From: Flavobacteriales bacterium BRH_c54
GTDB lineage: Bacteria > Bacteroidota > Bacteroidia > Flavobacteriales_E > Vicingaceae
Reading direction: 5' to 3'
Assembly (NCBI GenBank): GCA_000961845.1
Contig: LADZ01000021.1
Coordinates: forward strand, 1 to 64,000
Length of the DNA: 64,000 nt
Positions 1-64,000 of this stretch are shown piece after piece. The translations under genes and the position numbers were made by a program. The notes beneath the pieces are model-generated. The model did no database searches. It saw nothing but the letters and a program-made list of their open reading frames with translations, and had not been told where the DNA came from. The first letter of the stretch is position 1; each line of letters begins with the position of its first letter.

Positions 1-991
1 AAATAAAATCATTATATTTAATTACTTCAGCTCTAATAAAACCTTTCTCAAAATCGGTATGAATAACACCTGCTGCCTGTGGTGCTGTCATTCCATGCTT
101 AATTGTCCAAGCTCTAACTTCTTTTACACCTGCAGTAAAATAGGTTTCTAAATTTAATAATTTATAAGCCATTTTAATCAACTTGCTTACACCTGCATCA
201 CTTAACCCTAAATCTTGCAAAAACTCCTGACGTTCATCAAAAGTTTCTAACTCAGCAATATCAGCTTCTATTTGAGCACCAATTACCAATACTTCTGCAT
301 TTTCGTCTTTTACTGCTGCTTTTACTTTTTCTACATATTCATTTCCTGTAGCTACAGACCCTTCATCAACATTACAAACATATAGAACCGGCTTATTAGT
401 AAGCAAATGTAAATCCTTTACAAAAACAGCTTCTTCTTTAGTTACTTCAACTGTTCTGGCAGATTTACCCTGATTTAAGGCATCAGCATATCTCTGTAAT
501 ACTTCATTTTCTTTAACGGCTGATTTATCACCTGTCTGCACTTTTCTTTTTACACCGTCTAATTTTTTCTGAACAGTTTCTAAATCTTTCAATTGTAATT
601 CAGTATCAATAATTTCTTTATCTCTAACCGGATCTACAGAACCATCTACATGCACCACATTGCCATCATCAAAACATCTCAACACATGAATAATAGCATC
701 CGTTTCTCTAATATTTGCTAAGAATTTATTACCTAAACCCTCCCCTTTGCTAGCTCCTTTAACCAATCCAGCAATATCAACAATTTCTATAGTAGTTGGT
801 TGCACTTTCTCAGGCTTCACCAATTTTTCTAATTCATTTAGCCTTTCGTCTGGAACAGTAATCACCCCAACATTTGGTTCAATAGTACAAAAAGGAAAAT
901 TTGCCGATTGAGCCTTAGCATTTGATAAACAATTAAACAAAGTTGATTTCCCTACATTTGGTAAACCAACAATTCCGCATTTTAACGCCAT
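1..991 (-). CDS. ychF: Ribosome-binding ATPase YchF, C-terminus cut by window edge
   Basis: OBG-family P-loop ATPase that binds ribosomes. I translated it by hand; it runs off the left edge, so about 330 residues are visible of the roughly 363 usual for the family. Seen: the G1 motif GLPNVGKST near residues 8-16, the G3 motif DIAGLV, and NVDE in place of NKxD. That replacement is the YchF hallmark, known to favour ATP over GTP. Toward the cut end the TGS domain begins (TAGVKEVRAWT). The ATG at 989-991 is followed directly by the P-loop region, and a TAnnTTTG promoter lies about 26 nt upstream. Identification is firm; only the C-terminus is missing. Confidence 0.97.
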   Translation of the reverse strand, partial: MALKCGIVGLPNVGKSTLFNCLSNAKAQSANFPFCTIEPNVGVITVPDERLNELEKLVKPEKVQPTTIEIVDIAGLVKGASKGEGLGNKFLANIRETDAIIHVLRCFDDGNVVHVDGSVDPVRDKEIIDTELQLKDLETVQKKLDGVKRKVQTGDKSAVKENEVLQRYADALNQGKSARTVEVTKEEAVFVKDLHLLTNKPVLYVCNVDEGSVATGNEYVEKVKAAVKDENAEVLVIGAQIEADIAELETFDERQEFLQDLGLSDAGVSKLIKMAYKLLNLETYFTAGVKEVRAWTIKHGMTAPQAAGVIHTDFEKGFIRAEVIKYNDFI

Positions 992-1017
992 ATTCTTCTT
1001 ATAAAATTTTTGAACTG

Positions 1018-1025
1018 CAAATGTA
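1018..1025 (-). promoter_or_regulatory. -7 promoter element of ychF
   Basis: TACATTTG on the minus strand matches the Bacteroidota -7 consensus TAnnTTTG and lies 26 nt upstream of the ychF ATG. The -33 part is not clear. Confidence 0.6.
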
Positions 1026-1147
1026 ACAGATTAATCTATTTTATTGAATGAATTTAAAAGATTGTTGAGTAATAGTTCGTAAAAATGAAATTTAAATATC
1101 TTTAATGAAAAATTCACCTAATAGCTATTTATATCCAATAAGCATTG

Positions 1148-1155
1148 TACCTTTG
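1148..1155 (+). promoter_or_regulatory. -7 promoter element for the 1180 gene
   Basis: TACCTTTG matches TAnnTTTG and ends 24 nt before the ATG at 1180. It lies inside the longer reading frame that opens at 1105, so it argues for 1180 as the real start. Confidence 0.6.
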
Positions 1156-1179
1156 CAATACACAAAAACAATTAAAATT

Positions 1180-1653
1180 ATGAGTGATTTTTCATACGAA
1201 ATAAAAGCAGGCAAAGGTATTAGTAACATTACTTTTGGAAGCAAAAGAGACCAATTAAAACAAATTTTAGGAGAACCTACAGAAAAAGAATTATACAACG
1301 CTACTGAAGATGAAGATTACCAAACAGAAGATTGGCATTATGATGAGTTAGAAACTTCTTTTTCTTTTGATGAAGAAGATGGATGGCGTTTAACCACTGT
1401 TGCTACAAGTTCTCCTGAGGCTACAATTAAAGGCAAAAAATTAATCGGTTTATCTGTTGATGAAACTTTAGCTGAAACAGAAAATATGGATTTAGGTGAA
1501 AACTATTTAGAAGATTTCTCTGAAGAAGGCGAAAATCAAAAACTAATTAGTTTTTTAAATGCAGGTATTAATCTTTGGTTTGAAGATGATGTGCTTTCTG
1601 AAATTCAATGGAGTGTTTTGTGGTCTGATGAGGATACCCCTGAATGGCCATAA
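1180..1653 (+). CDS. Hypothetical acidic protein (157 residues)
   Basis: Not recognised as a named family. The product is soluble and acidic with no signal peptide. It begins MSDFSYEIKAGKGISNITFG, a layout seen in small Bacteroidota proteins where a G-x-x-x-I-x-F-G strand precedes a helix (SKRDQLKQILGEP). Two repeats of that theme may be present, since IKGKKLIGLSVDETLAE resembles the first unit. The frame is open from 1105, but the promoter at 1148-1155 makes the ATG at 1180 the likely start. A strong terminator follows. It is transcribed alone, between divergent ychF and the convergent deacetylase. Function unknown; an immunity-like or SMI1-like role would be speculation. Confidence 0.8.
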   Translation: MSDFSYEIKAGKGISNITFGSKRDQLKQILGEPTEKELYNATEDEDYQTEDWHYDELETSFSFDEEDGWRLTTVATSSPEATIKGKKLIGLSVDETLAETENMDLGENYLEDFSEEGENQKLISFLNAGINLWFEDDVLSEIQWSVLWSDEDTPEWP

Positions 1654-1682
1654 ACCTTAAAAGTTTTAAAAGAAGAATAACA

Positions 1683-1725
1683 AAAAAACTGTCATTTCTA
1701 CATCAAGAAATTGGCAGTTTTTTTT
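1683..1725 (+). terminator. Intrinsic terminator after the 1180 gene
   Basis: AACTGTCATTTCT and AGAAATTGGCAGTT form an imperfect stem with one mismatch or bulge, followed by eight T. It lies 30 nt after the stop codon. Confidence 0.8.
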
Positions 1726-1732
1726 ATCTTAG

Positions 1733-1785
1733 TTCTCGATACTTCAATTTTCCACTATCGTTTCAAATTGCAACTCGAACTGACA
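1733..1785. repeat. REP-like imperfect palindrome (single copy here)
   Basis: On the minus strand the segment reads GTCAGTTCGAG...ATCGAGAAC, with inner arms CAATTT and AAATTG. It resembles short intergenic palindromes that I recall as common in Flavobacteriia genomes. Only one copy was found in this window, so repeat status rests on memory of other genomes. It lies between convergent genes. Confidence 0.4.
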
Positions 1786-1795
1786 AAAAAACTTT

Positions 1796-4276
1796 CTACT
1801 TTATACTTTCAGCTTGCTTATAACTTACCATGTTGGCAAACAATCGGAAAGCACCGCTTACTCCGGCAGGTAACTCTCTAAAAAATGAAACACCTGTATA
1901 AATAAAGCTTCCTTTTCCATAATGAGCTACTAAAACGCTTCCTTTTTTACTCGTTTCCCCTTTATCATTCATCATTAAAATTGGCTGAAATTCTTCGTCC
2001 CACTCATCGGCAAAATATAAGCCTCTTTCTTGCACCCATCCTTCAAAATCATCTTCGGTAAGCTTATTAGGATAATTCAACATAGAATGTTTACCATCTA
2101 CAAAAGTAACATCAGCATTTTCCTCAGTTACTCTATCTTTACTGATGTTAAAGTTATATGGACCAATTTTATCGGTTACCAACCCTCTATTTACGTTGTA
2201 CTGAACAATATAATTTCCTCCATTTTTAATATAATCCATAATTGAAGTGTAAACATTACTCATGTATTTATTGGTGTTATAAGCTCTGATACCACAAATA
2301 ATAGCATCATACTGAGATAGATTTCCATTTTTCAATTTATCTTCATCCAACAATACTACCTGATAACCTAATTGTTCCAAAGCATTTGGCACTTCATCTC
2401 CCGCTCCCATAATGTAACCAATTTTTTGTCCATTGGTTTTTACATCTAGACGAACCATTTTGGCTCTTGCTTCTTTTAAAACGGTTTGTATTTTAATATG
2501 GTCATATTCAATAAAAATAACTTCTTTTGCCGGTACATTATTTATTAATACTTTCATTTCTACTTCAGATGCCGTTGCAGAAGGAGTAACCATAAAAACT
2601 ACTTGCTGCTCTTGATTTTTTTCATCAATAGAAAAATCAGCTAATTCGGGAGTAGCTTTCCAACCTTTTGGCAAAGCTAAGCTTACATTTCCATTCCTAT
2701 TCTTTTCATGCGACTTTATCGTTACCACTACTTTTTTAGGTGTATTATCAGAAAAAACATACACATTTTCAGCAACAGCAGCAGTAATTTTAGGCAAAAC
2801 TACAAATGGTCTGTAAATCTCACCCTTTACCCTATCTGTCCATTTATATTGCAAAGGTTGGGTAATATAAAAAAATGTTCCCTGCACTTCTAACATGATG
2901 GCTGCATAAAGTTTATTTAGGTTTTGAGGAAGTCCAATCATATCTTGCTGAGCAACATCAAATATTCCTTCATAAGGTTTGTTCAGCCAATAAGGGTTGG
3001 TGTTTGCTTCATTTTCACAAACAAAGGGTAGATTAATGTTTTGCATTTCATTTTTTGGTAGCTCTAAGTTAATAGTACTGTCTTTTTCCATAATACCAAT
3101 ATTGGTAAGTTTTACCTTTAAATTACTTCGGTTAACGATATTTATTACACCATTAACCGAAGTTCCTGGTGTTGCACTAAAATCATCGGCAATAAATTCA
3201 GCATGTAGTCCCATGCAAGAGCTTATCAATCTAGAAACTTCTGCCAACTTAACATATTTCCAAGAACTATAAGGCAGGGCATTAATTTTTGTAAATACTT
3301 TCAGTAAAATAGGAACAATTTTTTCGGGATGTTCAGCATCAAAACTGGTAGTTGCCTCTTGAATTAATGCACTAATTTCTTTCCCTCCTTCTATTCTATT
3401 CCAGGAATAATTAATACCGTCAAAAACATCATCTTCAAATTTTTCACCTTTTTGCAACACCAAATACTCCTCTTGCACCCCTCTTACTTTTGCAGCACCA
3501 AACCCTTGACTTTTATGCATGGTTCTGCTTTCCGCAGCTATTTCGCTGTAAGCTTTACCCAATAAAGGATTATAAGTTCCTACATCAACCGTAATGTAAG
3601 CTGGATTGCCTTTAGCTTTTTCAGGCAAGTCTTTATCCCACCAAGTACTGGCATTTAAAAACAACCGTTTGGGCTGCCAAACATCTACATATATCAGTTG
3701 CTCAGGAAATGCAGTAGAATCCGCTGCCAAATCAAATGCTTCTTCAGCCAATATTGCCGAAGCAGTATGGTGACCATGACCTGCATAAGCGGTTTTTGGA
3801 AAACGAGTAATAATTACATCTGGTCTAAATTTTCTGATGATATATACTACATCTGCCAAAACTTTTTGCTTGTCCCACTTAGCAAAAGTTTCTTCAGGAG
3901 TTTTAGAATACCCAAAGTCAACAGCTCTGGTAAAAAATTGTTCGCCACCATCAATTTTTCTAGCTTCCAATAATTCTTGTGTACGCACAACACCCATTAA
4001 ACCACTTTGTTCAGTACCAATTAAATTTTGCCCACCATCACCTCTGGTTAAAGAAAGGTAACCTGTACGCATTAATTTTTCATTTGCCATGTAAGCAATT
4101 AATCGGGTATTTTCATCATCAGGATGAGCAGCTAAGTAAAGTACACTACCTAAAGTATTAAGTTTATTTAATGCTAACTTTATTTCTCCTGCTGTTAATG
4201 GATCTTGAGCATTTGCTTTTGGTATAAATCCTAAAAAAGTAATGACCAAACAAAAAGTGATAATGGGATGCTTCAT
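1796..4276 (-). CDS. Secreted PIG-L/LmbE-family deacetylase (826 residues)
   Basis: Predicted zinc-dependent de-N-acetylase or amidohydrolase exported by a Sec signal peptide (residues 1-23, cut after ANA). The LmbE-type signature AHPDDEN is at residues 50-56, giving likely zinc ligands His51 and Asp54, with a third likely ligand in GHGHHTASA near residue 168. GYLSLTRGDGGQN is also typical of this subgroup. The remaining ~500 residues hold beta-rich regions and a C-terminal Rossmann-like domain (IGYIMGAGDEVPNALEQLGY) resembling class I glutamine amidotransferase-like folds. This long three-part form is common in Bacteroidota, substrate unknown. It is transcribed alone from a promoter at 4300-4307. 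Confidence is high for family and low for substrate. Confidence 0.9.
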   Translation of the reverse strand: MKHPIITFCLVITFLGFIPKANAQDPLTAGEIKLALNKLNTLGSVLYLAAHPDDENTRLIAYMANEKLMRTGYLSLTRGDGGQNLIGTEQSGLMGVVRTQELLEARKIDGGEQFFTRAVDFGYSKTPEETFAKWDKQKVLADVVYIIRKFRPDVIITRFPKTAYAGHGHHTASAILAEEAFDLAADSTAFPEQLIYVDVWQPKRLFLNASTWWDKDLPEKAKGNPAYITVDVGTYNPLLGKAYSEIAAESRTMHKSQGFGAAKVRGVQEEYLVLQKGEKFEDDVFDGINYSWNRIEGGKEISALIQEATTSFDAEHPEKIVPILLKVFTKINALPYSSWKYVKLAEVSRLISSCMGLHAEFIADDFSATPGTSVNGVINIVNRSNLKVKLTNIGIMEKDSTINLELPKNEMQNINLPFVCENEANTNPYWLNKPYEGIFDVAQQDMIGLPQNLNKLYAAIMLEVQGTFFYITQPLQYKWTDRVKGEIYRPFVVLPKITAAVAENVYVFSDNTPKKVVVTIKSHEKNRNGNVSLALPKGWKATPELADFSIDEKNQEQQVVFMVTPSATASEVEMKVLINNVPAKEVIFIEYDHIKIQTVLKEARAKMVRLDVKTNGQKIGYIMGAGDEVPNALEQLGYQVVLLDEDKLKNGNLSQYDAIICGIRAYNTNKYMSNVYTSIMDYIKNGGNYIVQYNVNRGLVTDKIGPYNFNISKDRVTEENADVTFVDGKHSMLNYPNKLTEDDFEGWVQERGLYFADEWDEEFQPILMMNDKGETSKKGSVLVAHYGKGSFIYTGVSFFRELPAGVSGAFRLFANMVSYKQAESIK

Positions 4277-4299
4277 GTATTATTTTTTTTTGAAAGTCC

Positions 4300-4307
4300 C
4301 AAAATTA
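4300..4307 (-). promoter_or_regulatory. -7 promoter element of the PIG-L gene
   Basis: Minus-strand TAATTTTG (TAnnTTTG), 23 nt upstream of the ATG at 4276. Confidence 0.6.
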
Positions 4308-4409
4308 AGGAATTTTGTACAGAGCGATTTTCAATCGGTTTATTGCTTTGTTAATAAAACAAAATAATAGGCTTCATAAAGATTCATAGTAGTTCTCTGT
4401 AAAAAAATC

Positions 4410-4417
4410 TATCTTTG
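4410..4417 (+). promoter_or_regulatory. -7 promoter element of rlmL, four bases from the ATG
   Basis: TATCTTTG matches TAnnTTTG. Only TAAC separates it from the ATG at 4422, so transcription should begin at or beside the start codon. Either the mRNA is leaderless or translation starts at the in-frame ATG at 4443. Confidence 0.6.
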
Positions 4418-4421
4418 TAAC

Positions 4422-5597
4422 ATGTTAGAAAAACCGTTTACCATGGTAGCCAAAACTTCTTTCGGTTTGGAAGATGTTGCTGCCGAAGAATTAGCTCAAT
4501 TAGGAGCTTTGCAAATTGAAAAAGGTATAAGAAGTGTTTCCTTTAAAGGGGATAAAGCCTTATTGTACAATGCCAATATGTGGCTAAGAACAGCAAATAA
4601 AATATTAGTTCCGATACATCAATTTCCTATTAAAGATAGTGATGATTTGTATAACCAAATCAAAAAAATGGAGTGGGAAAACATTTTTGATGTAGATCAA
4701 ACTTTTTTTATTGATGCAGTAGTTTCTTCTACTATATTTAATCACTCACAATTCCCGGCATTAAAAGCCAAAGATGCTATTGCTGATAGATTTAGAGAAA
4801 AATTTAACCGAAGACCAAATGTAGAAAAATTTAATCCTAACATTAAAATTAACCTTTACATCAATCAAAAAAATAGTTGTGTAGTAAGCTTAGATAGCTC
4901 TGGTGATGCTCTTTTTAAAAGAGGTTATAGAGAAAGTCGTAGTGAAGCACCAATTAAGGAAGATTTAGCCGCAGGCATGATTTTATTGAGTGGATGGGAT
5001 AAAAAAGTTCCTCTACTTGATTTGTTTTGTGGCTCAGGAACTATTCTCATAGAGGCTGCTATGATAGCTTTTAACATTGCTCCCAACCTTAAAAGAGCAG
5101 AATTTGGATTTTTTAATTGGAAAGATTTTGATAGCCAACTTTTTAACAAATTAAAGGAAGAAGCTATTGCCAACAAAAAATTTACCAACACTAGAATTAT
5201 TGGTGTGGACAATTCTGGAAGGGTGTTGGGTATGTGCAGAGCTAACCTTAAAAGCATTGATTTATTAGATAAAGTAAGTTTAAAAATTTCTGATTTTCAG
5301 GATTATACACCAAGCACTGAACCTGGAATTATTATTTCTAACCCACCTTACGGAGAAAGAATTGGTGACGAAATTGAAGCACTTTACACCGATTTTGGTG
5401 ATACGCTAAAACAAAAATTTAGTGGTTGGTCGGCATGGATAATAAGCTCTAACATGGAAGCCCTAAAAAATGTAGGACTAAGACCTTCTAAAAAATTAAA
5501 ATTGTTTAATGGAAGTTTGGAATGTAAATTTGTACAGTATGAAATGTATCAAGGGACAAAAAAGATGCACAAAACAGAAAATGCTGTAAATGATTAG
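4422..5597 (+). CDS. rlmL: 23S rRNA (guanine-N2-)-methyltransferase RlmL-type, THUMP domain
   Basis: SAM-dependent methyltransferase expected to make m2G in 23S rRNA (position 2445 in E. coli). N-terminal ferredoxin-like and THUMP regions (about residues 10-155) are followed by a Rossmann methyltransferase with the SAM motif LLDLFCGSGT (about 203-212) and the catalytic NPPYGERIG (about 308-316). At 391 residues it matches only the RlmL half of the fused E. coli RlmKL protein; the RlmK half is absent, as is usual in Bacteroidota. It heads an operon with the 5590 gene (8-nt overlap), pfkA and addA. The start may be 4422 (leaderless) or 4443. Confidence 0.92.
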   Translation: MLEKPFTMVAKTSFGLEDVAAEELAQLGALQIEKGIRSVSFKGDKALLYNANMWLRTANKILVPIHQFPIKDSDDLYNQIKKMEWENIFDVDQTFFIDAVVSSTIFNHSQFPALKAKDAIADRFREKFNRRPNVEKFNPNIKINLYINQKNSCVVSLDSSGDALFKRGYRESRSEAPIKEDLAAGMILLSGWDKKVPLLDLFCGSGTILIEAAMIAFNIAPNLKRAEFGFFNWKDFDSQLFNKLKEEAIANKKFTNTRIIGVDNSGRVLGMCRANLKSIDLLDKVSLKISDFQDYTPSTEPGIIISNPPYGERIGDEIEALYTDFGDTLKQKFSGWSAWIISSNMEALKNVGLRPSKKLKLFNGSLECKFVQYEMYQGTKKMHKTENAVND

Positions 5598-5970
5598 AAA
5601 GGATTACATTCAACGATATTTTGATGAGATGGCTAAGATGTTAGCTAAAATCCTCTTTTTAAAACAAAACAACGAACCCGAGAAAGCCGAAGAATTACTC
5701 AACGAATTTGCTACTGATTTCCTAAAAATAAATTTACAAGACTTATTAAAAACGTCTGAAAACAATTTAATTTCCACATTAATTTCCAAGCATGATTTTG
5801 ATTTAATCCAATTCAAATTATTGGAAGAATTACTATTTCAAAAATTCTTATTAAGACCTACGGATATTTCTTTAAGAAATAGTACTTTAGAAGTCATAAA
5901 TTACATTATTAAAAACGATAGTGATTTTTCTGTAGAACGTCATCAACGTTTGCAAGAATTATCCAACTAA
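5590..5970 (+). CDS. Small helical protein of unknown function (126 residues)
   Basis: No signal peptide or membrane segment. It is predicted almost fully helical with heptad-like leucines, beginning MIRKDYIQRYFDEMAKMLAK. The opening recalls the DUF6483 group, but I cannot confirm that. It overlaps the 3' end of rlmL by 8 nt and precedes pfkA by 11 nt, so it is translated with housekeeping genes. Function unknown. Confidence 0.8.
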   Translation: MIRKDYIQRYFDEMAKMLAKILFLKQNNEPEKAEELLNEFATDFLKINLQDLLKTSENNLISTLISKHDFDLIQFKLLEELLFQKFLLRPTDISLRNSTLEVINYIIKNDSDFSVERHQRLQELSN

Positions 5971-5981
5971 AAAAATAAACC

Positions 5982-6953
5982 ATGCAAAAAATAGGTGTTT
6001 TTACCTCAGGTGGCGATTCTCCAGGAATGAATGCAGCAGTTAGAGCTGTAGTAAGAACTTGTGCTTATCACAATATTCAGGCTTATGGAATTTACGAAGG
6101 CTACAAAGGATTAATTGAAGGAAATATTGAGCCTTTTGGTGCAAGAGATGTTAAAAACATTATTCAGCGAGGAGGTACTGTTCTAAGGAGTGCCAGATGT
6201 AAGGAATTTCACCAATATGAATGGAGAAAAAAAGCTTTTGAAAACATTCAAAAACATAATTTAGATGGCATTGTAGCCATTGGTGGTGACGGTACTTTTA
6301 CAGGGGCAGCTATTTTTAATAGTGAGTTTAATATCCCATTTGTAGGTATTCCCGGAACTATAGATAATGACTTATTTGGAACAGACTACACCATTGGTTA
6401 TGACACAGCACTAAATACAGTAGTTGAAGCAGTAGATAAAATTAGAGATACTGCTAACTCTCACAATCGCTTATTTATTATTGAAGTAATGGGTAGAGAT
6501 GCCGGATTCATTGCTTTACGAAGCGGAATTGGCGTTGGTGCTGAAGCAATTCTAGTTCCTGAAACTCCCTCTTACATTAATGAACTGTTTAAAAAATTAG
6601 ATAGCGACAGACATGGTAGAAAATCCAGCATGATAGTAATTGTTGCCGAAGGTGATGAAACTGGAGGAGCCAATGAAGTAGCCAAACATGTAAAAGAACA
6701 TCATCCCAAATTTGATACTCGCGTAACTATTTTGGGACATATACAACGTGGTGGCAGTCCTTCGGCTATGGACAGAGTACTTGCCAGCCAAATGGGAAAT
6801 GCTGCTGTAAATGCTTTGTTGGATGGTAAAACAAACCTTATGATAGGAGTTGTAAACAATAAAATTGCCTACACTCCTTTTGAAAAAGCCATCAAACACC
6901 ATCAAAAAATTAATACCGATTTACTTTCTTTAGCAGAAATATTATCCTGCTAA
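5982..6953 (+). CDS. pfkA: ATP-dependent 6-phosphofructokinase
   Basis: Phosphorylates fructose 6-phosphate to fructose 1,6-bisphosphate, the committed step of glycolysis. Visible motifs: TSGGDSPGMNAAVRA (ATP site, residues 8-22), GGDGTF (near 104), PGTIDNDL with the catalytic Asp (near 126), EVMGRDAGFIAL (sugar-phosphate binding, near 164) and HIQRGGSPS (near 250). GGDGT rather than GGEDT fits the ATP-dependent type. The length of 323 is normal for a bacterial PfkA. It lies in the rlmL-led operon, 12 nt ahead of the helicase gene. Confidence 0.97.
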   Translation: MQKIGVFTSGGDSPGMNAAVRAVVRTCAYHNIQAYGIYEGYKGLIEGNIEPFGARDVKNIIQRGGTVLRSARCKEFHQYEWRKKAFENIQKHNLDGIVAIGGDGTFTGAAIFNSEFNIPFVGIPGTIDNDLFGTDYTIGYDTALNTVVEAVDKIRDTANSHNRLFIIEVMGRDAGFIALRSGIGVGAEAILVPETPSYINELFKKLDSDRHGRKSSMIVIVAEGDETGGANEVAKHVKEHHPKFDTRVTILGHIQRGGSPSAMDRVLASQMGNAAVNALLDGKTNLMIGVVNNKIAYTPFEKAIKHHQKINTDLLSLAEILSC

Positions 6954-6965
6954 AAACTTATAAAT

Positions 6966-9900
6966 TTGAGAAACTTAGTCCTATATAACTCTTCTGCCGG
7001 ATCCGGAAAAACTTATACTTTAGTAAAAGAATTTTTGCTACGTGTATTGGCTGAAAACACCGAATTTCCTGCTTATTACAAACATATTCTTGCCATAACT
7101 TTTACCAATAAAGCTGCCGCAGAAATGAAAGAAAGAGTGATTAAGGCACTAGAAGATTTTGCGTCAGACCAACCATTAGAAGGCACTTCCAATTTTTTAA
7201 TGAACGATTTACTACTAAGTGAAGCTGAGGGCGGACTTGGAATTACAAAAGAAAAACTCATTAATAAAAGCGAAGTTGTTTTACGACATATTCTTCATCA
7301 TTACAATGATTTAGCCATCAGCACCATTGATAAATTTACCCATAAAATCATTAGAACTTTTGCTCACGATTTGCACTTGCCCATCAATTTTGAAATTGAG
7401 CTGCAAGAAAGTGAAGTATTGACAAAAGCGGTTGACTTACTAATTGCCCAAGTTGGAAAAGATGATAAAATAACCAAATTAATGGTTGATTTTTCTGTGT
7501 ACAAAGCTAATGAAGAAGCTGGCTGGAATATTGAAAAAGACTTAATAAGTTTTGCTCAAACCCTTTTACAGGAAAACGGCAGCTATTTTGCCAATCAACT
7601 TAACGAATTATCAGTTGATGATTTTTACCTCATAAAAAAAGAGTTGGAAACCATTATTACATTTTTTGAAGATGAAACTGAAAAAATAGCTAACGAAGCC
7701 TTATCCTTAATAAAATCTAAAGGCTTAGCCGATAATGATTTTAGTTCAAGTTATATCCCTAAATACTTCATCAAACAAATTAACAAAAACTATGACCCAC
7801 CGACAAACTCTATTGTTAAAATGTTTAGTAGCGAACAAAATTGGTATGCCCAAAAAACTCCCGAAAACATAAAACAAACCATTGATGGAATAACTAACGA
7901 ACTTACTTCTTACTACCATAAGTTAGAAAATTTAAAAGTAGAAAAATACAGCGATTACCTCATTACCACATCTATCCATAAAAATATTTTTGTACTGGCA
8001 GTTATTAATGAAATTGAAAAATCTATTGAAAACATTAAACAAGAAAACAATGTACTTAGTTTTTCCGATTTTAATAAAAAAATTGCTCATGTAATTGCTA
8101 ACGAGTCTATTCCTTTTATTTACGAACGTTTAGGCGAAAAATATTACCACTATCTTATAGATGAATTTCAAGATACTTCTGTAATTCAGTGGTTCAATCT
8201 CATTCCGTTGGTAGATAATTCTTTAGCTAACAACAGGTTTAACATGGTGGTTGGAGATGCCAAACAATCTATTTACAGATGGAGAGGTGGCGAAGTAGAG
8301 CAAATTATTCAATTCCCTAAAATTGTAGAAAAAACAGGCATTATAAATAAAGAACTGCATACTATTAATGCTTCTTTTGATAGAAATATCAACAGAAAAA
8401 ACCTGAACAATAATTTTCGTTCTACTGCCGAAATTGTCGATTTTAACAACCAGTTTTTTCAGTTTGTAGCCCAACAAATGCCCGAAGAATATCAAAATCT
8501 TTATAAAGACCTTAACCAAGGTTTTAATCCCGAAAATACAGGTGGAGGAATAGAAATAAGCTTTTTTGAAACCGATGATAAAGAAGCATTGTTGGAGTTG
8601 AATACACAACAAACCTTACAAATTATTCATCAGCTAACAAAAGAAGGTTACCAACTAAACGATATTGCCATTCTTACACGAGCCAATAGTGAAGCGGCAA
8701 AAATAGCTTCATTTTTACTAGATAATAATATTGATGTTATTTCTTCAGAAAGCTTGTTGCTAAACAACTCTAAAGAGGTTAACTTTTTGGTTACTTTTTT
8801 AAAGTACTTAATCTATCCTAACGAAAAAAGTATTCAATTGGCGTTACTTTCTCTAATGCCGGATTCGTTAGCCAACGATGCGGCAATTTTTGAACTCTTT
8901 ATTTCTTCATCATCAAAAAAAGAAGATGTATTGGCAACTTTCTTAAAAATGAACGATTTAGAGTTAGATAAAAACATCATCAACCAGTTTTCGCTCTATG
9001 AATTAACCGAATTTTTAATTAACCATTTTTCTTTGTCTGATGAAACCAACATTTACATTCAGTTTTTCTTAGATAAAGTGTATGAATTTACCGTAAAAAA
9101 AGGCAATTCTATCAACAGTTTTGTTGAATGGTGGAATGATAAAAGTGAAAAGTTTTCCATCATCATCCCTGAAGGAATTGAAGCGGTAAACATTATGACG
9201 ATTCATAAATCTAAAGGATTGGAATTTCCAATTGTAATTTATCCTTTTGCCAATAATGCAGCAAGGGGCAACAATAGAATGTTTTGGATAGAAAAAACAC
9301 CGGTAGAAAAATTGCCTGTCGCCCTACTCCCAATGAATAAAGATATTTTAAACACCGAATACGCTTACATTTATCAAAATGAAGAAAATAAAGCTATATT
9401 AGACCTTGTGAATGTGCTTTATGTAGCATTTACTCGACCAAAAGACAGGTTGTATATTTTATCCAACTTTATTCCAAATAAAAGTGAGAAAGTTGCTGCC
9501 AATCAGTTTCTTTATAACTATTGTACTAACTTCACTCCTATTAAAACAGCATTGCCCACTTACCGTTTTGGGTTATTTAACAAAAAAGATACTTCCGAGA
9601 AACAAGGTGAACAAAGCAATAGCGATAAGTTTGGTAAGATTATTCACAACAATTGGAGAGAAAAAATAAAGATAAGCTTTCAAGCTCCAAAAGTATGGGA
9701 AGTTGAAAATCCGGAACAAATTGGTGAACACGGTTCTTCCATTCATGCTATTTTAGCTGATATTAAAACAGTCTCTGATATTGAAAAAACAACTGACAGA
9801 TATGTGAGTAAAGGTATTATATCCATTGAAGAATCTAAAGAGTTATTGGTTCAACTACAAAATTTATTCAGTAATCCTGCTATACATTTTTTGTTTGATG

Positions 9901-10148
9901 ATGTAGATGAAGTAAAAAATGAAACTTCTATTTTATTACCTTCTGGTGAAGTTTTCCAGCCCGACAGAGTGGTTATAAAACAACAGACTGTTTATGTAAT
10001 CGACTATAAAACAGGCGAAGAAAACAATAAACATAAAAAACAAATAGCCAACTATATTGTTATCATCAGTAAAATTCCAGCTTATGCCAACTTTACTTTT
10101 AAAGGTTATATTTTGTATTTAAAAACAAATGAAGTTGTTGAAATTTAA
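6966..10148 (+). CDS. AddA-like UvrD-family helicase with C-terminal nuclease domain
   Basis: Predicted ATP-dependent DNA helicase-exonuclease subunit for double-strand break processing. Superfamily 1 motifs in order: Walker A SSAGSGKTYT (residues 9-18), AITFTNKAAAEMKER (near 44), DEFQDTS (near 398), GDAKQSIYRWRGGE (near 430), TIHKSKGLEF (near 745) and VAFTRPKDRLYIL (near 825). The C-terminus has a PD-(D/E)XK-like core, PDRVV...VYVIDYKTG (near 1012). The start is TTG at 6966, 12 nt after pfkA. The second subunit (AddB-like), sometimes adjacent in this phylum, is not in the window. Family assignment is firm; naming as AddA is an inference from the combined helicase-nuclease layout. Confidence 0.88.
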   Translation: MRNLVLYNSSAGSGKTYTLVKEFLLRVLAENTEFPAYYKHILAITFTNKAAAEMKERVIKALEDFASDQPLEGTSNFLMNDLLLSEAEGGLGITKEKLINKSEVVLRHILHHYNDLAISTIDKFTHKIIRTFAHDLHLPINFEIELQESEVLTKAVDLLIAQVGKDDKITKLMVDFSVYKANEEAGWNIEKDLISFAQTLLQENGSYFANQLNELSVDDFYLIKKELETIITFFEDETEKIANEALSLIKSKGLADNDFSSSYIPKYFIKQINKNYDPPTNSIVKMFSSEQNWYAQKTPENIKQTIDGITNELTSYYHKLENLKVEKYSDYLITTSIHKNIFVLAVINEIEKSIENIKQENNVLSFSDFNKKIAHVIANESIPFIYERLGEKYYHYLIDEFQDTSVIQWFNLIPLVDNSLANNRFNMVVGDAKQSIYRWRGGEVEQIIQFPKIVEKTGIINKELHTINASFDRNINRKNLNNNFRSTAEIVDFNNQFFQFVAQQMPEEYQNLYKDLNQGFNPENTGGGIEISFFETDDKEALLELNTQQTLQIIHQLTKEGYQLNDIAILTRANSEAAKIASFLLDNNIDVISSESLLLNNSKEVNFLVTFLKYLIYPNEKSIQLALLSLMPDSLANDAAIFELFISSSSKKEDVLATFLKMNDLELDKNIINQFSLYELTEFLINHFSLSDETNIYIQFFLDKVYEFTVKKGNSINSFVEWWNDKSEKFSIIIPEGIEAVNIMTIHKSKGLEFPIVIYPFANNAARGNNRMFWIEKTPVEKLPVALLPMNKDILNTEYAYIYQNEENKAILDLVNVLYVAFTRPKDRLYILSNFIPNKSEKVAANQFLYNYCTNFTPIKTALPTYRFGLFNKKDTSEKQGEQSNSDKFGKIIHNNWREKIKISFQAPKVWEVENPEQIGEHGSSIHAILADIKTVSDIEKTTDRYVSKGIISIEESKELLVQLQNLFSNPAIHFLFDDVDEVKNETSILLPSGEVFQPDRVVIKQQTVYVIDYKTGEENNKHKKQIANYIVIISKIPAYANFTFKGYILYLKTNEVVEI

Positions 10149-10183
10149 GTACTATTCTCCATTTTATTTCAAAATAAAAATTA

Positions 10184-10191
10184 TAGTTTTG
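10184..10191 (+). promoter_or_regulatory. -7 promoter element of the DUF4870 gene
   Basis: TAGTTTTG matches TAnnTTTG and lies 29 nt before the ATG at 10221. Confidence 0.6.
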
Positions 10192-10220
10192 ATGTATAAT
10201 TAAAAAACAAACAATTAAAT

Positions 10221-10601
10221 ATGGAAGAAACTACAAACAACAATGCTGTTCCTACACAAGACCCGGGAAAAACAGTGGCAATTGTTAGCTACATTACACT
10301 AATTGGACTAATCATCGCTTTTGTAATGCACAGTGAACAAAGAAATAAATCTGAACTAGGTGCATTCCACCTTAGACAAGCATTAGGAATTTATCTTACT
10401 AGCTTTTCTATGATGATTGCAAGTTTTATATTGGTTTTCATACCATTTATTGGATGGATGATAGCCATTTTAATTAACTTGTGCTATATCGGGATTTTTA
10501 TATTTTGGATATTAGGACTTATTGGAGCTGTTAATGGCGAAAGAAAAGCCGTACCTCTTTTAGGAGCTTTTTATCAAAATATTTTAAAGGATATCAAGTA
10601 A
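10221..10601 (+). CDS. DUF4870-type membrane protein (126 residues)
   Basis: Small integral membrane protein with about three helices: near residues 20-37, 53-72 and 76-105. Features typical of DUF4870/Tic20-like proteins are the soluble N-terminal tail, the HLRQALGIYL segment after the first helix, and GLIGAVNGERKAVPL at the end. No enzymatic residues are evident. It has its own promoter and a perfect terminator, so it is monocistronic. Role unknown. Confidence 0.85.
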   Translation: MEETTNNNAVPTQDPGKTVAIVSYITLIGLIIAFVMHSEQRNKSELGAFHLRQALGIYLTSFSMMIASFILVFIPFIGWMIAILINLCYIGIFIFWILGLIGAVNGERKAVPLLGAFYQNILKDIK

Positions 10602-10623
10602 GCGTATTGTAACTTATTGCTAC

Positions 10624-10668
10624 AAAAAGAGCATTAACTAATATTAGTTAATGCTCTTTTTTTTTTGT
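10624..10668 (+). terminator. Strong, near-perfect intrinsic terminator
   Basis: Two 18-base arms, 10624-10641 and 10644-10661, are exact reverse complements, and the T-run continues to 10666. It ends the DUF4870 transcript. Confidence 0.92.
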
Positions 10669-10751
10669 AATTTATTATAAAAATTTTCGACAAATTAGTA
10701 AGTATTGTGGAAATAAAAACAAAACTTTGTAAAAAAGAAATTATTAGCCAA

Positions 10752-11630
10752 ATGGAAAAATTTAGAGGAACAGGGGTTGCCATTATTACTCCTTTCAATC
10801 AAGACAAAAGCATAGATTATAATGCATTAGAAAGATTAGTAGAATACCTCATTACAAACGGAGTAGATTACTTAGTAGTGCAAGGCACAACTGGAGAATC
10901 GGTAACCTTAACTAACGAAGAAAAAAAGCAAGTATTGGCTTTTGTGATTAAAGTAAACAACAACAGATTACCCATAGTACTTGGTTTAGGTGGTAATAAC
11001 ACACAAGCTATTCTAGATGCTCTTTCAACTACCGACTTTACCGGTGTTGATGCACTACTTTCAGTTAGTCCGTATTACAACAAACCAACCCAAGAAGGAA
11101 TCTACCAACATTACAAAGCTATTGCTGAAAAATCTCCGTTACCAATAATTTTATACAATGTTCCGGGAAGAACAAGTTCTAATATAGCTGCTGCAACAAC
11201 TTTACGACTTGCTAATGATTTTAAAAACATCATAGCTGTAAAAGAAGCTTCAGGAAATTTAGAACAATGTATGGAGATTATTCAACAAAAACCTGAAGGA
11301 TTTTTAGTGATTTCCGGAGATGATGCTCTTACCCTACCTTTTGTTGCTAGCGGTGGAGATGGTGTTATATCTGTAATTGCCAATGCTTTTCCTAAAGGAT
11401 TTTCTGATATGGTAAATGAAGCGTTAAACGGCAATATAGAAAATGCCAGAAAATTGCATTACCAACATTTTGAAATTATCAACTATTTATTTTGTGATGG
11501 AAACCCTGCCGGAATTAAAGCTACGCTAAAAGTTTTAGGAATTACAGGTGATACAGTTCGTTTACCATTGGTTAATGTTACATCTGCTACTTTTGAAAAA
11601 ATAAAAAGTTTAACCAATAAAATTATATAA
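10752..11630 (+). CDS. dapA: 4-hydroxy-tetrahydrodipicolinate synthase
   Basis: Condenses pyruvate with aspartate semialdehyde in the lysine/diaminopimelate branch. Class I aldolase signatures are GTTGES, the tyrosine motif ILYNVPGRT, and the Schiff-base lysine in VKEASGN (Lys164; E. coli Lys161). The frame opens at a GTG at 10707, but the ATG at 10752 gives MEKFRGTGVAIITPF, the usual family N-terminus, and 292 residues, the usual length. It is followed after 6 nt by msrA, probably co-transcribed. Confidence 0.96.
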   Translation: MEKFRGTGVAIITPFNQDKSIDYNALERLVEYLITNGVDYLVVQGTTGESVTLTNEEKKQVLAFVIKVNNNRLPIVLGLGGNNTQAILDALSTTDFTGVDALLSVSPYYNKPTQEGIYQHYKAIAEKSPLPIILYNVPGRTSSNIAAATTLRLANDFKNIIAVKEASGNLEQCMEIIQQKPEGFLVISGDDALTLPFVASGGDGVISVIANAFPKGFSDMVNEALNGNIENARKLHYQHFEIINYLFCDGNPAGIKATLKVLGITGDTVRLPLVNVTSATFEKIKSLTNKII

Positions 11631-11636
11631 CTAATT

Positions 11637-12290
11637 TTGAATAAGTTAAAAACAATTATATCAACCCTTACTTTAATATTAATTTCTACAATATTTAGCT
11701 GTAATATGGAAGCAAAAAATAACGATAAACCTACAGAAAACACTAATGATACTACCACAACAGATACCATAACACTTGGTGCCGGATGTTTTTGGTGTGT
11801 CGAAGCAATATTTGATCAATTAAAAGGAGTTGAAAAAGTAATTTCGGGGTATGCTGGCGGAACTGTAAAAAACCCTTCTTACAAAGAAGTATGCACTGGA
11901 AATACGGGGCATGCAGAAGTTTGCCAGGTGATATATAATCCTAACATTATTGCCACAGAAGAATTGTTGGAAGTTTTTTGGCAAACCCACGATCCTACAA
12001 CCTTAAACAAACAAGGAGGTGATGTTGGTACTCAGTACCGTTCTGCTATTTTTTATCACAACAATGCTCAAAAACAAATTGCCGAAGCATACAAGCAACA
12101 ACTTGACAGTTCCAACATCTTTAGCAACCCTATCGTTACTGAAATAACAGCTTTTACCAATTTTTATCCTGCCGAAGATTATCATCAAGATTATTTTGAG
12201 TTAAATGGCGAACAACCATACTGTTCTGCTATTATCAAGCCTAAGGTAGAAAAGTTTAAAAAGAAATTTAAAGATAAATTAAAACCTTAG
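11637..12290 (+). CDS. msrA: Lipoprotein peptide-methionine (S)-S-oxide reductase
   Basis: Reduces methionine-S-sulfoxide in proteins. The catalytic motif GCFWCVE places the nucleophile at Cys51 with Cys54 beside it. TGHAEVCQV and the late Cys in EQPYCSAI are expected family positions. A hydrophobic leader ends in IFSC (Cys22), a plausible lipobox, so the enzyme is probably membrane-anchored outside the cytoplasm and protects envelope proteins. A Thr/Asn/Asp-rich linker (residues 25-45) precedes the domain. There is no MsrB fusion. The start is TTG, 6 nt after dapA. Confidence 0.94.
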   Translation: MNKLKTIISTLTLILISTIFSCNMEAKNNDKPTENTNDTTTTDTITLGAGCFWCVEAIFDQLKGVEKVISGYAGGTVKNPSYKEVCTGNTGHAEVCQVIYNPNIIATEELLEVFWQTHDPTTLNKQGGDVGTQYRSAIFYHNNAQKQIAEAYKQQLDSSNIFSNPIVTEITAFTNFYPAEDYHQDYFELNGEQPYCSAIIKPKVEKFKKKFKDKLKP

Positions 12291-12316
12291 AATTTTTCTA
12301 AATTCAGATTTAAATT

Positions 12317-12324
12317 TAAATTTG
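12317..12324 (+). promoter_or_regulatory. -7 promoter element of the SiaC-like gene, four bases from the ATG
   Basis: TAAATTTG fits TAnnTTTG. Only four bases (TGGA) separate it from the ATG at 12329, the same spacing as at rlmL, which implies a leaderless transcript. Confidence 0.6.
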
Positions 12325-12328
12325 TGGA

Positions 12329-12706
12329 ATGGATAATTTACTAATTGAAGGAACAATTAATACTCCCAAGATAGATTTTAATGCAACAACCAACTTGTTA
12401 AAAATTTGGGGACGCTCTATTCCTGAACATCCTATTAACTTCTACAAACCTATAGAAAATTGGCTAGATACCTACATAACTACATCTCCGGAAGAAATTA
12501 CATTAGAAATTTACCTCGATTACTTAAACACACATTCAACCGAGTGTATGTATATCTTACTTAAAAAATTAGCCAACTATCAATCAACACTATCAAAAAA
12601 CGTAAAAGTAGTGTGGCTTTATGATGAAGATGATGAAGACATGGAATCTATGGGTGAAGATATTAGTGATATTGTTAAGCTTCCTATAGAGTTAAAAACG
12701 CTCTAA
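12329..12706 (+). CDS. SiaC-family (DUF1987) regulatory phosphoprotein
   Basis: Small cytoplasmic protein of the DUF1987/SiaC family. In Pseudomonas, SiaC is phosphorylated by the kinase SiaB and dephosphorylated by the PP2C-type SiaA, and it then controls a diguanylate cyclase. Family features seen here: a strand FNATTNLLKIWGRSIPEHP, then FYKPIENWLDTY, then YLDYLNTHSTECMY. In that last segment Thr68 sits where I recall the phosphorylated Thr68 of SiaC. The tail is acidic (YDEDDEDMESMGED). No siaB or siaD is adjacent; a SpoIIE-type phosphatase is encoded at 48532-50625. The target in this organism is unknown. Confidence 0.85.
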   Translation: MDNLLIEGTINTPKIDFNATTNLLKIWGRSIPEHPINFYKPIENWLDTYITTSPEEITLEIYLDYLNTHSTECMYILLKKLANYQSTLSKNVKVVWLYDEDDEDMESMGEDISDIVKLPIELKTL

Positions 12707-12769
12707 ATACATCAACAAAATACAGTAATCTATAGCATAATTGCTATTACAACAAAAAAATATAAACAC

Positions 12770-14059
12770 ATGAAATACAATCCTCTTAATCAGCAAACAT
12801 TTATAAACAACAGAAAAAAAGTAACTGAGATGATGCAACCTGCATCTATGGCCATCTTCAATTCAAACGATATTATGCCAACCAATGCTGATGGAACCAT
12901 GCCCTTTCGTCAGAATAACGATTTACTTTATGTTTCCGGAATTGATCAAGAGGAATCGATAGTTGTTTTATTTCCGGAAGCTAATAATCCGGTACATAGA
13001 GAAATACTATTTGTTAAAGAAACCAGTGAACTAATTGCCATTTGGGAGGGTGCTAAATTTACTAAAGAAGAAGCTACAGCTCTTTCAGGCATTAAAACTG
13101 TTTTTTGGACCAGCCAATTTGAACAAGTTTTCCATCAGTTAACCACAGAGGCAACAACCATTTATCTTAATCAAAACGAACATCTAAGAGCTGTAAATAC
13201 TGTTGAGACAAGAGATGATAGGTTTAGAAAACTTTGTCAAACCAAATACCCACTACATCAATACGAAAGGCTAGCTCCTATCATGAGAACAGTTAGAGCT
13301 ATCAAATCCGCTGCTGAAATTGAAATGATTCAACACGCTTGTAATATTACTGAAAAAGGTTTTAGAAGAGTATTAGACTTTGTTAAACCTGGCGTAACAG
13401 AATATGAAATCCAAGCAGAATATATGCACGAATTTTTAAGAAACCGTTCTAGAGGGTTTGCTTACGAACCTATAATTGCCTCAGGGTACAATGCTTGTGT
13501 ATTACATTACGTAGAAAATAAAGCTACCTGTAAAGAAGGAGAAGTTATTTTAATGGATGTTGGTGCTGAATACGGCAACTTTGCTTCTGATATGACCAGA
13601 TGTATTCCTGTAAGCGGGAAATTTAGCAACAGACAAAAAGATGTTTATAATTCTGTACTTAAAGTGATGAAAGCTGCTACAGCCATGTTAGTTCCGGGAA
13701 CTAAAATTGATGACTACCACAAAGAAGTAGGCAAAATAATGGAAAATGAACTAATTTATTTAGGATTACTTGATAAACATGATATTGCCAAACAAGATCC
13801 TAATAATCCGGCTTACAAAAAATACTTCATGCACGGAACTTCTCATCATCTAGGGTTAGACGTACACGATGTAGAAAACAGAAACAGACCGTTAGAAGCA
13901 GGAATGGTACTAACTGTAGAGCCTGGAATTTACATAAGAGAGGAAGCTTTAGGCATCCGCTTAGAAAATGATGTGGTGGTAACCAATGACGGACAACCTT
14001 TTGATTTAATGAAAAATATTCCTTTAGAAGCTGAAGAGATTGAAGATTTGATGAACTAA
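12770..14059 (+). CDS. pepP: Xaa-Pro aminopeptidase (aminopeptidase P family)
   Basis: Dinuclear metallopeptidase (M24B) that removes an N-terminal residue before proline. Residues 1-170 form the AMP-N domain and 175-429 the pita-bread domain. Metal ligands are visible in order: Asp in MDVGAEYGNFASDMTR (two Asp), His in MHGTSHHLGLDVHD, Glu in LTVEPGIYI and Glu in GIRLENDVVV. The length of 429 is normal. It lies on the plus strand and converges with the dehydrogenase gene, 5 nt apart. Confidence 0.95.
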   Translation: MKYNPLNQQTFINNRKKVTEMMQPASMAIFNSNDIMPTNADGTMPFRQNNDLLYVSGIDQEESIVVLFPEANNPVHREILFVKETSELIAIWEGAKFTKEEATALSGIKTVFWTSQFEQVFHQLTTEATTIYLNQNEHLRAVNTVETRDDRFRKLCQTKYPLHQYERLAPIMRTVRAIKSAAEIEMIQHACNITEKGFRRVLDFVKPGVTEYEIQAEYMHEFLRNRSRGFAYEPIIASGYNACVLHYVENKATCKEGEVILMDVGAEYGNFASDMTRCIPVSGKFSNRQKDVYNSVLKVMKAATAMLVPGTKIDDYHKEVGKIMENELIYLGLLDKHDIAKQDPNNPAYKKYFMHGTSHHLGLDVHDVENRNRPLEAGMVLTVEPGIYIREEALGIRLENDVVVTNDGQPFDLMKNIPLEAEEIEDLMN

Positions 14060-14064
14060 AAGAC

Positions 14065-15267
14065 CTATTCCCCTTCTACGTAGTCTCTTAAATACTCGTA
14101 GGTTTCTGTTAAATCGCCATTTTCGCAAATGGTAGCATTTTTTATAATACCTAACTCATCATTTAGTAAATGTGGTAAAACATTATCTATAAATTCTCTG
14201 CCAAAATCAGCAGATGCATCTTTGGGTAATTCACAAGGAAGATTATCTACCGCCATAACAGTAATGGCATCAACACTATCAAACATTACTTCTTTTTCTT
14301 GTTGAGGATCATAACCATAAAGCGGTTCTTTTATGGTTGATGGTCTTAATGTACAGGCAACAGGTCCATTAATATCACAACTAATATCGCCAACCACTTT
14401 TATATTAAATTCAGGAGATCTTGCCTCCTCACGAGAAAAGATAAACGGTGCTTCTTCATCCCAAAAATGCCCTGAAATGTACATATCAGCAACTTTTGCA
14501 AATCGGAAAAAATTTCCCTCAAATTCGGTTGGGTGATTAAAAAAATCTGATGAATCAAATTCTTTTCCGTCTTTTCGTTTATTATAATCATGAACATTTA
14601 ACTGGGTGTATACCGGCTCGTTAAATAACTGATTTAGAAACTCGTCTGGAGTTACTTTTTTAATTCCAATAACATCTAATATTTCAATAATTCCTCCTGC
14701 TACTCTACCTCCACCTGTTATCACAATTTTATAGTCAATAGGAAGTTTCACTTTTTTAAGCTCTGCTTCCATTTCTTTTCTATCATCGCACAAATAAGCT
14801 CTTTTTAAATCAAAAGCTTTTTCTCTTTTACCGTAAGCAAAAAAGCTATTATAGCAACCAACAACTCCGGCATACCTTCCAAAACCTATTAATCTTCTTC
14901 CTTCAACATCAGTGATGGTTTCATAATCTACCATTTTAATATTTTTTTTTATCATTTCTAATAACAAAGCCCTATTGTAAGGTTGTTTTTTTATGGTATG
15001 AGAAAAATAAAAATAAGTTTTATTGGCAATTAATTCTTTAATAGGTACTTCTTTCACTCCCATCAATACATCACAATCATCAACACTTTCAACAAGAGTA
15101 ATACCGACATTAGCATATTCTTCATCCTTAAATCTTCTTACATTGCTTTTTTGAACAACTAGTTCTATATTAGGAAATGTTGTTTTCACTTCAGCACATT
15201 GCTTAGGAGACATAGGAACTCTTTCATCGCTAGGGATTTTTCCTTCTTTTATAATGCCAATTTTCAT
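14065..15267 (-). CDS. Saccharopine dehydrogenase-like / alanine dehydrogenase-PNT family enzyme
   Basis: NAD(P)-dependent dehydrogenase with an AlaDH/PNT-type N-terminal domain (MKIGIIKEGKIPSDERVPMS) and a central Rossmann fold (KIVITGGGRVAGGIIEIL, near residue 180). The order FSHTIKKQPYNRALL, GRRLIGFGRYAGVVG, and later VVGDISCDINGPV resembles fungal LYS1-type saccharopine dehydrogenase (lysine-forming) more than classical alanine dehydrogenase. The role could be lysine metabolism or another amino-acid reduction. A TATATTTG promoter lies 31 nt upstream. Family is firm; the exact reaction is uncertain. Confidence 0.82.
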   Translation of the reverse strand: MKIGIIKEGKIPSDERVPMSPKQCAEVKTTFPNIELVVQKSNVRRFKDEEYANVGITLVESVDDCDVLMGVKEVPIKELIANKTYFYFSHTIKKQPYNRALLLEMIKKNIKMVDYETITDVEGRRLIGFGRYAGVVGCYNSFFAYGKREKAFDLKRAYLCDDRKEMEAELKKVKLPIDYKIVITGGGRVAGGIIEILDVIGIKKVTPDEFLNQLFNEPVYTQLNVHDYNKRKDGKEFDSSDFFNHPTEFEGNFFRFAKVADMYISGHFWDEEAPFIFSREEARSPEFNIKVVGDISCDINGPVACTLRPSTIKEPLYGYDPQQEKEVMFDSVDAITVMAVDNLPCELPKDASADFGREFIDNVLPHLLNDELGIIKNATICENGDLTETYEYLRDYVEGE

Positions 15268-15298
15268 GTGTCAGTTGGTATAAAAAATTAATAATTGA

Positions 15299-15306
15299 CA
15301 AATATA
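15299..15306 (-). promoter_or_regulatory. -7 promoter element of the dehydrogenase gene
   Basis: Minus-strand TATATTTG (TAnnTTTG), 31 nt upstream of the ATG at 15267. It lies back to back with the ssrA promoter. Confidence 0.6.
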
Positions 15307-15359
15307 AGCTAAAACCCTTCTTTTAGCAATTGTTAACTTACGATATCATCAAAAAAGAT

Positions 15360-15367
15360 TAACTTTG
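15360..15367 (+). promoter_or_regulatory. -7 promoter element of ssrA
   Basis: TAACTTTG (TAnnTTTG) lies about 30 nt upstream of the mature tmRNA 5' end, so the primary transcript would have a short leader for RNase P to remove. Confidence 0.6.
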
Positions 15368-15396
15368 TGTAAGTTCTTTGTAATATATACCAACAT

Positions 15397-15797
15397 GGGG
15401 TCGTTTTTGGCTTTGACAGCAAGATGAATGACTAGGTAAGCATGTCGAGCATTGTGAGTTGGCTCGTAAATATCGGCTCTCAAATCGCTAACTGGCGAAG
15501 ATAACTATGCAATGGCTGCGTAATCACGACTAAGTCGGATAACCTTCATCCTCGCTGAAGTACAGTAGGCAGGACCATTACTCCTCAAAAATATTGTCTG
15601 TTTATTTTTGGTTAAGGAGTATCAATTTTTCAGACTAGCCTTTGTGATGTTTCTAAGCATAGGTTAAACAACAGAAACTTAAGATTAAAATTGGTTGTCT
15701 TTTACCTGTTTTATTCCTAACAATTAATAAAAGAATACACATGTAGAAAGCTTACGATTTCCTTGTTTGGACGAGGGTTCGAATCCCTCCGACTCCA
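15397..15797 (+). ncRNA. ssrA: Transfer-messenger RNA (tmRNA), tag GEDNYAMAA
   Basis: Rescues stalled ribosomes by trans-translation. The 5' end GGGGTCG pairs with CGACTCC at 15790-15796 (one G-U) to form the acceptor stem. TTTGGCTTTGACAGC follows the 5' arm, and the T-arm reads GAGGGTTCGAATCCCTCC. CCA is not encoded; after the discriminator A comes CAA. The tag frame is at 15494-15523: GGC GAA GAT AAC TAT GCA ATG GCT GCG TAA, giving GEDNYAMAA with GGC as resume codon. Length is about 401 nt. The gene is single-piece, not permuted. A terminator follows at once. Confidence 0.96.
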
Positions 15798-15799
15798 CA

Positions 15800-15838
15800 A
15801 AAAAAAACCGATAATAGAAATGTTATCGGTTTTTTTTA
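15800..15838 (+). terminator. Terminator of ssrA
   Basis: AAAACCGATAA and TTATCGGTTTT form a perfect stem with an eight-base loop, followed by a T-run. It begins just after the mature tmRNA end. Confidence 0.92.
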
Positions 15839-15881
15839 TATCTTTATTTTTTATTATTCCATTAATAATCAAAATCTTATT

Positions 15882-16961
15882 ATGGCAAAAATTATCTTTC
15901 TTTTAATATTAACAACGCTGAGTTTAATTTCTTCAGCACAAATTACTATTTCTAATAATGACATGCCAAGTGTTAACGATATTTATCATATTAGTATTAC
16001 TGCTAACTTACAAGGAAACAACCCTGCTCTTACCGGTACTAATTTCTTATGGGATTATTCTCAACTTCAAGCAACAGTTCAACGATCTGATACTTTCGTA
16101 ACTGTATCTTCAACACCATTTGCTTACCAATATTATTTTAACAATCTTCTTTTGTACCCCAATCATAAAGCTAATTATGCGATAAAAGGAAATGATATAA
16201 ATTTTCAAGTAGTAAACATTACTGATGTTTACGATTTTTACAAAAACACTTCTTCTCAATATGCTAATGTTGGTTTTGGTTCCAATATAAATGGAATACC
16301 ATCATCTACACGAAGAATTCCTGTTGATATTCAATATGTTTTTCCGCTCAATTATAACAACAACAATACTTCTTATTCTGAGTTTTTAGTTTCCATACCA
16401 ACAGTTGGCGATTATGGTCAATTTCAAGAGCGTATTGATACTGTTGATGGTTGGGGAAGCCTGATTACGCCTTTTGGAACTTTCAATTGCTTGAGAGTAA
16501 AATCTATTTTAAACATTACAGATACGCTTTATACATCTCAGTTTGGAACAGGATTTAATTTTCCAAGGCCACAACAAATTGAATACAAATGGTTAGCTGC
16601 ATTGTCAGGTGTTCCTGTATTAAAGATAACAACTACTGCCGGAGGTTCTCAAATTGAATATCAGGATAATTTAATGGTAGGTCTTAATGATAATGTTTCG
16701 CCTATATATCAATTAAAAGTACTTCCTAATCCTGCAAAAGAATCAATTATTATTGATTTTCAATCTCTAGAGAAAGAACAAGTCTTCATCAGTTTAAAAG
16801 ATATTAATGGTAAAATGGTTAAAGAGATTTATAGTGGAGCTATTGAGAAAGGTAACAACCATATTTTATTATCGCTTACTGAGTTTAGTAATGGTTTCTA
16901 CTTCTTAGATATGAATTTTAGTGACTATACAATAACTGAAAAATTGGTTATCTCCAAATAA
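15882..16961 (+). CDS. Secreted T9SS type A cargo protein (359 residues)
   Basis: A Sec signal peptide (residues 1-19, ending SSAQ) is followed by a body with no recognised domain. The C-terminal ~75 residues look like a type A T9SS sorting domain: LPNPAKESIIIDF, then ISLKDINGKMVKEI, then GFYFLDMNFSDYTITEKLVISK. It is therefore expected to cross the outer membrane through T9SS and be released or anchored at the surface. The body is rich in Asn, Thr and Tyr and probably beta-structured. It is monocistronic, converging on the PKD-protein gene with a shared hairpin between them. Function unknown. Confidence 0.85.
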   Translation: MAKIIFLLILTTLSLISSAQITISNNDMPSVNDIYHISITANLQGNNPALTGTNFLWDYSQLQATVQRSDTFVTVSSTPFAYQYYFNNLLLYPNHKANYAIKGNDINFQVVNITDVYDFYKNTSSQYANVGFGSNINGIPSSTRRIPVDIQYVFPLNYNNNNTSYSEFLVSIPTVGDYGQFQERIDTVDGWGSLITPFGTFNCLRVKSILNITDTLYTSQFGTGFNFPRPQQIEYKWLAALSGVPVLKITTTAGGSQIEYQDNLMVGLNDNVSPIYQLKVLPNPAKESIIIDFQSLEKEQVFISLKDINGKMVKEIYSGAIEKGNNHILLSLTEFSNGFYFLDMNFSDYTITEKLVISK

Positions 16962-16969
16962 ACCCCATA

Positions 16970-17002
16970 AAAAAACAGCTAATAATTAGCTGCTTTTTAT
17001 TT
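16970..17002. terminator. Hairpin between two convergent genes
   Basis: CAGCTAA and TTAGCTG form a short stem flanked by A-run and T-run, so it could end transcripts from either side. Confidence 0.7.
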
Positions 17003-20000
17003 TTATATCACTACGGTTACTTTTCCGATATATTCGTGCCACTTTCCAAAAATATCTTTCGCTCTAATCTTATATACATAAACATCTTGCTTAATTTCTC
17101 CATTTTTATACCTTCCATCCCACTGTGAATCTAGCTGATTACCTTCAAATATTAATTCACCCCATCTATCAAAAATTAAAGTTTCTATTTCATCTATGCC
17201 ATATCCTTTAGCAAAGAAATGATCATTTTTATTATCACTATCAGGAGTAAAAGCATTAGGAATCCATAGTGCAAAAGCCGGTTCTATTCTTACTTTCTTT
17301 TGTACTGTATCTTTACAGCCAAAAGTGTTTTCTATAAATAAAGAAACATAATAATCACCTGAATCTGTATAATGATGCACTGGGTGTTGATTAGTAAATG
17401 TTGTTCCTTTATCTCCTATATCCCAAAGCCATTGATTAGCTACAATAGATAAATCGGTAAATGTAATTTCGCTATCGTAAATATTAGCTTCTTCCGGAGA
17501 AGAAGCAAAATCTGCAAAAGGTTTCGGAAAAACAGTTATCATTTGACTCATAGAGTCAGTAATAGTACACCCTTTATCCGAAGTAACAGAAAGGATAACA
17601 TTATAATAAGCTGTATTAGTATGGGATGGGTTATTAAAAACTACTCCACCAGGACTTTGTGCTGCCGAAGTATTTCCGTTATCAAAATCCCAATGCCAAC
17701 TTGAAATATTTCCTATAGTATCAATAGTTGAGTTATCAGTAAAGTTTATGGTTAAAGGAGAGCATCCTTGAGTAATGTCTGCTATAAAATCAACATGAGG
17801 TATAGGGTTTACATTAATTTCTAATGTTTGACTATTAGCACATCCATTATTACTAACAACAGTTAGCGTTGCATAAAATTTTCCTTCAGAATTATACTGA
17901 TAAATAGGGTTTTGTTGAGCACTCGTTCCTGAATTATCGCCAAAATCCCAATTCCATGAAACAATATTGTTTTGTGTAAAATTATTTGATATAGTGGTTA
18001 AATCAGTAAACTGAGTAGGTATGTTAAAACAAACTTCTGTTGGTGAGAAATTTACCACCGGAATTGGCCACACTTCAACAAAGTGCTTTATAGTATCTTT
18101 ACACCCGTTGTTAGATGTTACTACTAATGTGGTAGAATAAATTCCTTCCGCATTATAATTATGTTGAGGACTTTGTTGTATAGAGGTATTTCCATCTCCA
18201 AAATACCATTGCCAATTAGCCACATTACCACTTGTTATGGTTGTACCATCTACAAAAGGTATAGATGTTCCATAACACTGATTGTTAAAAGTAAACTCTG
18301 CTTCAGGCATAGGATGAATAGTTACCGTTTTCAATACGGTATCGGCACAACCTTGTGCTGAATATACTATTAATAAAGGATTATAAACTCCTGCACTTTG
18401 ATATAGGTTTTGAGTTGTTTGGTTAGTATCATCAATTACTCCATCATTTTCATAATCCCATGCCCAGCTTACTATCGAAGAATTGTTTACCGTTGAGATG
18501 TCATTTAATTGAACCACATCAGCTAAACAAGCATTATTTGCTGTAAAGTTTGCTACAGGATTATCATACACATCAATAGAACTGGTGTAGGTGTTTATAC
18601 AACCACTATCCGATATAACGGTTAAGTTTACATTATATGTACCAGGCAGGTTATAGGTGTACGATGGGTTTGGAGTTGTTGACGTCCCCGAGTTATCACC
18701 AAAATCCCATTGCCAGTTTACAATTCCTCCTGTGGTAATGGAAGATGAATCTATAAAATTAGTTAATTGATTTAAACAAACTGCATCAGCAACAAAATTA
18801 GCCACAGGAATTGGATCAACTACTACAGGAATGATGATAGAATCCTTACAACCTAAAGATGTTGCTATATGCAACTGAGTATTGTAAGTACCTGCTGTTG
18901 GAAATCCGTTTGAGGAATTTTGATTATTATTATCAATTACTCCATCATTAGTAAAATCCCACGCCCAACTTACTATTGTTCCTCCATTAGATTGGGACAA
19001 ATCGGTAAATGAAGTCTGTGTTCCTTCACAAACATTAGTATAAGAAAAATTAGCTGCAGGAGTTGCATCAACTGTTATATAGAAATTATTAGATGGTCCG
19101 GGACATCCATTAGCTGTAGGTGTAACAGTAACTGTAGAAGTAACCGAAGCTGTACCTGTATTATTTGCTGTAAATGGTGGAATACCGCCATTACCATTTA
19201 CTTGTAATCCTATATTAGGATTAGAGTTTGTCCAATTATAAGTAGTATTGTTTACCGTTCCCGAAAAGTTAGTTTGAGGAACAACCGCTCCATGACATAC
19301 AATAATGTTGGGAGGTAAAATTACTTGTGGTGTTGGGTGCACTTCAACATAAATATCGGTATTTGCACTTGTACACCCATTAACAGTAACGCTTACACTA
19401 TAAAAACCGGTATCTAACATATTAGCATTAGCAATTGTTGGATTTTGTTGTGTACTTGTAAAACCATTAACTCCCGTCCAACTATACGTTCCGTTAGCCA
19501 CATTTGAGGCAAACAATTGTATGTTTGTTCCTTCACATACTGGAGCATTGGTAGTTGCTATTGGTGCAAATGGTATTTGATTAATCACAACATTGGTATA
19601 AAAGGTGTCACTATAACAACCGTTTACTATTGCTAATACAGCATAAGATCCAGTAGCATTTAAAGGAACTATTGGAATTGATGGATACTGACTTGAAGAG
19701 GTAAAACCATTTGGTCCGAACCAAGCATAAGTTGCTCCGGGAACGGTATCAACTCCTAAGCTTAACGAATCACCTACACAAAGCGGTCCGTTATTAGTAG
19801 GATTTAAAGGTGGGAATGGAGGTGGGTTGATTACATAGGCTGTATCTGAAGCAGCAGGACAACCTGATAAGGTATCTGTAACACTAACAAAATAAGTCCC
19901 TGCACTTGTAACCGTAATTGAAGGTGTTGTTGCTCCTGTGTTCCACATATAGTTTATTGGTGGATGAGCATTGGTAACACTTGCCGTTAATACTGCACTT

Positions 20001-20755
20001 CCTGTTCCCGGGCATATAACCACATTTTGTGGGGTTACATTCACTACCAATTCAGGTAAGGTATAAACCCTAACTGTATCACAAATAAACATACCTGTAC
20101 TACAAGTTGTTAAATTTCCACACACTTGAAAATCTACATAAGGCGGTGCTGTTGGTACAGGAGTTACAATAGTTGTATCACACTGTGAAGTACATGATAA
20201 ATAATTATTAAAATCCCCATAATTTCCCGGAAAAATAGAATTCCAAGTTACAGTTGATTCAATTAATCCTTTAACGTTTAACTCATTACTACAACCTTCT
20301 CTTACAGTAATATCATCTGAAGCCCCATAAGTTTTAGTAGTAGTTATTACATAAGTAGCATTATCATTTCCTGACTTACAATACGTTACGCAAAAATTAA
20401 CCACACCTGTATCAATACAAAGAGGTGTACCCAAAGATGTTGGAGTACCACACCCTACTTGATAAAAAGCTCCACCAGGAGGTGCAGGATTAAAAACATC
20501 AAAATTTACTTGATTGGCTCCCGGACTAACAGTAATGTTAAAACTTATACATCTATCAGGTCCTGAAGCAGAACAACAATACCCATTTCTAGTAGCTTGG
20601 ATTGCATAACTTGTATCTGGATTTGCTGAAAGATTAATAGTAAATGTTGGAACTGTATTATCACAACCACATGACTGGGTTTGTGCTTGCAGGTTGTTAT
20701 CAGTAAAAAGTAGCAAAAAAACACCGAAAAACAAAAGGGAGTAGATAGTTTTCAT
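17003..20755 (-). CDS. Large PKD-repeat surface protein with T9SS type B (gliding-associated) C-terminal domain
   Basis: 1250-residue secreted protein with a signal peptide (residues 1-24, ending LQAQ). The N-terminal Cys-rich region is followed by about nine Ig-like/PKD modules. The classical PKD pattern (SWAWDFTNDG, WQWDFGDNSGTST, WNWDFGDNSGTSA, WHWDFDNGNTS) is clear in the second half. The C-terminus reads ALWIPNAFTPDSDNKNDHF...IFDRWGELIFEG...WDGRYKNGE, the gliding motility-associated/CHU_C type B sorting domain. It is expected at the cell surface as an adhesin-like or matrix protein. It stands alone in its operon; 233 nt of AT-rich sequence upstream shows no clear TAnnTTTG box. Biological partner unknown. 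Confidence 0.9.
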   Translation of the reverse strand: MKTIYSLLFFGVFLLLFTDNNLQAQTQSCGCDNTVPTFTINLSANPDTSYAIQATRNGYCCSASGPDRCISFNITVSPGANQVNFDVFNPAPPGGAFYQVGCGTPTSLGTPLCIDTGVVNFCVTYCKSGNDNATYVITTTKTYGASDDITVREGCSNELNVKGLIESTVTWNSIFPGNYGDFNNYLSCTSQCDTTIVTPVPTAPPYVDFQVCGNLTTCSTGMFICDTVRVYTLPELVVNVTPQNVVICPGTGSAVLTASVTNAHPPINYMWNTGATTPSITVTSAGTYFVSVTDTLSGCPAASDTAYVINPPPFPPLNPTNNGPLCVGDSLSLGVDTVPGATYAWFGPNGFTSSSQYPSIPIVPLNATGSYAVLAIVNGCYSDTFYTNVVINQIPFAPIATTNAPVCEGTNIQLFASNVANGTYSWTGVNGFTSTQQNPTIANANMLDTGFYSVSVTVNGCTSANTDIYVEVHPTPQVILPPNIIVCHGAVVPQTNFSGTVNNTTYNWTNSNPNIGLQVNGNGGIPPFTANNTGTASVTSTVTVTPTANGCPGPSNNFYITVDATPAANFSYTNVCEGTQTSFTDLSQSNGGTIVSWAWDFTNDGVIDNNNQNSSNGFPTAGTYNTQLHIATSLGCKDSIIIPVVVDPIPVANFVADAVCLNQLTNFIDSSSITTGGIVNWQWDFGDNSGTSTTPNPSYTYNLPGTYNVNLTVISDSGCINTYTSSIDVYDNPVANFTANNACLADVVQLNDISTVNNSSIVSWAWDYENDGVIDDTNQTTQNLYQSAGVYNPLLIVYSAQGCADTVLKTVTIHPMPEAEFTFNNQCYGTSIPFVDGTTITSGNVANWQWYFGDGNTSIQQSPQHNYNAEGIYSTTLVVTSNNGCKDTIKHFVEVWPIPVVNFSPTEVCFNIPTQFTDLTTISNNFTQNNIVSWNWDFGDNSGTSAQQNPIYQYNSEGKFYATLTVVSNNGCANSQTLEINVNPIPHVDFIADITQGCSPLTINFTDNSTIDTIGNISSWHWDFDNGNTSAAQSPGGVVFNNPSHTNTAYYNVILSVTSDKGCTITDSMSQMITVFPKPFADFASSPEEANIYDSEITFTDLSIVANQWLWDIGDKGTTFTNQHPVHHYTDSGDYYVSLFIENTFGCKDTVQKKVRIEPAFALWIPNAFTPDSDNKNDHFFAKGYGIDEIETLIFDRWGELIFEGNQLDSQWDGRYKNGEIKQDVYVYKIRAKDIFGKWHEYIGKVTVVI

Positions 20756-20988
20756 GGCGCAGAAGTTTAGAGGTTCAGTCCTTCAACGACAAAATAACTC
20801 AAAATGTTCCCTTTGTTGATAAGTGGAAACCCTTATCCAGCCTAAGTAATAATGTTAATGAATTAAAAAACAAAGGATTGACATACACAAAAAATATTTA
20901 TTAACAAATTTTTTTTGATATTTTTAATATTTTAACCGATTTTATTAAAAACAGCCAGAAATTTAACAAAATAACTAAAATCAGTACT
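20756..20988. other. AT-rich intergenic region
   Basis: Holds the upstream region of the PKD-protein gene, including a TAAGTA half-site at 20843-20848, and the 3' side of lptG. I see no gene or clear terminator. Confidence 0.6.
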
Positions 20989-22068
20989 TTATTTAGGAGC
21001 AATTTTTAATAAATACAAGGCTAACAATCCGTAAAGAACATTAGGCGTCCAAACAGCTACCAAAACAGACGCTCCAGAAGTAAGGGCAAACGAAGTAAAT
21101 ATTTGCATAAACAATATATAAGAAGCACTTATCAATAAGCCTAACCCAATATGTAAGCCTATTCCTCCTCTAACCTTTCTGCTCGACATAGAAACCCCTA
21201 TTACCGTTAAAATAAACGTTGCAAAAGGATAGGCAAATCTTGTTTGTCGCTCAACCAAATACTGAGTAATTTTTTCAGAGCCTTTAAAAACAGCTTCCTC
21301 TATAAAGTCATTTAATTCTTTATATCCCATTGTTTGAACGAAGCTTTTTCTTCTTTTAAATTCTTCAGGTTTTAGGTTAAGCGTTGTATCTTTATACGCT
21401 CCTGTATTTACAATTTCATCTAACCCATTAATATGTCTTTCGTAGTAATTTCCAATGTGCCATTTATGAGTAATGGTATCCCAAATTACATTGTCTGCAA
21501 TTAGTTTGTAAGTTAATTCTCCTTCTTCATTAAAATTTTCAATAGAAAAATCTATTCCCATATCTATATCTGCATTATAGCTCGACATATAAATAAAGGT
21601 TTCTTTATCTATTTGCATGTGAATATCTCTATCTACATTTCTAAACTTATTTTTTCTATACACTTCTTCGAAAGCAATTCTTTCTTTATTGGCTTCAGGA
21701 ATAACAAAATTGTTAAGGTAAAAAGAAATGATAGTAAGTAGGGTTGCCGATATTAAATAAGGTCTCAACAATCTTCTAAAACTTACGCCACCAGCAAGTA
21801 TGGCAACAATTTCTGAGTTACTCGCCATTTTAGAAGTAAAGAAAATTACCGTAATAAAAATAAAAATAGGGCTTAACTGATTAATTAAAAACGGTACGAA
21901 ATTGAGGTAATAATCTAAGAATATTGCTGACACAGAAGCTTTTCGCTCAATAAAAGTTTGTAGGTTTTCCGATAAATCGAATATAATGATAATAGGAATA
22001 ATAAGAAGTATGGTAAAGGCGAACGTTCCTAAAAACTTTTTAATTATATATGCGTCAATAATCTTCAT
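20989..22068 (-). CDS. LptF/LptG-family LPS export permease
   Basis: Inner-membrane permease of the YjgP/YjgQ family, part of the ABC machine that extracts lipopolysaccharide and drives it over the Lpt bridge. Three N-terminal helices (about residues 12-32, 50-77, 100-120), a periplasmic beta-jellyroll region (about 130-260) and three C-terminal helices (about 270-290, 303-325, 335-355) follow the family layout. MKIIDAYIIKKFLGTF is the usual amphipathic start. 359 residues is normal. It lies 5 nt downstream of tgt in an operon. Whether it is LptF or LptG cannot be decided. Confidence 0.92.
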   Translation of the reverse strand: MKIIDAYIIKKFLGTFAFTILLIIPIIIIFDLSENLQTFIERKASVSAIFLDYYLNFVPFLINQLSPIFIFITVIFFTSKMASNSEIVAILAGGVSFRRLLRPYLISATLLTIISFYLNNFVIPEANKERIAFEEVYRKNKFRNVDRDIHMQIDKETFIYMSSYNADIDMGIDFSIENFNEEGELTYKLIADNVIWDTITHKWHIGNYYERHINGLDEIVNTGAYKDTTLNLKPEEFKRRKSFVQTMGYKELNDFIEEAVFKGSEKITQYLVERQTRFAYPFATFILTVIGVSMSSRKVRGGIGLHIGLGLLISASYILFMQIFTSFALTSGASVLVAVWTPNVLYGLLALYLLKIAPK

Positions 22069-22073
22069 TTAAA

Positions 22074-23204
22074 CTATAACCTAGTTGCCAATTGTTTTAC
22101 CATTTTATTTTTCCATGTTGTAAAATCTCCTAACAAAATATGTTCCCTTGCTTCATTTACTAACCAAAGATAAAAACTTAAATTGTGTAAGGTAGCAATT
22201 TGAGCTCCTAATATTTCTTTAGAAATAATTAAATGACGAAGATACGCTTTTGAATAAAAAGTATCTACATAACTTGTTCCATCAGCATCTATTGGCGAAA
22301 AATCTGCTTCCCACTTTTTGTTTTTGATGTTGATAAACCCATTTTGCGTAAATAACATTCCGTTACGAGCATTTCTGGTAGGCATCACACAATCAAACAT
22401 ATCTATCCCTAAAGCAATATTTTCCAATAAATTTATTGGTGTACCAACGCCCATTAAATAACGAGGTTTATCTTCGGGAAGAATATTCGTTACAATTTCG
22501 CACATTTCGTACATTTCATCATCGGGCTCTCCAACAGAAAGTCCACCAATGGCATTTCCTTCTCTTTCAAAAGAAGCAATTTTTTCGGCAGATTGTTTTC
22601 TTAAGTCTTTGTAAACACTACCCTGAACTATTGGAAAAAGTGTTTGACTATAGCCATACAAACCTTCTGTTTCATCAAACCTTTCGCAACAACGTTTAAG
22701 CCAACGGTGCGTCATGTGCATAGAGTTTTTGGCATATTTATAATCGCACGGATAAGGTGTACATTCATCAAAAGCCATAATAATATCCGCTCCAATGGTT
22801 CGTTGTATATCCATTACATTTTCGGGCGTAAACAAATGCTTGGAACCATCAATATGAGAAGAAAAGGTTGCTCCTTCTTCTTTTATTTTTCTTCGTCCTG
22901 ACAATGAATATACTTGATATCCGCCACTATCGGTAAGAATTGGTTTATCCCAATTCATAAATTTATGTAAACCACCTGCCTTTCCAATAACATCTAATTT
23001 TGGTCTTAAATATAAATGATAGGTGTTTCCTAAAATTATTTGTGCATTAATGTCGTTTTCTAATTCATGTTGATGAACCCCTTTTACGGTTGCAGCTGTT
23101 CCCACAGGCATAAAAATGGGGGTTTTAATAATTCCGTGGTCGGTAGTAATCTCTCCTGCTCTCGCTTTTGATTGCGGATCTTTCTTTTCTAATTTAAATT
23201 TCAT
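22074..23204 (-). CDS. tgt: tRNA-guanine transglycosylase lacking the zinc cysteines
   Basis: Replaces guanine 34 by preQ1 in tRNAs with GUN anticodons (queuosine pathway). Active-site parts are intact: Asp92 in LTDSGGYQVYSL, VQGS near 194, GGLSVGE near 220, and the nucleophile Asp271 in MFDCVMPTRNARNG. Oddly, where E. coli and Zymomonas enzymes carry the Zn-binding CxCxxC, this protein reads ADGTSYVDTFYSKAY (307-321) with no cysteine; the fourth ligand position His340 (TLHNL) is kept. Length 376 is normal. It is the first gene of a tgt-lptG pair. I have a loose memory of similar sequences in other Bacteroidota, so this may be a lineage trait. Confidence 0.95.
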   Translation of the reverse strand: MKFKLEKKDPQSKARAGEITTDHGIIKTPIFMPVGTAATVKGVHQHELENDINAQIILGNTYHLYLRPKLDVIGKAGGLHKFMNWDKPILTDSGGYQVYSLSGRRKIKEEGATFSSHIDGSKHLFTPENVMDIQRTIGADIIMAFDECTPYPCDYKYAKNSMHMTHRWLKRCCERFDETEGLYGYSQTLFPIVQGSVYKDLRKQSAEKIASFEREGNAIGGLSVGEPDDEMYEMCEIVTNILPEDKPRYLMGVGTPINLLENIALGIDMFDCVMPTRNARNGMLFTQNGFINIKNKKWEADFSPIDADGTSYVDTFYSKAYLRHLIISKEILGAQIATLHNLSFYLWLVNEAREHILLGDFTTWKNKMVKQLATRL

Positions 23205-23529
23205 TTATAGTTGCTATTATCTTTTAATTGTTGTTCATATTTAAGAAAATTTGTGTTCAACTCACCTAGTAAACTTCTCTATTTTAAGAGCATATTCCAA
23301 GCAAATGCTTGAAATAGAAGTGTAGCTTTTATTTTTTTCTTACTCTTTTTTTTGACTCACCCCAAAGTTATCTTGCGATAACTTCTCCCCCCTCTCTTTA
23401 AAAAGAGGGGGAAAGTGCCTTCATTATTAAATATTAAACTTATTAACGATGCATGTCTAAAAACTTCGCCAAAGATAATTATTTAGTACGGACATCGCTC
23501 TTTATTTTTGACATTGAATTATATTTATA
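23205..23529. other. Intergenic region between divergent tgt and the glycosyltransferase
   Basis: 325 nt without a convincing gene. It contains GTTATCTTGCGATAAC (a small palindrome near 23366-23381), a hairpin CCCCCTCT...AGAGGGGG (about 23386-23410) and the promoter of the plus-strand operon at 23503-23510. A similar CCCCTC/GAGGGG hairpin lies at 30342-30360. Confidence 0.6.
23503..23510 (+). promoter_or_regulatory. -7 promoter element of the glycosyltransferase-sigma operon
   Basis: TATTTTTG (TAnnTTTG), 19 nt before the ATG at 23530. Confidence 0.6.
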
Positions 23530-24681
23530 ATGCAAGATTTGCTAAAAGACATTTTTTCTTTCCTTCCTCCCCACTCTATTTGGGATTGGTTAATCATAAC
23601 ATTTATCTTTGCTTTTTTTATTCAGGTATTTTATTACCTCTACTTTTTTGCTAAAATTGCTTTTTACAAACAGCCTACTGTCCAGCTACAAACTGCACCT
23701 GTTTCTGTAATAGTTTGTGCCAAAAACGAAAGAGAAAATTTGTTAGAGTTTTTACCAATTATTTTAGCTCAAGATTATCCCGATTTTGAAGTTATTGTTG
23801 TTAATGATAACTCTGTAGATGACACACAAGATGTATTAAAAGCATTTTCGTTACAAAACAACAACCTTAAAATTGTTACAGTTCCTGATAATGACCGTTT
23901 TTATGGTAATAAAAAGTTTGCCTTAACTTTAGGAATAAAGGCGGCAAAAAATGAAATAGTGTTGCTTACCGATGCCGATTGTAAACCTACTTCTAAACAA
24001 TGGATAAATTTAATGACGGCTTACAAAAATCCTCAAAAGAAAATAATTTTAGGCGTTGGCAATTACGAACAACAACCAAGTTTGTTAAACAAATTAATAC
24101 GGTTCGAAACTTTTTATACGGCAATTCAATACACTTCTTTTGCTTTACGTAAGCTGCCATATATGGGCGTTGGAAGAAATTTAAGTTATCATACCGATGT
24201 ATTTTTTAATAATAAAGGATTTGCTTCTCACCATCATATTATTTCTGGTGATGATGATTTGTTTGTAAATGAAGTTGCCAACCACAACAATACGCAAGTT
24301 GTTTTGAATGCTGCTGCCCATACTATTTCTAAACCAAAAACTACTTTTGATAAGTGGATACGCCAAAAACAACGACATTTTTTAAGCGGAACGCACTATA
24401 AATTAAAACACCAATTGCTGTTGGGAACTTTTATGTTTTCCAATTTAATTTTTGTAGGCTTATTTTTTTTATTGGTCTTTAAAATCCCCCATGTTCATCT
24501 AATAGTTGGGTTATTTTTATTGAAATATATTATTCAAATGCTTATCTTTAGGTTTTCTACTAAGCAATTGGGAAATAAAGACGTTATCATTTACACACCA
24601 ATTTTTGAATTGTTTTTTATGTTTTTTAATCCAATTTTAGTAATTTCAAACTTTATAAAAAAGAGAACCCAATGGAATTAG
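23530..24681 (+). CDS. Membrane glycosyltransferase, family 2
   Basis: GT-A fold glycosyltransferase anchored by an N-terminal helix (about residues 18-40). VSVIVCAKNERENLLEFL starts the nucleotide-sugar domain, VIVVNDNSVDDT holds the first Asp cluster, LLTDADCKP the DxD-like motif, and SGDDDLFVNE plus RQKQRHF (a Q/RxxRW-like site) follow. Two to three C-terminal helices lie after residue 300. The layout matches processive or polyprenyl-linked sugar transferases of family 2; donor and acceptor are unknown. It overlaps the sigma-factor gene by 10 nt. Confidence 0.88.
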   Translation: MQDLLKDIFSFLPPHSIWDWLIITFIFAFFIQVFYYLYFFAKIAFYKQPTVQLQTAPVSVIVCAKNERENLLEFLPIILAQDYPDFEVIVVNDNSVDDTQDVLKAFSLQNNNLKIVTVPDNDRFYGNKKFALTLGIKAAKNEIVLLTDADCKPTSKQWINLMTAYKNPQKKIILGVGNYEQQPSLLNKLIRFETFYTAIQYTSFALRKLPYMGVGRNLSYHTDVFFNNKGFASHHHIISGDDDLFVNEVANHNNTQVVLNAAAHTISKPKTTFDKWIRQKQRHFLSGTHYKLKHQLLLGTFMFSNLIFVGLFFLLVFKIPHVHLIVGLFLLKYIIQMLIFRFSTKQLGNKDVIIYTPIFELFFMFFNPILVISNFIKKRTQWN

Positions 24682-25280
24682 GTAAAAATTTATCTCCCAA
24701 AGCTCAAATAGATTACGAATTAGTTGTGAAAGCAAGAGATCTTCAGGATGAAAAAGCTTATGCAATTCTATTAGAAAAGTACAAGGATTCTATTTTTTAT
24801 ATGATGCTTAAAATGGTTAAAAACCAAGATGATGCTGACGATTTAACCATAGAAGCTTTTGGTAAAGCATTTAATCGTTTGCACCAATATACTCCCGATT
24901 ATGCGTTTAGCACTTGGCTTTTTAAAATTGCTACCAACAACTGTATCGATTTTATCCGTAAAAAAAAGATGATTACTTTTTCTATTGACAAAGGTTTTGA
25001 AGATAGTGAAGGCAATAATTCTACTTTCGATATTAAGGAAAACAACTTAAACCCGGAAGAAAAATTTATGCGTAAGCAAAAGATTAGAATTATGCGTGAA
25101 ATGGTAGATCATTTAAAACCACGCTACAAACAATTGATTGTTTTACGTTATTTTAGAGAATTATCTTACGATGAAATAGCCGAAGCCACCGAACTTCCTT
25201 TAGGAACAGTAAAAGCCCAATTATTCAGAGCTAGAGAAATGCTTTACAATTTACTGCTAAATAAAAAAGATAGGTTTTGA
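24672..25280 (+). CDS. ECF-type RNA polymerase sigma factor
   Basis: Sigma-70 family, group 4. Region 2 is visible at residues about 25-95 (YMMLKMVKNQDDADDLTIEAF, then FSTWLFKIATNNCIDFIRKK), and region 4 at about 135-200 (LKPRYKQLIVLRYFRELSYDEIAEAT, then GTVKAQLFRAREML). The linker of ~40 residues is normal. It overlaps the glycosyltransferase gene by 10 nt and has no adjacent anti-sigma gene, so how it is held inactive is not visible. It may steer a small envelope-related regulon (inference). Confidence 0.93.
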   Translation: MELGKNLSPKAQIDYELVVKARDLQDEKAYAILLEKYKDSIFYMMLKMVKNQDDADDLTIEAFGKAFNRLHQYTPDYAFSTWLFKIATNNCIDFIRKKKMITFSIDKGFEDSEGNNSTFDIKENNLNPEEKFMRKQKIRIMREMVDHLKPRYKQLIVLRYFRELSYDEIAEATELPLGTVKAQLFRAREMLYNLLLNKKDRF

Positions 25281-25286
25281 GGTGGT

Positions 25287-25859
25287 TTATTCTGTAATAA
25301 TTTCTTCAAGTTCTTCTTGAGGCAATGGGATAACAACTTTTGAACATTTTTGATTAAATCCAATCACTGAATATGAAGGATTAGTTTTTGAATGAAACAG
25401 TTTTACACATTTTAAAACATCTTCCCATTCGTGTTTATCTAGTTCACTTTTTAAGATGAATAATTGAAAAATTGCTTCTCCTTTTTGATTATTTATTTCT
25501 TCTAAATAAGACTCAGCTATCGAGTCAAATTCTGAGTATAAATATTTTTCATTTTTATAAGAAAAGCTAGAAGTATCATTTATACAAATTGATAAAGCTC
25601 CTAAATCTCTATATACATTCTCTTGATTATTTATACTTCTTATTAGCCATGAATGAGTATTTTCAATTATTGAATCACTAATAACTATATAAGGAGAATT
25701 TTCGTTAGCTAATAAACCATTCAACTCTTGAAAATCAATTTGTTCATTACTTTTGAGTGCATTAAGTAATACAGAGGAAACACTCTTTTTTTCTTGATAA
25801 CAGCTTTCAAAAAATGAGATTATAATGAATAGAAATATTATTGTTGTTAAATTTCTCAC
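25287..25859 (-). CDS. Putative lipoprotein, last gene of the transglutaminase-like/RHS operon
   Basis: 190 residues with a hydrophobic leader ending in FESC (Cys20), a plausible lipoprotein site, so likely anchored in the envelope. The mature part is polar, mixed helix and strand, with no domain I recognise. It overlaps the membrane-protein gene upstream by 4 nt (ATGA), so the two are translationally coupled. The position after an RHS-core protein would suit an immunity or accessory factor; that is inference only. Confidence 0.78.
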   Translation of the reverse strand: MRNLTTIIFLFIIISFFESCYQEKKSVSSVLLNALKSNEQIDFQELNGLLANENSPYIVISDSIIENTHSWLIRSINNQENVYRDLGALSICINDTSSFSYKNEKYLYSEFDSIAESYLEEINNQKGEAIFQLFILKSELDKHEWEDVLKCVKLFHSKTNPSYSVIGFNQKCSKVVIPLPQEELEEIITE

Positions 25860-26251
25860 TTAGTTAGAGGAATGTACTTATAAAAGAAAACAAACAAAAA
25901 CAATAAACTTAATCCTAAATTATAAACTCCATTCATTAAATCAGATGGAGAAGCAGAATATGTATATAAAAAATATTCTGCTATTAAAAACAACCCTATT
26001 AATAGTAAAAAATAAGCACCTTTTACTTTAAATATAAAAAATAAAGGAATTGAAAAAATAAGAGATAAAATCACACTAAATATTAGAATGTATAATATAT
26101 AATAAAATATGTTAGACATGAAACCTTCTGTATTTACAGCATTATCAATTACTAAGGATTTAAACCTGCTACTAAAGAATGCCAGTATAGAAAAAAATAC
26201 TATATATTTTATTAAAAGACATAATGTAATATTAAGATAAGTAAGTTTCAT
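25856..26251 (-). CDS. Small four-helix membrane protein in the RHS operon
   Basis: 131 residues, strongly hydrophobic, with predicted helices near residues 9-27, 45-75, 78-97 and 105-126. No family is recognised. It overlaps both neighbours by 4 nt (26248-26251 and 25856-25859), so it is firmly part of the operon. Membrane partners next to polymorphic secreted proteins can be immunity proteins, but nothing in the sequence proves this. Confidence 0.75.
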   Translation of the reverse strand: MKLTYLNITLCLLIKYIVFFSILAFFSSRFKSLVIDNAVNTEGFMSNIFYYILYILIFSVILSLIFSIPLFFIFKVKGAYFLLLIGLFLIAEYFLYTYSASPSDLMNGVYNLGLSLLFLFVFFYKYIPLTK

Positions 26252-27273
26252 AATTTAATTTGAGTTCGTTCATAAAATGAAGGTTTAGGTCGTTTCCCTT
26301 TACTATGAGTTTTTACAAATGATGGCTGGTTATATTGAAAAATAAGTGCTCCATTCACTGACAACGTTGCTGAAGGAAATACATCTGTATATCCTTTTAC
26401 AGATAATTGATTATTTTTCAAACTAAAAGTTGCTTTCTGTGCTACATTTACAATATCGTAACCCATCAGACCTAACCCAAATTCTTCTGATGGTGATACA
26501 CTAGAGTGCTGCTCAAAATTAAGATTGTATGAATTTAATGTGCCATTTGTATTTTTACTTTGATTGAATGTAAACTTATTTTGGTCATCTCCTAAACCTG
26601 GAAAATAATCTCTTGGTGTACCAACAGGAGTAGTACCAACATCAACTTTTTTAAAAGCTCTAATGCCTGTTAACTCACCTTCACTATTTTCACTACCTAC
26701 AAGATAAATTGATGATGTAAGTTTATCTCCAGCAGGAAGTGTTCCCAAAGGACCATCCCACAAATCTTTATCTATGTAACTATTAAAATTAAAAGTTAAA
26801 GTTTTACCTAAATAAGTATCTCCTGATTTTGTTGTTTCTTGAGAATTTGCATCTTTATCCCATCGAATATCTCCATCACTATTTTGAACCCAATCAGGAG
26901 CTAAACCTGTTGGGTCTGTCATATTTATAGGATTATTCTCCACATAATTATAAGGCGACCAACTCGGAAATTCACTTGATAAAGGGTCTGGTGATAACCA
27001 ACGACTAATAACTTCAGGGCTAATATTGTATTCGTTACGAATGGTATCGTACTCTACAAATCCCATTATTTTCATGGTTACGGTATTGAATATTGCTCCT
27101 CCTATTTGTACTATGGTATCTTGGTCATAAAACTCAACGTATTTTCCTTTGCTTAAGGTGGCTATTTTAGGTTTATAACCAAATTCCTCAAAAGGGTTAA
27201 CCGGCTCGTTTTGTGCCTGTATGGTTGTTATTGCTATGCAAATAGCTAAAAATGATAAAACTGTTTTTTTCAT
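26248..27273 (-). CDS. Miniature secreted RHS-core protein (341 residues)
   Basis: Signal peptide at residues 1-20 (ends TTIQAQ). Residues 27-42 (FEEFGYKPKIATLSKG) and 52-90 form a segment I recall as the front part of many Bacteroidota RHS-associated proteins. The RHS core signature RWLSPDPLSSEFPSWSPYNY...NNPINMTDPTGL is at residues 91-124. The C-terminal ~215 residues are beta-rich and end KPSFYERTQ. There are no YD repeats, so the usual large RHS shell is missing. It sits 2 nt after the second transglutaminase-like gene and overlaps the membrane-protein gene by 4 nt. A toxin activity is possible but unproven. Confidence 0.85.
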   Translation of the reverse strand: MKKTVLSFLAICIAITTIQAQNEPVNPFEEFGYKPKIATLSKGKYVEFYDQDTIVQIGGAIFNTVTMKIMGFVEYDTIRNEYNISPEVISRWLSPDPLSSEFPSWSPYNYVENNPINMTDPTGLAPDWVQNSDGDIRWDKDANSQETTKSGDTYLGKTLTFNFNSYIDKDLWDGPLGTLPAGDKLTSSIYLVGSENSEGELTGIRAFKKVDVGTTPVGTPRDYFPGLGDDQNKFTFNQSKNTNGTLNSYNLNFEQHSSVSPSEEFGLGLMGYDIVNVAQKATFSLKNNQLSVKGYTDVFPSATLSVNGALIFQYNQPSFVKTHSKGKRPKPSFYERTQIKL

Positions 27274-27275
27274 CG

Positions 27276-28382
27276 TTAATGCGTATTAGTGGTAAAGTTA
27301 ATAATTTTTTTGTTTTGATATTTTTCTTTGTTTTCTTGTAAGGATACTAACCAGTCTATATACATTTGTTCAGGCATTTTGCGGTAGCCTAATTGGTGTA
27401 TTTTAGCGTAAGTTTGTTCCATGTCATTAAATAACTCTTGTGTGGCAGAGGAATAAATAAACAGTTCGGCTATGGTTTCTGCTCCTGCGGCTTTCATGCG
27501 TTGGGTAATTATTTTTCGTTGTGTTTCTGCTTTCATCAGCATTGCATTTACATAATTGGGATAATATTTTAATGCCGTTTCACAGGCTTTTAATATAAAT
27601 TGTCCGTCATTAATTCCTAATTTCTTTTCATAGCCTTGTGCCAAATCTAGCATACATAAAGCAATGGATTGTTGTTGTCCGAGCGTGTCCATAAATATAC
27701 CGTTTCGGATAGCATCCATGTGAATATAACCTGATGATTTTAACCAAGCATCTATCGGAAAAATGCCGCTTGTCAGCTCGGTATTGTACCAGCCACTTTG
27801 TTTGTTTTTTAATTTGATGTAAATGTGATTGGGTGCTAATGATAAATAAGCTTCTTCTCCGAGTTCTTCTGCCAGTATTTTATACAAATAGGGTAAGGAA
27901 TGGCAATTTCCTGTTTTGGTGTTGAGTAGTTTTATTACAAACATTTTGCTCCAGTCTTTTTGTCCAAAAAAATCTTCAAAATCATAGGTAAATGGTTCGT
28001 GTTTTACAACCTCATCACCAAACTGTATGGGTATCGTGTCAGTCAATGCCCAAAAGATGGCAGCATGTATTTTCACTTTTTCTTTATCTTCTTCATTATA
28101 TAATAAATCTCTTGATTGAATAATGGCTTTACAAAGTTGAGTATAGGTGTTTATTTGTTTGTTAAATAATTCATAATCTAGTTCATTGTCCCAATAGGTA
28201 TTTTCAACAGTAAATACAGCTTTTTTAAAACTTAAAGGTGTTGGTGATGTTGCTATTTGTACGAGTTCTTCTAGTGCAACTTCGTATCGTTGTTGAATGG
28301 CTTGTTTGTCTATTTCTGTCTGACTAAAAACAGTTAATGTAGAAAACAACAGGGCGATATGGATAAAAAGTATTTTCATCAA
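27276..28382 (-). CDS. Secreted transglutaminase-like protein, paralogue B (368 residues)
   Basis: Signal peptide (residues 1-20, ends LTVFSQ). The core aligns with the 503-residue product just upstream: KMFVIKLLNTKTGNCHSLPY in this protein and KMFVTKLLKTNSGQCHSLPL in the other. The G-x-C-H-S site (Cys160), the later PNHIYIK (His186) and the YNTELTSG strand (Glu202) resemble the Cys-His-Asp order of transglutaminase-like peptidases, with Glu in the third place. Helical repeats follow (210-350), possibly TPR-like. Its start codon overlaps the upstream stop by 4 nt. Enzyme class is inferred from the motif order only. Confidence 0.72.
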   Translation of the reverse strand: MMKILFIHIALLFSTLTVFSQTEIDKQAIQQRYEVALEELVQIATSPTPLSFKKAVFTVENTYWDNELDYELFNKQINTYTQLCKAIIQSRDLLYNEEDKEKVKIHAAIFWALTDTIPIQFGDEVVKHEPFTYDFEDFFGQKDWSKMFVIKLLNTKTGNCHSLPYLYKILAEELGEEAYLSLAPNHIYIKLKNKQSGWYNTELTSGIFPIDAWLKSSGYIHMDAIRNGIFMDTLGQQQSIALCMLDLAQGYEKKLGINDGQFILKACETALKYYPNYVNAMLMKAETQRKIITQRMKAAGAETIAELFIYSSATQELFNDMEQTYAKIHQLGYRKMPEQMYIDWLVSLQENKEKYQNKKIINFTTNTH

Positions 28383-29890
28383 TCTTTTTTTATCTTCATA
28401 ATGTTAAAGAGTTGTTCTTTTTCTTTCAGATGTTCTTGCCGATTCTTTTCTTCTCCAATGGATTTAAGCCATGCTTCGTATTGTTCGGCTGGTATAGGCT
28501 CGTACCCTGTATTATCTATCATATCATACATAGCATTTCTTTGTAAGTAAGTTTCGTAAACAATAGGATATTTTTCTTTTAATTGTTGAGGGGTTGGTTT
28601 TTCCTTATATCTAGTTTCTATTTCATAAAGGTATTGATTGAGTAATCCTGTGTAGTAATTGGATTTGAGTGCCATGCCGTGTATGCTATTAGGGAAATAC
28701 TCCATTGATTTATTGAGGGCTTCTATTACAAACCCATCGTTTCCGAACTTTATTCCGTAGCCTTGTGCTAAATCTTGTATCATGTAAGCAACGGTTTGTT
28801 GATTGCTTAGTGTGTCCATATAGATTCCACTTCTGATGGTTTCTGTTTTAATAAATCCTGATTCAAAGATTAAATCTTCGGTAATCAACATTCCATTGGT
28901 CAACTCTAAGTTATAAAATTTGTTTCCCTCTCTAAATTGAATATAGGTGTGTTTGGGCGAGAAGGAAATATAGGCTTCTGCTCCCAATCGTTGTGCCAAT
29001 GCTTTGTATAGTAGAGGTAAACTATGGCATTGCCCTGAATTGGTTTTGAGTAATTTGGTTACAAACATTTTTCGCCAGTCTTTGTACCCCATGTAATCGT
29101 CAAAATCATAAGTCATAGGAAAATGATTTTTACCGTTCAATTCTAGGCTGTCGGAAAAGAAGCGAAACAACATCATGTTTTTTGCTAAATTGCTTGTAGT
29201 GTCATAACCGTTATGAATCATGTATTGTTTACAAAACGCTACTATTTGATTAAGTGTCTTATCAAATTCTTCATAGCTTCCTTTGTTTTCATCGTAAGCG
29301 TTTTCTACTAAAAATGCAGCTTTTCCTATATTAATAGGAGATTTACCGTTTGCCATGTTTAGTAATTCATCATAAGCGGAGTAGTAGTTTTTGGTTTCTG
29401 GATAGATACTAGAAAAAGAAGGTATATTAAAATGAATCCGTTTATCTCTGGCTTTCATTTGGTCAAGTTCTACCATTATTTTTTCTATTTCTGATTGTTC
29501 TTTTTTAGCTCTTAAAGGGTCTTTGTAAAAATTGGTTTTGACATCATCAGGAGTAACAGGTTTGGAATACCCCATTGCCTGTTTAGAATTATTATTTTGC
29601 TGTTGGTATATTTTACTGGCAGGGTTGTTTTTAGGTTGGTAATTAGATGGTGTTGTGGGAGTATAACTTTGTGATGGACTTTTGGGTTGAAATGTTCCCG
29701 GCATAGGTGGTTTTGGAGTATTTATTTGTCCATAACCAACTGATGCAAGTGTTAATATTAATGTCATTATTAAAAATATCATTGTCGAGGATATAGTTTT
29801 TCTCAATTTAAAAGTATTAAATCCGCATTCCCAAGAAAGGAATATTTTATCTTTCGTATTAACGATATTATTTTGTCGATGAATGGTCAT
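28379..29890 (-). CDS. Secreted transglutaminase-like protein, paralogue A (503 residues)
   Basis: First gene of the five-gene operon. A hydrophobic segment at residues 37-53 ends SVGYGQ and looks like a signal peptide with a long charged lead; a start at Met37 (29782) is possible but would lose the positive charges. A Pro/Gln/Asn-rich linker (57-115) precedes a core with G-Q-C-H-S (Cys288), SPKHTYIQ (His314) and FYNLELTNG (Glu329), matching paralogue B. Helical repeats follow. The promoter box TATATTTG at 29901-29908 and the palindrome at 29932-29947 lie directly upstream. Peptidase or cross-linking activity is inferred. Confidence 0.72.
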   Translation of the reverse strand: MTIHRQNNIVNTKDKIFLSWECGFNTFKLRKTISSTMIFLIMTLILTLASVGYGQINTPKPPMPGTFQPKSPSQSYTPTTPSNYQPKNNPASKIYQQQNNNSKQAMGYSKPVTPDDVKTNFYKDPLRAKKEQSEIEKIMVELDQMKARDKRIHFNIPSFSSIYPETKNYYSAYDELLNMANGKSPINIGKAAFLVENAYDENKGSYEEFDKTLNQIVAFCKQYMIHNGYDTTSNLAKNMMLFRFFSDSLELNGKNHFPMTYDFDDYMGYKDWRKMFVTKLLKTNSGQCHSLPLLYKALAQRLGAEAYISFSPKHTYIQFREGNKFYNLELTNGMLITEDLIFESGFIKTETIRSGIYMDTLSNQQTVAYMIQDLAQGYGIKFGNDGFVIEALNKSMEYFPNSIHGMALKSNYYTGLLNQYLYEIETRYKEKPTPQQLKEKYPIVYETYLQRNAMYDMIDNTGYEPIPAEQYEAWLKSIGEEKNRQEHLKEKEQLFNIMKIKKD

Positions 29891-29900
29891 TATTTCTCTG

Positions 29901-29908
29901 CAAATATA
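29901..29908 (-). promoter_or_regulatory. -7 promoter element of the five-gene operon
   Basis: Minus-strand TATATTTG (TAnnTTTG), ten bases before the ATG at 29890. The leader would be only a few nucleotides long. Confidence 0.6.
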
Positions 29909-29931
29909 TTTATAAACTATGACTTAAAAAA

Positions 29932-29947
29932 TAAGTAAAAATACTTA
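29932..29947. promoter_or_regulatory. Palindrome TAAGTA-AAAA-TACTTA, candidate operator
   Basis: Perfect six-base arms with a four-base spacer, 24 nt upstream of the operon's -7 box and overlapping the last codons of the receiver gene. The same palindrome recurs four more times up to 35540. Confidence 0.6.
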
Positions 29948-30316
29948 CATAAATGAAAAACAATTGTTTATTTCTTTAATAAGAATATTACTGTTAGCCT
30001 CATATTTGGATAAAAATCCAACAGCTCCATTTTTTAAAAAAGCTTCTTTGGTTGTTAAATCATCATTACACGAAAAACCAATTACTTTTATCTCAGGAAA
30101 TAAGTCTTTTACTAGTTTGGTAGTTTCAATGCCGTTAAGTAATGGCATACGGTAATCCATTAAAATAACATCAGGTTTTAGATCTTGTAAAAAAGAAATG
30201 ACTTCCGAACCGTCCTTACATTCTCCAATAACTTGAATTTTGGATTTTTTACTGAGAGTGGTTTTGATAGCTTTTCTAACAATCGCATTATCATCAACCA
30301 ATAATACTTTAATCAT
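29945..30316 (-). CDS. Stand-alone response regulator receiver domain
   Basis: 123-residue CheY-like receiver with no output domain. The acidic pocket Asp8-Asp9, phosphoacceptor Asp54 (ILMDYRMP) and conserved Lys104 (GFLSK) are present, so phosphorylation should work. Sequence style (NGIETTKLV, KNGAVGFLSK) is that of NarL/LuxR-type receivers whose helix-turn-helix is missing here; translation stops cleanly after the last helix. It lies upstream of the five-gene operon on the same strand and could signal to it or act through protein contacts. No cognate kinase is adjacent. Confidence 0.9.
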   Translation of the reverse strand: MIKVLLVDDNAIVRKAIKTTLSKKSKIQVIGECKDGSEVISFLQDLKPDVILMDYRMPLLNGIETTKLVKDLFPEIKVIGFSCNDDLTTKEAFLKNGAVGFLSKYEANSNILIKEINNCFSFM

Positions 30317-30341
30317 AACAGGGTGATTTTAGTTAATAAAT

Positions 30342-30360
30342 CCCCTCAAAAAAAGAGGGG
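30342..30360. repeat. Small GC-rich hairpin CCCCTC/GAGGGG
   Basis: Six-base arms around a run of seven A, upstream of the receiver gene. It resembles the hairpin near 23386-23410. Confidence 0.45.
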
Positions 30361-30376
30361 TGGAACTTACTCTTAC

Positions 30377-30491
30377 TCGAAACGGAGGTACTGGAATACC
30401 CACAAAACGAAATAAGCAAAGCCCACCCCAAGCGGTGAGCGTTCTGCTTATAATCATCGTTTTGTTCAAAATTTCCAGTTTTCCGTTTCGA
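30377..30491. repeat. 115-nt nested imperfect palindrome (long hairpin)
   Basis: Four to five paired blocks fold outside-in: TCGAAACGGA (30377-30386) with TCCGTTTCGA (30482-30491); ACTGGAA (30390-30396) with TTCCAGT (30473-30479); ACAAAACGA (30402-30410) with TCGTTTTGT (30457-30465); TAAGCA (30413-30418) with TGCTTA (30445-30450); CACC with GGTG at the tip. It fills most of the gap between uvrC and the receiver gene. It may be a structured RNA, a mobile palindromic element or a long bidirectional hairpin. Confidence 0.75.
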
Positions 30492-30596
30492 TAATTATAG
30501 CATTACACTATACAATATTTTAATTTAGTTTTCTTCTATATACTTAATTTTAACTTTAATGCAAATGTATTTAAAATATTTTAATTTTCATATTGC

Positions 30597-32396
30597 TTAT
30601 AACTCATTTAAAGAAGAGTTAGCATTAAAATAATCGTACACTACTTTTGCTCTTTTTTTACTTATAACTTGCTCTAGTTCTTGTAAAGAAGCCTTTTTTA
30701 TATTAGCTACCGATTTAAACTTCCACAACAATTGCTGAGCGGTTTTGTAACCAATACTTTCTATTTCCGCTAATTCCGATTTAATGGCTGCTTTAGAGCG
30801 TTTATTACGGTGGTGGGTTATTCCAAAACGGTGCGCTTCATCTCTTAAATACTGTATCAGTTTCAACGATTCTGAAGTTTTATTTAAATACAAAGGAACT
30901 GAATCATTGGGAAAATAAATTTCCTCCAATCGTTTGGCTATACCTATAATGGTGATTTTTCCTCGTAATCCCAGTTTTTCTAAACTTTTTAATGCTGCCC
31001 CCAGTTGACCTTTACCTCCATCTATCACAATTAATTGAGGTAACGATTCCTTGTTTTCAATTAACCTTTTATACCTTCTATAAACTACTTCTGTCATAGA
31101 GGCAAAATCATCCGGGCCTTCAACTGTTTTTATGTTGAAATGTCGATAATCTTTTTTGCTGGGTTTAGCATCTTTAAAAACCACACAAGCTGCCACAGGA
31201 TTTGTACCTTGAATATTAGAGTTATCAAAACACTCAATATGTACAGGCTTTTCATTCATCCTTAAGTCTTTTTGCAATTTTTCTAAAATTCTATCTGCAT
31301 GCTTAGTAGGATTTACATTAGCTTGTTGTTTTTTACGTTCTAATCTGTAATATTTAGCATTGCGTTCAGAAAGTTCTAATAGTTGTTTTTTATCACCTCT
31401 TTGAGGAACTAAAAACTTCATGTTTTCATCTTGCAACTCCGGTTTAAAAGGTACAATGACTTCTTTAGATTCACTGTTAAATCTGCTTCTCAACTCAATT
31501 ATACCTATTTGTAACAGTTCATCATCTGTTTCTTCTAATTTCTTTTTCAACTCAATGGTATGTCCCTGAATAATAGCTCCATTAATCACTTTTAAGTAAT
31601 TTACATAAGCATATTTTTCATCGGAAATAATAGAGAAAATATCTACATCATTAATGGTCGGATTAACCACAACAGATTTACTTTGATAATTTTCCAGCAA
31701 CTGAATTTTTTCTTTTATCAACTGAGCTTTTTCAAAAGACAATTCATCAGCATATTGCTTCATGAGTTGTTTTAAGTACTTAATTACACCATGTATGTTT
31801 CCTTTAATAATGGCTTTTATATTCTGAATAGCTTCTGAGTAATCCTCTTCTGTTTGATTTCCCACACAAGGAGCTTTACAATTACCTATATGATATTCTA
31901 AACACACCTTAAACTTATCGTTATCAATGTTTTCTTGCGACAAATTGTAATTACATGTTCTTAATGGATATAACTTTCGGATAAGCTCCAAAATGGTATT
32001 CATCATTCTTACAGAAGCGTAAGGACCAAAATACTCAGAGCCATCTTTCACTATGTTTCTAGTAGAAAAAATCCGTGGAAAACGTTCGTTTTTAATACAA
32101 ATCCATGGATAAGTTTTATCATCCTTAAGCATTACATTGTACTTAGGCTGATATTTTTTAATAAGATTATTTTCCAACAACAATGCCTCAATTTCAGTCT
32201 CAACAATTATGGTTTTGATATCTGCAATTTGCCTAACCAATACAGCTGTTTTACCATTCTCATGAATTTTATTGAAATAAGAACTAACTCTATTCTTTAA
32301 ATTCTTAGCTTTACCAACATATATAATTTTTCCATTTTTATCGAAAAACTGATAAACCCCTGGTCTTTTGGAAATTGTTGATATAAGCTGTTTCAT
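30597..32396 (-). CDS. uvrC: Excinuclease ABC subunit C
   Basis: Makes both incisions in nucleotide excision repair with UvrA and UvrB. The GIY-YIG nuclease is at residues 10-90 (GVYQFFDKNGKIIYVGKAKNLKNRV), the UvrB-contact UVR motif near 205-235, the RNase H-like endonuclease at about 370-530 (ECFDNSNIQGTNPVAACVVF, VIDGGKGQL, RDEAHRF), and tandem helix-hairpin-helix at the end (IESIGYKTAQQLLWKF). The length of 599 is normal. It is alone, with no clear TAnnTTTG box upstream. Confidence 0.97.
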   Translation of the reverse strand: MKQLISTISKRPGVYQFFDKNGKIIYVGKAKNLKNRVSSYFNKIHENGKTAVLVRQIADIKTIIVETEIEALLLENNLIKKYQPKYNVMLKDDKTYPWICIKNERFPRIFSTRNIVKDGSEYFGPYASVRMMNTILELIRKLYPLRTCNYNLSQENIDNDKFKVCLEYHIGNCKAPCVGNQTEEDYSEAIQNIKAIIKGNIHGVIKYLKQLMKQYADELSFEKAQLIKEKIQLLENYQSKSVVVNPTINDVDIFSIISDEKYAYVNYLKVINGAIIQGHTIELKKKLEETDDELLQIGIIELRSRFNSESKEVIVPFKPELQDENMKFLVPQRGDKKQLLELSERNAKYYRLERKKQQANVNPTKHADRILEKLQKDLRMNEKPVHIECFDNSNIQGTNPVAACVVFKDAKPSKKDYRHFNIKTVEGPDDFASMTEVVYRRYKRLIENKESLPQLIVIDGGKGQLGAALKSLEKLGLRGKITIIGIAKRLEEIYFPNDSVPLYLNKTSESLKLIQYLRDEAHRFGITHHRNKRSKAAIKSELAEIESIGYKTAQQLLWKFKSVANIKKASLQELEQVISKKRAKVVYDYFNANSSLNEL

Positions 32397-32494
32397 AATA
32401 ATAGAATTGTAAAATTAATAAAATAAAGCCCTTTATTTATTTCGTAGAACTGTTTAACTATACTATGTACAGAACATTTTATGTTAAGTATTAT

Positions 32495-32502
32495 TATTTT
32501 TG
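32495..32502 (+). promoter_or_regulatory. -7 promoter element of the LamG T9SS gene
   Basis: TATTTTTG (TAnnTTTG), 45 nt before the ATG at 32548. A TAAGTA half-site lies at 32485-32490 and a palindrome at 32508-32523. Confidence 0.5.
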
Positions 32503-32507
32503 TCGAT

Positions 32508-32523
32508 TAAGTGTTTTTACTTA
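32508..32523. promoter_or_regulatory. Palindrome TAAGTG-TTTT-TACTTA, candidate operator
   Basis: One mismatch from the perfect arms; lies just downstream of the predicted transcription start of the LamG gene, in its leader. Confidence 0.55.
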
Positions 32524-32547
32524 CTTTTATCTTCTAAAAAAAATTTC

Positions 32548-34338
32548 ATGAAAGCTGTACTAGTTATATTAACACTATTTTTTTCTCTGAACACCTATTC
32601 ACAAGGTGCCGGATATGCTTTAAATTTTGATGGTATAAATGATAATGTTCAAGGGCATGCCGCTGACTTAACAGCAATAACAAACAACTTTACTATTGAA
32701 TTTTGGTTTAATGCTTCAGCAACTATAGCCTTAAGGGCTGAACAAAATGGTGTAAATCATATTTCCGGAACAACCGGTAATGGTCAACGATATGCTGTTT
32801 ACCCACAGCACGGAGGAGGAAGTAATGGAACTTGGGGAAATGCTGGAGCAGGCGTCTCTGTCGGTTCAAATGCTATTCAGGTTTATGAACATAAAGCTTC
32901 GTATATGCCTTGTTTACTAAGTTATAGTGGGCCTCTTATTCAAGCAGGTTGGAATCATGTTGCAATTGTTTATATTAACAAAAGACCTCGTCTTTATTTA
33001 AATGGAATTAATGTAAAAGATGGTTTAACTTCTAATCAAAACAATGTTTTTCCTTCCGGATTATTAGGTGGATCTCCTTATGGTTGGTATTCGGGTGATC
33101 TTGATGAATTTAGAGTTTGGAGTACCTCACGAACACAAGGAGAAATTAGAACTAATATGTGTAGAAAATTAATTGGAAATGAAACTGGGTTAGTAAGATA
33201 TTACCGATTAGATGATGGAACTGGAGGAACAACAATAGATGCTACAGGAAATGTAAATGGATCTTTAATAAGTATGACCCCTGCTACTGACTGGATAGCT
33301 TCTGGTGCTGCATTAGGTAACAGTAGTTCTGTTAGTTACAACACTGCTACAGGATTACCTTTTGCTACATCTATCAACCTTATTAACCCTAGTGGACAAG
33401 ATGAATTAACTATATCAGATATTACAGGAACACCATCAGGAGTTCATATCTATGGAGAAAATAATGCTCCAAACGTTACTTGTGGTGCACTTGGTGTAGG
33501 TGGTAACGATAGATATTTCGGTGTTTTTGTTGTAAATGGCACCACATCTATTGGGACACCAACTTATAATGCAACCTATAATTATACTAATAATCCATAC
33601 ATTAATGCTATTAATGAACCTAACTTAGATTTTGCCAATAGAACAACAAATGCTGTGATAACATGTAATGCATGGAATAATTTATCTGCTACCCTTAATA
33701 TGATTACTGATATTCTTGTTCGGAACAACCTTTCTGGCAGAAATGAATTTATCCTTACTTCAGAAACAACTCCTTTACCTATTGATTTAACTTATTTTAA
33801 TGCTTTAATAATTGAAAACACTGTTCAACTAACATGGATTACAGCATCAGAAATTAATAATGATTACTTTACTATTGAGAGAAGTACTGATACTCAATAT
33901 TGGGAAAAAATTCTAACCGTTAATGGAGCAGGTAATAGCAATCAAATAATTGAATATACAGAAACCGATTTTAATCCTTTAAATGGTACATCTTATTACC
34001 GATTAAAACAAACAGATTTTGATGGTAGGTTTGAATATTTTAATATTGTTCCTGTAAACTATAGTACTTCCATTGAAAAAGATGAACTAAGTATATTTCC
34101 AAACCCTATAAACTCAGGTGGAACTATCTCTATCAATCATAATTTTAACTCAACCGATGAAATCCTAGTAGTACTTAGAGATTTACAAGGAAAAGAATTC
34201 TATTCTAAAATTCATATCAATATCAATAAAGATAAATTAATAGGTATTCCGATTAACTATGAAATACCTAAAGGAATTTATTTTATTGTGGCTACTTCTG
34301 AAAATAAAACTCATAGCAAAAAATTGATTATTGAGTAA
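32548..34338 (+). CDS. LamG-domain T9SS surface protein (596 residues)
   Basis: The ATG at 32548 gives a clean signal peptide (MKAVLVILTLFFSLNTYSQ); the frame is open from a TTG at 32500 that overlaps the promoter. Residues ~20-230 form a LamG/concanavalin-like domain (LNFDGINDNVQG, FTIEFWFNA, GWNHVAIVYINKRPRLYLNG, YSGDLDEFRVWS). A second beta region follows, then a shared stalk (PLPIDLTYF...SYYRLKQTDFDG) and a type A T9SS sorting domain (LSIFPNPINSGGTI...KGIYFIVATSENKTHSKKLI). Probably binds carbohydrate or matrix at the surface. Its 3' third is duplicated in the next gene. Confidence 0.9.
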   Translation: MKAVLVILTLFFSLNTYSQGAGYALNFDGINDNVQGHAADLTAITNNFTIEFWFNASATIALRAEQNGVNHISGTTGNGQRYAVYPQHGGGSNGTWGNAGAGVSVGSNAIQVYEHKASYMPCLLSYSGPLIQAGWNHVAIVYINKRPRLYLNGINVKDGLTSNQNNVFPSGLLGGSPYGWYSGDLDEFRVWSTSRTQGEIRTNMCRKLIGNETGLVRYYRLDDGTGGTTIDATGNVNGSLISMTPATDWIASGAALGNSSSVSYNTATGLPFATSINLINPSGQDELTISDITGTPSGVHIYGENNAPNVTCGALGVGGNDRYFGVFVVNGTTSIGTPTYNATYNYTNNPYINAINEPNLDFANRTTNAVITCNAWNNLSATLNMITDILVRNNLSGRNEFILTSETTPLPIDLTYFNALIIENTVQLTWITASEINNDYFTIERSTDTQYWEKILTVNGAGNSNQIIEYTETDFNPLNGTSYYRLKQTDFDGRFEYFNIVPVNYSTSIEKDELSIFPNPINSGGTISINHNFNSTDEILVVLRDLQGKEFYSKIHININKDKLIGIPINYEIPKGIYFIVATSENKTHSKKLIIE

Positions 34339-34410
34339 TCTTTGAATTCCTATTTCAATATAGGAAGAATTTTGTATCAAACACTTTGTTTCAACTAAGT
34401 ATTTTTACTT
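33771..34410 (+). repeat. Direct duplication, copy 1 (stalk, sorting domain and 3' flank)
   Basis: Matches 34900-35540 at a constant offset of 1129 nt with no net indel. It covers the C-terminal module, stop codon, ~57 nt of 3' flank and the TAAGTA palindrome. Confidence 0.85.
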
Positions 34411-34411
34411 T
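34396..34411. promoter_or_regulatory. Palindrome TAAGTA-TTTT-TACTTT, candidate operator
   Basis: One end mismatch. It lies 25 nt upstream of the next palindrome, in front of the 34463 gene, at the end of duplicated copy 1. Confidence 0.55.
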
Positions 34412-34420
34412 TTTTTTAAT

Positions 34421-34436
34421 TAAGTAATTTTACTTA
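34421..34436. promoter_or_regulatory. Palindrome TAAGTA-ATTT-TACTTA, candidate operator
   Basis: Perfect arms. Its right end overlaps the first two bases of the -7 box at 34435-34442, so a bound protein would touch RNA polymerase. Confidence 0.6.
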
Positions 34437-34442
34437 TTTTTG
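34435..34442 (+). promoter_or_regulatory. -7 promoter element of the 34463 gene
   Basis: TATTTTTG (TAnnTTTG), 20 nt before the ATG at 34463. Confidence 0.6.
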
Positions 34443-34462
34443 ATATTTGAACTTTTTTATTG

Positions 34463-35467
34463 ATGATGAATATCAAACACCTAACTATACTACTGCTTTT
34501 TATTCAAGTTCAAGTATTTGCAGCTTGTGTAAGTGTTGGTTCTGGAGATTGGGATGATCCTAATACATGGATTTGTAATGGTGTTCCCGGAGTACCTGGT
34601 TGTGGAGATACCATTACCATTGCTTCAGGACATACTGTTACTATTAGAAATCAACAAAATTATTCAGAACCAGGATGTAGCACACCGATTTTTATAGTAG
34701 TTAATGGTACCTTAGATTTCCCTGTAAATGGCCCTAAACTTCAACTTCCATGTAACTCTGGCTTTATTATTAATAGCGGGGGTTCTTTAACTGCATCAGC
34801 TCCTGCTGGTGGTGGAAGTGCTAATTTTCTTGAAATTTGCGGTACTGTTTATTGGAGAAAAGCTGACGGAACAATAACTGGTCCGATAAACTATGGAGCT
34901 CCTCTCCCTATTGAATTAGTTTATTTTGATGCTTTAACCATTGAAAATACTGTTCAGTTAACATGGATTACAGCATCAGAAATTAATAACGATTATTTTA
35001 CTATTGAAAAAAGTGTTGATGCTAAAGTATGGGAAACGGTGCTAATAATAAATGGAGCAGGTAATAGCAATCAAATAATTGAATATACAGAAACCGATTT
35101 TAATCCTTTAAATGGTACATCTTATTACCGATTAAAACAAACTGATTTTGATGGAAGATTTGAATATTTTAATATCGTTCCTGTAAAGTATAGTAATTCT
35201 GATGATGAAGATGAGTTAAGTATTTTTCCTAACCCTGTTCATCAGGGCGAAAACATTTCTGTAAGTCATTCATTTAATTCAACTGATGAAATTCTAGTGG
35301 TATTAAGAGACTTACAAGGAAAAGAATTTTACTCTAAAGTTCATATCAACATTAATGAAGATGAATTAATTGGTATTCCTATTGATTATATAATTCCGAA
35401 AGGAATTTATTTTATTGTAGCTACTTCCGAAAATAAAATTCACAGCAAAAAATTGATTATTAAGTAA
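34463..35467 (+). CDS. T9SS type A surface protein, paralogue 2 (334 residues)
   Basis: Signal peptide (residues 1-21, ends VFAA). The N-terminal ~130 residues read SVGSGDWDDPNTW...CGDTITIASGHTVTI, the pattern of short beta-strand surface domains in which SG-W-TW is followed by a D-T-I-x-I-x-x-G-H-x-V turn; likely a beta-helix or sandwich. The C-terminal ~190 residues are nearly the same as in the LamG protein (stalk and sorting domain). Start is ATG at 34463 or 34466. A duplication with exchange of the N-terminal domain explains it. Ligand unknown. Confidence 0.87.
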   Translation: MMNIKHLTILLLFIQVQVFAACVSVGSGDWDDPNTWICNGVPGVPGCGDTITIASGHTVTIRNQQNYSEPGCSTPIFIVVNGTLDFPVNGPKLQLPCNSGFIINSGGSLTASAPAGGGSANFLEICGTVYWRKADGTITGPINYGAPLPIELVYFDALTIENTVQLTWITASEINNDYFTIEKSVDAKVWETVLIINGAGNSNQIIEYTETDFNPLNGTSYYRLKQTDFDGRFEYFNIVPVKYSNSDDEDELSIFPNPVHQGENISVSHSFNSTDEILVVLRDLQGKEFYSKVHININEDELIGIPIDYIIPKGIYFIVATSENKIHSKKLIIK

Positions 35468-35540
35468 TCTTTAAATTCCTATTTCAATATAAGAAGAATT
35501 TTGTGTTAAACACTTTATTTTAACTAAGTATTTTTACTTA
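34900..35540 (+). repeat. Direct duplication, copy 2
   Basis: Partner of 33771-34410. Homology includes the palindrome at 35525-35540 and ends just after it. Confidence 0.85.
35525..35540. promoter_or_regulatory. Palindrome TAAGTA-TTTT-TACTTA, candidate operator
   Basis: Perfect arms, 255 nt upstream of the 35795 gene and 58 nt after the previous stop; carried there by the duplication. Confidence 0.55.
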
Positions 35541-35740
35541 ATTCAACTCATTTTCAGCTGATTATAAAAGTTAATATTGATGTGGTTTTAGTTAATTTTT
35601 AGTTAAATATTTTTATTTTTTCATAATAAAATATAATCAATATTCTTACTATCAACAATTTATTAAAAACCTAAAAACTCATTTGACATTTATTGCTATT
35701 TCACTAAGTAATTCGCACAAATCTCACTAAGTATTTATGG

Positions 35741-35748
35741 TAACTTTG
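35741..35748 (+). promoter_or_regulatory. -7 promoter element of the 35795 gene
   Basis: TAACTTTG (TAnnTTTG), 46 nt before the ATG. A TAAGTA half-site starts 13 nt upstream of it, almost the spacing seen at the 34463 promoter (14 nt). Confidence 0.65.
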
Positions 35749-35794
35749 TCACATTATTAACAACCAACTATAAATTATACTTAACAAACTTACC

Positions 35795-36754
35795 ATGCGC
35801 ATTATTTTATTCTCTCTGCTTATTCTAAGTTCTTTAAATTCATTCTCAACAAAAATAACAAGTATTTCTTCTGGCGATTGGTCTCAAAGTTCTACTTGGG
35901 ATTTAAACAGAGCTCCTTCTTGTGAAGATACCATTGTGATTGATGCTTCACATAAAGTAGATATATCTTCCGACATTAATTTAGAACATTGTAACAACAA
36001 AATTTCTATCTTAATTAAAGGGATTTTATACTTTTCTAAAAATGGTTCTAAACTTAGGTTGCCAGAAAATGCTTATGTAAATATTACTTCTACAGGTTTA
36101 CTAGATTCTTACACATACAATGGAGCAACAAATTTTATTCGTTTTGGAAATAATAGTGTGTGGGAAAGTAAAGATGGACCTCAAACTGGAGTTTCTTTTG
36201 GAAATGCTCCATTACCTATTAAGTTAATTGCTTTTAACGCTACATCTAAAGGTAATTCAGTTGTTTTAACTTGGCAAACTGCTACTGAAATTAACAACGA
36301 TTATTTTACTATTGAAAGAAGTGTTAACGCTGATAATTGGGAAGAAATTTTATACGTAACTGGTGCCGGAAACAGTAACAAAACCGAAACATATACTTCT
36401 ACTGATTTAAATCCTTTAAATAGTACTGCTTATTACAGGTTAAAACAAACTGATTTTGATGGAAAATCTGAATATTTTAATGTTGTTGCTGTAAATTTAG
36501 AAAATGAATTGACCCATAATATTACTGTTTACCCAAATCCGGTTATAGAAAATACCAGCGTTTCTGTTAAACATAATTTTAGCGAAAATAATTCTACCAT
36601 CACAATAAGTGTGAAAAATATTGAAGGAAAAGAAATGACCTCTTTTGTTAGTGGAAAATCTAAAACTACTATTAAAGGATTACCAAAAGGGTTATACTTT
36701 GTAACAGTAAGTACAGAAAGTACTCAGCAGACTGAAAAACTAATCATTCAATAA
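35795..36754 (+). CDS. T9SS type A surface protein, paralogue 3 (319 residues)
   Basis: Signal peptide (residues 1-18, ends LNSFS). The N-terminal ~120 residues share the SISSGDWSQSSTWDLNRAPSCEDTIVID layout with paralogue 2. The stalk (LPIKLIAFNATSKGNSVVLTWQTATEINNDYFTIERS...YYRLKQTDFDG) and the sorting domain (VYPNPVIENTSVSV...KGLYFVTVSTESTQQTEKLI) are clearly related but more diverged, so this copy is older. It converges on the Smr gene with 2 nt between stops. Confidence 0.87.
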   Translation: MRIILFSLLILSSLNSFSTKITSISSGDWSQSSTWDLNRAPSCEDTIVIDASHKVDISSDINLEHCNNKISILIKGILYFSKNGSKLRLPENAYVNITSTGLLDSYTYNGATNFIRFGNNSVWESKDGPQTGVSFGNAPLPIKLIAFNATSKGNSVVLTWQTATEINNDYFTIERSVNADNWEEILYVTGAGNSNKTETYTSTDLNPLNSTAYYRLKQTDFDGKSEYFNVVAVNLENELTHNITVYPNPVIENTSVSVKHNFSENNSTITISVKNIEGKEMTSFVSGKSKTTIKGLPKGLYFVTVSTESTQQTEKLIIQ

Positions 36755-36756
36755 TT

Positions 36757-37317
36757 TTATCTCAAATATACTTCTGTTGCTCCAGTGCTATATTCTCTGT
36801 AATCAGCATCAGAAAATTGAAGTTCGTAGGTATTACTCAACATATTTCTTAATTCTATTTTCAATACTCCTGTTCCTTTTCCATGGATAAATACAATGCG
36901 TGGAATATTTTCTGATAGAGCTGCTTCAACACATTTTTTGGCATGATTAATTTGTGTGTATAATTTTTGCCAATCTTCTAATCTTGTAGGAAACTCAACT
37001 AACTCTTCTAGATGCAAGTCAATTTCTAAGGTGTTTTCGTACTTGTATTTGTTGAGTTTTTTGTACTTGTCTAATAGTTTAGATTTCGATTTAAATTTTT
37101 CTTTTCTTAAATCTGTTTGATTAATATATTCAGTATTATCTACAGTATAAACAATATCTTCATTATCATCAATAACAATCACTTCATTTATTGAAACTCG
37201 CAATGTAAACCCATGATTGTCCTCTATCTCTAATTCTTTTTCAGAAATAACTTTAGTGATAATCCCCGTAGCATCATCATTTATAAATTTAACTTTATTT
37301 CCTATTTTGGCTTGCAT
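36757..37317 (-). CDS. Smr-domain protein (DUF2027-like, 186 residues)
   Basis: N-terminal SH3-like beta region (residues 1-55: IGNKVKFINDDATGIITKV), a charged linker, and a C-terminal Smr domain (about 95-186) with DLHLEEL, FIHGKGTGVLKIELR and STGATEVYL. Smr domains in MutS2 and related proteins nick or bind nucleic acid; the HGKGTG loop is intact. It follows ctaA by 4 nt and is probably co-transcribed. Substrate in this small stand-alone form is unknown. Confidence 0.88.
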   Translation of the reverse strand: MQAKIGNKVKFINDDATGIITKVISEKELEIEDNHGFTLRVSINEVIVIDDNEDIVYTVDNTEYINQTDLRKEKFKSKSKLLDKYKKLNKYKYENTLEIDLHLEELVEFPTRLEDWQKLYTQINHAKKCVEAALSENIPRIVFIHGKGTGVLKIELRNMLSNTYELQFSDADYREYSTGATEVYLR

Positions 37318-37321
37318 AACT

Positions 37322-38404
37322 CTATTGTCTAACCCCTCTTACCTTCTCCTTAAAAAGAAATACACAAAAAACTGTTGCAGCTAATAAAAAGAAGGCTCCT
37401 ACTTGGTGCACCACTCCTAGCCAAAGAGGCACAGCATAGATAAGTGTAAACACTCCTAATAAAAACTGAATAAACACTATTAACAATAATAGTTTTAATC
37501 CGTTTTGCTGAGTGATATTAACTTGGTGCCTCGCGGCTTTTACCCATAAAAAGACAATAATTCCAACTACAATTAATGCTAAATACCTATGTATAAATTG
37601 AACTCCTGCCAATCCCTCAGTAAAATTTTTCCATAATGGTTTTATAGCGAAAACAGCATCATTTATCCATTGATCGCCCATTTTTGGCCAAGTATTCATT
37701 ATAAATCCGGCATTTAAACCTGCTACAAAAGCTCCATAAATTATTTGTATTATCAATAAGATAAGTAAAGCCCTTAACCACTTTTTTATACCAGTAAATT
37801 TAGTTGAAAAATCTATTTTAGGCTCAAGCAATCCTAATGCTGCCCATAAGGTATAAGCAAAAGTTAGGAAAGCAGTTATTAAATGAATAGCTAATCTAAA
37901 ATGACTAACATCCGGGTCTTTAACCAATCCGCTTTTAACCATCCACCAACCTATAAAACCTTGTAAAGCCCCCATTCCTAGTAATATGGTAGTTTGAATA
38001 ATTAACTTTTTAGAAAATCTCTTTTTAAGGAGAAAATAAATATAAGGAACAATAAACACCACTCCTATGAGCCTTCCTAACAGCCTATGCAACCATTCCC
38101 AAAAAAAGATGGCTTTAAACTCTTCTAAGGTAAAGTGATAATTTACAATTTGATATTCGGGAAACAATTTATAAGCTTCAAACTTTTCGTGCCATTGCTC
38201 TTCGTTTAATGGTGGAATCGCATCCATCATCAAATGCCAATCTACCATAGATAATCCGGAGCCTGTTAACCTTGTAATTCCTCCAACAATTACCATTACA
38301 AAAACTAACAAACAACCTAAAAGTAACCAATAAAATATGGATTTATCTTTTTGCTGAAGGGTAAAAAAATTACTATAATTAAACAAACTTATAAATTTTA
38401 ACAA
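37322..38404 (-). CDS. ctaA: Heme A synthase (COX15/CtaA family)
   Basis: Oxidises the heme O methyl group to make heme A for cytochrome oxidase. Eight membrane helices are visible. Family residues: GGITRLTGSGLSMVDWH in the first loop, WEWLHRLLGR (heme-ligand His), MVKSGL, HFRLAIHL, GAFVAGLNAG and FIHRYLA, then VVHQVGAFFLL. There is no ATG near the start; TTG at 38404 is used here, with a TAnnTTTG box 16 nt upstream. The usual partner ctaB is not in the window. Confidence 0.93.
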   Translation of the reverse strand: MLKFISLFNYSNFFTLQQKDKSIFYWLLLGCLLVFVMVIVGGITRLTGSGLSMVDWHLMMDAIPPLNEEQWHEKFEAYKLFPEYQIVNYHFTLEEFKAIFFWEWLHRLLGRLIGVVFIVPYIYFLLKKRFSKKLIIQTTILLGMGALQGFIGWWMVKSGLVKDPDVSHFRLAIHLITAFLTFAYTLWAALGLLEPKIDFSTKFTGIKKWLRALLILLIIQIIYGAFVAGLNAGFIMNTWPKMGDQWINDAVFAIKPLWKNFTEGLAGVQFIHRYLALIVVGIIVFLWVKAARHQVNITQQNGLKLLLLIVFIQFLLGVFTLIYAVPLWLGVVHQVGAFFLLAATVFCVFLFKEKVRGVRQ

Positions 38405-38420
38405 CGAAAATAATAATTGT

Positions 38421-38428
38421 CAAAATTA
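38421..38428 (-). promoter_or_regulatory. -7 promoter element of ctaA-smr
   Basis: Minus-strand TAATTTTG (TAnnTTTG), 16 nt before the TTG start. Confidence 0.55.
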
Positions 38429-38463
38429 GCTCTTTTAAGAAAAATTAAAGCGAAAAATAGAAT

Positions 38464-40317
38464 TTAATATACCCTTACCAATTCTAAGTTTTGGTAATGA
38501 ATTAAAAATGAAGATTGATTTTCAAAACCGCTTTCTATTCCTGTTTTTCTGAAATTAAAATTCATAGAAATTCCCTTGTGATTGTAAGAGTTGGTAATAA
38601 CAGGATTAATAATAGTACCATAATTCATTAAACAAGTTCCAAAATAATACGCCATATCAAAACCCAGTAAACTAACGGTAGACGGATAAAACTCTCTTTC
38701 CACAACAAACTCGTTGATAACATTTGCTGTAGTGGAATCATCATAATTTATATAGCTATGAACAGGCAAGTATACATTTAATAAATCAAATGAGGTTAAT
38801 TCTATGTTTTCATAAGTTAACCACTCTTCTAACCCAATAAGTGTTACTGTGTAGTCTTCATACTCTCTTCTATTTAAGGTAGATGTTAAATAACTAAACA
38901 AATCGGTAATGTAAGCCTGTTTTGAACTAGGTACAAAAATTACATTATTTTTTGTGGATGATAATTTGGCAACTAAATCAGCAAAATTTCTGTCAATTTT
39001 CAATTTATTAATAGGTGTAAATGCTAATGTATCATCAATGTTTAATAACATTTTATTTTTATATGCCTTAATTAATGATTCTATCAATGATTTTTCAGGA
39101 GAATTAGCATGTTCTATAGCAATGATATTAGCAGTTTTAAAACTATCTACCAAAAGTGTAGAAATACATTCCACAACATTCGCTTGCGATGGAATTGCTT
39201 TAAAAGCCATTTCATTACCTAAAAGCAGCTTGTTGGGTTGTTTTACAGGGCTAACAACCGGAATATGATTTCTTTTTCCATACTGAGCTATTACTTCATA
39301 ATTAGACTGGTATAAAGGACCAACTATCAAATCTAACGGTTTACCTTCAATTTGTTTCAGTAATTTTAAAATACGTAAAGAATCATCTCCATTGGTATCG
39401 TAAACAAGTACTTCAAAAGATTTATCAGCAGTAGAAATAGAGTCTAGCGCAAATAAAAAACCATTGTAGAATTCTATGGCAAACCTAGATTTAGGATAAA
39501 CATTTTTATCTTCTAAAGCACTTATGTTTTCTGTAATTTCTTTATTCTGATCTACATAGAAAGGAAGCATTAAAGCAATGGTAAAATGATTTTTTTCAGT
39601 TGAATCGAAAGCTTGTTGAAGGATTTCTTGCAAAGTAGCACTCAAGGTATCTTTATGCATCTGAAATTGCCCTATTCTATTTTGTTTTATAGGAATAAAT
39701 ATTTTTTCATTTTCTTTTAACCCTTCAGCTAGTCCATTATTAATAAGTTTAATCGAATCTATGCTTACTTCATATAATTTACTAAGCGAATATAATGTCT
39801 CACCTTTTTTAACCTGATGCACTTTCCAACCGGAAGGCTTAATCAGCGTATTTGTATCTTTTTTATCTTTTACTTGTTTAATCTGCTTTACGGGAATATT
39901 AATCAACTGACCTTCCTCAATCTTTTCATCCATATCTGGATTAGCAGCTATAATTTCTTTTACACTAACGTTATAAATTTTTGCAATAGAATAAAGTGTT
40001 TGTTTTGCCAATACTTTATGTTGAATAAGGTTTCCATTAGGATGACTTGGTTCTTCTTGATGTTTATTTACAGGAATAAATATCTTCTCACCTATACTTA
40101 AACCATCATTAACACCCGGGTTTTCTGATTTAATAACATCAATAGGAACTTCATACTTTTTATGAATAGCATAAAGCGACTCTCCTTTACTCACCACATG
40201 AATATAGTATTCTTTTCCTTTAATTTTATGGATTTCTAAAGAATCTGTTTGCTGTGCAACTAAGCTAGTTGTTAGCAACAAAAGTATTCCGAGTGATATA
40301 ATGATGTATTTTTTCAA
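38464..40317 (-). CDS. LysM protein with periplasmic-binding-like domain (617 residues)
   Basis: Signal peptide (residues 1-21, ends LVAQ). Three LysM modules bind peptidoglycan: about 35-83 (HVVSKGESLYAIHKKYEVP), 96-144 (HKVLAKQTLYSIAKIYNVS) and 166-212 (HQVKKGETLYSLSKLYEVS). Residues ~240-617 look like a type 1 periplasmic-binding fold (IALMLPFYVDQ, LDLIVGPLYQSNYEVIAQYG, IPVVSPVKQPN), as in amino-acid ABC receptors or the regulator LpoA. There is no transporter nearby, so a cell-wall synthesis regulator is more likely than nutrient uptake (inference). Confidence 0.88.
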   Translation of the reverse strand: MKKYIIISLGILLLLTTSLVAQQTDSLEIHKIKGKEYYIHVVSKGESLYAIHKKYEVPIDVIKSENPGVNDGLSIGEKIFIPVNKHQEEPSHPNGNLIQHKVLAKQTLYSIAKIYNVSVKEIIAANPDMDEKIEEGQLINIPVKQIKQVKDKKDTNTLIKPSGWKVHQVKKGETLYSLSKLYEVSIDSIKLINNGLAEGLKENEKIFIPIKQNRIGQFQMHKDTLSATLQEILQQAFDSTEKNHFTIALMLPFYVDQNKEITENISALEDKNVYPKSRFAIEFYNGFLFALDSISTADKSFEVLVYDTNGDDSLRILKLLKQIEGKPLDLIVGPLYQSNYEVIAQYGKRNHIPVVSPVKQPNKLLLGNEMAFKAIPSQANVVECISTLLVDSFKTANIIAIEHANSPEKSLIESLIKAYKNKMLLNIDDTLAFTPINKLKIDRNFADLVAKLSSTKNNVIFVPSSKQAYITDLFSYLTSTLNRREYEDYTVTLIGLEEWLTYENIELTSFDLLNVYLPVHSYINYDDSTTANVINEFVVEREFYPSTVSLLGFDMAYYFGTCLMNYGTIINPVITNSYNHKGISMNFNFRKTGIESGFENQSSFLIHYQNLELVRVY

Positions 40318-40376
40318 TAGTTTAAAATAAATTATACGCTAACAGTTTTATGATGAAATTTAAATTCACACATTTA

Positions 40377-40384
40377 CAAATTTA
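40377..40384 (-). promoter_or_regulatory. -7 promoter element of the LysM gene
   Basis: Minus-strand TAAATTTG (TAnnTTTG), 59 nt upstream of the ATG at 40317. Confidence 0.5.
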
Positions 40385-40403
40385 AACATTCTCACATTAA
40401 ATA

Positions 40404-41930
40404 TTATTCCCATTCAATTGTAGCAGGTGGTTTAGAACTAATATCATAAACCACTCTATTTACTCCTTTTACTTTATTAATAATGTCGTTTGAGACTTTT
40501 GATAAAAACTCATACGGCAAGTGACACCAATCGGCTGTCATCCCATCAGTAGATTCTACAGCACGTAAAGCAACCGCTTTTTCATAGGTTCTTTCATCGC
40601 CCATTACACCTACCGATTGTACAGGAAGCAAAATTGCTCCGGCTTGCCAAACATCATTATATAAATTCGCTTTTTTCAAACTTTCTATAAAAATAAAATC
40701 CACCTCTTGCAATAGTTGTACCTTTTCTGGAGTAATATCTCCCAAAATACGAATTGCCAATCCCGGTCCAGGAAAAGGATGTCTGCCCAACAAATCATCA
40801 TTTAACCCTAATGTTTTCCCCACTCTTCTCACTTCATCTTTAAACAACAAACGCAATGGTTCTACAATTTTCAATTTCATATAATCCGGTAAGCCTCCAA
40901 CATTATGGTGTGATTTAATAGTTTGAGAAGCTCCACCATTTACCGATACCGATTCAATTACATCAGGATAAATGGTACCTTGAGCCAACCAACTTACATC
41001 TGTTATAGCATGAGCTTCCTCATCAAAAACATCAATAAATACTTTACCAATGGCTTTTCTCTTTAATTCTGGGTCGGAAATATTTGCCAACGCACTATAA
41101 AATTTTTGCTTAGCATCCACTCCTTTCACATTCAATCCCAAATGTTTATATTGCTCTAATACATTGTTAAATTCATTTTTACGCAACAATCCGTTATCAA
41201 CAAAAATACAATATAGATTTTTGCCAATAGCTTGATGCAATAATACTGCAGCAACCGTAGAATCTACTCCTCCTGACAAACCAAGCACTACTTTATCGTT
41301 ACCAATTTTACTTTTTAAATCTGCTACTGTTGTATCTACAAAAACATCCGGTGTCCAATCTTGCGAAAACCCGCTAATAGTAACCAAAAAATTCTTTAGC
41401 AGTTTTGACCCCTCAGTGGTATGATAAACTTCAGGGTGAAACTGAATAGCAAATGTGTCTTCATCATTAAACTCAAACCCTGCATTTTCTACATCAGAAG
41501 TACTTGCTATAATAGTTGTATTTTGTGGCAATGTTTTTATCGTATCACCATGGCTCATCCAAACTTGAGAATTTGGAGAAATTCCTTTTGTTAACCGACT
41601 TTCGTTACTTGTAAAATCTAATTTTGCTCTACCATATTCCCTAGTATCAGAAGGTAATACCTCTCCGCCATTACTTTGAGCTAAATACTGAGCACCAAAA
41701 CAAACTCCCAACAAAGGTTTTATCTTTCTAATGTTTGATAAATCCGGTTTTGGAGCATTTTCATCTCTCACCGAAAACGGACTTCCCGACAAGATAACAG
41801 CCTTATATTCATCCACATGAGGTAGGTTGCTAAACGGATGAATTTCACAATAAACATTTAATTCTCTAACTCTACGAGCAATTAGCTGCGTATATTGAGA
41901 GCCAAAATCTATAATCAATAATTTTTCCAT
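40404..41930 (-). CDS. guaA: GMP synthase (glutamine-hydrolysing)
   Basis: Converts XMP to GMP. The class I glutamine amidotransferase domain (residues 1-185) has [11 protein letters not shown] with the nucleophile Cys and the His-Glu pair in FHPEVYHT. The ATP pyrophosphatase domain follows with the P-loop [11 protein letters not shown], and the dimerisation domain ends in the usual PPATIEWE. 508 residues is normal. TATCTTTG lies only 8 nt before the ATG, so the leader is very short. Monocistronic. Confidence 0.97.
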
Positions 41931-41938
41931 AAGTGGTG

Positions 41939-41946
41939 CAAAGATA
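41939..41946 (-). promoter_or_regulatory. -7 promoter element of guaA
   Basis: Minus-strand TATCTTTG (TAnnTTTG), eight bases before the ATG. Confidence 0.6.
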
Positions 41947-42039
41947 ATTGATGAAATTGGTTGAACAATTATTTTTTTTAGATTTTAACCTTTAAATCGT
42001 ATCTTCGTAAAGACAAAGTAATTTTAATTTTTTAAACAG

Positions 42040-42909
42040 ATGAAAACACTAGCCCTATCTTTTATATGTTTAATGATAAGTTTTACTAACTGTTATTCTC
42101 AAGCTTACGAATCTATTTTTGGCGACTCAATAACTTCTTGGTCAATTTATACAATAGGAATCGACCAAGCTAATACAGACTCTCTAACAACTTTATTTGA
42201 TACCACTTTTAATAATTACAATTATAAATATGTCCAAAAACATTATTATTACGGGCTAAATGGCTTTATACGAGAAGACACTAATCAAGGAAAAGCTTGG
42301 TTTATTGCCGATTATTCTGGAGCTACAGAAAAGTTAATTATGAATTTAAACTTAAGTGTTGGTGATACGTTTTATGTAAATTATTATGGTAATTTAATTG
42401 TAGATTCTGTTTATTATCTCAATAATAAAAAGCACGTTCAATTTAATTGGATAATTTCTGCTTATGATATAAATAATAATTATGGCTCTAAACCTTTTAC
42501 TTTCATTGAAGGATTAGGACCTAATGCAGGAATTATTTACCAACATACATGTTGTGGCGATTATCTTTTATGTGCATCAAAAGACAATATTCAAACTTAT
42601 ACAGATTCAGCCTTTAATGGTAGTTGTTCTATTTATTGGGTAGGGATAAATGAGTTTGATAATGAATCTAAATGGAAACTTGCTCCCAACCCATTTAACG
42701 AATTTACTGTGCTTTCTGTGGAAAATGAAGCGACTATTTTATCAAAAATTATTATTTATGATATACATGGAAGAGTTGTAAAGTCTATCGATAATATAAA
42801 TTCCCACCAAGTAAAAATCAATAAAGACCAGCTCCAAACAGGAATTTATTTTTTCCAATTATACACCGAAAATAAAATTATTGCTAACGGTAAAATGTTG
42901 GTAAACTAA
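42040..42909 (+). CDS. Secreted T9SS type A protein (289 residues)
   Basis: Signal peptide (residues 1-20, ends TNCYSQ). The middle part is rich in Tyr, Asn and Asp and unrecognised; two cysteine pairs (TCCGDYLLC) may form disulfides. The C-terminus (LAPNPFNEFTVLSVENEAT...IIYDIHGRVVKSI...TGIYFFQLYTENKIIANGKMLVN) is a type A sorting domain. It converges with the NDH-2 gene. Function unknown. Confidence 0.84.
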   Translation: MKTLALSFICLMISFTNCYSQAYESIFGDSITSWSIYTIGIDQANTDSLTTLFDTTFNNYNYKYVQKHYYYGLNGFIREDTNQGKAWFIADYSGATEKLIMNLNLSVGDTFYVNYYGNLIVDSVYYLNNKKHVQFNWIISAYDINNNYGSKPFTFIEGLGPNAGIIYQHTCCGDYLLCASKDNIQTYTDSAFNGSCSIYWVGINEFDNESKWKLAPNPFNEFTVLSVENEATILSKIIIYDIHGRVVKSIDNINSHQVKINKDQLQTGIYFFQLYTENKIIANGKMLVN

Positions 42910-42931
42910 ATTACTTTTTCTTTTCAAAAAA

Positions 42932-44263
42932 CTAACCGTCTACATCTTGTTTATCATAAAACGCTTTTTTTCTTTGGCGTTTTACCTTTGACAACTTAAA
43001 TGGAATAATAATCAACCGCATACCTCTATCGGAGTTAAAATAATTTCTTGCCCAATTAAAGAATACTATTACTCTATTTCTAAAACCTACTAACGACATT
43101 AAGTGGACAAACATCCAAACATACCAAGCAAAAGCACCACCGAATTTCATTTTTCCTAGTTCAACAACTGCTTTATTTTTCCCTATAGTAGCCATAGCTC
43201 CCTTGTCATGATACACAAAAGGTGACATTTCTTTCTTTTGATTAATGCGTTTTAAATTTTTCCCCACCCATTTGCCTTGCTGAATTGCTACAGGAGCAAC
43301 CATTGGATGTCCCATTGGATTTTTTTCGGTAATCATAGCAGCTACATCACCAATGGCAAAAATATTTTTACATCCTTTTACTCTATTAAATTCATCAACT
43401 TCAATCCTATTTCCTCTTACAATGCTTTTAGCATCAAGACCATTTATTGGAGCTCCTACTACTCCTGCCGTCCATATTAAAGTTTTGGCAACAAAATCTT
43501 CTTCTGTATTGGTTTGCACATAATCACCAAAATAGTCTAATACCCTTGTATTAAGTACCACTTTTACACCTAATTTTTCTAAGTAACGTTGAGCTTTTTC
43601 GGAAGATGATAGTGAAAGAGCCGGTAATACTCTATCTGACGATTGTATCAAATAGATTTGCATCATAGAAAAATCAAGTTCAGGATAATCTTTTGGTAAA
43701 ATGTGTGATTTTAATTCTCCCAAAGCACCTGCCAGCTCAACTCCTGTTGGTCCTGCTCCGGCAATAACAAAATTCATTAATCCTTGCCTTTTTCTTTCAT
43801 TGGTAATGACCAAGGCTTTCTCAAAATTTTGAAAAATAAGGCTTCTCAGGTTCAATGCTTCCGGTATTGATTTCATAGGCATTGAACTAATGGTAAGTCC
43901 CTCATTATTCATAAAATTAGTTTTAGAACCGGTAGCAATAATCAAATAATCATAAGCAATTTCATTTATGCTAGAAATAACCAAGTTTTCTTCAGGAATA
44001 ACATCATTCACTTCTGCCATTCTAAAATAAAAATCTTTATACCCCTTAAAAATTTTTCTTAAAGGAAAAGCAATGGAGTCTGCTTCTAAAGCTGATGTTG
44101 CTACTTGATAAAGTAATGGCTGAAAAGCATGGTAATTATGTTTATCTAACATCACAATTTGGTAACCTGAATTTTTAAGGCTTTTAGCAAGTTCTACTCC
44201 TGCAAAACCACCTCCTATAATTACTACTCTCGGTTTATCAGATGTTGGAATACTTATCTTCAT
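42932..44263 (-). CDS. ndh: Type II NADH dehydrogenase (NDH-2)
   Basis: Single-subunit flavoprotein that passes electrons from NADH to quinone without pumping protons. FAD-binding GGGFAGVELAKSL (near 16-28), DKHNYHAFQPLLYQVAT (near 40-56), the NADH-site GAGPTGVELAGALGEL (near 167), AIGDVAA (near 305) and a quinone-side QQGKWVGKNLKR follow family order. The C-terminal segment FAWYVWMFVHLMSLVGFRNRVIVFFNW is an amphipathic or membrane anchor seen in Bacteroidota forms. 443 residues is normal. It stands alone. Confidence 0.93.
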   Translation of the reverse strand: MKISIPTSDKPRVVIIGGGFAGVELAKSLKNSGYQIVMLDKHNYHAFQPLLYQVATSALEADSIAFPLRKIFKGYKDFYFRMAEVNDVIPEENLVISSINEIAYDYLIIATGSKTNFMNNEGLTISSMPMKSIPEALNLRSLIFQNFEKALVITNERKRQGLMNFVIAGAGPTGVELAGALGELKSHILPKDYPELDFSMMQIYLIQSSDRVLPALSLSSSEKAQRYLEKLGVKVVLNTRVLDYFGDYVQTNTEEDFVAKTLIWTAGVVGAPINGLDAKSIVRGNRIEVDEFNRVKGCKNIFAIGDVAAMITEKNPMGHPMVAPVAIQQGKWVGKNLKRINQKKEMSPFVYHDKGAMATIGKNKAVVELGKMKFGGAFAWYVWMFVHLMSLVGFRNRVIVFFNWARNYFNSDRGMRLIIIPFKLSKVKRQRKKAFYDKQDVDG

Positions 44264-44440
44264 ACTGAACTAACTATTTTATTATAAATACATTAAGCAG
44301 TTCAAATATACTAATTATTCTTTACCAATTCAGTCTGTGTATTTTACCAACATCAACAAGTTATCAAAATGTATTAACAACTATTGAATTAAAATCATTT
44401 TTAATCGACTTTTGTGTTTCATTATTTTAACGAGAAGAAC

Positions 44441-45265
44441 ATGCAACAATATTTAACTTTATTAGACCATATTTTAAAAAATGGTGTGCAAAAAGGCGAC
44501 AGAACCGGAACAGGAACGCTAAGTTGCTTTGGCTACCAAATGCGATTTGATTTAAATGAAGGTTTTCCATGTTTAACTACTAAGAAATTACATTTAAAAT
44601 CCATTATACATGAATTACTTTGGTTTATTAAAGGAGATACCAATATTACTTACCTAAAAGAAAATGGTGTAAATATTTGGAACGGTTGGGCAAATGAAAA
44701 TGGTGATTTAGGTCCTGTTTATGGTTACCAATGGAGAAATTGGAATGGTGAAGGTATTGACCAACTTTCTGACTTGATTGAGCAAATTAAAACCAACCCT
44801 AACAGCAGAAGGTTAATGATTTCTGCATGGAATCCTAGTGTTTTACCTGACACATCGGTTTCTTTTGCAGAGAATGTAACTAATGGAAAAGCTGCTCTCC
44901 CTCCTTGTCATGCTTTTTTTCAATTTTATGTCGCCAACGGAAAATTATCTTGCCAGCTTTACCAAAGAAGTGCCGATACTTTTTTAGGCGTTCCTTTTAA
45001 TATTGCTTCCTATGCTCTATTTACCATGATGATTGCTCAGGTTTGCGATTTAGAACCTGGTGAATTTGTGCATACTTTTGGTGATGTTCATTTGTACAAC
45101 AACCATATTGAACAAGCCCAACTTCAACTGCAAAGAGCTCCCAAAAAGTTACCAACTATGAAAATCAATCCTAACATTAAAAACATTTTTGATTTTACTT
45201 ATGAAGATTTTGAATTGGTAAATTACGATCCACACCCACACATTAAAGCTGAAGTTTCTTTATAA
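44441..45265 (+). CDS. thyA: Thymidylate synthase
   Basis: Makes dTMP from dUMP with methylene-tetrahydrofolate. [32 protein letters not shown], the nucleophile in [30 protein letters not shown] and the C-terminal KAEVSL are visible. A GTG at 44414 opens the frame, but the ATG at 44441 gives [12 protein letters not shown], the usual family start, and 274 residues. A short insertion before the catalytic Cys ([12 protein letters not shown]) is one I associate with Bacteroidota enzymes. Confidence 0.97.
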
Positions 45266-45304
45266 ATTTAACAACTACTTACTATAAAAGTAGTGAGTTT
45301 TAAT

Positions 45305-45312
45305 TATTTTTG
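45305..45312 (+). promoter_or_regulatory. -7 promoter element of the antiporter operon
   Basis: TATTTTTG (TAnnTTTG). The TTG at 45310 falls inside it, so the ATG at 45343 is the probable start. Confidence 0.65.
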
Positions 45313-45342
45313 GAAAATAACAGCTTGTTGCTGTATAAATTT

Positions 45343-46563
45343 ATGACTATACCTATCATCATATCTATTTGTGCTTTAATTATTATAGCCTACTTGTTTG
45401 ACCTTAGTGCACCTAAAACCAAAATACCATCTGTCATCTTATTACTTACCTTAGGTTGGGCTGCTAAACAAGCACTTTATTTTTTAGATATTTCCATTCC
45501 TGATTTAAATTCATTACTGCCTATTTTTGGTACAATTGGGCTGATTTTAATAGTTTTAGAAGGTTCATTAGAATTAGAATTTAAAAAATCTAATTTTCCT
45601 CTTATTAAAAAATCTGTTTTTGCCTCGCTTATCCAAACAGTTGGCTTGAGTTTCATTTTAGCTTATGCTTTTTATTACTTCGGAAATTATTCTTATAAAG
45701 ACAGTTTATTAAATGCCATTCCGCTTTCTATAATAAGCAGTGCTATTGCTATTCCCAGTGTAAAAAACATTACCAAATCGAGTAAAGAATTTATTATTTA
45801 TGAAAGTAGTTTATCTGATATTTTTGGAGTAATATTTTTCGATTTTATAGCTCTTAATGAAAGTATTAATGCTGCAGCCTTTGGAAATTTTGCCTTACAA
45901 ATTCTTTTAATAATTGTTATTTCATTTGTTGCCACTCTTGGCTTAGCTTTTCTTTTAAGTAAAATAAATAACCATACTAAGTTTGTCCCTATAATTATAA
46001 TTATCATAACAATATATGCTATTTCTAAAATGTTTCATCTTCCCGCACTAATATTTATTCTACTATTTGGAATATTTTTAGGGAACTTAGACAGGTTAAA
46101 TAACATTAGGTGGATAAAAAAAGTTAAACCTAATAAGTTGAATGAAGAAGTAATGAAATTTAAGGAAATAGTTATGGAAGGAACTTTCCTTATTAGAACT
46201 ATCTTTTTTATGCTTTTTGGCTACCTAATAGATACCGCAGAGATAATTAACCAAGAATCTTTAATATGGTCGGGAGCTATTGTTGGTGCTATTTTTATTT
46301 TTAGATTCATTCAACTTAAATTTTCTAGATTACCACTACGTCCACTACTATTAATAGCTCCAAGAGGACTTATCACCATCTTGTTATTTCTAGCCATTAC
46401 TCCATCACAGACTATTGAATTGGTGAATAAATCACTTATTATACAAGTAATTATATTAACTGCTTTTATGATGATGTTGGGTTTAATGACAAACAAAAAC
46501 GAGAAAAAAGAAAACAGTAATAAAAAAGAAGAATCTCAACTTCTTGCTCAAGAAAATGAATAA
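45343..46563 (+). CDS. Cation:proton antiporter, CPA-type (406 residues)
   Basis: Integral membrane protein with about 12 helices, resembling NhaP/CPA1-type sodium- or potassium-proton exchangers. IGLILIVLEGSLELEF holds the acidic core of the fifth helix region, ISSAIAIPSV the family's TM motif, and YESSLSDIFGVIFFDF the acidic pair expected in the ion site. The C-terminal tail is short and charged (NKNEKKENSNKKEES), with no regulatory domain. Translation starts at 45343 by the promoter argument. It overlaps the next gene by 8 nt. The ion carried is not known. Confidence 0.85.
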   Translation: MTIPIIISICALIIIAYLFDLSAPKTKIPSVILLLTLGWAAKQALYFLDISIPDLNSLLPIFGTIGLILIVLEGSLELEFKKSNFPLIKKSVFASLIQTVGLSFILAYAFYYFGNYSYKDSLLNAIPLSIISSAIAIPSVKNITKSSKEFIIYESSLSDIFGVIFFDFIALNESINAAAFGNFALQILLIIVISFVATLGLAFLLSKINNHTKFVPIIIIIITIYAISKMFHLPALIFILLFGIFLGNLDRLNNIRWIKKVKPNKLNEEVMKFKEIVMEGTFLIRTIFFMLFGYLIDTAEIINQESLIWSGAIVGAIFIFRFIQLKFSRLPLRPLLLIAPRGLITILLFLAITPSQTIELVNKSLIIQVIILTAFMMMLGLMTNKNEKKENSNKKEESQLLAQENE

Positions 46564-47158
46564 ACATCTAATCTTAATTGGCTTATTTATTATCGGTTTA
46601 ATATGTTCGGGCATACAACCTTTTGATTATTTTACCTGGGCTTTAGAGGTTTTTCCGGCTATTTTAGGGTTAGTTATTTTAATTTTTACTTTTAACCAAT
46701 TTCAATTTACCTTCCTAACCTATTGTTTTATCTTACTTCATAGTTATATTTTATTTATTGGTGGGCATTACACTTATGCTGAAGTCCCTTTGTTTGATTG
46801 GATTAAAGAAGCTTTTGATTTATCTCGCAACAATTACGATAAAGTTGGGCATTTTGCTCAAGGCTTTATTCCTGCAATGATAATAAGAGAACTATTTGTT
46901 AGAAAAAATATAATAACCAACAAAAAGTGGTTACACTTTATTGTGGTATGTATTTGTTTAAGTTTTAGTGCGGTCTACGAATTTTTAGAATGGTGGATAG
47001 CGCTGTTATCTGGTGAAAATGCAGATGCTTTTTTAGGTACACAAGGTTATATTTGGGACACTCAGTCGGATATGTTTTACGCTACCATTGGAGCTATTAC
47101 TATGTTGTTTCTTTTAGCTAAAAAGCAAGACAAGAACATTTCTAAATTGAACAATTAA
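46556..47158 (+). CDS. DUF2238 (YjdF-family) membrane protein (200 residues)
   Basis: About six membrane helices. Family features: FALEVFPAILG-like start (here WALEVFPAILG), HSYILFIGGHYTYAEVPLF, DKVGHFAQGFIPAM and VYEFLEWW, then GTQGYIWDTQSDMFYATIGA. Conserved His, Glu and Asp in the membrane hint at metal or proton binding, but the role of the family is not known. It overlaps the antiporter gene by 8 nt, so the two are co-translated. Confidence 0.88.
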   Translation: MNKHLILIGLFIIGLICSGIQPFDYFTWALEVFPAILGLVILIFTFNQFQFTFLTYCFILLHSYILFIGGHYTYAEVPLFDWIKEAFDLSRNNYDKVGHFAQGFIPAMIIRELFVRKNIITNKKWLHFIVVCICLSFSAVYEFLEWWIALLSGENADAFLGTQGYIWDTQSDMFYATIGAITMLFLLAKKQDKNISKLNN

Positions 47159-47186
47159 AATCCTTTTTTCTTGAAGGCTTTATGCT

Positions 47187-47194
47187 TAATTTTG
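47187..47194 (+). promoter_or_regulatory. -7 promoter element of rocD
   Basis: TAATTTTG (TAnnTTTG), 27 nt before the ATG at 47222. Confidence 0.6.
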
Positions 47195-47221
47195 AATTGA
47201 TAAATACAAAAACAAACTATT

Positions 47222-48472
47222 ATGAATACAATGACTGAAAACAAGCTATCTTCAACAGTGGCAATGGAATTAGAAAACGAATATGGAGCTCACAACTACC
47301 ATCCTTTACCTGTTGTATTAGCCAAAGGAGAAGGTGTTTTTGTTTGGGATGTGGAAGGAAAAAAGTATTACGATTTTTTATCAGCATATTCTGCTGTTAA
47401 CCAAGGACATTGTCATCCAAAAATTATTAATGCACTTACAGAACAAGCAAAAGAACTCACATTAACTTCTAGAGCTTTTTATAATGATACTTTAGGTGTT
47501 TACGAAAAATATGTAACTGATTTTTTTGGTTTCGATAAAGTATTACCAATGAATACCGGAGCCGAAGCTGTTGAAACAGCGATTAAACTTTGTAGAAAAT
47601 GGGGCTATGAAAAGAAAGGTATTGCTGAAAACAAAGGAAAAATAATTGTTTGTAGTAACAACTTCCACGGAAGAACTACTACCATTATTTCATTTTCTAA
47701 TGATGAAGATGCAAGAAAAAACTTTGGTCCTTATACAGAAGGGTTTGTAAGTATAGAATACAACAACATTGAAGCTTTAATTAAAGTATTAAGAGAAGAA
47801 AAAAATGTCGCAGGTTTCTTAGTAGAACCTATTCAGGGTGAAGCCGGAGTTTATGTTCCCACAGATGGCTACTTAAAACAAGCTAAAGAAGTTTGTGAAG
47901 CAAACAATGTACTTTTTATTGCTGATGAAGTACAAACAGGTATTGCAAGAACAGGTAAAATTTTGGCATGTGATTATGAAAACGTTAAACCGGATATCTT
48001 AATCTTAGGAAAGGCACTTTCCGGAGGTGTGTATCCTGTTTCGGCAGTATTGGCTAATAACGATATTATGGAAGTTATTAAACCGGGGCAGCATGGTTCA
48101 ACTTTCGGGGGCAACCCATTAGCCGCAAAAGTTGCTATAGCTGCTTTAGAAGTAATTAAAAATGAAAACTTAGCAGAAAATGCTTATCGCTTAGGAGAAC
48201 TTTTTAGAACAGAAATGAATAAAGTTATTGAGCAAACAAATTTAGTAAGTGCTATTAGAGGAAAAGGGTTATTAAATGCCATTTTGATTAATGATACTGA
48301 AGATAGCTCAACTGCTTGGAATATTTGTATAAAACTAAGAGATAATGGCTTATTAGCAAAACCTACTCATGGTAACATTATCCGTTTTGCTCCACCTTTA
48401 GTAATGAATGAAGAACAATTATTGGATTGTGTAAACATTATCAAAAAAACATTACTGGAGTTTAAGAAGTAA
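47222..48472 (+). CDS. rocD: Ornithine aminotransferase
   Basis: PLP enzyme of class III that turns ornithine and 2-oxoglutarate into glutamate semialdehyde and glutamate. [19 protein letters not shown] at the start, [54 protein letters not shown] and the PLP lysine in [15 protein letters not shown] are all ornithine-aminotransferase-like rather than acetylornithine-type. 416 residues is normal. It has its own promoter and a strong terminator. Confidence 0.96.
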
Positions 48473-48486
48473 ATTTATCATTATAC

Positions 48487-48523
48487 AAAAAAGCACCTTG
48501 TAATGGTTACAGGGTGCTTTTTT
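48487..48523. terminator. Bidirectional terminator between rocD and the SpoIIE phosphatase gene
   Basis: A 17-bp stem (48487-48503 with 48507-48523, one G-U pair) around a three-base loop, with A-run and T-run sides. It ends rocD and can also end the convergent gene. Confidence 0.92.
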
Positions 48524-48531
48524 ATGTATCA

Positions 48532-50625
48532 TCATATTCTAACGCCTATAATGCAAACATCATCTACTTGTTCTAAGTCACCTTTCCAATCCTGAAAATG
48601 TTTTTTAAGAATATCTTCCTGCTCTTCCATCAACTTATCGTAAATACTTAAAAGTAACTCTTTAAAGGGTTTGTACATAAATTTTTTGCCTTTTGGTCCA
48701 CCAAATTGATCGGCAAAACCATCGGTAAACAAATAAATTTTATCCTCACTATTTAATTGAACTTGATGGTTGGTAAAAGGAATCGGATTTTCTGTGTAGT
48801 TAACTGCCTGTCGGTCTGCTTTTATCTCTGTAAGTCCATTCGTATTAATTACCCACAAATTATTATTTGCTCCTGCCCACTCTAAGGTTTTGTTATTTAA
48901 ATTTATTTTAGCCAACGAAATATCCATTCCATCTCTGGCAGCCACATTTTGTGAAGTCTGCCCTAATTCTTTGGTAATTTTATCTCTCAATTTATTAAGT
49001 ATTTCTGCTGGAGATAAATCATCATTCTCCGCATTAATACTGTTTAAAAAACTAATTCCCAACATACTCATTAATGCTCCCGGCACTCCATGTCCGGTAC
49101 AATCGGCCGCAGCTATATAAATACTATCATTTTTTTCATAACTCCAATAAAAATCACCACTTACAATATCTTTAGGATTAAAAAACACAAAATGCGTTGG
49201 AATTTTATCAGAAATATTTTTACCTGCTTGAAGTAATGCCTCTTGAATTCGTTTAGCATATCTCACACTATCTGTAATACTAATTAACGACTCTTCTAAC
49301 TCATGACTTTTAATTTCAATTTCGTGTTTTTGCTGCGAAATCAACACATTAGCTTTCTTTTTATCATTTAACGATTTAAGAATACTAATTGATAAAATAA
49401 CCAATGCTCCTAAACCAATTCCAAATGAGTAAGTAATCGTTCTCTGTTCTTTAATTTCAATCTCGTGCTGGTAATTTTTTTCTAATTGTGCTACTTCTGC
49501 TTGGTGAAGCTTTTTTTCAAATTCGTATTGTAAGCCAACCTGAATAATTTTCTGAACATTTTCGGTATTGGTTAACGAATCTGCCATTTTATGATGTTCT
49601 ACCAACAACCTGTATGCTCTTTCAAAATTTCTAGTATTGCGATAATGATTACTTAACGAAATAGATGTGCTTTTTATTAAATCAGGCGAAGCTATGGTTT
49701 TGGCAAGGTTATACGCTTTTTCTAAATAAATTTCTGCCTGACGAACATCATTTTTAAAATCGTAAATCACTCCAATACTATTAAGCGTATTTACTAAGCC
49801 AACATTGTTATTAATTTCAGTTTGAATATCTTTTGACATGAGCAAATATGTCAATGCTTTATCATATTGTTTTTGTTCTCTATAAATTCCTGAAATATTA
49901 ATTAATGATTGAGCTATTCCGGGTTTATCATTTGTCTTTTTTCTTTTCCCTAAACTTTTGAAAAAATATTCATTGGCTTCATAATACTTTTGTTGAGAAA
50001 AATATACAGAACCTATATTGTTTAAAGAAGTAGCTATACTTTTTTCATCACCCAATTCTTCTTTAACTTCCAATCCTTTTAAATAATACTCTAAAGCTTT
50101 TTCAAAATTATTCTGATCATGATATAATAATCCAATATTATTCAAACAAGCTGCCAAACTAGCTTTATCGCCCATCTTCTCAAGCAATTTTAAACTTTTA
50201 ATGTAGTTTTCAATGGCTTTCTCTACCAATCCCTGACTTTGAAAGATATAAGCTATATCGTTATAAGCAATGGCTTCTCTGTTTTCTTCGCCTAAGGTTT
50301 TAAATAACTCTATACTTTTTTGATAATGCTCTAACGCCTCTCTAAAGTTACCTAAATCTGTTAATGTATAACCAATATTATTATGTGCTACAGCAATACC
50401 TAATTGGTAATCGATTTGTTCACTTAAACTTAAGGCTTCTCTAGAAAGTGAAATGCTCTTGTTGAAATCTGTTGCAAAATACTCCTCACTAAGTACTAAC
50501 ATGGCATCAATTTGTTGTTCGCCTTTATTTTTATCAATAAAACGAACTAAACTGTCTATCTTTTCATTGGCAAAAAGAGAAACAGTACTAAAAATTAATA
50601 CCCCTAAAATTATTTTCTTCAACAT
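48532..50625 (-). CDS. TPR-repeat membrane protein with PP2C-type SpoIIE phosphatase domain
   Basis: Signal or anchor segment (MLKKIILGVLIFSTVSLFA), eight or so TPR units (about residues 55-380; repeats such as NNIGYTLTDLGNFREALEHYQ, NNIGLLYHDQNNFEKALEYYL), one membrane helix near 405-420, a coiled coil, and a SpoIIE domain (about 480-697) with DIVSGDFYW, AADCTGHGVPGALMSMLG and FTDGFADQFGG metal-binding aspartates. So external TPRs probably sense something and drive a cytoplasmic Ser/Thr phosphatase. SpoIIE/SiaA-type phosphatases act on anti-sigma-antagonist or SiaC proteins, and a SiaC-like protein is encoded at 12329. Start 50625 (ATG) is chosen over the TTG at 50655. Confidence 0.9.
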   Translation of the reverse strand: MLKKIILGVLIFSTVSLFANEKIDSLVRFIDKNKGEQQIDAMLVLSEEYFATDFNKSISLSREALSLSEQIDYQLGIAVAHNNIGYTLTDLGNFREALEHYQKSIELFKTLGEENREAIAYNDIAYIFQSQGLVEKAIENYIKSLKLLEKMGDKASLAACLNNIGLLYHDQNNFEKALEYYLKGLEVKEELGDEKSIATSLNNIGSVYFSQQKYYEANEYFFKSLGKRKKTNDKPGIAQSLINISGIYREQKQYDKALTYLLMSKDIQTEINNNVGLVNTLNSIGVIYDFKNDVRQAEIYLEKAYNLAKTIASPDLIKSTSISLSNHYRNTRNFERAYRLLVEHHKMADSLTNTENVQKIIQVGLQYEFEKKLHQAEVAQLEKNYQHEIEIKEQRTITYSFGIGLGALVILSISILKSLNDKKKANVLISQQKHEIEIKSHELEESLISITDSVRYAKRIQEALLQAGKNISDKIPTHFVFFNPKDIVSGDFYWSYEKNDSIYIAAADCTGHGVPGALMSMLGISFLNSINAENDDLSPAEILNKLRDKITKELGQTSQNVAARDGMDISLAKINLNNKTLEWAGANNNLWVINTNGLTEIKADRQAVNYTENPIPFTNHQVQLNSEDKIYLFTDGFADQFGGPKGKKFMYKPFKELLLSIYDKLMEEQEDILKKHFQDWKGDLEQVDDVCIIGVRI

Positions 50626-50701
50626 TTGGGGACTAAAATAAAAAAATCTTTTCAATATTTAAATAAGTTGAAAAAAACAATTTTTAAGCTCACTGTTAAG
50701 G

Positions 50702-50896
50702 TTATGCTTTGGATTGTTTGACTCTTTCTTTTTTATAAAAATTAATTGCTAAAAAAATCATTATTACTAAACTTATAAAAATCAATACATAAGGTAAATA
50801 TAACTTTTTATAATAAAATTGATATTCTTCTGACAGTAAAAGCATTGTGGTTGAAGTACCAACTATAAAGCTAAATATAATTAATCCTTTCGGCAC
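50702..50896 (-). CDS. Small membrane protein, probably the 3' part of a frameshifted gene
   Basis: 64 residues with two helices (near 5-20 and 35-54) and a Lys-rich tail. The only start in frame is GTG at 50896. The frame is open further upstream, back to about 50939, and there encodes LPTNKNSLIYSLGAIV, which reads like a natural continuation of the upstream 102-residue product in a shifted frame. It may therefore not be a gene of its own. Confidence 0.5.
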   Translation of the reverse strand: MPKGLIIFSFIVGTSTTMLLLSEEYQFYYKKLYLPYVLIFISLVIMIFLAINFYKKERVKQSKA

Positions 50897-50943
50897 AATA
50901 GCTCCTAAAGAATAGATTAAAGAATTTTTATTCGTTGGAAGTT

Positions 50944-51252
50944 TTAAAATAACTTATTAAAATTAGTTGGATTATTAAAGTGAAAAACGGACACAAATTG
51001 TTTTAAAGAAATATCTGATGAGAAAGAAATGGTCTTTATTTCTCTAAAGTGATAAATAAAGCTTGTATATATTAAAAAAGAAACACCAATAAATTGAAAC
51101 AACAACGTACCCAACCATCCAAAATCAAAAATAGATACTAAAGGATTTAATTCTCCTTCCAAATCAGGAATGTATAAATAAGTTGTTGTTATATCATATA
51201 ACCTTGATATTATTAATAGTAATGTCGTGATTATGAATTGTTTCATTTTCAT
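50944..51252 (-). CDS. Small membrane protein, probably the 5' part of a frameshifted gene
   Basis: 102 residues with two helices (near 5-20 and 45-66) and a conserved-looking loop RLYDITTTYLYIPDLEGELNPL, which recalls DUF5658-like proteins where this loop follows the first helix. The last ~25 residues are polar and end at a TAA in a T4A4 run. Directly after it the next reading frame (-1) stays open and hydrophobic. Function unknown. Confidence 0.6.
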   Translation of the reverse strand: MKMKQFIITTLLLIISRLYDITTTYLYIPDLEGELNPLVSIFDFGWLGTLLFQFIGVSFLIYTSFIYHFREIKTISFSSDISLKQFVSVFHFNNPTNFNKLF

Positions 51253-51293
51253 ATATCAAACTAGTTGTAATAACGAATAATATAAAAACTTAA

Positions 51294-51635
51294 TCAAGCT
51301 TTTTTTACAAATTCAGATTTTAATGCCATGGAGCCAAAACCATCAATTTTACAATCAATATTATGGTCACCATCAACCAAGCGAATGCTTTTTACTTTTG
51401 TTCCTGCTTTTACAGGTTTAGGAGCACCTTTAACCGGTAAATCCTTTATAACAATTACAGCATCACCATCTTTTAAAATATTACCGTTACTATCTTTTAC
51501 TATCAATTCATTTTCTGCATCCATTTCTTCCGGGCTCCATTCAAAACCGCATTCCGGACAAGCAAATAAATTATTTTCAGTTGGATATCCATAAGGCGAT
51601 TTGCACTTTGGACAAGGTGTTATCTCTTCTTGCAT
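51294..51635 (-). CDS. yjdM: YjdM/PhnA-family zinc-ribbon protein
   Basis: 113 residues. N-terminal zinc ribbon CPKC-x16-CPEC followed by the conserved PhnA C-terminal half ([24 protein letters not shown]...GTKVKSIRL...[23 protein letters not shown]). The frame opens at a TTG or similar codon at 51674, inside the promoter box, so the ATG at 51635 is the start. Despite the old link to phosphonate use, its role is unknown. Confidence 0.92.
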
Positions 51636-51671
51636 TAGTAGTTTGTTTTTAATTTCAACGATAAAAGTAAA

Positions 51672-51679
51672 CAAACATA
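51672..51679 (-). promoter_or_regulatory. -7 promoter element of yjdM
   Basis: Minus-strand TATGTTTG (TAnnTTTG), 36 nt before the ATG at 51635; it excludes the upstream start. Confidence 0.6.
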
Positions 51680-51811
51680 TTCTATTTTCTTATCTCTTTT
51701 TTACAGCTAATAACTTTCCACTTGTAAAAGTTATTTTAAAAATTTCACATTAAGCTGTAACAAAATAAGATATCAAACTGTCATAGTCTAAAAAATAAAA
51801 AACTTAACAAA

Positions 51812-52132
51812 ATGAAAAAAATAGTATTTATTACAACAGCAGCTTTAGTTGCACTAAACATTTTTGCCAACAACCATCCATCGGTACAAAAAAAATTCGA
51901 AAAAGAATTAAGGTTTGAAGCCAATCAATTTTTAATTGAAAAAAACCAAACAGAGTTTGTTAAAATTAGCTTTAAAATTGATGAAGCCGGTAAGGTGAAA
52001 ATTTTAGAAGCCAACTATTCTAATGAAAAGCTAATGAAAGAAACCTACAAACAGTTAAGTATTCTTCGTTTTGAAAATCAACAAAATAACGATGATATTT
52101 ATTATTACAACTTTACATTTAAAAAACTGTAA
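51812..52132 (+). CDS. Small secreted hypothetical protein (106 residues)
   Basis: Signal peptide (residues 1-19, ends NIFAN). The mature part is rich in Lys, Glu and Phe. The strand pattern FVKISFKIDEAGKVKILEANYSNEKL resembles the small TonB-C-terminal-like or energy-transducer fragments common in Bacteroidota, where a variable-input/outcome sheet is read as D-x-x-G-K-V. No catalytic residues. A long hairpin terminator follows. Function unknown. Confidence 0.78.
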   Translation: MKKIVFITTAALVALNIFANNHPSVQKKFEKELRFEANQFLIEKNQTEFVKISFKIDEAGKVKILEANYSNEKLMKETYKQLSILRFENQQNNDDIYYYNFTFKKL

Positions 52133-52177
52133 TTTAATTAATTTTGTCAATGTATTTGTAAACAAATAGTTGTTTAC

Positions 52178-52250
52178 AATCAGCTTAGTAAGTGATTAGT
52201 TTAAGAATCTGTATGATTTTAATGCTCACTTACTAAGCTGATTTTTTTAT
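52178..52250 (+). terminator. Terminator with 18-bp perfect stem and 30-nt loop
   Basis: AATCAGCTTAGTAAGTGA (52178-52195) and its exact complement (52226-52243), followed by six more T. The loop is unusually long for a terminator. Confidence 0.85.
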
Positions 52251-52255
52251 TAACC

Positions 52256-53470
52256 ATGATTTTAAAATTAACCAATTCATATAAAAATTCCTTTAAAGGA
52301 CTATCCGTTCAGGTATGGTGGTTATCGTTAATTACACTAATTAACCGAGCCGGAACCATGGTTATTCCTTTTATGTCGTTATACCTTACTGAGCATTTAA
52401 AATTCACTTTAAACCATGTTGGTTGGGTGATGACTGCCTTTGGCTTGGGCTCTGTTTGTGGAGCTTGGTTGGGAGGTAAACTGACTAATAAATTTGGGTT
52501 TTACAAAGTAATGCTTTGGAGTTTAGTCATTTCAAGTTTTATGTTTGTTGGTTTACAGTACATTACCTCTTTTTATGGTATTTGTATAGCCATCTTTTTT
52601 CTACTGTTAGTAGCTGATTTATTCCGTCCGGCATTGTTTGTGGCAGTTGCTGCCTATGCCAAACCTGAAAATAGAACCAGAGCTGTAACCCTAATAAGAT
52701 TAGCCATTAACTTAGGTTTCTCCGTAGGTCCGGCTGTAGGAGGTTTTATCATTTATACTATCAGTTATTCAGGTTTATTTTGGATAGATGGTATCAGCTG
52801 CTTAGCAGCAGGAATTTTGTTTTTTTATGTGTTAAATGAAAAGCGTGCAGGAAATAACATTAAAGAGGTAGAAGAAGGCATTAAAGGTTCTCCTTACAAA
52901 GACAAAGCTTACTTGGTATTTTTAGCCGCTTTATTGCTTATTGGTTTTGCTTTCTTGCAATATTTTTCTACTATTCCACTTTACTATCACGATGTTCATC
53001 ACCTAACAGAAAAAGAAATTGGTTGGTTAATGTCGCTTAACGGCATACTTATTTTTGCCATAGAAATGCCTTTAGTAAGTTTCTTTGATAAAGAACGTTT
53101 CTCTAAATACAGCATTTTAATATATAGCACCCTCCTGTTTGCCTTAAGCTTTTTAATTTTAAACTTATTAGGTTGGGTAGGTGTTTTAGCCATAGGGATG
53201 ATTTTTATGTCGTTTGCAGAAATGCTCAATTTTCCGTTTTTAAATTCTTTTGCAATGGATAGAGCTGCAAAACACAACAATCAAGGTGAGTATATGGCAT
53301 TGTTTACCATGGCATTTTCTGTGTCACATATTTTTGCTCACAACTCGGGTATGCAGTTGATTAGTTTCTTTGGTTATGAAATTACTTGGTACATCATGGT
53401 TGCTTTGCTGCTACTTGCTGTATTGTTTCTAGTATGGTTAAAGCATATTATTAAAAAAGAAAACTATTAA
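52256..53470 (+). CDS. MFS transporter (404 residues)
   Basis: Twelve-helix major facilitator. Loop 2-3 motif GAWLGGKLTNKFGFYKVM (G-x-L-x-D/N-R/K-x-G type), RPALFVAVAAYAKPENRTRAVTLIRLAINLGFSVGPAVGG in helices 4-5, and a central loop near 195-212 (NNIKEVEEGIKG). This arrangement resembles MdtH- or multidrug-type MFS exporters. It stands alone after a terminator. The substrate is not known. Confidence 0.87.
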   Translation: MILKLTNSYKNSFKGLSVQVWWLSLITLINRAGTMVIPFMSLYLTEHLKFTLNHVGWVMTAFGLGSVCGAWLGGKLTNKFGFYKVMLWSLVISSFMFVGLQYITSFYGICIAIFFLLLVADLFRPALFVAVAAYAKPENRTRAVTLIRLAINLGFSVGPAVGGFIIYTISYSGLFWIDGISCLAAGILFFYVLNEKRAGNNIKEVEEGIKGSPYKDKAYLVFLAALLLIGFAFLQYFSTIPLYYHDVHHLTEKEIGWLMSLNGILIFAIEMPLVSFFDKERFSKYSILIYSTLLFALSFLILNLLGWVGVLAIGMIFMSFAEMLNFPFLNSFAMDRAAKHNNQGEYMALFTMAFSVSHIFAHNSGMQLISFFGYEITWYIMVALLLLAVLFLVWLKHIIKKENY

Positions 53471-53488
53471 GCATTCTATTCTTTAACG

Positions 53489-53812
53489 TCATTTCTTTTT
53501 ATTCTTCTTTAATTCTTTTTTAGTGTAATCAAAATGACCGTACACTGTTTTAATAAAACTTAGTATTAACCCTAGTCCAATTAAAATATATACCATGTTA
53601 AAAATCTTACCAGCATCGGTTTGAGGAATGATATCTCCATAACCAATTGTTGTAAGCGTTATTACACAAAAATAAATGGCATCTAACCATCTCCATCCTT
53701 CTAAATAATGAAAAACTGTTGCACCAATTAGTATTACAACAATGGTTGTTAGTAATAGCTCTAGGTACTCCCTATCTTTTAAAAAACTCAATACAGCTCT
53801 CCAAATTAGCAT
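53489..53812 (-). CDS. Two-helix potassium channel subunit
   Basis: 107 residues: helix near 18-38, pore loop with the selectivity filter TLTTIGYGD (near 52-60), helix near 70-90 and a Lys-rich tail. This is the minimal ion_trans_2 pore (KcsA-like); four copies would form the channel. There is no RCK domain. A TACATTTG box lies about 100 nt upstream. It converges on the MFS gene. Confidence 0.93.
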   Translation of the reverse strand: MLIWRAVLSFLKDREYLELLLTTIVVILIGATVFHYLEGWRWLDAIYFCVITLTTIGYGDIIPQTDAGKIFNMVYILIGLGLILSFIKTVYGHFDYTKKELKKNKKK

Positions 53813-53914
53813 AATTAATAAATTAATTTATAATGAAGTTGTTCTTTTTTCCACTACCTCCAGCATCCAAGCTTTGAGTTTTACAACTTATTTTTTTAAG
53901 TTCAATTAAAAAAA

Positions 53915-53922
53915 CAAATGTA
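53915..53922 (-). promoter_or_regulatory. Possible -7 promoter element of the potassium channel gene
   Basis: Minus-strand TACATTTG (TAnnTTTG), about 100 nt before the ATG at 53812. The rest of 53813-53984 shows no gene. Confidence 0.45.
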
Positions 53923-53984
53923 GCAAATAATTATATGTTGTTGGATTATATAAAATTACTCAATCGGTTAAATCAAGCAGATGT

Positions 53985-54302
53985 TTAGTTATCTCTTTTT
54001 TGATTTACTGTAGGAGTAGTTTGATTCTCTTCTTCAGGTTCTTTTTTCCACGATTCGCACACTACTTCCAAGTTACAGAGATTACCATCACTACTAAGGT
54101 CGTAAGCAGCTATTTTAGCTTGTTCTTCCAACCTGGTATTTTCACTACCGCAACCTTCAAAAGATGTTAATACTTGTTGGTTATATTTATCAATTACTTC
54201 ACATTTTTTACACTGGTTTGGCAATACTGCTCCATTAAACATAGAAGCACAAGAGCTTAACATTAAGCCACAAGTAACAATAATGATGGTACGGTATTTC
54301 AT
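53985..54302 (-). CDS. Putative lipoprotein (105 residues)
   Basis: Leader MKYRTIIIVTCGLMLSSC gives a lipobox LSSC with Cys18. The mature part has four further cysteines (CKKC, FEGCGS, NLCNLEVVC) that could form disulfides or bind metal, then an acidic tail (KKEPEEENQTTPT). No family recognised. It follows the SIR2-like gene by 60 nt on the same strand, with a small hairpin (54331-54352) between, so it may be part of the same transcript, but nothing links their functions. Confidence 0.78.
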   Translation of the reverse strand: MKYRTIIIVTCGLMLSSCASMFNGAVLPNQCKKCEVIDKYNQQVLTSFEGCGSENTRLEEQAKIAAYDLSSDGNLCNLEVVCESWKKEPEEENQTTPTVNQKRDN

Positions 54303-54362
54303 CTGTTTATATTTTTGTTGTTATTATATGAAGCGTAGTAAATACTATGCTTAGTTGGGGTA

Positions 54363-55421
54363 TTAATATTCAAAAGGCACAAAGAATTCATCAGTGGCCG
54401 TTATTGGAACAACTGCAACATCTGGTCTTATTGTTTTAAATCTTTGAATCACTCCATCTATATCTTTTTCTGGTATTTGGATATACACTTTTCGTAAGTA
54501 TTTCATATTCTTTAGAATACTCTTATCAACATTCCTGTTAAATGTTGGGAAAGAGTAACCTATTACCACAAGAAAATTTGTATCAGCAGTTTCTTGTTTA
54601 GCTGTATTTCTTGTAATATCATTGGAATCGTTATCTTCCCATGCATAATTAATAGTCGAAGTGGTTTGTGTTCCTTCTTGTGTAAATAAATGATAACATA
54701 ACATTAAAAATTCTACCACATGCTTTTTTTCGTCTTCTTTTAAATTATCTTTTATTTTAGAAGTATCAAACTCCAATCTATTTACTTCACTCTGCTTACT
54801 ATCTGACGAATAACCACTAGTTGTCCCATTTAATTTAAATATAAAAAATCTGTCTCTAAAATAATTCTCATAATTTAGATTAGGAAAAGTTTGTAAAATT
54901 TTAGCTATTTCTTCTATAGTGTTTTTTCTAAAGAACATGGAACAGGCTAACTCAAATTGAAAATCATAATTCCAACTCAAAATTCTAATATTTTTAGGCA
55001 ATTCAATGTCTTCTGTAGCACTCCCATTTAAAATGGTTGCTAAAAAAGTTTCGTAACGTAAATCTATACCATTAAATAATTGGGTTGCTGTCAAATAAAT
55101 ATCTATAACGGCTTTTAATTTTCGAAGTAAATATTCATTTTTTGTTAAATAAAGGATTCGAGCATAAGTATCTATAGAAGAATGATTTTGAATCTCATTA
55201 AATAACCATGTCAAATCGGCTAAAAAAACATCCATTGCCTCTTTTTTACTCACAGCTATTTTTGGAAAATTTTTATACGAAAAAGGCTCATCTGCTAAAG
55301 AGTATTTGATTCTCAAATTATCGTGAAAATCCTCTAATCCTCCTTTAAATCCTGCTACGGTTGGTATCGATTGAATACTAGCACCAGCTCCTATAAGATA
55401 TGTAAAAATGTTCTTATCCAA
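54363..55421 (-). CDS. SIR2-like NAD-binding protein with Asn at the usual catalytic His position
   Basis: 352 residues. Order of motifs fits SIR2-like domains: GAGAS at 11-15 (dinucleotide loop), SSIDTYA at 81-87, SWNYD at 149-153 (Asn-Tyr-Asp core), KLNGT at 196-200 and GYSFPTFNRNVD at 288-299. In active SIR2 NADases the fourth motif is normally KLHG with the catalytic His; here it is Asn198, so the domain may bind NAD without cleaving it, or use another residue. No second domain is present. It overlaps its small partner gene by 8 nt. SIR2-like proteins are common antiphage effectors; defence is an inference. Confidence 0.75.
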   Translation of the reverse strand: MDKNIFTYLIGAGASIQSIPTVAGFKGGLEDFHDNLRIKYSLADEPFSYKNFPKIAVSKKEAMDVFLADLTWLFNEIQNHSSIDTYARILYLTKNEYLLRKLKAVIDIYLTATQLFNGIDLRYETFLATILNGSATEDIELPKNIRILSWNYDFQFELACSMFFRKNTIEEIAKILQTFPNLNYENYFRDRFFIFKLNGTTSGYSSDSKQSEVNRLEFDTSKIKDNLKEDEKKHVVEFLMLCYHLFTQEGTQTTSTINYAWEDNDSNDITRNTAKQETADTNFLVVIGYSFPTFNRNVDKSILKNMKYLRKVYIQIPEKDIDGVIQRFKTIRPDVAVVPITATDEFFVPFEY

Positions 55422-55773
55422 TTTCTTTTATACTGTTATTTTCAATATGTGTAACTGAAAAACCTTCTGATTTTATTTTTTTTACATTCTCTTTTGAAAT
55501 ATTATATATACGTTCACAGCCATGATTAACTATCAATCCTAATTGAACATTTAAAGATTTTGATTCCCAACCATCCACTTGAGCTTTAGTAATATTTATT
55601 TTACCTCTTGGAATCATCACAGGAATGAATTGATTAGAAGTATTATCAGCAAAGGTTAATTCACCTCCAACTGTTCTTCCATATTTTTGGTACGATTCTG
55701 TACCCTCCATAAAAGAAATTTCGACATTTCGCCCTTGATAATCTATAAATATTTTATGTGCATCAATATACAT
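55414..55773 (-). CDS. Small beta-rich partner of the SIR2-like protein (119 residues)
   Basis: No recognised family. The frame opens at 55830 inside icmF, but the ATG at 55773 is the likely start (28 nt after the icmF stop). Sequence MYIDAHKIFIDYQGRNVEISF...IPRGKINITKAQVDGWESKSL...RIYNISKENVKKIKSE suggests a beta-rich N-terminus and a helix at the end. No signal peptide. It overlaps the SIR2-like gene by 8 nt, which implies coupled translation; a regulator or antitoxin-like partner is possible but not shown. Confidence 0.68.
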   Translation of the reverse strand: MYIDAHKIFIDYQGRNVEISFMEGTESYQKYGRTVGGELTFADNTSNQFIPVMIPRGKINITKAQVDGWESKSLNVQLGLIVNHGCERIYNISKENVKKIKSEGFSVTHIENNSIKEIG

Positions 55774-55801
55774 TCTAGTTATCTTTAATTTAGATACAAC
55801 A

Positions 55802-58800
55802 CTACATATTCCTCCTATACTGTCCACCAACCATAAACAAGCTGTCGGTAATTTGCCCTAAACTACAATATTTAGTGGCTTCCATTAGTACTTCAAAAAT
55901 ATTTTGGTTGTTAATGGCTGCTTCTTGTAAGTTGGCTAATTGTTCCGCTACTACATTTGCATTGCCTTTGTGCAGCTCATTTAACATGCCTATTTGGTAT
56001 TGCTTTTCTGTTTCGGTAGCTCGTATTACTTCTTTAGGTAAAACCGTTGGAGAGCCTTTAGAACTTAAAAAAGTATTTACACCAATAATCGGGAATTCAC
56101 CATTGTGCTTCAAGGTTTCGTAATACAAACTTTCTTCTTGTATTTTCCCTCTTTGGTACATGGTTTCCATCGCCCCCAACACCCCACCACGCTCAGTAAT
56201 TCTATCAAATTCAGTTAATACTGCTTCTTCTACTAAATCAGTTAGTTCTTCAATAATAAACGAACCCTGTAACGGGTTTTCGTTTTTCGCTAAACCTAAC
56301 TCTCTGTTAATAATCAACTGTATTGCCATGGCTCTACGCACACTTTCTTCTGTTGGTGTAGTTATCGCTTCATCGTAAGCATTGGTATGTAGCGAATTAC
56401 AATTGTCATAAATCGCATACAAGGCTTGTAAGGTAGTTCTAATGTCATTAAAATCTATTTCCTGAGCATGTAAACTTCTACCACTGGTTTGAATATGGTA
56501 TTTCAACATTTGAGCTCGTGGATTGGCAGCATATTTTTTAGCTAAGGCTTTTGCCCAAATTCTTCGTGCTACTCTTCCTATTACGGCATATTCAGGGTCT
56601 ATACCATTACTGAAGAAGAAAGATAAGTTTGGACCAAAAGCATTGATGTCCATTCCTCTGCTTAGGTAATATTCCACGTAAGTAAAACCATTAGCCAAGG
56701 TCAACGCTAATTGCGTAATTGGGTTGGCTCCTGCTTCTGCAATGTGATATCCCGAAATAGAAACAGAATAGAAGTTTCTTACGCCTTCTTTAATAAAATA
56801 TTCTTGTACATCGCCCATTAAACGTAAGGCAAATTCAGTAGAGAAAATACAGGTATTTTGAGCCTGATCTTCTTTTAAAATATCTGCTTGTACTGTTCCT
56901 CTTACTTTGGTTAAGGTTTCTGCTTTTATTTTGTTATATACATCCGCAGGAAGTACTTGGTCGCCTGTTACGCCTAACAACATCAATCCTAATCCATCAT
57001 TTCCTTCCGGTAAATCACCTTGGTAAGCGGGACGTTTGGTGCCTTTTTCCTTGTAAATGGCTGCAATCTTCGCTTCAATTTCTTTTTCTAAGCCATTTTC
57101 TTTGATGTATTTTTCACAGTTTTGGTCAATTGCAGCATTCATAAAAAAGCCTAACAACATAGGCGCAGGACCATTAATGGTCATACTTACCGATGTTAAC
57201 GGATGCGACAAATCAAAACCTGAATATAGTTTTTTAGCATCATCTAAACAACAAATAGAAACTCCCGAGTTACCAATTTTTCCGTAAATATCCGGACGAA
57301 TAGCTGGGTCATTACCATAAAGTGTTACCGAATCGAAAGCGGTTGATAAACGTTTGGCCGGCATTCCTAAACTAACATAGTGAAAACGTCTATTGGTTCT
57401 TTCCGGTCCACCTTCTCCGGCAAACATTCTTGTTGGGTCTTCTCCCTCGCGTTTAAACGGAAATAATCCTGAAGTGTAAGGAAATTCTCCCGGAACGTTT
57501 TCTTGTAAGCTCCAACGCAACACATCTCCCCAACCTTTGTATTTTGGTAAGGCAACTTTAGGTATTTGTGTATGCGATAAGCTTTCCGTATGGGTTAAGA
57601 TAGATAATTCTTTATCTCTAACTTTAAATTTATAAAAAGGAGCTTTATATTTTGCCACTTTATCGTTCCATTCTTCAATAATAATCCAGTTTTTAGGATC
57701 AAAATTGAGCTTTAAGGAATCAAATTCTGCTTGTAAAACTTTGGCAATACTTTCATCTTTTCCTTTAAGAATTTCTATGGTATTGTGGATGGCATACAAT
57801 TTATCGGCAATAGCTACTTGTTCGTCCACCCAGTTATCATAAGACCTGTTGTTTTCTGCAATTTCAGACAAATAACGATTTCTACTCGGAGGAATAACAA
57901 AAATTTTCTCCGACATTTCTTTTGTAATTTCAAAAGTAGAAGTCAAATCAGTTTTGGTTTTCTCCACCAACTTATCCATCACCACTTTATACAACTGATT
58001 CATACCCGGATCGTTAAATTGAGAAGCAATGGTTCCATAAACAGGAATATCATCATCTGAAGCTTCAAAAAGCATGTGATTACGTTTGTATTGTTTTTTC
58101 ACATCCCTCAATGCATCTAACGCACCACGTTTGTCAAATTTATTAAGGGCAACCACATCAGCAAAATCAAGCATGTCAATTTTTTCTAATTGCGTGGCAG
58201 CACCAAATTCAGGTGTCATTACGTATAGTGAAACATCCGAATGATCCATAATTTCAGTATCTGACTGACCAATACCTGATGTTTCTAAAATAATTAAATC
58301 GTATTGTGCAGCTTTTAATACTTGAATGGCTTCTGCAACATGCTTGCTCAATGCTAAATTACTCTGACGAGTAGCTAATGAACGCATATAAACTCTTTCG
58401 TTTTTAATAGCATTCATTCTAATTCTATCGCCAAGCAATGCTCCTCCGGTTTTTCTTTTAGAAGGATCTACAGAAACAATGGCTATGGTTTTGTCTTCAA
58501 AATCAATTAAAAAGCGTCTTACCAATTCATCTACCAACGAAGATTTTCCTGCTCCTCCTGTTCCGGTTATTCCTAAAACAGGGGCATTTCCTGTTGAAAC
58601 AGAAGAGAATGCTTTCTCAAAATCTTCATGTCTGTTTTCTGCTAAAGAAATTAATCGAGCAATAGTTGGAACATCCTTCTTAACTAAAGCATCTGCTAAA
58701 CTTGCAGTTTTTGGTAAATCCGGTGTGGGAGTATCACACTTTTCAATCATATCATTAATCATTCCTTGTAAGCCCATAGCTCTACCATGGTCGGGATGAT

Positions 58801-59164
58801 AAATTCTGCAAATTCCGTATGCTTCTAATTCTTCAATTTCTGAAGGAAGAATGGTTCCTCCTCCTCCTCCAAATATTTTAATGTGTTCGCAACCTTTTTC
58901 CTTCAATAAATCATACATGTATTTAAAATACTCCACATGTCCGCCTTGGTAAGAAGTCATAGCAATAGCATTAGCATCTTCTTCAATGGCACAATTCACC
59001 ACTTCATCTACACTTCTATCATGACCTAAATGAATAACCTCAACACCTGTTGCTTGAATAATTCTACGCATGATGTTGATAGCAGCATCATGTCCATCAA
59101 ACAAACTAGCAGCTGTAACAATTCTAATTTTATTTTTAGGCGTGTATTTTTCTATTATTTCCAT
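55802..59164 (-). CDS. icmF: Fused isobutyryl-CoA mutase (IcmF type)
   Basis: Adenosylcobalamin-dependent carbon-skeleton mutase with its G-protein chaperone in one chain (1120 residues). B12-binding domain at 10-140 with the cobalt ligand His25 in [10 protein letters not shown]; MeaI-type GTPase at ~190-430 with P-loop GTGGAGKSS (201-209) and NKFD; TIM-barrel mutase at ~550-1050 ([29 protein letters not shown]). This domain order (B12, G-protein, mutase) is that of IcmF, not of methylmalonyl-CoA mutase. Substrate is inferred from the architecture. Two unrelated genes follow at once. Confidence 0.94.
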
Positions 59165-59237
59165 AATTTATTGCTTTACGAACTAAGTGTTGCGAAATTA
59201 GTAAAAATCTATTGTTTTTGATGCTTGAAATCACCTA

Positions 59238-60188
59238 CTAATTACTTACTTTTTTTATCGGAATACTATCTTTTGTCAATCCGAAAAATGAGGCTATCCA
59301 ATAAGTAGAATGAAAACCAATATCATCGGTATGAAAATCGTGCTTACCTCCTTGATGAATAGAATCTCCTTCGGTAATTAAAAGTTTATGCTTTACCTTT
59401 TTAGATTTTAACAAAATGATTTTTAGTTCATCATCAGCATTGTAAAAATACTGTGCATACAGCACATCAATACCCATATAATTGGTAAACAACTTATTAT
59501 TAGTAGTGTCAAGTTGATGTTTTTCTACCCATTGATTTAATATTTTATCGGAATTTTTTTCCGGAACAATGATGTCATCTTCTCCCTGAACAATAGCAAC
59601 AACAGGTTGTTTTTCGGGCGGTAAGGTATTCTTATCAAATAAATTGGAAGGTGCAGCTAACATTGCTCCCGATTTAAAAATGGTAGGATAAGCATTTAGC
59701 AAAGCGTTTGTCATTGCTCCTCCGGCTGACATTCCGACAATAAATACTTGATTACTATCGATGTGATAATGATTAAAAGTATAATCTATCATTTCTTTAA
59801 TAGACGCCACTTCTCCTTTGTCTTTTTTAGATTCAAAACCTAAGAAAAAATTAAAACATTTCCCCGCATTGTTAATCATTCGTTGTTCCGGATAAACAAC
59901 TATAAAATGTAAACTATCTGCCAATTTATTCCAACCTGTTTCACTAGCAATTTGTTCTGCCGATTGTGTACAACCGTGCAATACAAAAACCAAAGGAACT
60001 TTTGTTGATTCTGGCAAATTCTCTGGCACATAATTGTACATTTTTAAATTTCCTTTATTTTCTCCAAAGTCTTTAACTTGAACTATTTGAACCTGTGCAT
60101 TTGAACAAGAAGATAAAGCTACAAACAAAAAGAGAAGCTGTAAATAAACACAGCTTCTCTCTATTATTTTACTATTACAAAACATCAT
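59238..60188 (-). CDS. Secreted PHB-depolymerase-like esterase lipoprotein
   Basis: Alpha/beta hydrolase of the PhaZ/LpqC-like esterase family. A hydrophobic leader ends in SSC (LFVALSSCSNA), a lipobox. The oxyanion strand VFVLHGCTQSAEQ, nucleophile elbow GMSAGGAM, acid in GEDDIIVP and His in GFHSTYWIASFF are in family order. Start chosen at 60188 (ATGATG), one base after the pnp stop; the frame also opens at 60203. A terminator-like hairpin lies inside the leader-coding part. Natural substrate is unknown; probably an ester of a plant or cell-wall polymer rather than PHB. Confidence 0.88.
   Translation of the reverse strand: MMFCNSKIIERSCVYLQLLFLFVALSSCSNAQVQIVQVKDFGENKGNLKMYNYVPENLPESTKVPLVFVLHGCTQSAEQIASETGWNKLADSLHFIVVYPEQRMINNAGKCFNFFLGFESKKDKGEVASIKEMIDYTFNHYHIDSNQVFIVGMSAGGAMTNALLNAYPTIFKSGAMLAAPSNLFDKNTLPPEKQPVVAIVQGEDDIIVPEKNSDKILNQWVEKHQLDTTNNKLFTNYMGIDVLYAQYFYNADDELKIILLKSKKVKHKLLITEGDSIHQGGKHDFHTDDIGFHSTYWIASFFGLTKDSIPIKKVSN
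60130..60160 (-). terminator. Intrinsic terminator inside the esterase leader codons
   Basis: AGAGAAGCTGT (60131-60141) and ACAGCTTCTCT (60150-60160) form an 11-bp perfect stem, loop 8 nt, and on the minus strand a T-run follows. It lies just 30-60 nt past the pnp stop, so it can end the rpsO-pnp transcript while also encoding part of the signal peptide. Confidence 0.85.
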
Positions 60189-60189
60189 T

Positions 60190-62334
60190 TTATTGCTCTG
60201 CATTTTGTTTTTGAGGTCTTTCTAAAAGTACTTTTCTTGATAGTTTTAGTTTACCTGTTTTTTGGTCAACTTCAATCAGTTTAACCTCTATTTCTTGTCC
60301 TTCTTTCAATACGTCTTCTACTTTTTCTACTCTATCCCAATTGATTTCAGAAATATGAAGTAATCCGTCTTTTCCCGGAATAATTTCCACAAAAGCACCA
60401 AAGTTAGTAATCGATTTTACTTTACCTTTATAAACTTCTCCAACTTCAGGAACAGCAGTAATCGCTTTAATTCTAGCTAATGCAGCTTTCATTGCTTCAC
60501 CATCATTAGTCATAATATCAACAACACCTTTGTTGTCTTTTTCTTCAATGGTAATAGTTGCTCCTGTAGAAGCTTGTATTTCCTGGATAATTTTTCCGCC
60601 TGGTCCAATTACTGCTCCAATCATTTCTTTAGGAATAGTAATTTGAGTAATTCTAGGTGTATGCGGCTTGTAATCTTCATTTGGTTTAGAAATGGTTTTC
60701 ATCATCTCTCCCAAAATGTGCAATCTACCTTCTCTGGCTTGGGCTAAAGCTTCTTCCAAAATTTGATAAGAAAGTCCATCTACTTTAATATCCATCTGGC
60801 AAGCAGTAATACCATCTGTAGTACCTGTTACTTTAAAATCCATATCTCCCAAATGATCTTCATCTCCTAAAATATCGGAAAGTACAGCATATTTATCATT
60901 CCCTCCATCTGTTATCAATCCCATTGCAATACCGGAAACAGGTTTTTTGATTTTAACCCCTGCATCCATTAAAGCTAATGTTCCTGCACAAACAGTTGCC
61001 ATAGATGAAGAACCGTTCGATTCTAAAATTTCAGAAACTATTCTTACTGTGTATGGATTTTCAGCTCCAAAAGGAATCATAGGTTTTAAAGCTCTTAATG
61101 CTAAATTTCCGTGACCAACTTCTCTACGGCTTGTTCCTCTGTTTGGACGAGCTTCACCTGTAGAAAACGAAGGAAAATTGTAATGTAACATAAATTTCTC
61201 CGTTCCGGCAGTAGTTACTCCATCAATCATTTTTTCATCCATTTTGTTACCCAAAGTAACTGTAGTTAATGATTGGGTTTCTCCTCTTGTAAAGATAGCG
61301 GAACCATGTGAACCAGGTAAATAATCCACTTCGCTCCAAATTGGACGAATTTCATTTAATTTTCTACCATCCAATCTTCTTCTTTCATCCAACACTACTC
61401 TTCTAACAGCTTCTTTCTGAACGCTTTTAAAGTATTGACTGATTAAAAACTTATCTTCTTTTTCTTCATCAGTAAGGGTTTCAACAAAAGCATCTTTTAT
61501 TGCTCCAAATTTCTGACCTCTAAGTGCTTTATCAGCAATAGATTCAGCAGCTACTTGATAACATTTGTCATAACAAGCAGTTTTTAATCTATTATATAAA
61601 TCTTCATTAACTCTTTCGTGGTCATAAGATCTTTTTGGATTAGCTGTCGATACTTCAGCAGCCAAATCAAGTTGTAACTGACAATGTTTTTTAATTTCAT
61701 CATGAGCTATTTTTATAGCATCTAACATTTCTTTTTCAGAAACTTCTTTCATTTCTCCTTCTACCATCATAATGTTATCCATAGTAGCAGCAACAATTAA
61801 GTCTATATCAGCTTCTTTTAACTGAGTTGGAGAAGGATTAATAACCCAGCTTCCGCCAAGTCTTGCTACTCTAACTTCAGAACATGGACCATTAAAAGGA
61901 ATATCCGAAACCGCAATACAAGCTGAAGCTGCTAACCCCGCTAAAGCATCAGGTAATACATTTTCGTCAAACGATATTAATTGTACTTGTACCTGAGTGT
62001 TTGCATGATAATCATCAGGAAACAAAGGTCGAAGAGCTCTATCTATTAAACGGGCTACTAATATTTCACTATCAGAAGGGCGTGCTTCTCTTTTCAAAAA
62101 ACCACCCGGTATTTTACCAGCAGCAGCAAATTGTTCTCTATAATCAACGGTTAAGGGTAAGAAGTCCATATCATCACCAGCATCTTTATCAGACACTAAG
62201 GTTGCTAATAACATAGTATTACCCATTCTTACAACAACAGAACCATGAGCTTGTTTAGCTAATTTTCCTGTTTCAATTTCGATGGACCTTCCATCGCCTA
62301 ACGTATAGGATTTTTTAATTCCAATTTTTGACAT
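60190..62334 (-). CDS. pnp: Polyribonucleotide nucleotidyltransferase (PNPase)
   Basis: 3'-to-5' phosphorolytic exoribonuclease of the degradosome type. Two RNase PH cores (about 10-230 and 310-545; the second holds [32 protein letters not shown] and [17 protein letters not shown]), a KH domain ([22 protein letters not shown], near 560) and an S1 domain ([21 protein letters not shown], near 630). 714 residues is normal. It follows rpsO, the classical rpsO-pnp pairing, but a terminator separates them (62405-62441). The leader also has a small hairpin (62362-62382). Confidence 0.97.
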
Positions 62335-62361
62335 AATTTATTTATTATTTATTTAATTTAT

Positions 62362-62382
62362 GAAAACACACCTTGTGTTTTC
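62362..62382. repeat. Perfect hairpin in the pnp leader
   Basis: GAAAACACA and TGTGTTTTC with a three-base loop, 28-48 nt upstream of the pnp ATG. It may be an RNase III or PNPase-autoregulation site by analogy with E. coli pnp; that is inference. Confidence 0.5.
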
Positions 62383-62404
62383 TTTTTGATTACTTTTTTT
62401 TAAC

Positions 62405-62441
62405 AAAAAGGGGGATACAATCTATTTGCCTCCCCCTTTTA
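62405..62441 (-). terminator. Terminator between rpsO and pnp
   Basis: AAAAGGGGG (62406-62414) and CCCCCTTTT (62432-62440) form the stem; on the minus strand a T-run follows. It lies right behind rpsO, so pnp expression may depend on read-through or on another start. Confidence 0.85.
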
Positions 62442-62477
62442 TAAATTTTAATACGAATTTGAAAAAATCATTTTCAA

Positions 62478-62747
62478 TTATCTTCTTATTGAAAGTTTTT
62501 TAATCAACTCTCTGTACTTGACAATGTCCTTATCTTTGTAATAATCTAGTAATTTTCTTCTTTTACCAACTAAATCTAACAAAGCTTTTTGAGTTCTAAA
62601 GTCTTTTTTGTTTTTCTTTAAATGTTCTGTTAAATGACTAATTCTGTAGGTAAACAAAGCTATTTGTCCTTCTGTTGACCCTGTGTTTTTGGCGTCTCCG
62701 CTAAATTCTTTAAAGATTTCTTGTTTTTTTTCTGATGCTAAATACAT
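62478..62747 (-). CDS. rpsO: 30S ribosomal protein S15
   Basis: 89 residues, the usual size. FKEFSGDAKNTGSTEGQIALFTYRISHLTEHLKKNKKDFRTQKALLDLVGKRRKLLDYYK shows the complete S15 helical core (binds 16S rRNA near h20-h22), with the conserved GSxExQ and H-L-x-x-H motif. A TACATTTG promoter lies about 49 nt upstream. The next gene is pnp, as in many bacteria. Confidence 0.97.
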   Translation of the reverse strand: MYLASEKKQEIFKEFSGDAKNTGSTEGQIALFTYRISHLTEHLKKNKKDFRTQKALLDLVGKRRKLLDYYKDKDIVKYRELIKKLSIRR

Positions 62748-62796
62748 GCTAAAATTGTTTTTAATGTTTATTATGTATGTTTTTAATTTAAGGCTG

Positions 62797-62804
62797 CAAA
62801 TGTA
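62797..62804 (-). promoter_or_regulatory. -7 promoter element of rpsO
   Basis: Minus-strand TACATTTG (TAnnTTTG), 49 nt before the ATG at 62747. Confidence 0.6.
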
Positions 62805-62824
62805 AGTATTTATTTATTACCAAA

Positions 62825-64000
62825 TCATTTAACCTTAGTTTTTTCTTTTACATTTTCTTTTATAGGGATTTCTATGCTTACTTGGCAACCATTATTTGGT
62901 GACGATTCCAATGTAAAATCTCCTTGAAAAAGCATGGACCTTCGTTTCATATTAGCTAAACCTATACCTTTCATTTTTTTCTCTGAATCAAATCCAACAC
63001 CATCATCTTTTATATTCATCACTAAGGTATGATCTTCATCTACAAGAATTTCCAAATCTATAGTTGAAGCTTTAGCGTATTGAATAATGTTTTTGAGTTG
63101 TTCTTGTAAAATTCTATACAAATTCAACTGCAACTCTCTATTCAACCCCAATTCTTTTATTCTATTATCAAATAAAAAATTAACTTTATATTTATCTTCC
63201 GGATTAAAGGTTTTAATAAGTGTTAAACAAGCCTCTTCAAGATTTATATTTTCATAAAAAGCAGGTGCCAGTCTATGAGATATACTTCTAATTTCTTTAT
63301 TTGCCATATCTATATATCCTTGAGATTGAACCAACCATTCAGCAGCTTCCCCATTAATTTCATCTTTTATCATGCCTAAACTAATTTTAGTAGCTGCTAA
63401 AATCTGGCAAACATTTTCATGTAACTCACTTCCTATATCAAACCTTTCTTCTTCTTGTGTATTTATAATGGCTTTGGTTAACTTATCTTCAAATTGTTTT
63501 TTTTCCGTAATATCATTTATCATTATAGACAAGTATTTTTTATCCTCTTCTAATTGTATCTCATTCACAATTATTTCTACATCTATAATTTTATTTTTTT
63601 TAGTTTTTTGCTTAAACTCTTTAGCATCAGAAAATTGTGGTTTAGATTTTTCTAATTTTAAATAATTATTAAATTTTTTACACTCATTTTGGTTCGCAAA
63701 TAGATTACAGAAAGGCATATCAAGCAATTCATTTTCAGAATAACCATATTGTTTTATAGCTTTATCATTAGCTTGAACAATTTTGAAAGTATCTTTTTCG
63801 CATATAAATATTGGAAAAGGAGTAAATTGAAATAAATCGCTATAACGTTTTTCGGAGGTTTTAATTTTTGCCAAGCTTTTCTGACGTTCAATACCATATA
63901 TTATACTTTTATGAATATTTACTGCGGTTAATTCATCTTTAAGAATATAATCTGCTATACCTAACGAAAGTGATTTTACAGCAAATTTTTCATCTGAATA
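62825..64000 (-). CDS. REC-PAS-histidine kinase (HisKA_3 type), N-terminus cut by window edge
   Basis: The frame continues through 64000 without a stop. The first visible residues (SLSLGIADYILKDELTA, then NIHKSIIYGIERQ) are the end of a receiver domain. Next comes a PAS domain (RYSDLFQFTPFPIFICEKDTFKI...PFCNLF), then a HisKA_3-type dimerisation helix with the phospho-His in SELHENVCQILA, and the ATPase domain with N-box EQLKNIIQYA, DDGVGFD and GIGLANM. There is no membrane segment in the visible part, so the kinase is probably cytosolic. Kinases of this class usually pair with NarL-type regulators. A TTG at 63874 is not the start. Confidence 0.9.
   Translation of the reverse strand, partial: YSDEKFAVKSLSLGIADYILKDELTAVNIHKSIIYGIERQKSLAKIKTSEKRYSDLFQFTPFPIFICEKDTFKIVQANDKAIKQYGYSENELLDMPFCNLFANQNECKKFNNYLKLEKSKPQFSDAKEFKQKTKKNKIIDVEIIVNEIQLEEDKKYLSIMINDITEKKQFEDKLTKAIINTQEEERFDIGSELHENVCQILAATKISLGMIKDEINGEAAEWLVQSQGYIDMANKEIRSISHRLAPAFYENINLEEACLTLIKTFNPEDKYKVNFLFDNRIKELGLNRELQLNLYRILQEQLKNIIQYAKASTIDLEILVDEDHTLVMNIKDDGVGFDSEKKMKGIGLANMKRRSMLFQGDFTLESSPNNGCQVSIEIPIKENVKEKTKVK

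What the first reader, a model, noticed from the sequence alone, without database searches (positions are those of the whole stretch)
25287..29890. Five-gene operon: two transglutaminase-like secreted proteins, a mini-RHS protein, a membrane protein and a lipoprotein
All five genes touch (4-nt overlaps at 28379, 26248 and 25856; 2-nt gap at 27274-27275), so they are made together. The two front proteins share a G-x-C-H-S, P-x-H-x-Y-I and E-L-T core that looks like a Cys-His-(Glu) peptidase or cross-linking enzyme. The third is a secreted RHS core with no YD-repeat shell, and the last two are envelope proteins. I know of no described system with this set. Possible roles: surface display and processing of a polymorphic tip, with the last two genes as receptors or immunity. 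All roles are inference.
Basis: partly seen in the sequence, partly recalled or inferred. Interest (0 to 1): 0.78.

Follow-up and report, generated by a model that had tools for sequence, protein, structure and literature searches.

The report
Menin-fold enzyme pair with swappable toxins
This five-gene bacterial operon looks like a compact kit for fighting other bacteria: an interchangeable toxin, a protein that protects the maker, and two secreted enzymes of unknown job whose predicted shape resembles the human tumour suppressor menin.

Summary
The operon is one instance of an apparently undescribed but widespread Bacteroidota module, TG1-TG2-miniRHS-immunity (TG2 in 26 of 395 sampled genomes of the class, 25 of 196 genera). 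Gene 3 is a polymorphic toxin: across 92 relatives the constant part is homologous in 4133 of 4186 pairs, the C-terminus in only 97; none of 17 tandem cassette pairs share a C-terminus. C-termini elsewhere match Ntox17, Ntox21, Ntox33, Ntox44, Tox-REase-7, M91, TseH and others. The window's own C-terminus (no named family) recurs in other genera, usually beside a gene 4-like membrane protein, so gene 4 is the probable immunity protein; gene 5 is an orphan lipoprotein. Both TG proteins keep a C-H-E triad (C 199/199, H 199/199, E 198/199), unlike the inactive transglutaminase domains reported on RHS toxins. TG2 is fused to the toxin in several genera, and all 20 genomes with the miniRHS N-domain have TG2. 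The TG2 model (pLDDT 92.5) matches menin over residues 31-343 (Z 17), but sequence tests for menin kinship failed. Most likely TG1/TG2 bind and process or anchor the toxin in place of the missing RHS shell; that step is inferred.

The parts
28379..29890 (-). TG1 (503 aa; possible start at 29782): exported protein, Pro/Gln-rich N-terminal linker, transglutaminase-like domain GQCHS / PKHTYI / ELT
   Evidence: ORF; Transglut_core2 21.7 bits, just under the 23.5 cut-off; triad conserved in 89 TG1 relatives
27276..28382 (-). TG2 (368 aa; ATG start likely at 28379): exported, predicted menin-like fold, triad Cys160-His186-Glu202
   Evidence: model pLDDT 92.5; menin matches; fused to RHS-toxin in other loci
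26248..27273 (-). miniRHS polymorphic toxin (341 aa): signal peptide, constant N-domain, truncated RHS core, variable C-terminus
   Evidence: TIGR03696; C-terminal polymorphism
26905..27210 (-). constant N-domain (TLSxGKYxE) plus end of the RHS core up to DPTG, residues about 22-123 of gene 3
   Evidence: found only in genomes with TG2
26248..26904 (-). exchangeable C-terminal domain (putative toxin, predicted beta-rich, no named family)
   Evidence: homologues in L051, L143, L144, L145 in other carriers; no Pfam or NCBIfam match; low-confidence model
25856..26251 (-). gene 4: multi-pass membrane protein, probable cognate immunity protein
   Evidence: homologue follows the same C-terminus in Aquimarina algiphila (42%, E 6e-16); similar small membrane proteins follow it in L144 and L145 (read by eye)
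25287..25859 (-). gene 5: predicted lipoprotein (lipobox FESC), orphan; possibly an immunity gene of a lost cassette
   Evidence: ORF; no credible relative in 395 genomes or in the fetched loci
29945..30316 (-). stand-alone receiver-domain response regulator, 54 nt upstream of TG1; possible regulator or first gene of the transcript
   Evidence: PF00072 E 6e-24; also directly upstream of TG1 in L026 and L030

Best explanation
The operon is a polymorphic toxin-immunity locus with a dedicated pair of secreted cysteine enzymes. Shown by comparison: gene 3 is an exported protein with a constant N-domain plus truncated RHS core and an exchangeable C-terminal domain; a gene 4 homologue travels with that C-terminus; TG1 and TG2 are the constant partners, shared by several toxin cassettes in some loci, and TG2 is fused to the toxin in others. 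Inferred: the C-terminus is toxic and gene 4 neutralises it; because gene 4 is a membrane protein the toxin probably acts on or in the cell envelope of a competitor; TG2, helped by TG1, binds the constant N-domain of the toxin and uses Cys160-His186-Glu202 to cleave, ligate or anchor it on the cell surface, standing in for the large RHS shell that this toxin lacks. Gene 5 is most likely an orphan immunity gene left by an earlier cassette.
For: Constant part homologous in 4133 of 4186 pairs, C-terminus in 97 of 4186; 48 C-terminal clusters among 92. 17 tandem cassette pairs with 56-93% identical cores, none with homologous C-termini. C-termini match Ntox17, 21, 33, 44, Tox-REase-7, Toxin-JAB1, Tox-MPTase3, Peptidase_M91, TseH, Tle3. 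Downstream genes homologous in 20 of 95 pairs with homologous C-termini against 7 of 3999 without. Window C-terminus plus gene 4 homologue in A. algiphila, where a sister cassette with an equally similar core has an unrelated C-terminus and unrelated next gene. C-H-E triad C 199/199, H 199/199, E 198/199. TG2 adjacent or fused to the RHS toxin in most loci; all 20 genomes with the N-domain are among the 26 with TG2.
Against: No toxicity, neutralisation or enzymatic activity has been measured. The window's own C-terminus matches no named toxin family and its model is poor. In L143 the same C-terminus is followed by a different membrane protein. Some loci have only one TG protein (L029). The export route and substrate of the enzymes are unknown.
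Confidence: 0.72

Rival explanations
1. [quoted passage not shown]
For: Predicted fold is closest to menin, a scaffold; Zhang et al. 2012 propose anchoring for TG domains in this position (PMC3482391).
Against: The C-H-E triad is kept in practically all 199 sequences of both paralogues across the phylum, which a pure scaffold would not need.
Confidence: 0.2
2. TG1 and TG2 are themselves effectors (toxic transglutaminases or peptidases), with the RHS protein a separate toxin encoded beside them.
For: Transglutaminase and papain-like toxin domains exist (Tox-TGase, PMC3482391); the TG proteins are exported and the triad is intact.
Against: They are the constant, not the variable, part; when fused they lie N-terminal of the RHS core and of another toxin domain; one TG pair serves several toxin cassettes; the N-domain is found only with TG2.
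Confidence: 0.06
3. The miniRHS is a signalling or adhesion protein, teneurin-like, used for kin recognition rather than killing; the variable end is a recognition tag and gene 4 a receptor.
For: Variability plus a linked membrane protein would also fit a recognition system; the window C-terminus has no known toxin motif.
Against: Many C-termini on the same carrier are established toxin families, including nucleases, metallopeptidases, lipases and a cell-wall hydrolase, and the linked genes vary with them.
Confidence: 0.07
4. Gene 3 is a decayed remnant of a normal RHS toxin, and the operon has no joint function.
For: It lacks the YD shell; truncated RHS pieces do exist in other genomes (L144, L145).
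Against: The same short design with N-domain and usually a signal peptide recurs in about 90 cassettes across the phylum, always in genomes with TG2.
Confidence: 0.02

Closest known systems
RHS polymorphic toxins with N-terminal inactive transglutaminase domains (Zhang et al. 2012, PMC3482391)
   Same: A transglutaminase-fold domain after the signal peptide, RHS elements, a variable C-terminal toxin and a downstream immunity gene
   Different: Here the triad is intact, there are two TG proteins, usually separate genes, and only the end of the RHS core is present instead of an RHS-repeat array
Canonical RHS toxins
   Same: End of the RHS-associated core with DP...DPxG before a variable C-terminus; C-termini are exchanged with fuller RHS-core proteins (L143)
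   Different: No YD-repeat shell; obligate TG partners
TANFOR polymorphic toxins of Bacteroidetes (PMC7073777)
   Same: Bacteroidota, Sec signal, variable C-terminal toxins, immunity genes, export route not proven
   Different: Large proteins with a TANFOR domain, proposed T9SS substrates; this module has a TG pair and an RHS core instead (whether any TANFOR domain is present was not tested)
Menin (PF05053)
   Same: Predicted TG2 fold matches human menin in order and extent over model residues 31-343 (Z 17.0, 256 residues)
   Different: No sequence similarity found; menin is described as solely eukaryotic and human menin lacks the catalytic Cys (PMC10318531); the bacterial protein is exported and shorter

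Membership tests
Polymorphic toxin system | Constant carrier with hypervariable C-terminal domain | tested here: met
   4133 against 97 homologous pairs of 4186; 0 of 17 tandem pairs share a C-terminus
Polymorphic toxin system | C-termini drawn from known toxin families | tested here: met
   Met for the family; the window's own C-terminus has no named match
Polymorphic toxin system | Immunity gene linked to the C-terminus | tested here: met
   Co-inheritance in A. algiphila and over all pairs (20 of 95 against 7 of 3999); by linkage only
Polymorphic toxin system | Toxicity and its neutralisation | not testable with these tools
   needs expression assays
RHS proteins | RHS-associated core | tested here: met
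   TIGR03696 above cut-off, C-terminal half of the model (positions 42-76 of 76)
RHS proteins | YD-repeat shell | tested here: not met
   No RHS-repeat match, 341 aa in all
Inactive-TG RHS toxins of Zhang 2012 | One or more catalytic triad residues lost | tested here: not met
   C, H and E/D kept in 199 of 199 sequences
Inactive-TG RHS toxins of Zhang 2012 | TG domain followed by an array of RHS repeats | tested here: not met
   Only the end of the core is present, separate or fused
Transglutaminase-like superfamily | Cys-His-Asp/Glu triad in a transglutaminase-like core | tested here: met
   Triad invariant; weak PF13369 matches in 22 of 37 members, best 2.5e-6; TG-like folds among structural matches
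Transglutaminase-like superfamily | Transglutaminase or peptidase activity | not testable with these tools
   needs enzyme assays
Menin | Menin-like fold | tested here: met
   Z 17.0, 256 residues, rmsd 4.0; next unrelated chain Z 9.4. Prediction only
Menin | Sequence match to PF05053 or to menin | tested here: not met

The most novel reading that the evidence does not exclude
TG1/TG2 are bacterial, exported, catalytically intact relatives of menin, so that an animal chromatin regulator shares descent with the processing partner of a bacterial toxin system, in parallel with teneurins, which are held to derive from RHS toxins. In the bacteria the menin-like cleft would bind the toxin's N-domain while the Cys-His-Glu site processes it.
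Probability: 0.15. Interest if true: 0.88.

Novelty: new variant of a known kind. Interest (0 to 1): 0.64.

Why it matters
It defines a widespread toxin module whose constant parts are two probably active papain/transglutaminase-fold proteins and a shell-less RHS toxin. It offers a simple case for testing how an RHS-type toxin is handled without its shell, points to many unassigned toxin and immunity families, and gives a prokaryotic candidate with a menin-like architecture (menin is listed as solely eukaryotic in PMC10318531), which makes the origin of menin testable.

Tried and rejected
PDB sequence searches with TG1 and with the TG profile gave nothing useful. The fold search with the miniRHS model gave only chance matches (no E below 0.001, model pLDDT 58.7), so no fold is claimed for the toxin domain. 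Weak matches of gene 5 (AbiJ_NTD4, LuxT_C, OlefBLtnSynShew) are below cut-off and rejected; its three weak genome matches were read: two lie in helicase-like proteins and one in a stretch with stop codons, all taken as chance. Anti-phage defence: no PADLOC model matches any of the five proteins. Menin by sequence: PF05053 matches in the class fall mostly in model positions 480-632, none over the cut-off and none at the TG loci; hhalign was no better than shuffles. Literature searches found no description of the TG1-TG2-miniRHS module; only open-licence papers were searchable.

Full report
What is in the window. Gene 2 probably starts at the ATG at 28379, which makes a 1-nt TGATG overlap; gene 1 may start at 29782. 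Genes 1 and 2 give weak matches to Transglut_core2. Gene 3 gives a significant match to the second half of the RHS-associated core (TIGR03696) and none to RHS repeats. Genes 4 and 5 match no known family.

A second copy in the same genome explains the set. A search of the genome with gene 1 found a second tandem pair on another contig. There the second transglutaminase-like protein and the RHS core are one ORF of 682 aa with an HExxH-like motif (HEGFH) in its C-terminal part, followed by a lipoprotein gene. So TG2 and the RHS protein belong together.

The module is common in Bacteroidota. Of 46 genomes of the family, 8 have TG homologues at E below 1e-5. In an even sample of 395 genomes of the class, 26 have TG2 (25 of 196 genera). 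A scan of one genome for each of 84,980 species gave 79 loci (capped at 80), from Flavobacterium, Aquimarina, Tenacibaculum, Dysgonomonas, Balneola, Cytophagales and termite-gut Bacteroidales among others. Common orders are TG1-TG2-RHS, TG1-[TG2-RHS fused], and TG1-TG2-RHS followed by further RHS cassettes (a few loci are counted twice because the searches overlap). As a separate test, the miniRHS N-domain alone (66 positions) was sought in the same 395 genomes: 20 have it, and all 20 are among the 26 with TG2.

Gene 3 is a polymorphic toxin. Of 92 complete RHS cassettes, the constant region is homologous in 4133 of 4186 pairs and the C-terminus in 97, giving 48 C-terminal clusters. Tandem cassettes in one locus (17 pairs) have cores 56-93% identical and never a homologous C-terminus. 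C-termini match Ntox17, Ntox21, Ntox33, Ntox44, Tox-REase-7, Toxin-JAB1, Tox-MPTase3, Peptidase_M91, TseH, Tle3 and a cell-wall hydrolase. Downstream genes are homologous in 20 of 95 pairs with homologous C-termini and in 7 of 3999 pairs without. These counts treat pairs as units although the sequences are related, so the Fisher p-value printed should not be read literally.

Gene 4 is the probable immunity protein. The window's C-terminus recurs in Aquimarina algiphila (62%), where a gene 4 homologue (42%, E 6e-16) follows. In the same A. algiphila locus another cassette has an equally similar core (60%) but an unrelated C-terminus and an unrelated next gene. The C-terminus also recurs in three further class genomes: at the end of a fuller RHS-core protein (L143, 66%), and in L144 and L145, where small membrane proteins resembling gene 4 follow (judged by eye). 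In L143 a different membrane protein follows. Gene 5 has no credible relative and is filed as an orphan, perhaps the immunity gene of a lost cassette.

The two enzymes. In 199 TG domains the Cys is present in 199, the His in 199, and the Glu in 198 with one Asp. The TG2 loci were selected with a pattern containing the Cys, so its conservation there is partly by construction; TG1, and the 44 sequences of the class sample found by profile, were not so selected and show the same. This separates the family from the inactive transglutaminase domains on RHS toxins described by Zhang et al. 2012 (PMC3482391), which have lost triad residues and precede RHS-repeat arrays.

Fold. The TG2 model is confident (pLDDT 92.5, pTM 0.90). 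The best structural matches are all menin: Foldseek probability 1.00 with E 5e-4 for the best, and VIA-align Z 17.0, 256 residues, rmsd 4.0 over model residues 31-343, with the next unrelated chain at Z 9.4. Order and extent fit menin's N-domain, transglutaminase-like thumb and TPR palm (domain names from general knowledge of menin). So a menin-like fold is supported by prediction; kinship with menin is only possible. PMC10318531 calls menin solely eukaryotic and says human menin lacks the catalytic Cys.

How it probably works. Shown: constant TG pair, constant toxin carrier, exchangeable C-terminus with linked downstream gene. Inferred: the front three proteins pass the inner membrane by signal peptides (79 of 89 miniRHS by a simple rule of my own). 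TG2, in cis when fused and in trans when not, engages the toxin N-domain and, with TG1, processes or anchors the toxin, standing in for the missing RHS shell. The window's toxin probably acts at the envelope of a competitor, since its immunity protein is a membrane protein. My likelihoods: genes 3 and 4 are a toxin-immunity pair, about 0.9; the TG proteins act on the toxin enzymatically, about 0.55; they act as binding scaffolds, about 0.2. The route across the outer membrane is unknown: a T9SS tail occurs on a nearby unrelated protein (32500-34338) but on none of these five.

Novelty. The kind (polymorphic toxins, RHS, TG domains on RHS toxins) is known. The shell-less RHS toxin with an intact-triad, menin-fold enzyme pair was not found in the literature searched; subscription papers could not be searched.

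Noticed in passing
window 29945-30316 (minus); L026 1523-1900; L030 2150-2527: A stand-alone receiver-domain response regulator sits directly upstream of TG1 in the window and in two relatives of other species (74% and 59% identical). It may regulate the operon or begin its transcript.
   Followed up: partly
window 29810-29874 (minus); L030 2519-2583: A 65-base stretch between the receiver gene and the TG1 signal peptide is 85% identical to the same place in another genus, more than the receiver gene itself (69%), and its core occurs once in the genome. It reads as an N-terminal TG1 extension (FLSWExGFNTF) or as a conserved leader; unexplained.
   Followed up: partly
L026 1-1470 (G010, same genus): The TG1 gene of a close relative is broken by stops or frameshifts at a contig end, either a decayed copy or an assembly error.
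   Followed up: no
L029 4263-5321 and L030 4253-6403: The same C-terminal domain is carried once by a stand-alone miniRHS and once by a fused TG2-RHS protein, so cassettes appear to cross between the two architectures.
   Followed up: no
window 32500-34338 (plus): A Laminin_G_3 protein with a Por_Secre_tail: the organism probably has a type IX secretion system, but none of the five operon proteins showed such a tail.
   Followed up: no
window 34766-34838: ARAGORN calls a tRNA without a proper anticodon inside an ORF (34460-35467); probably a false call.
   Followed up: no
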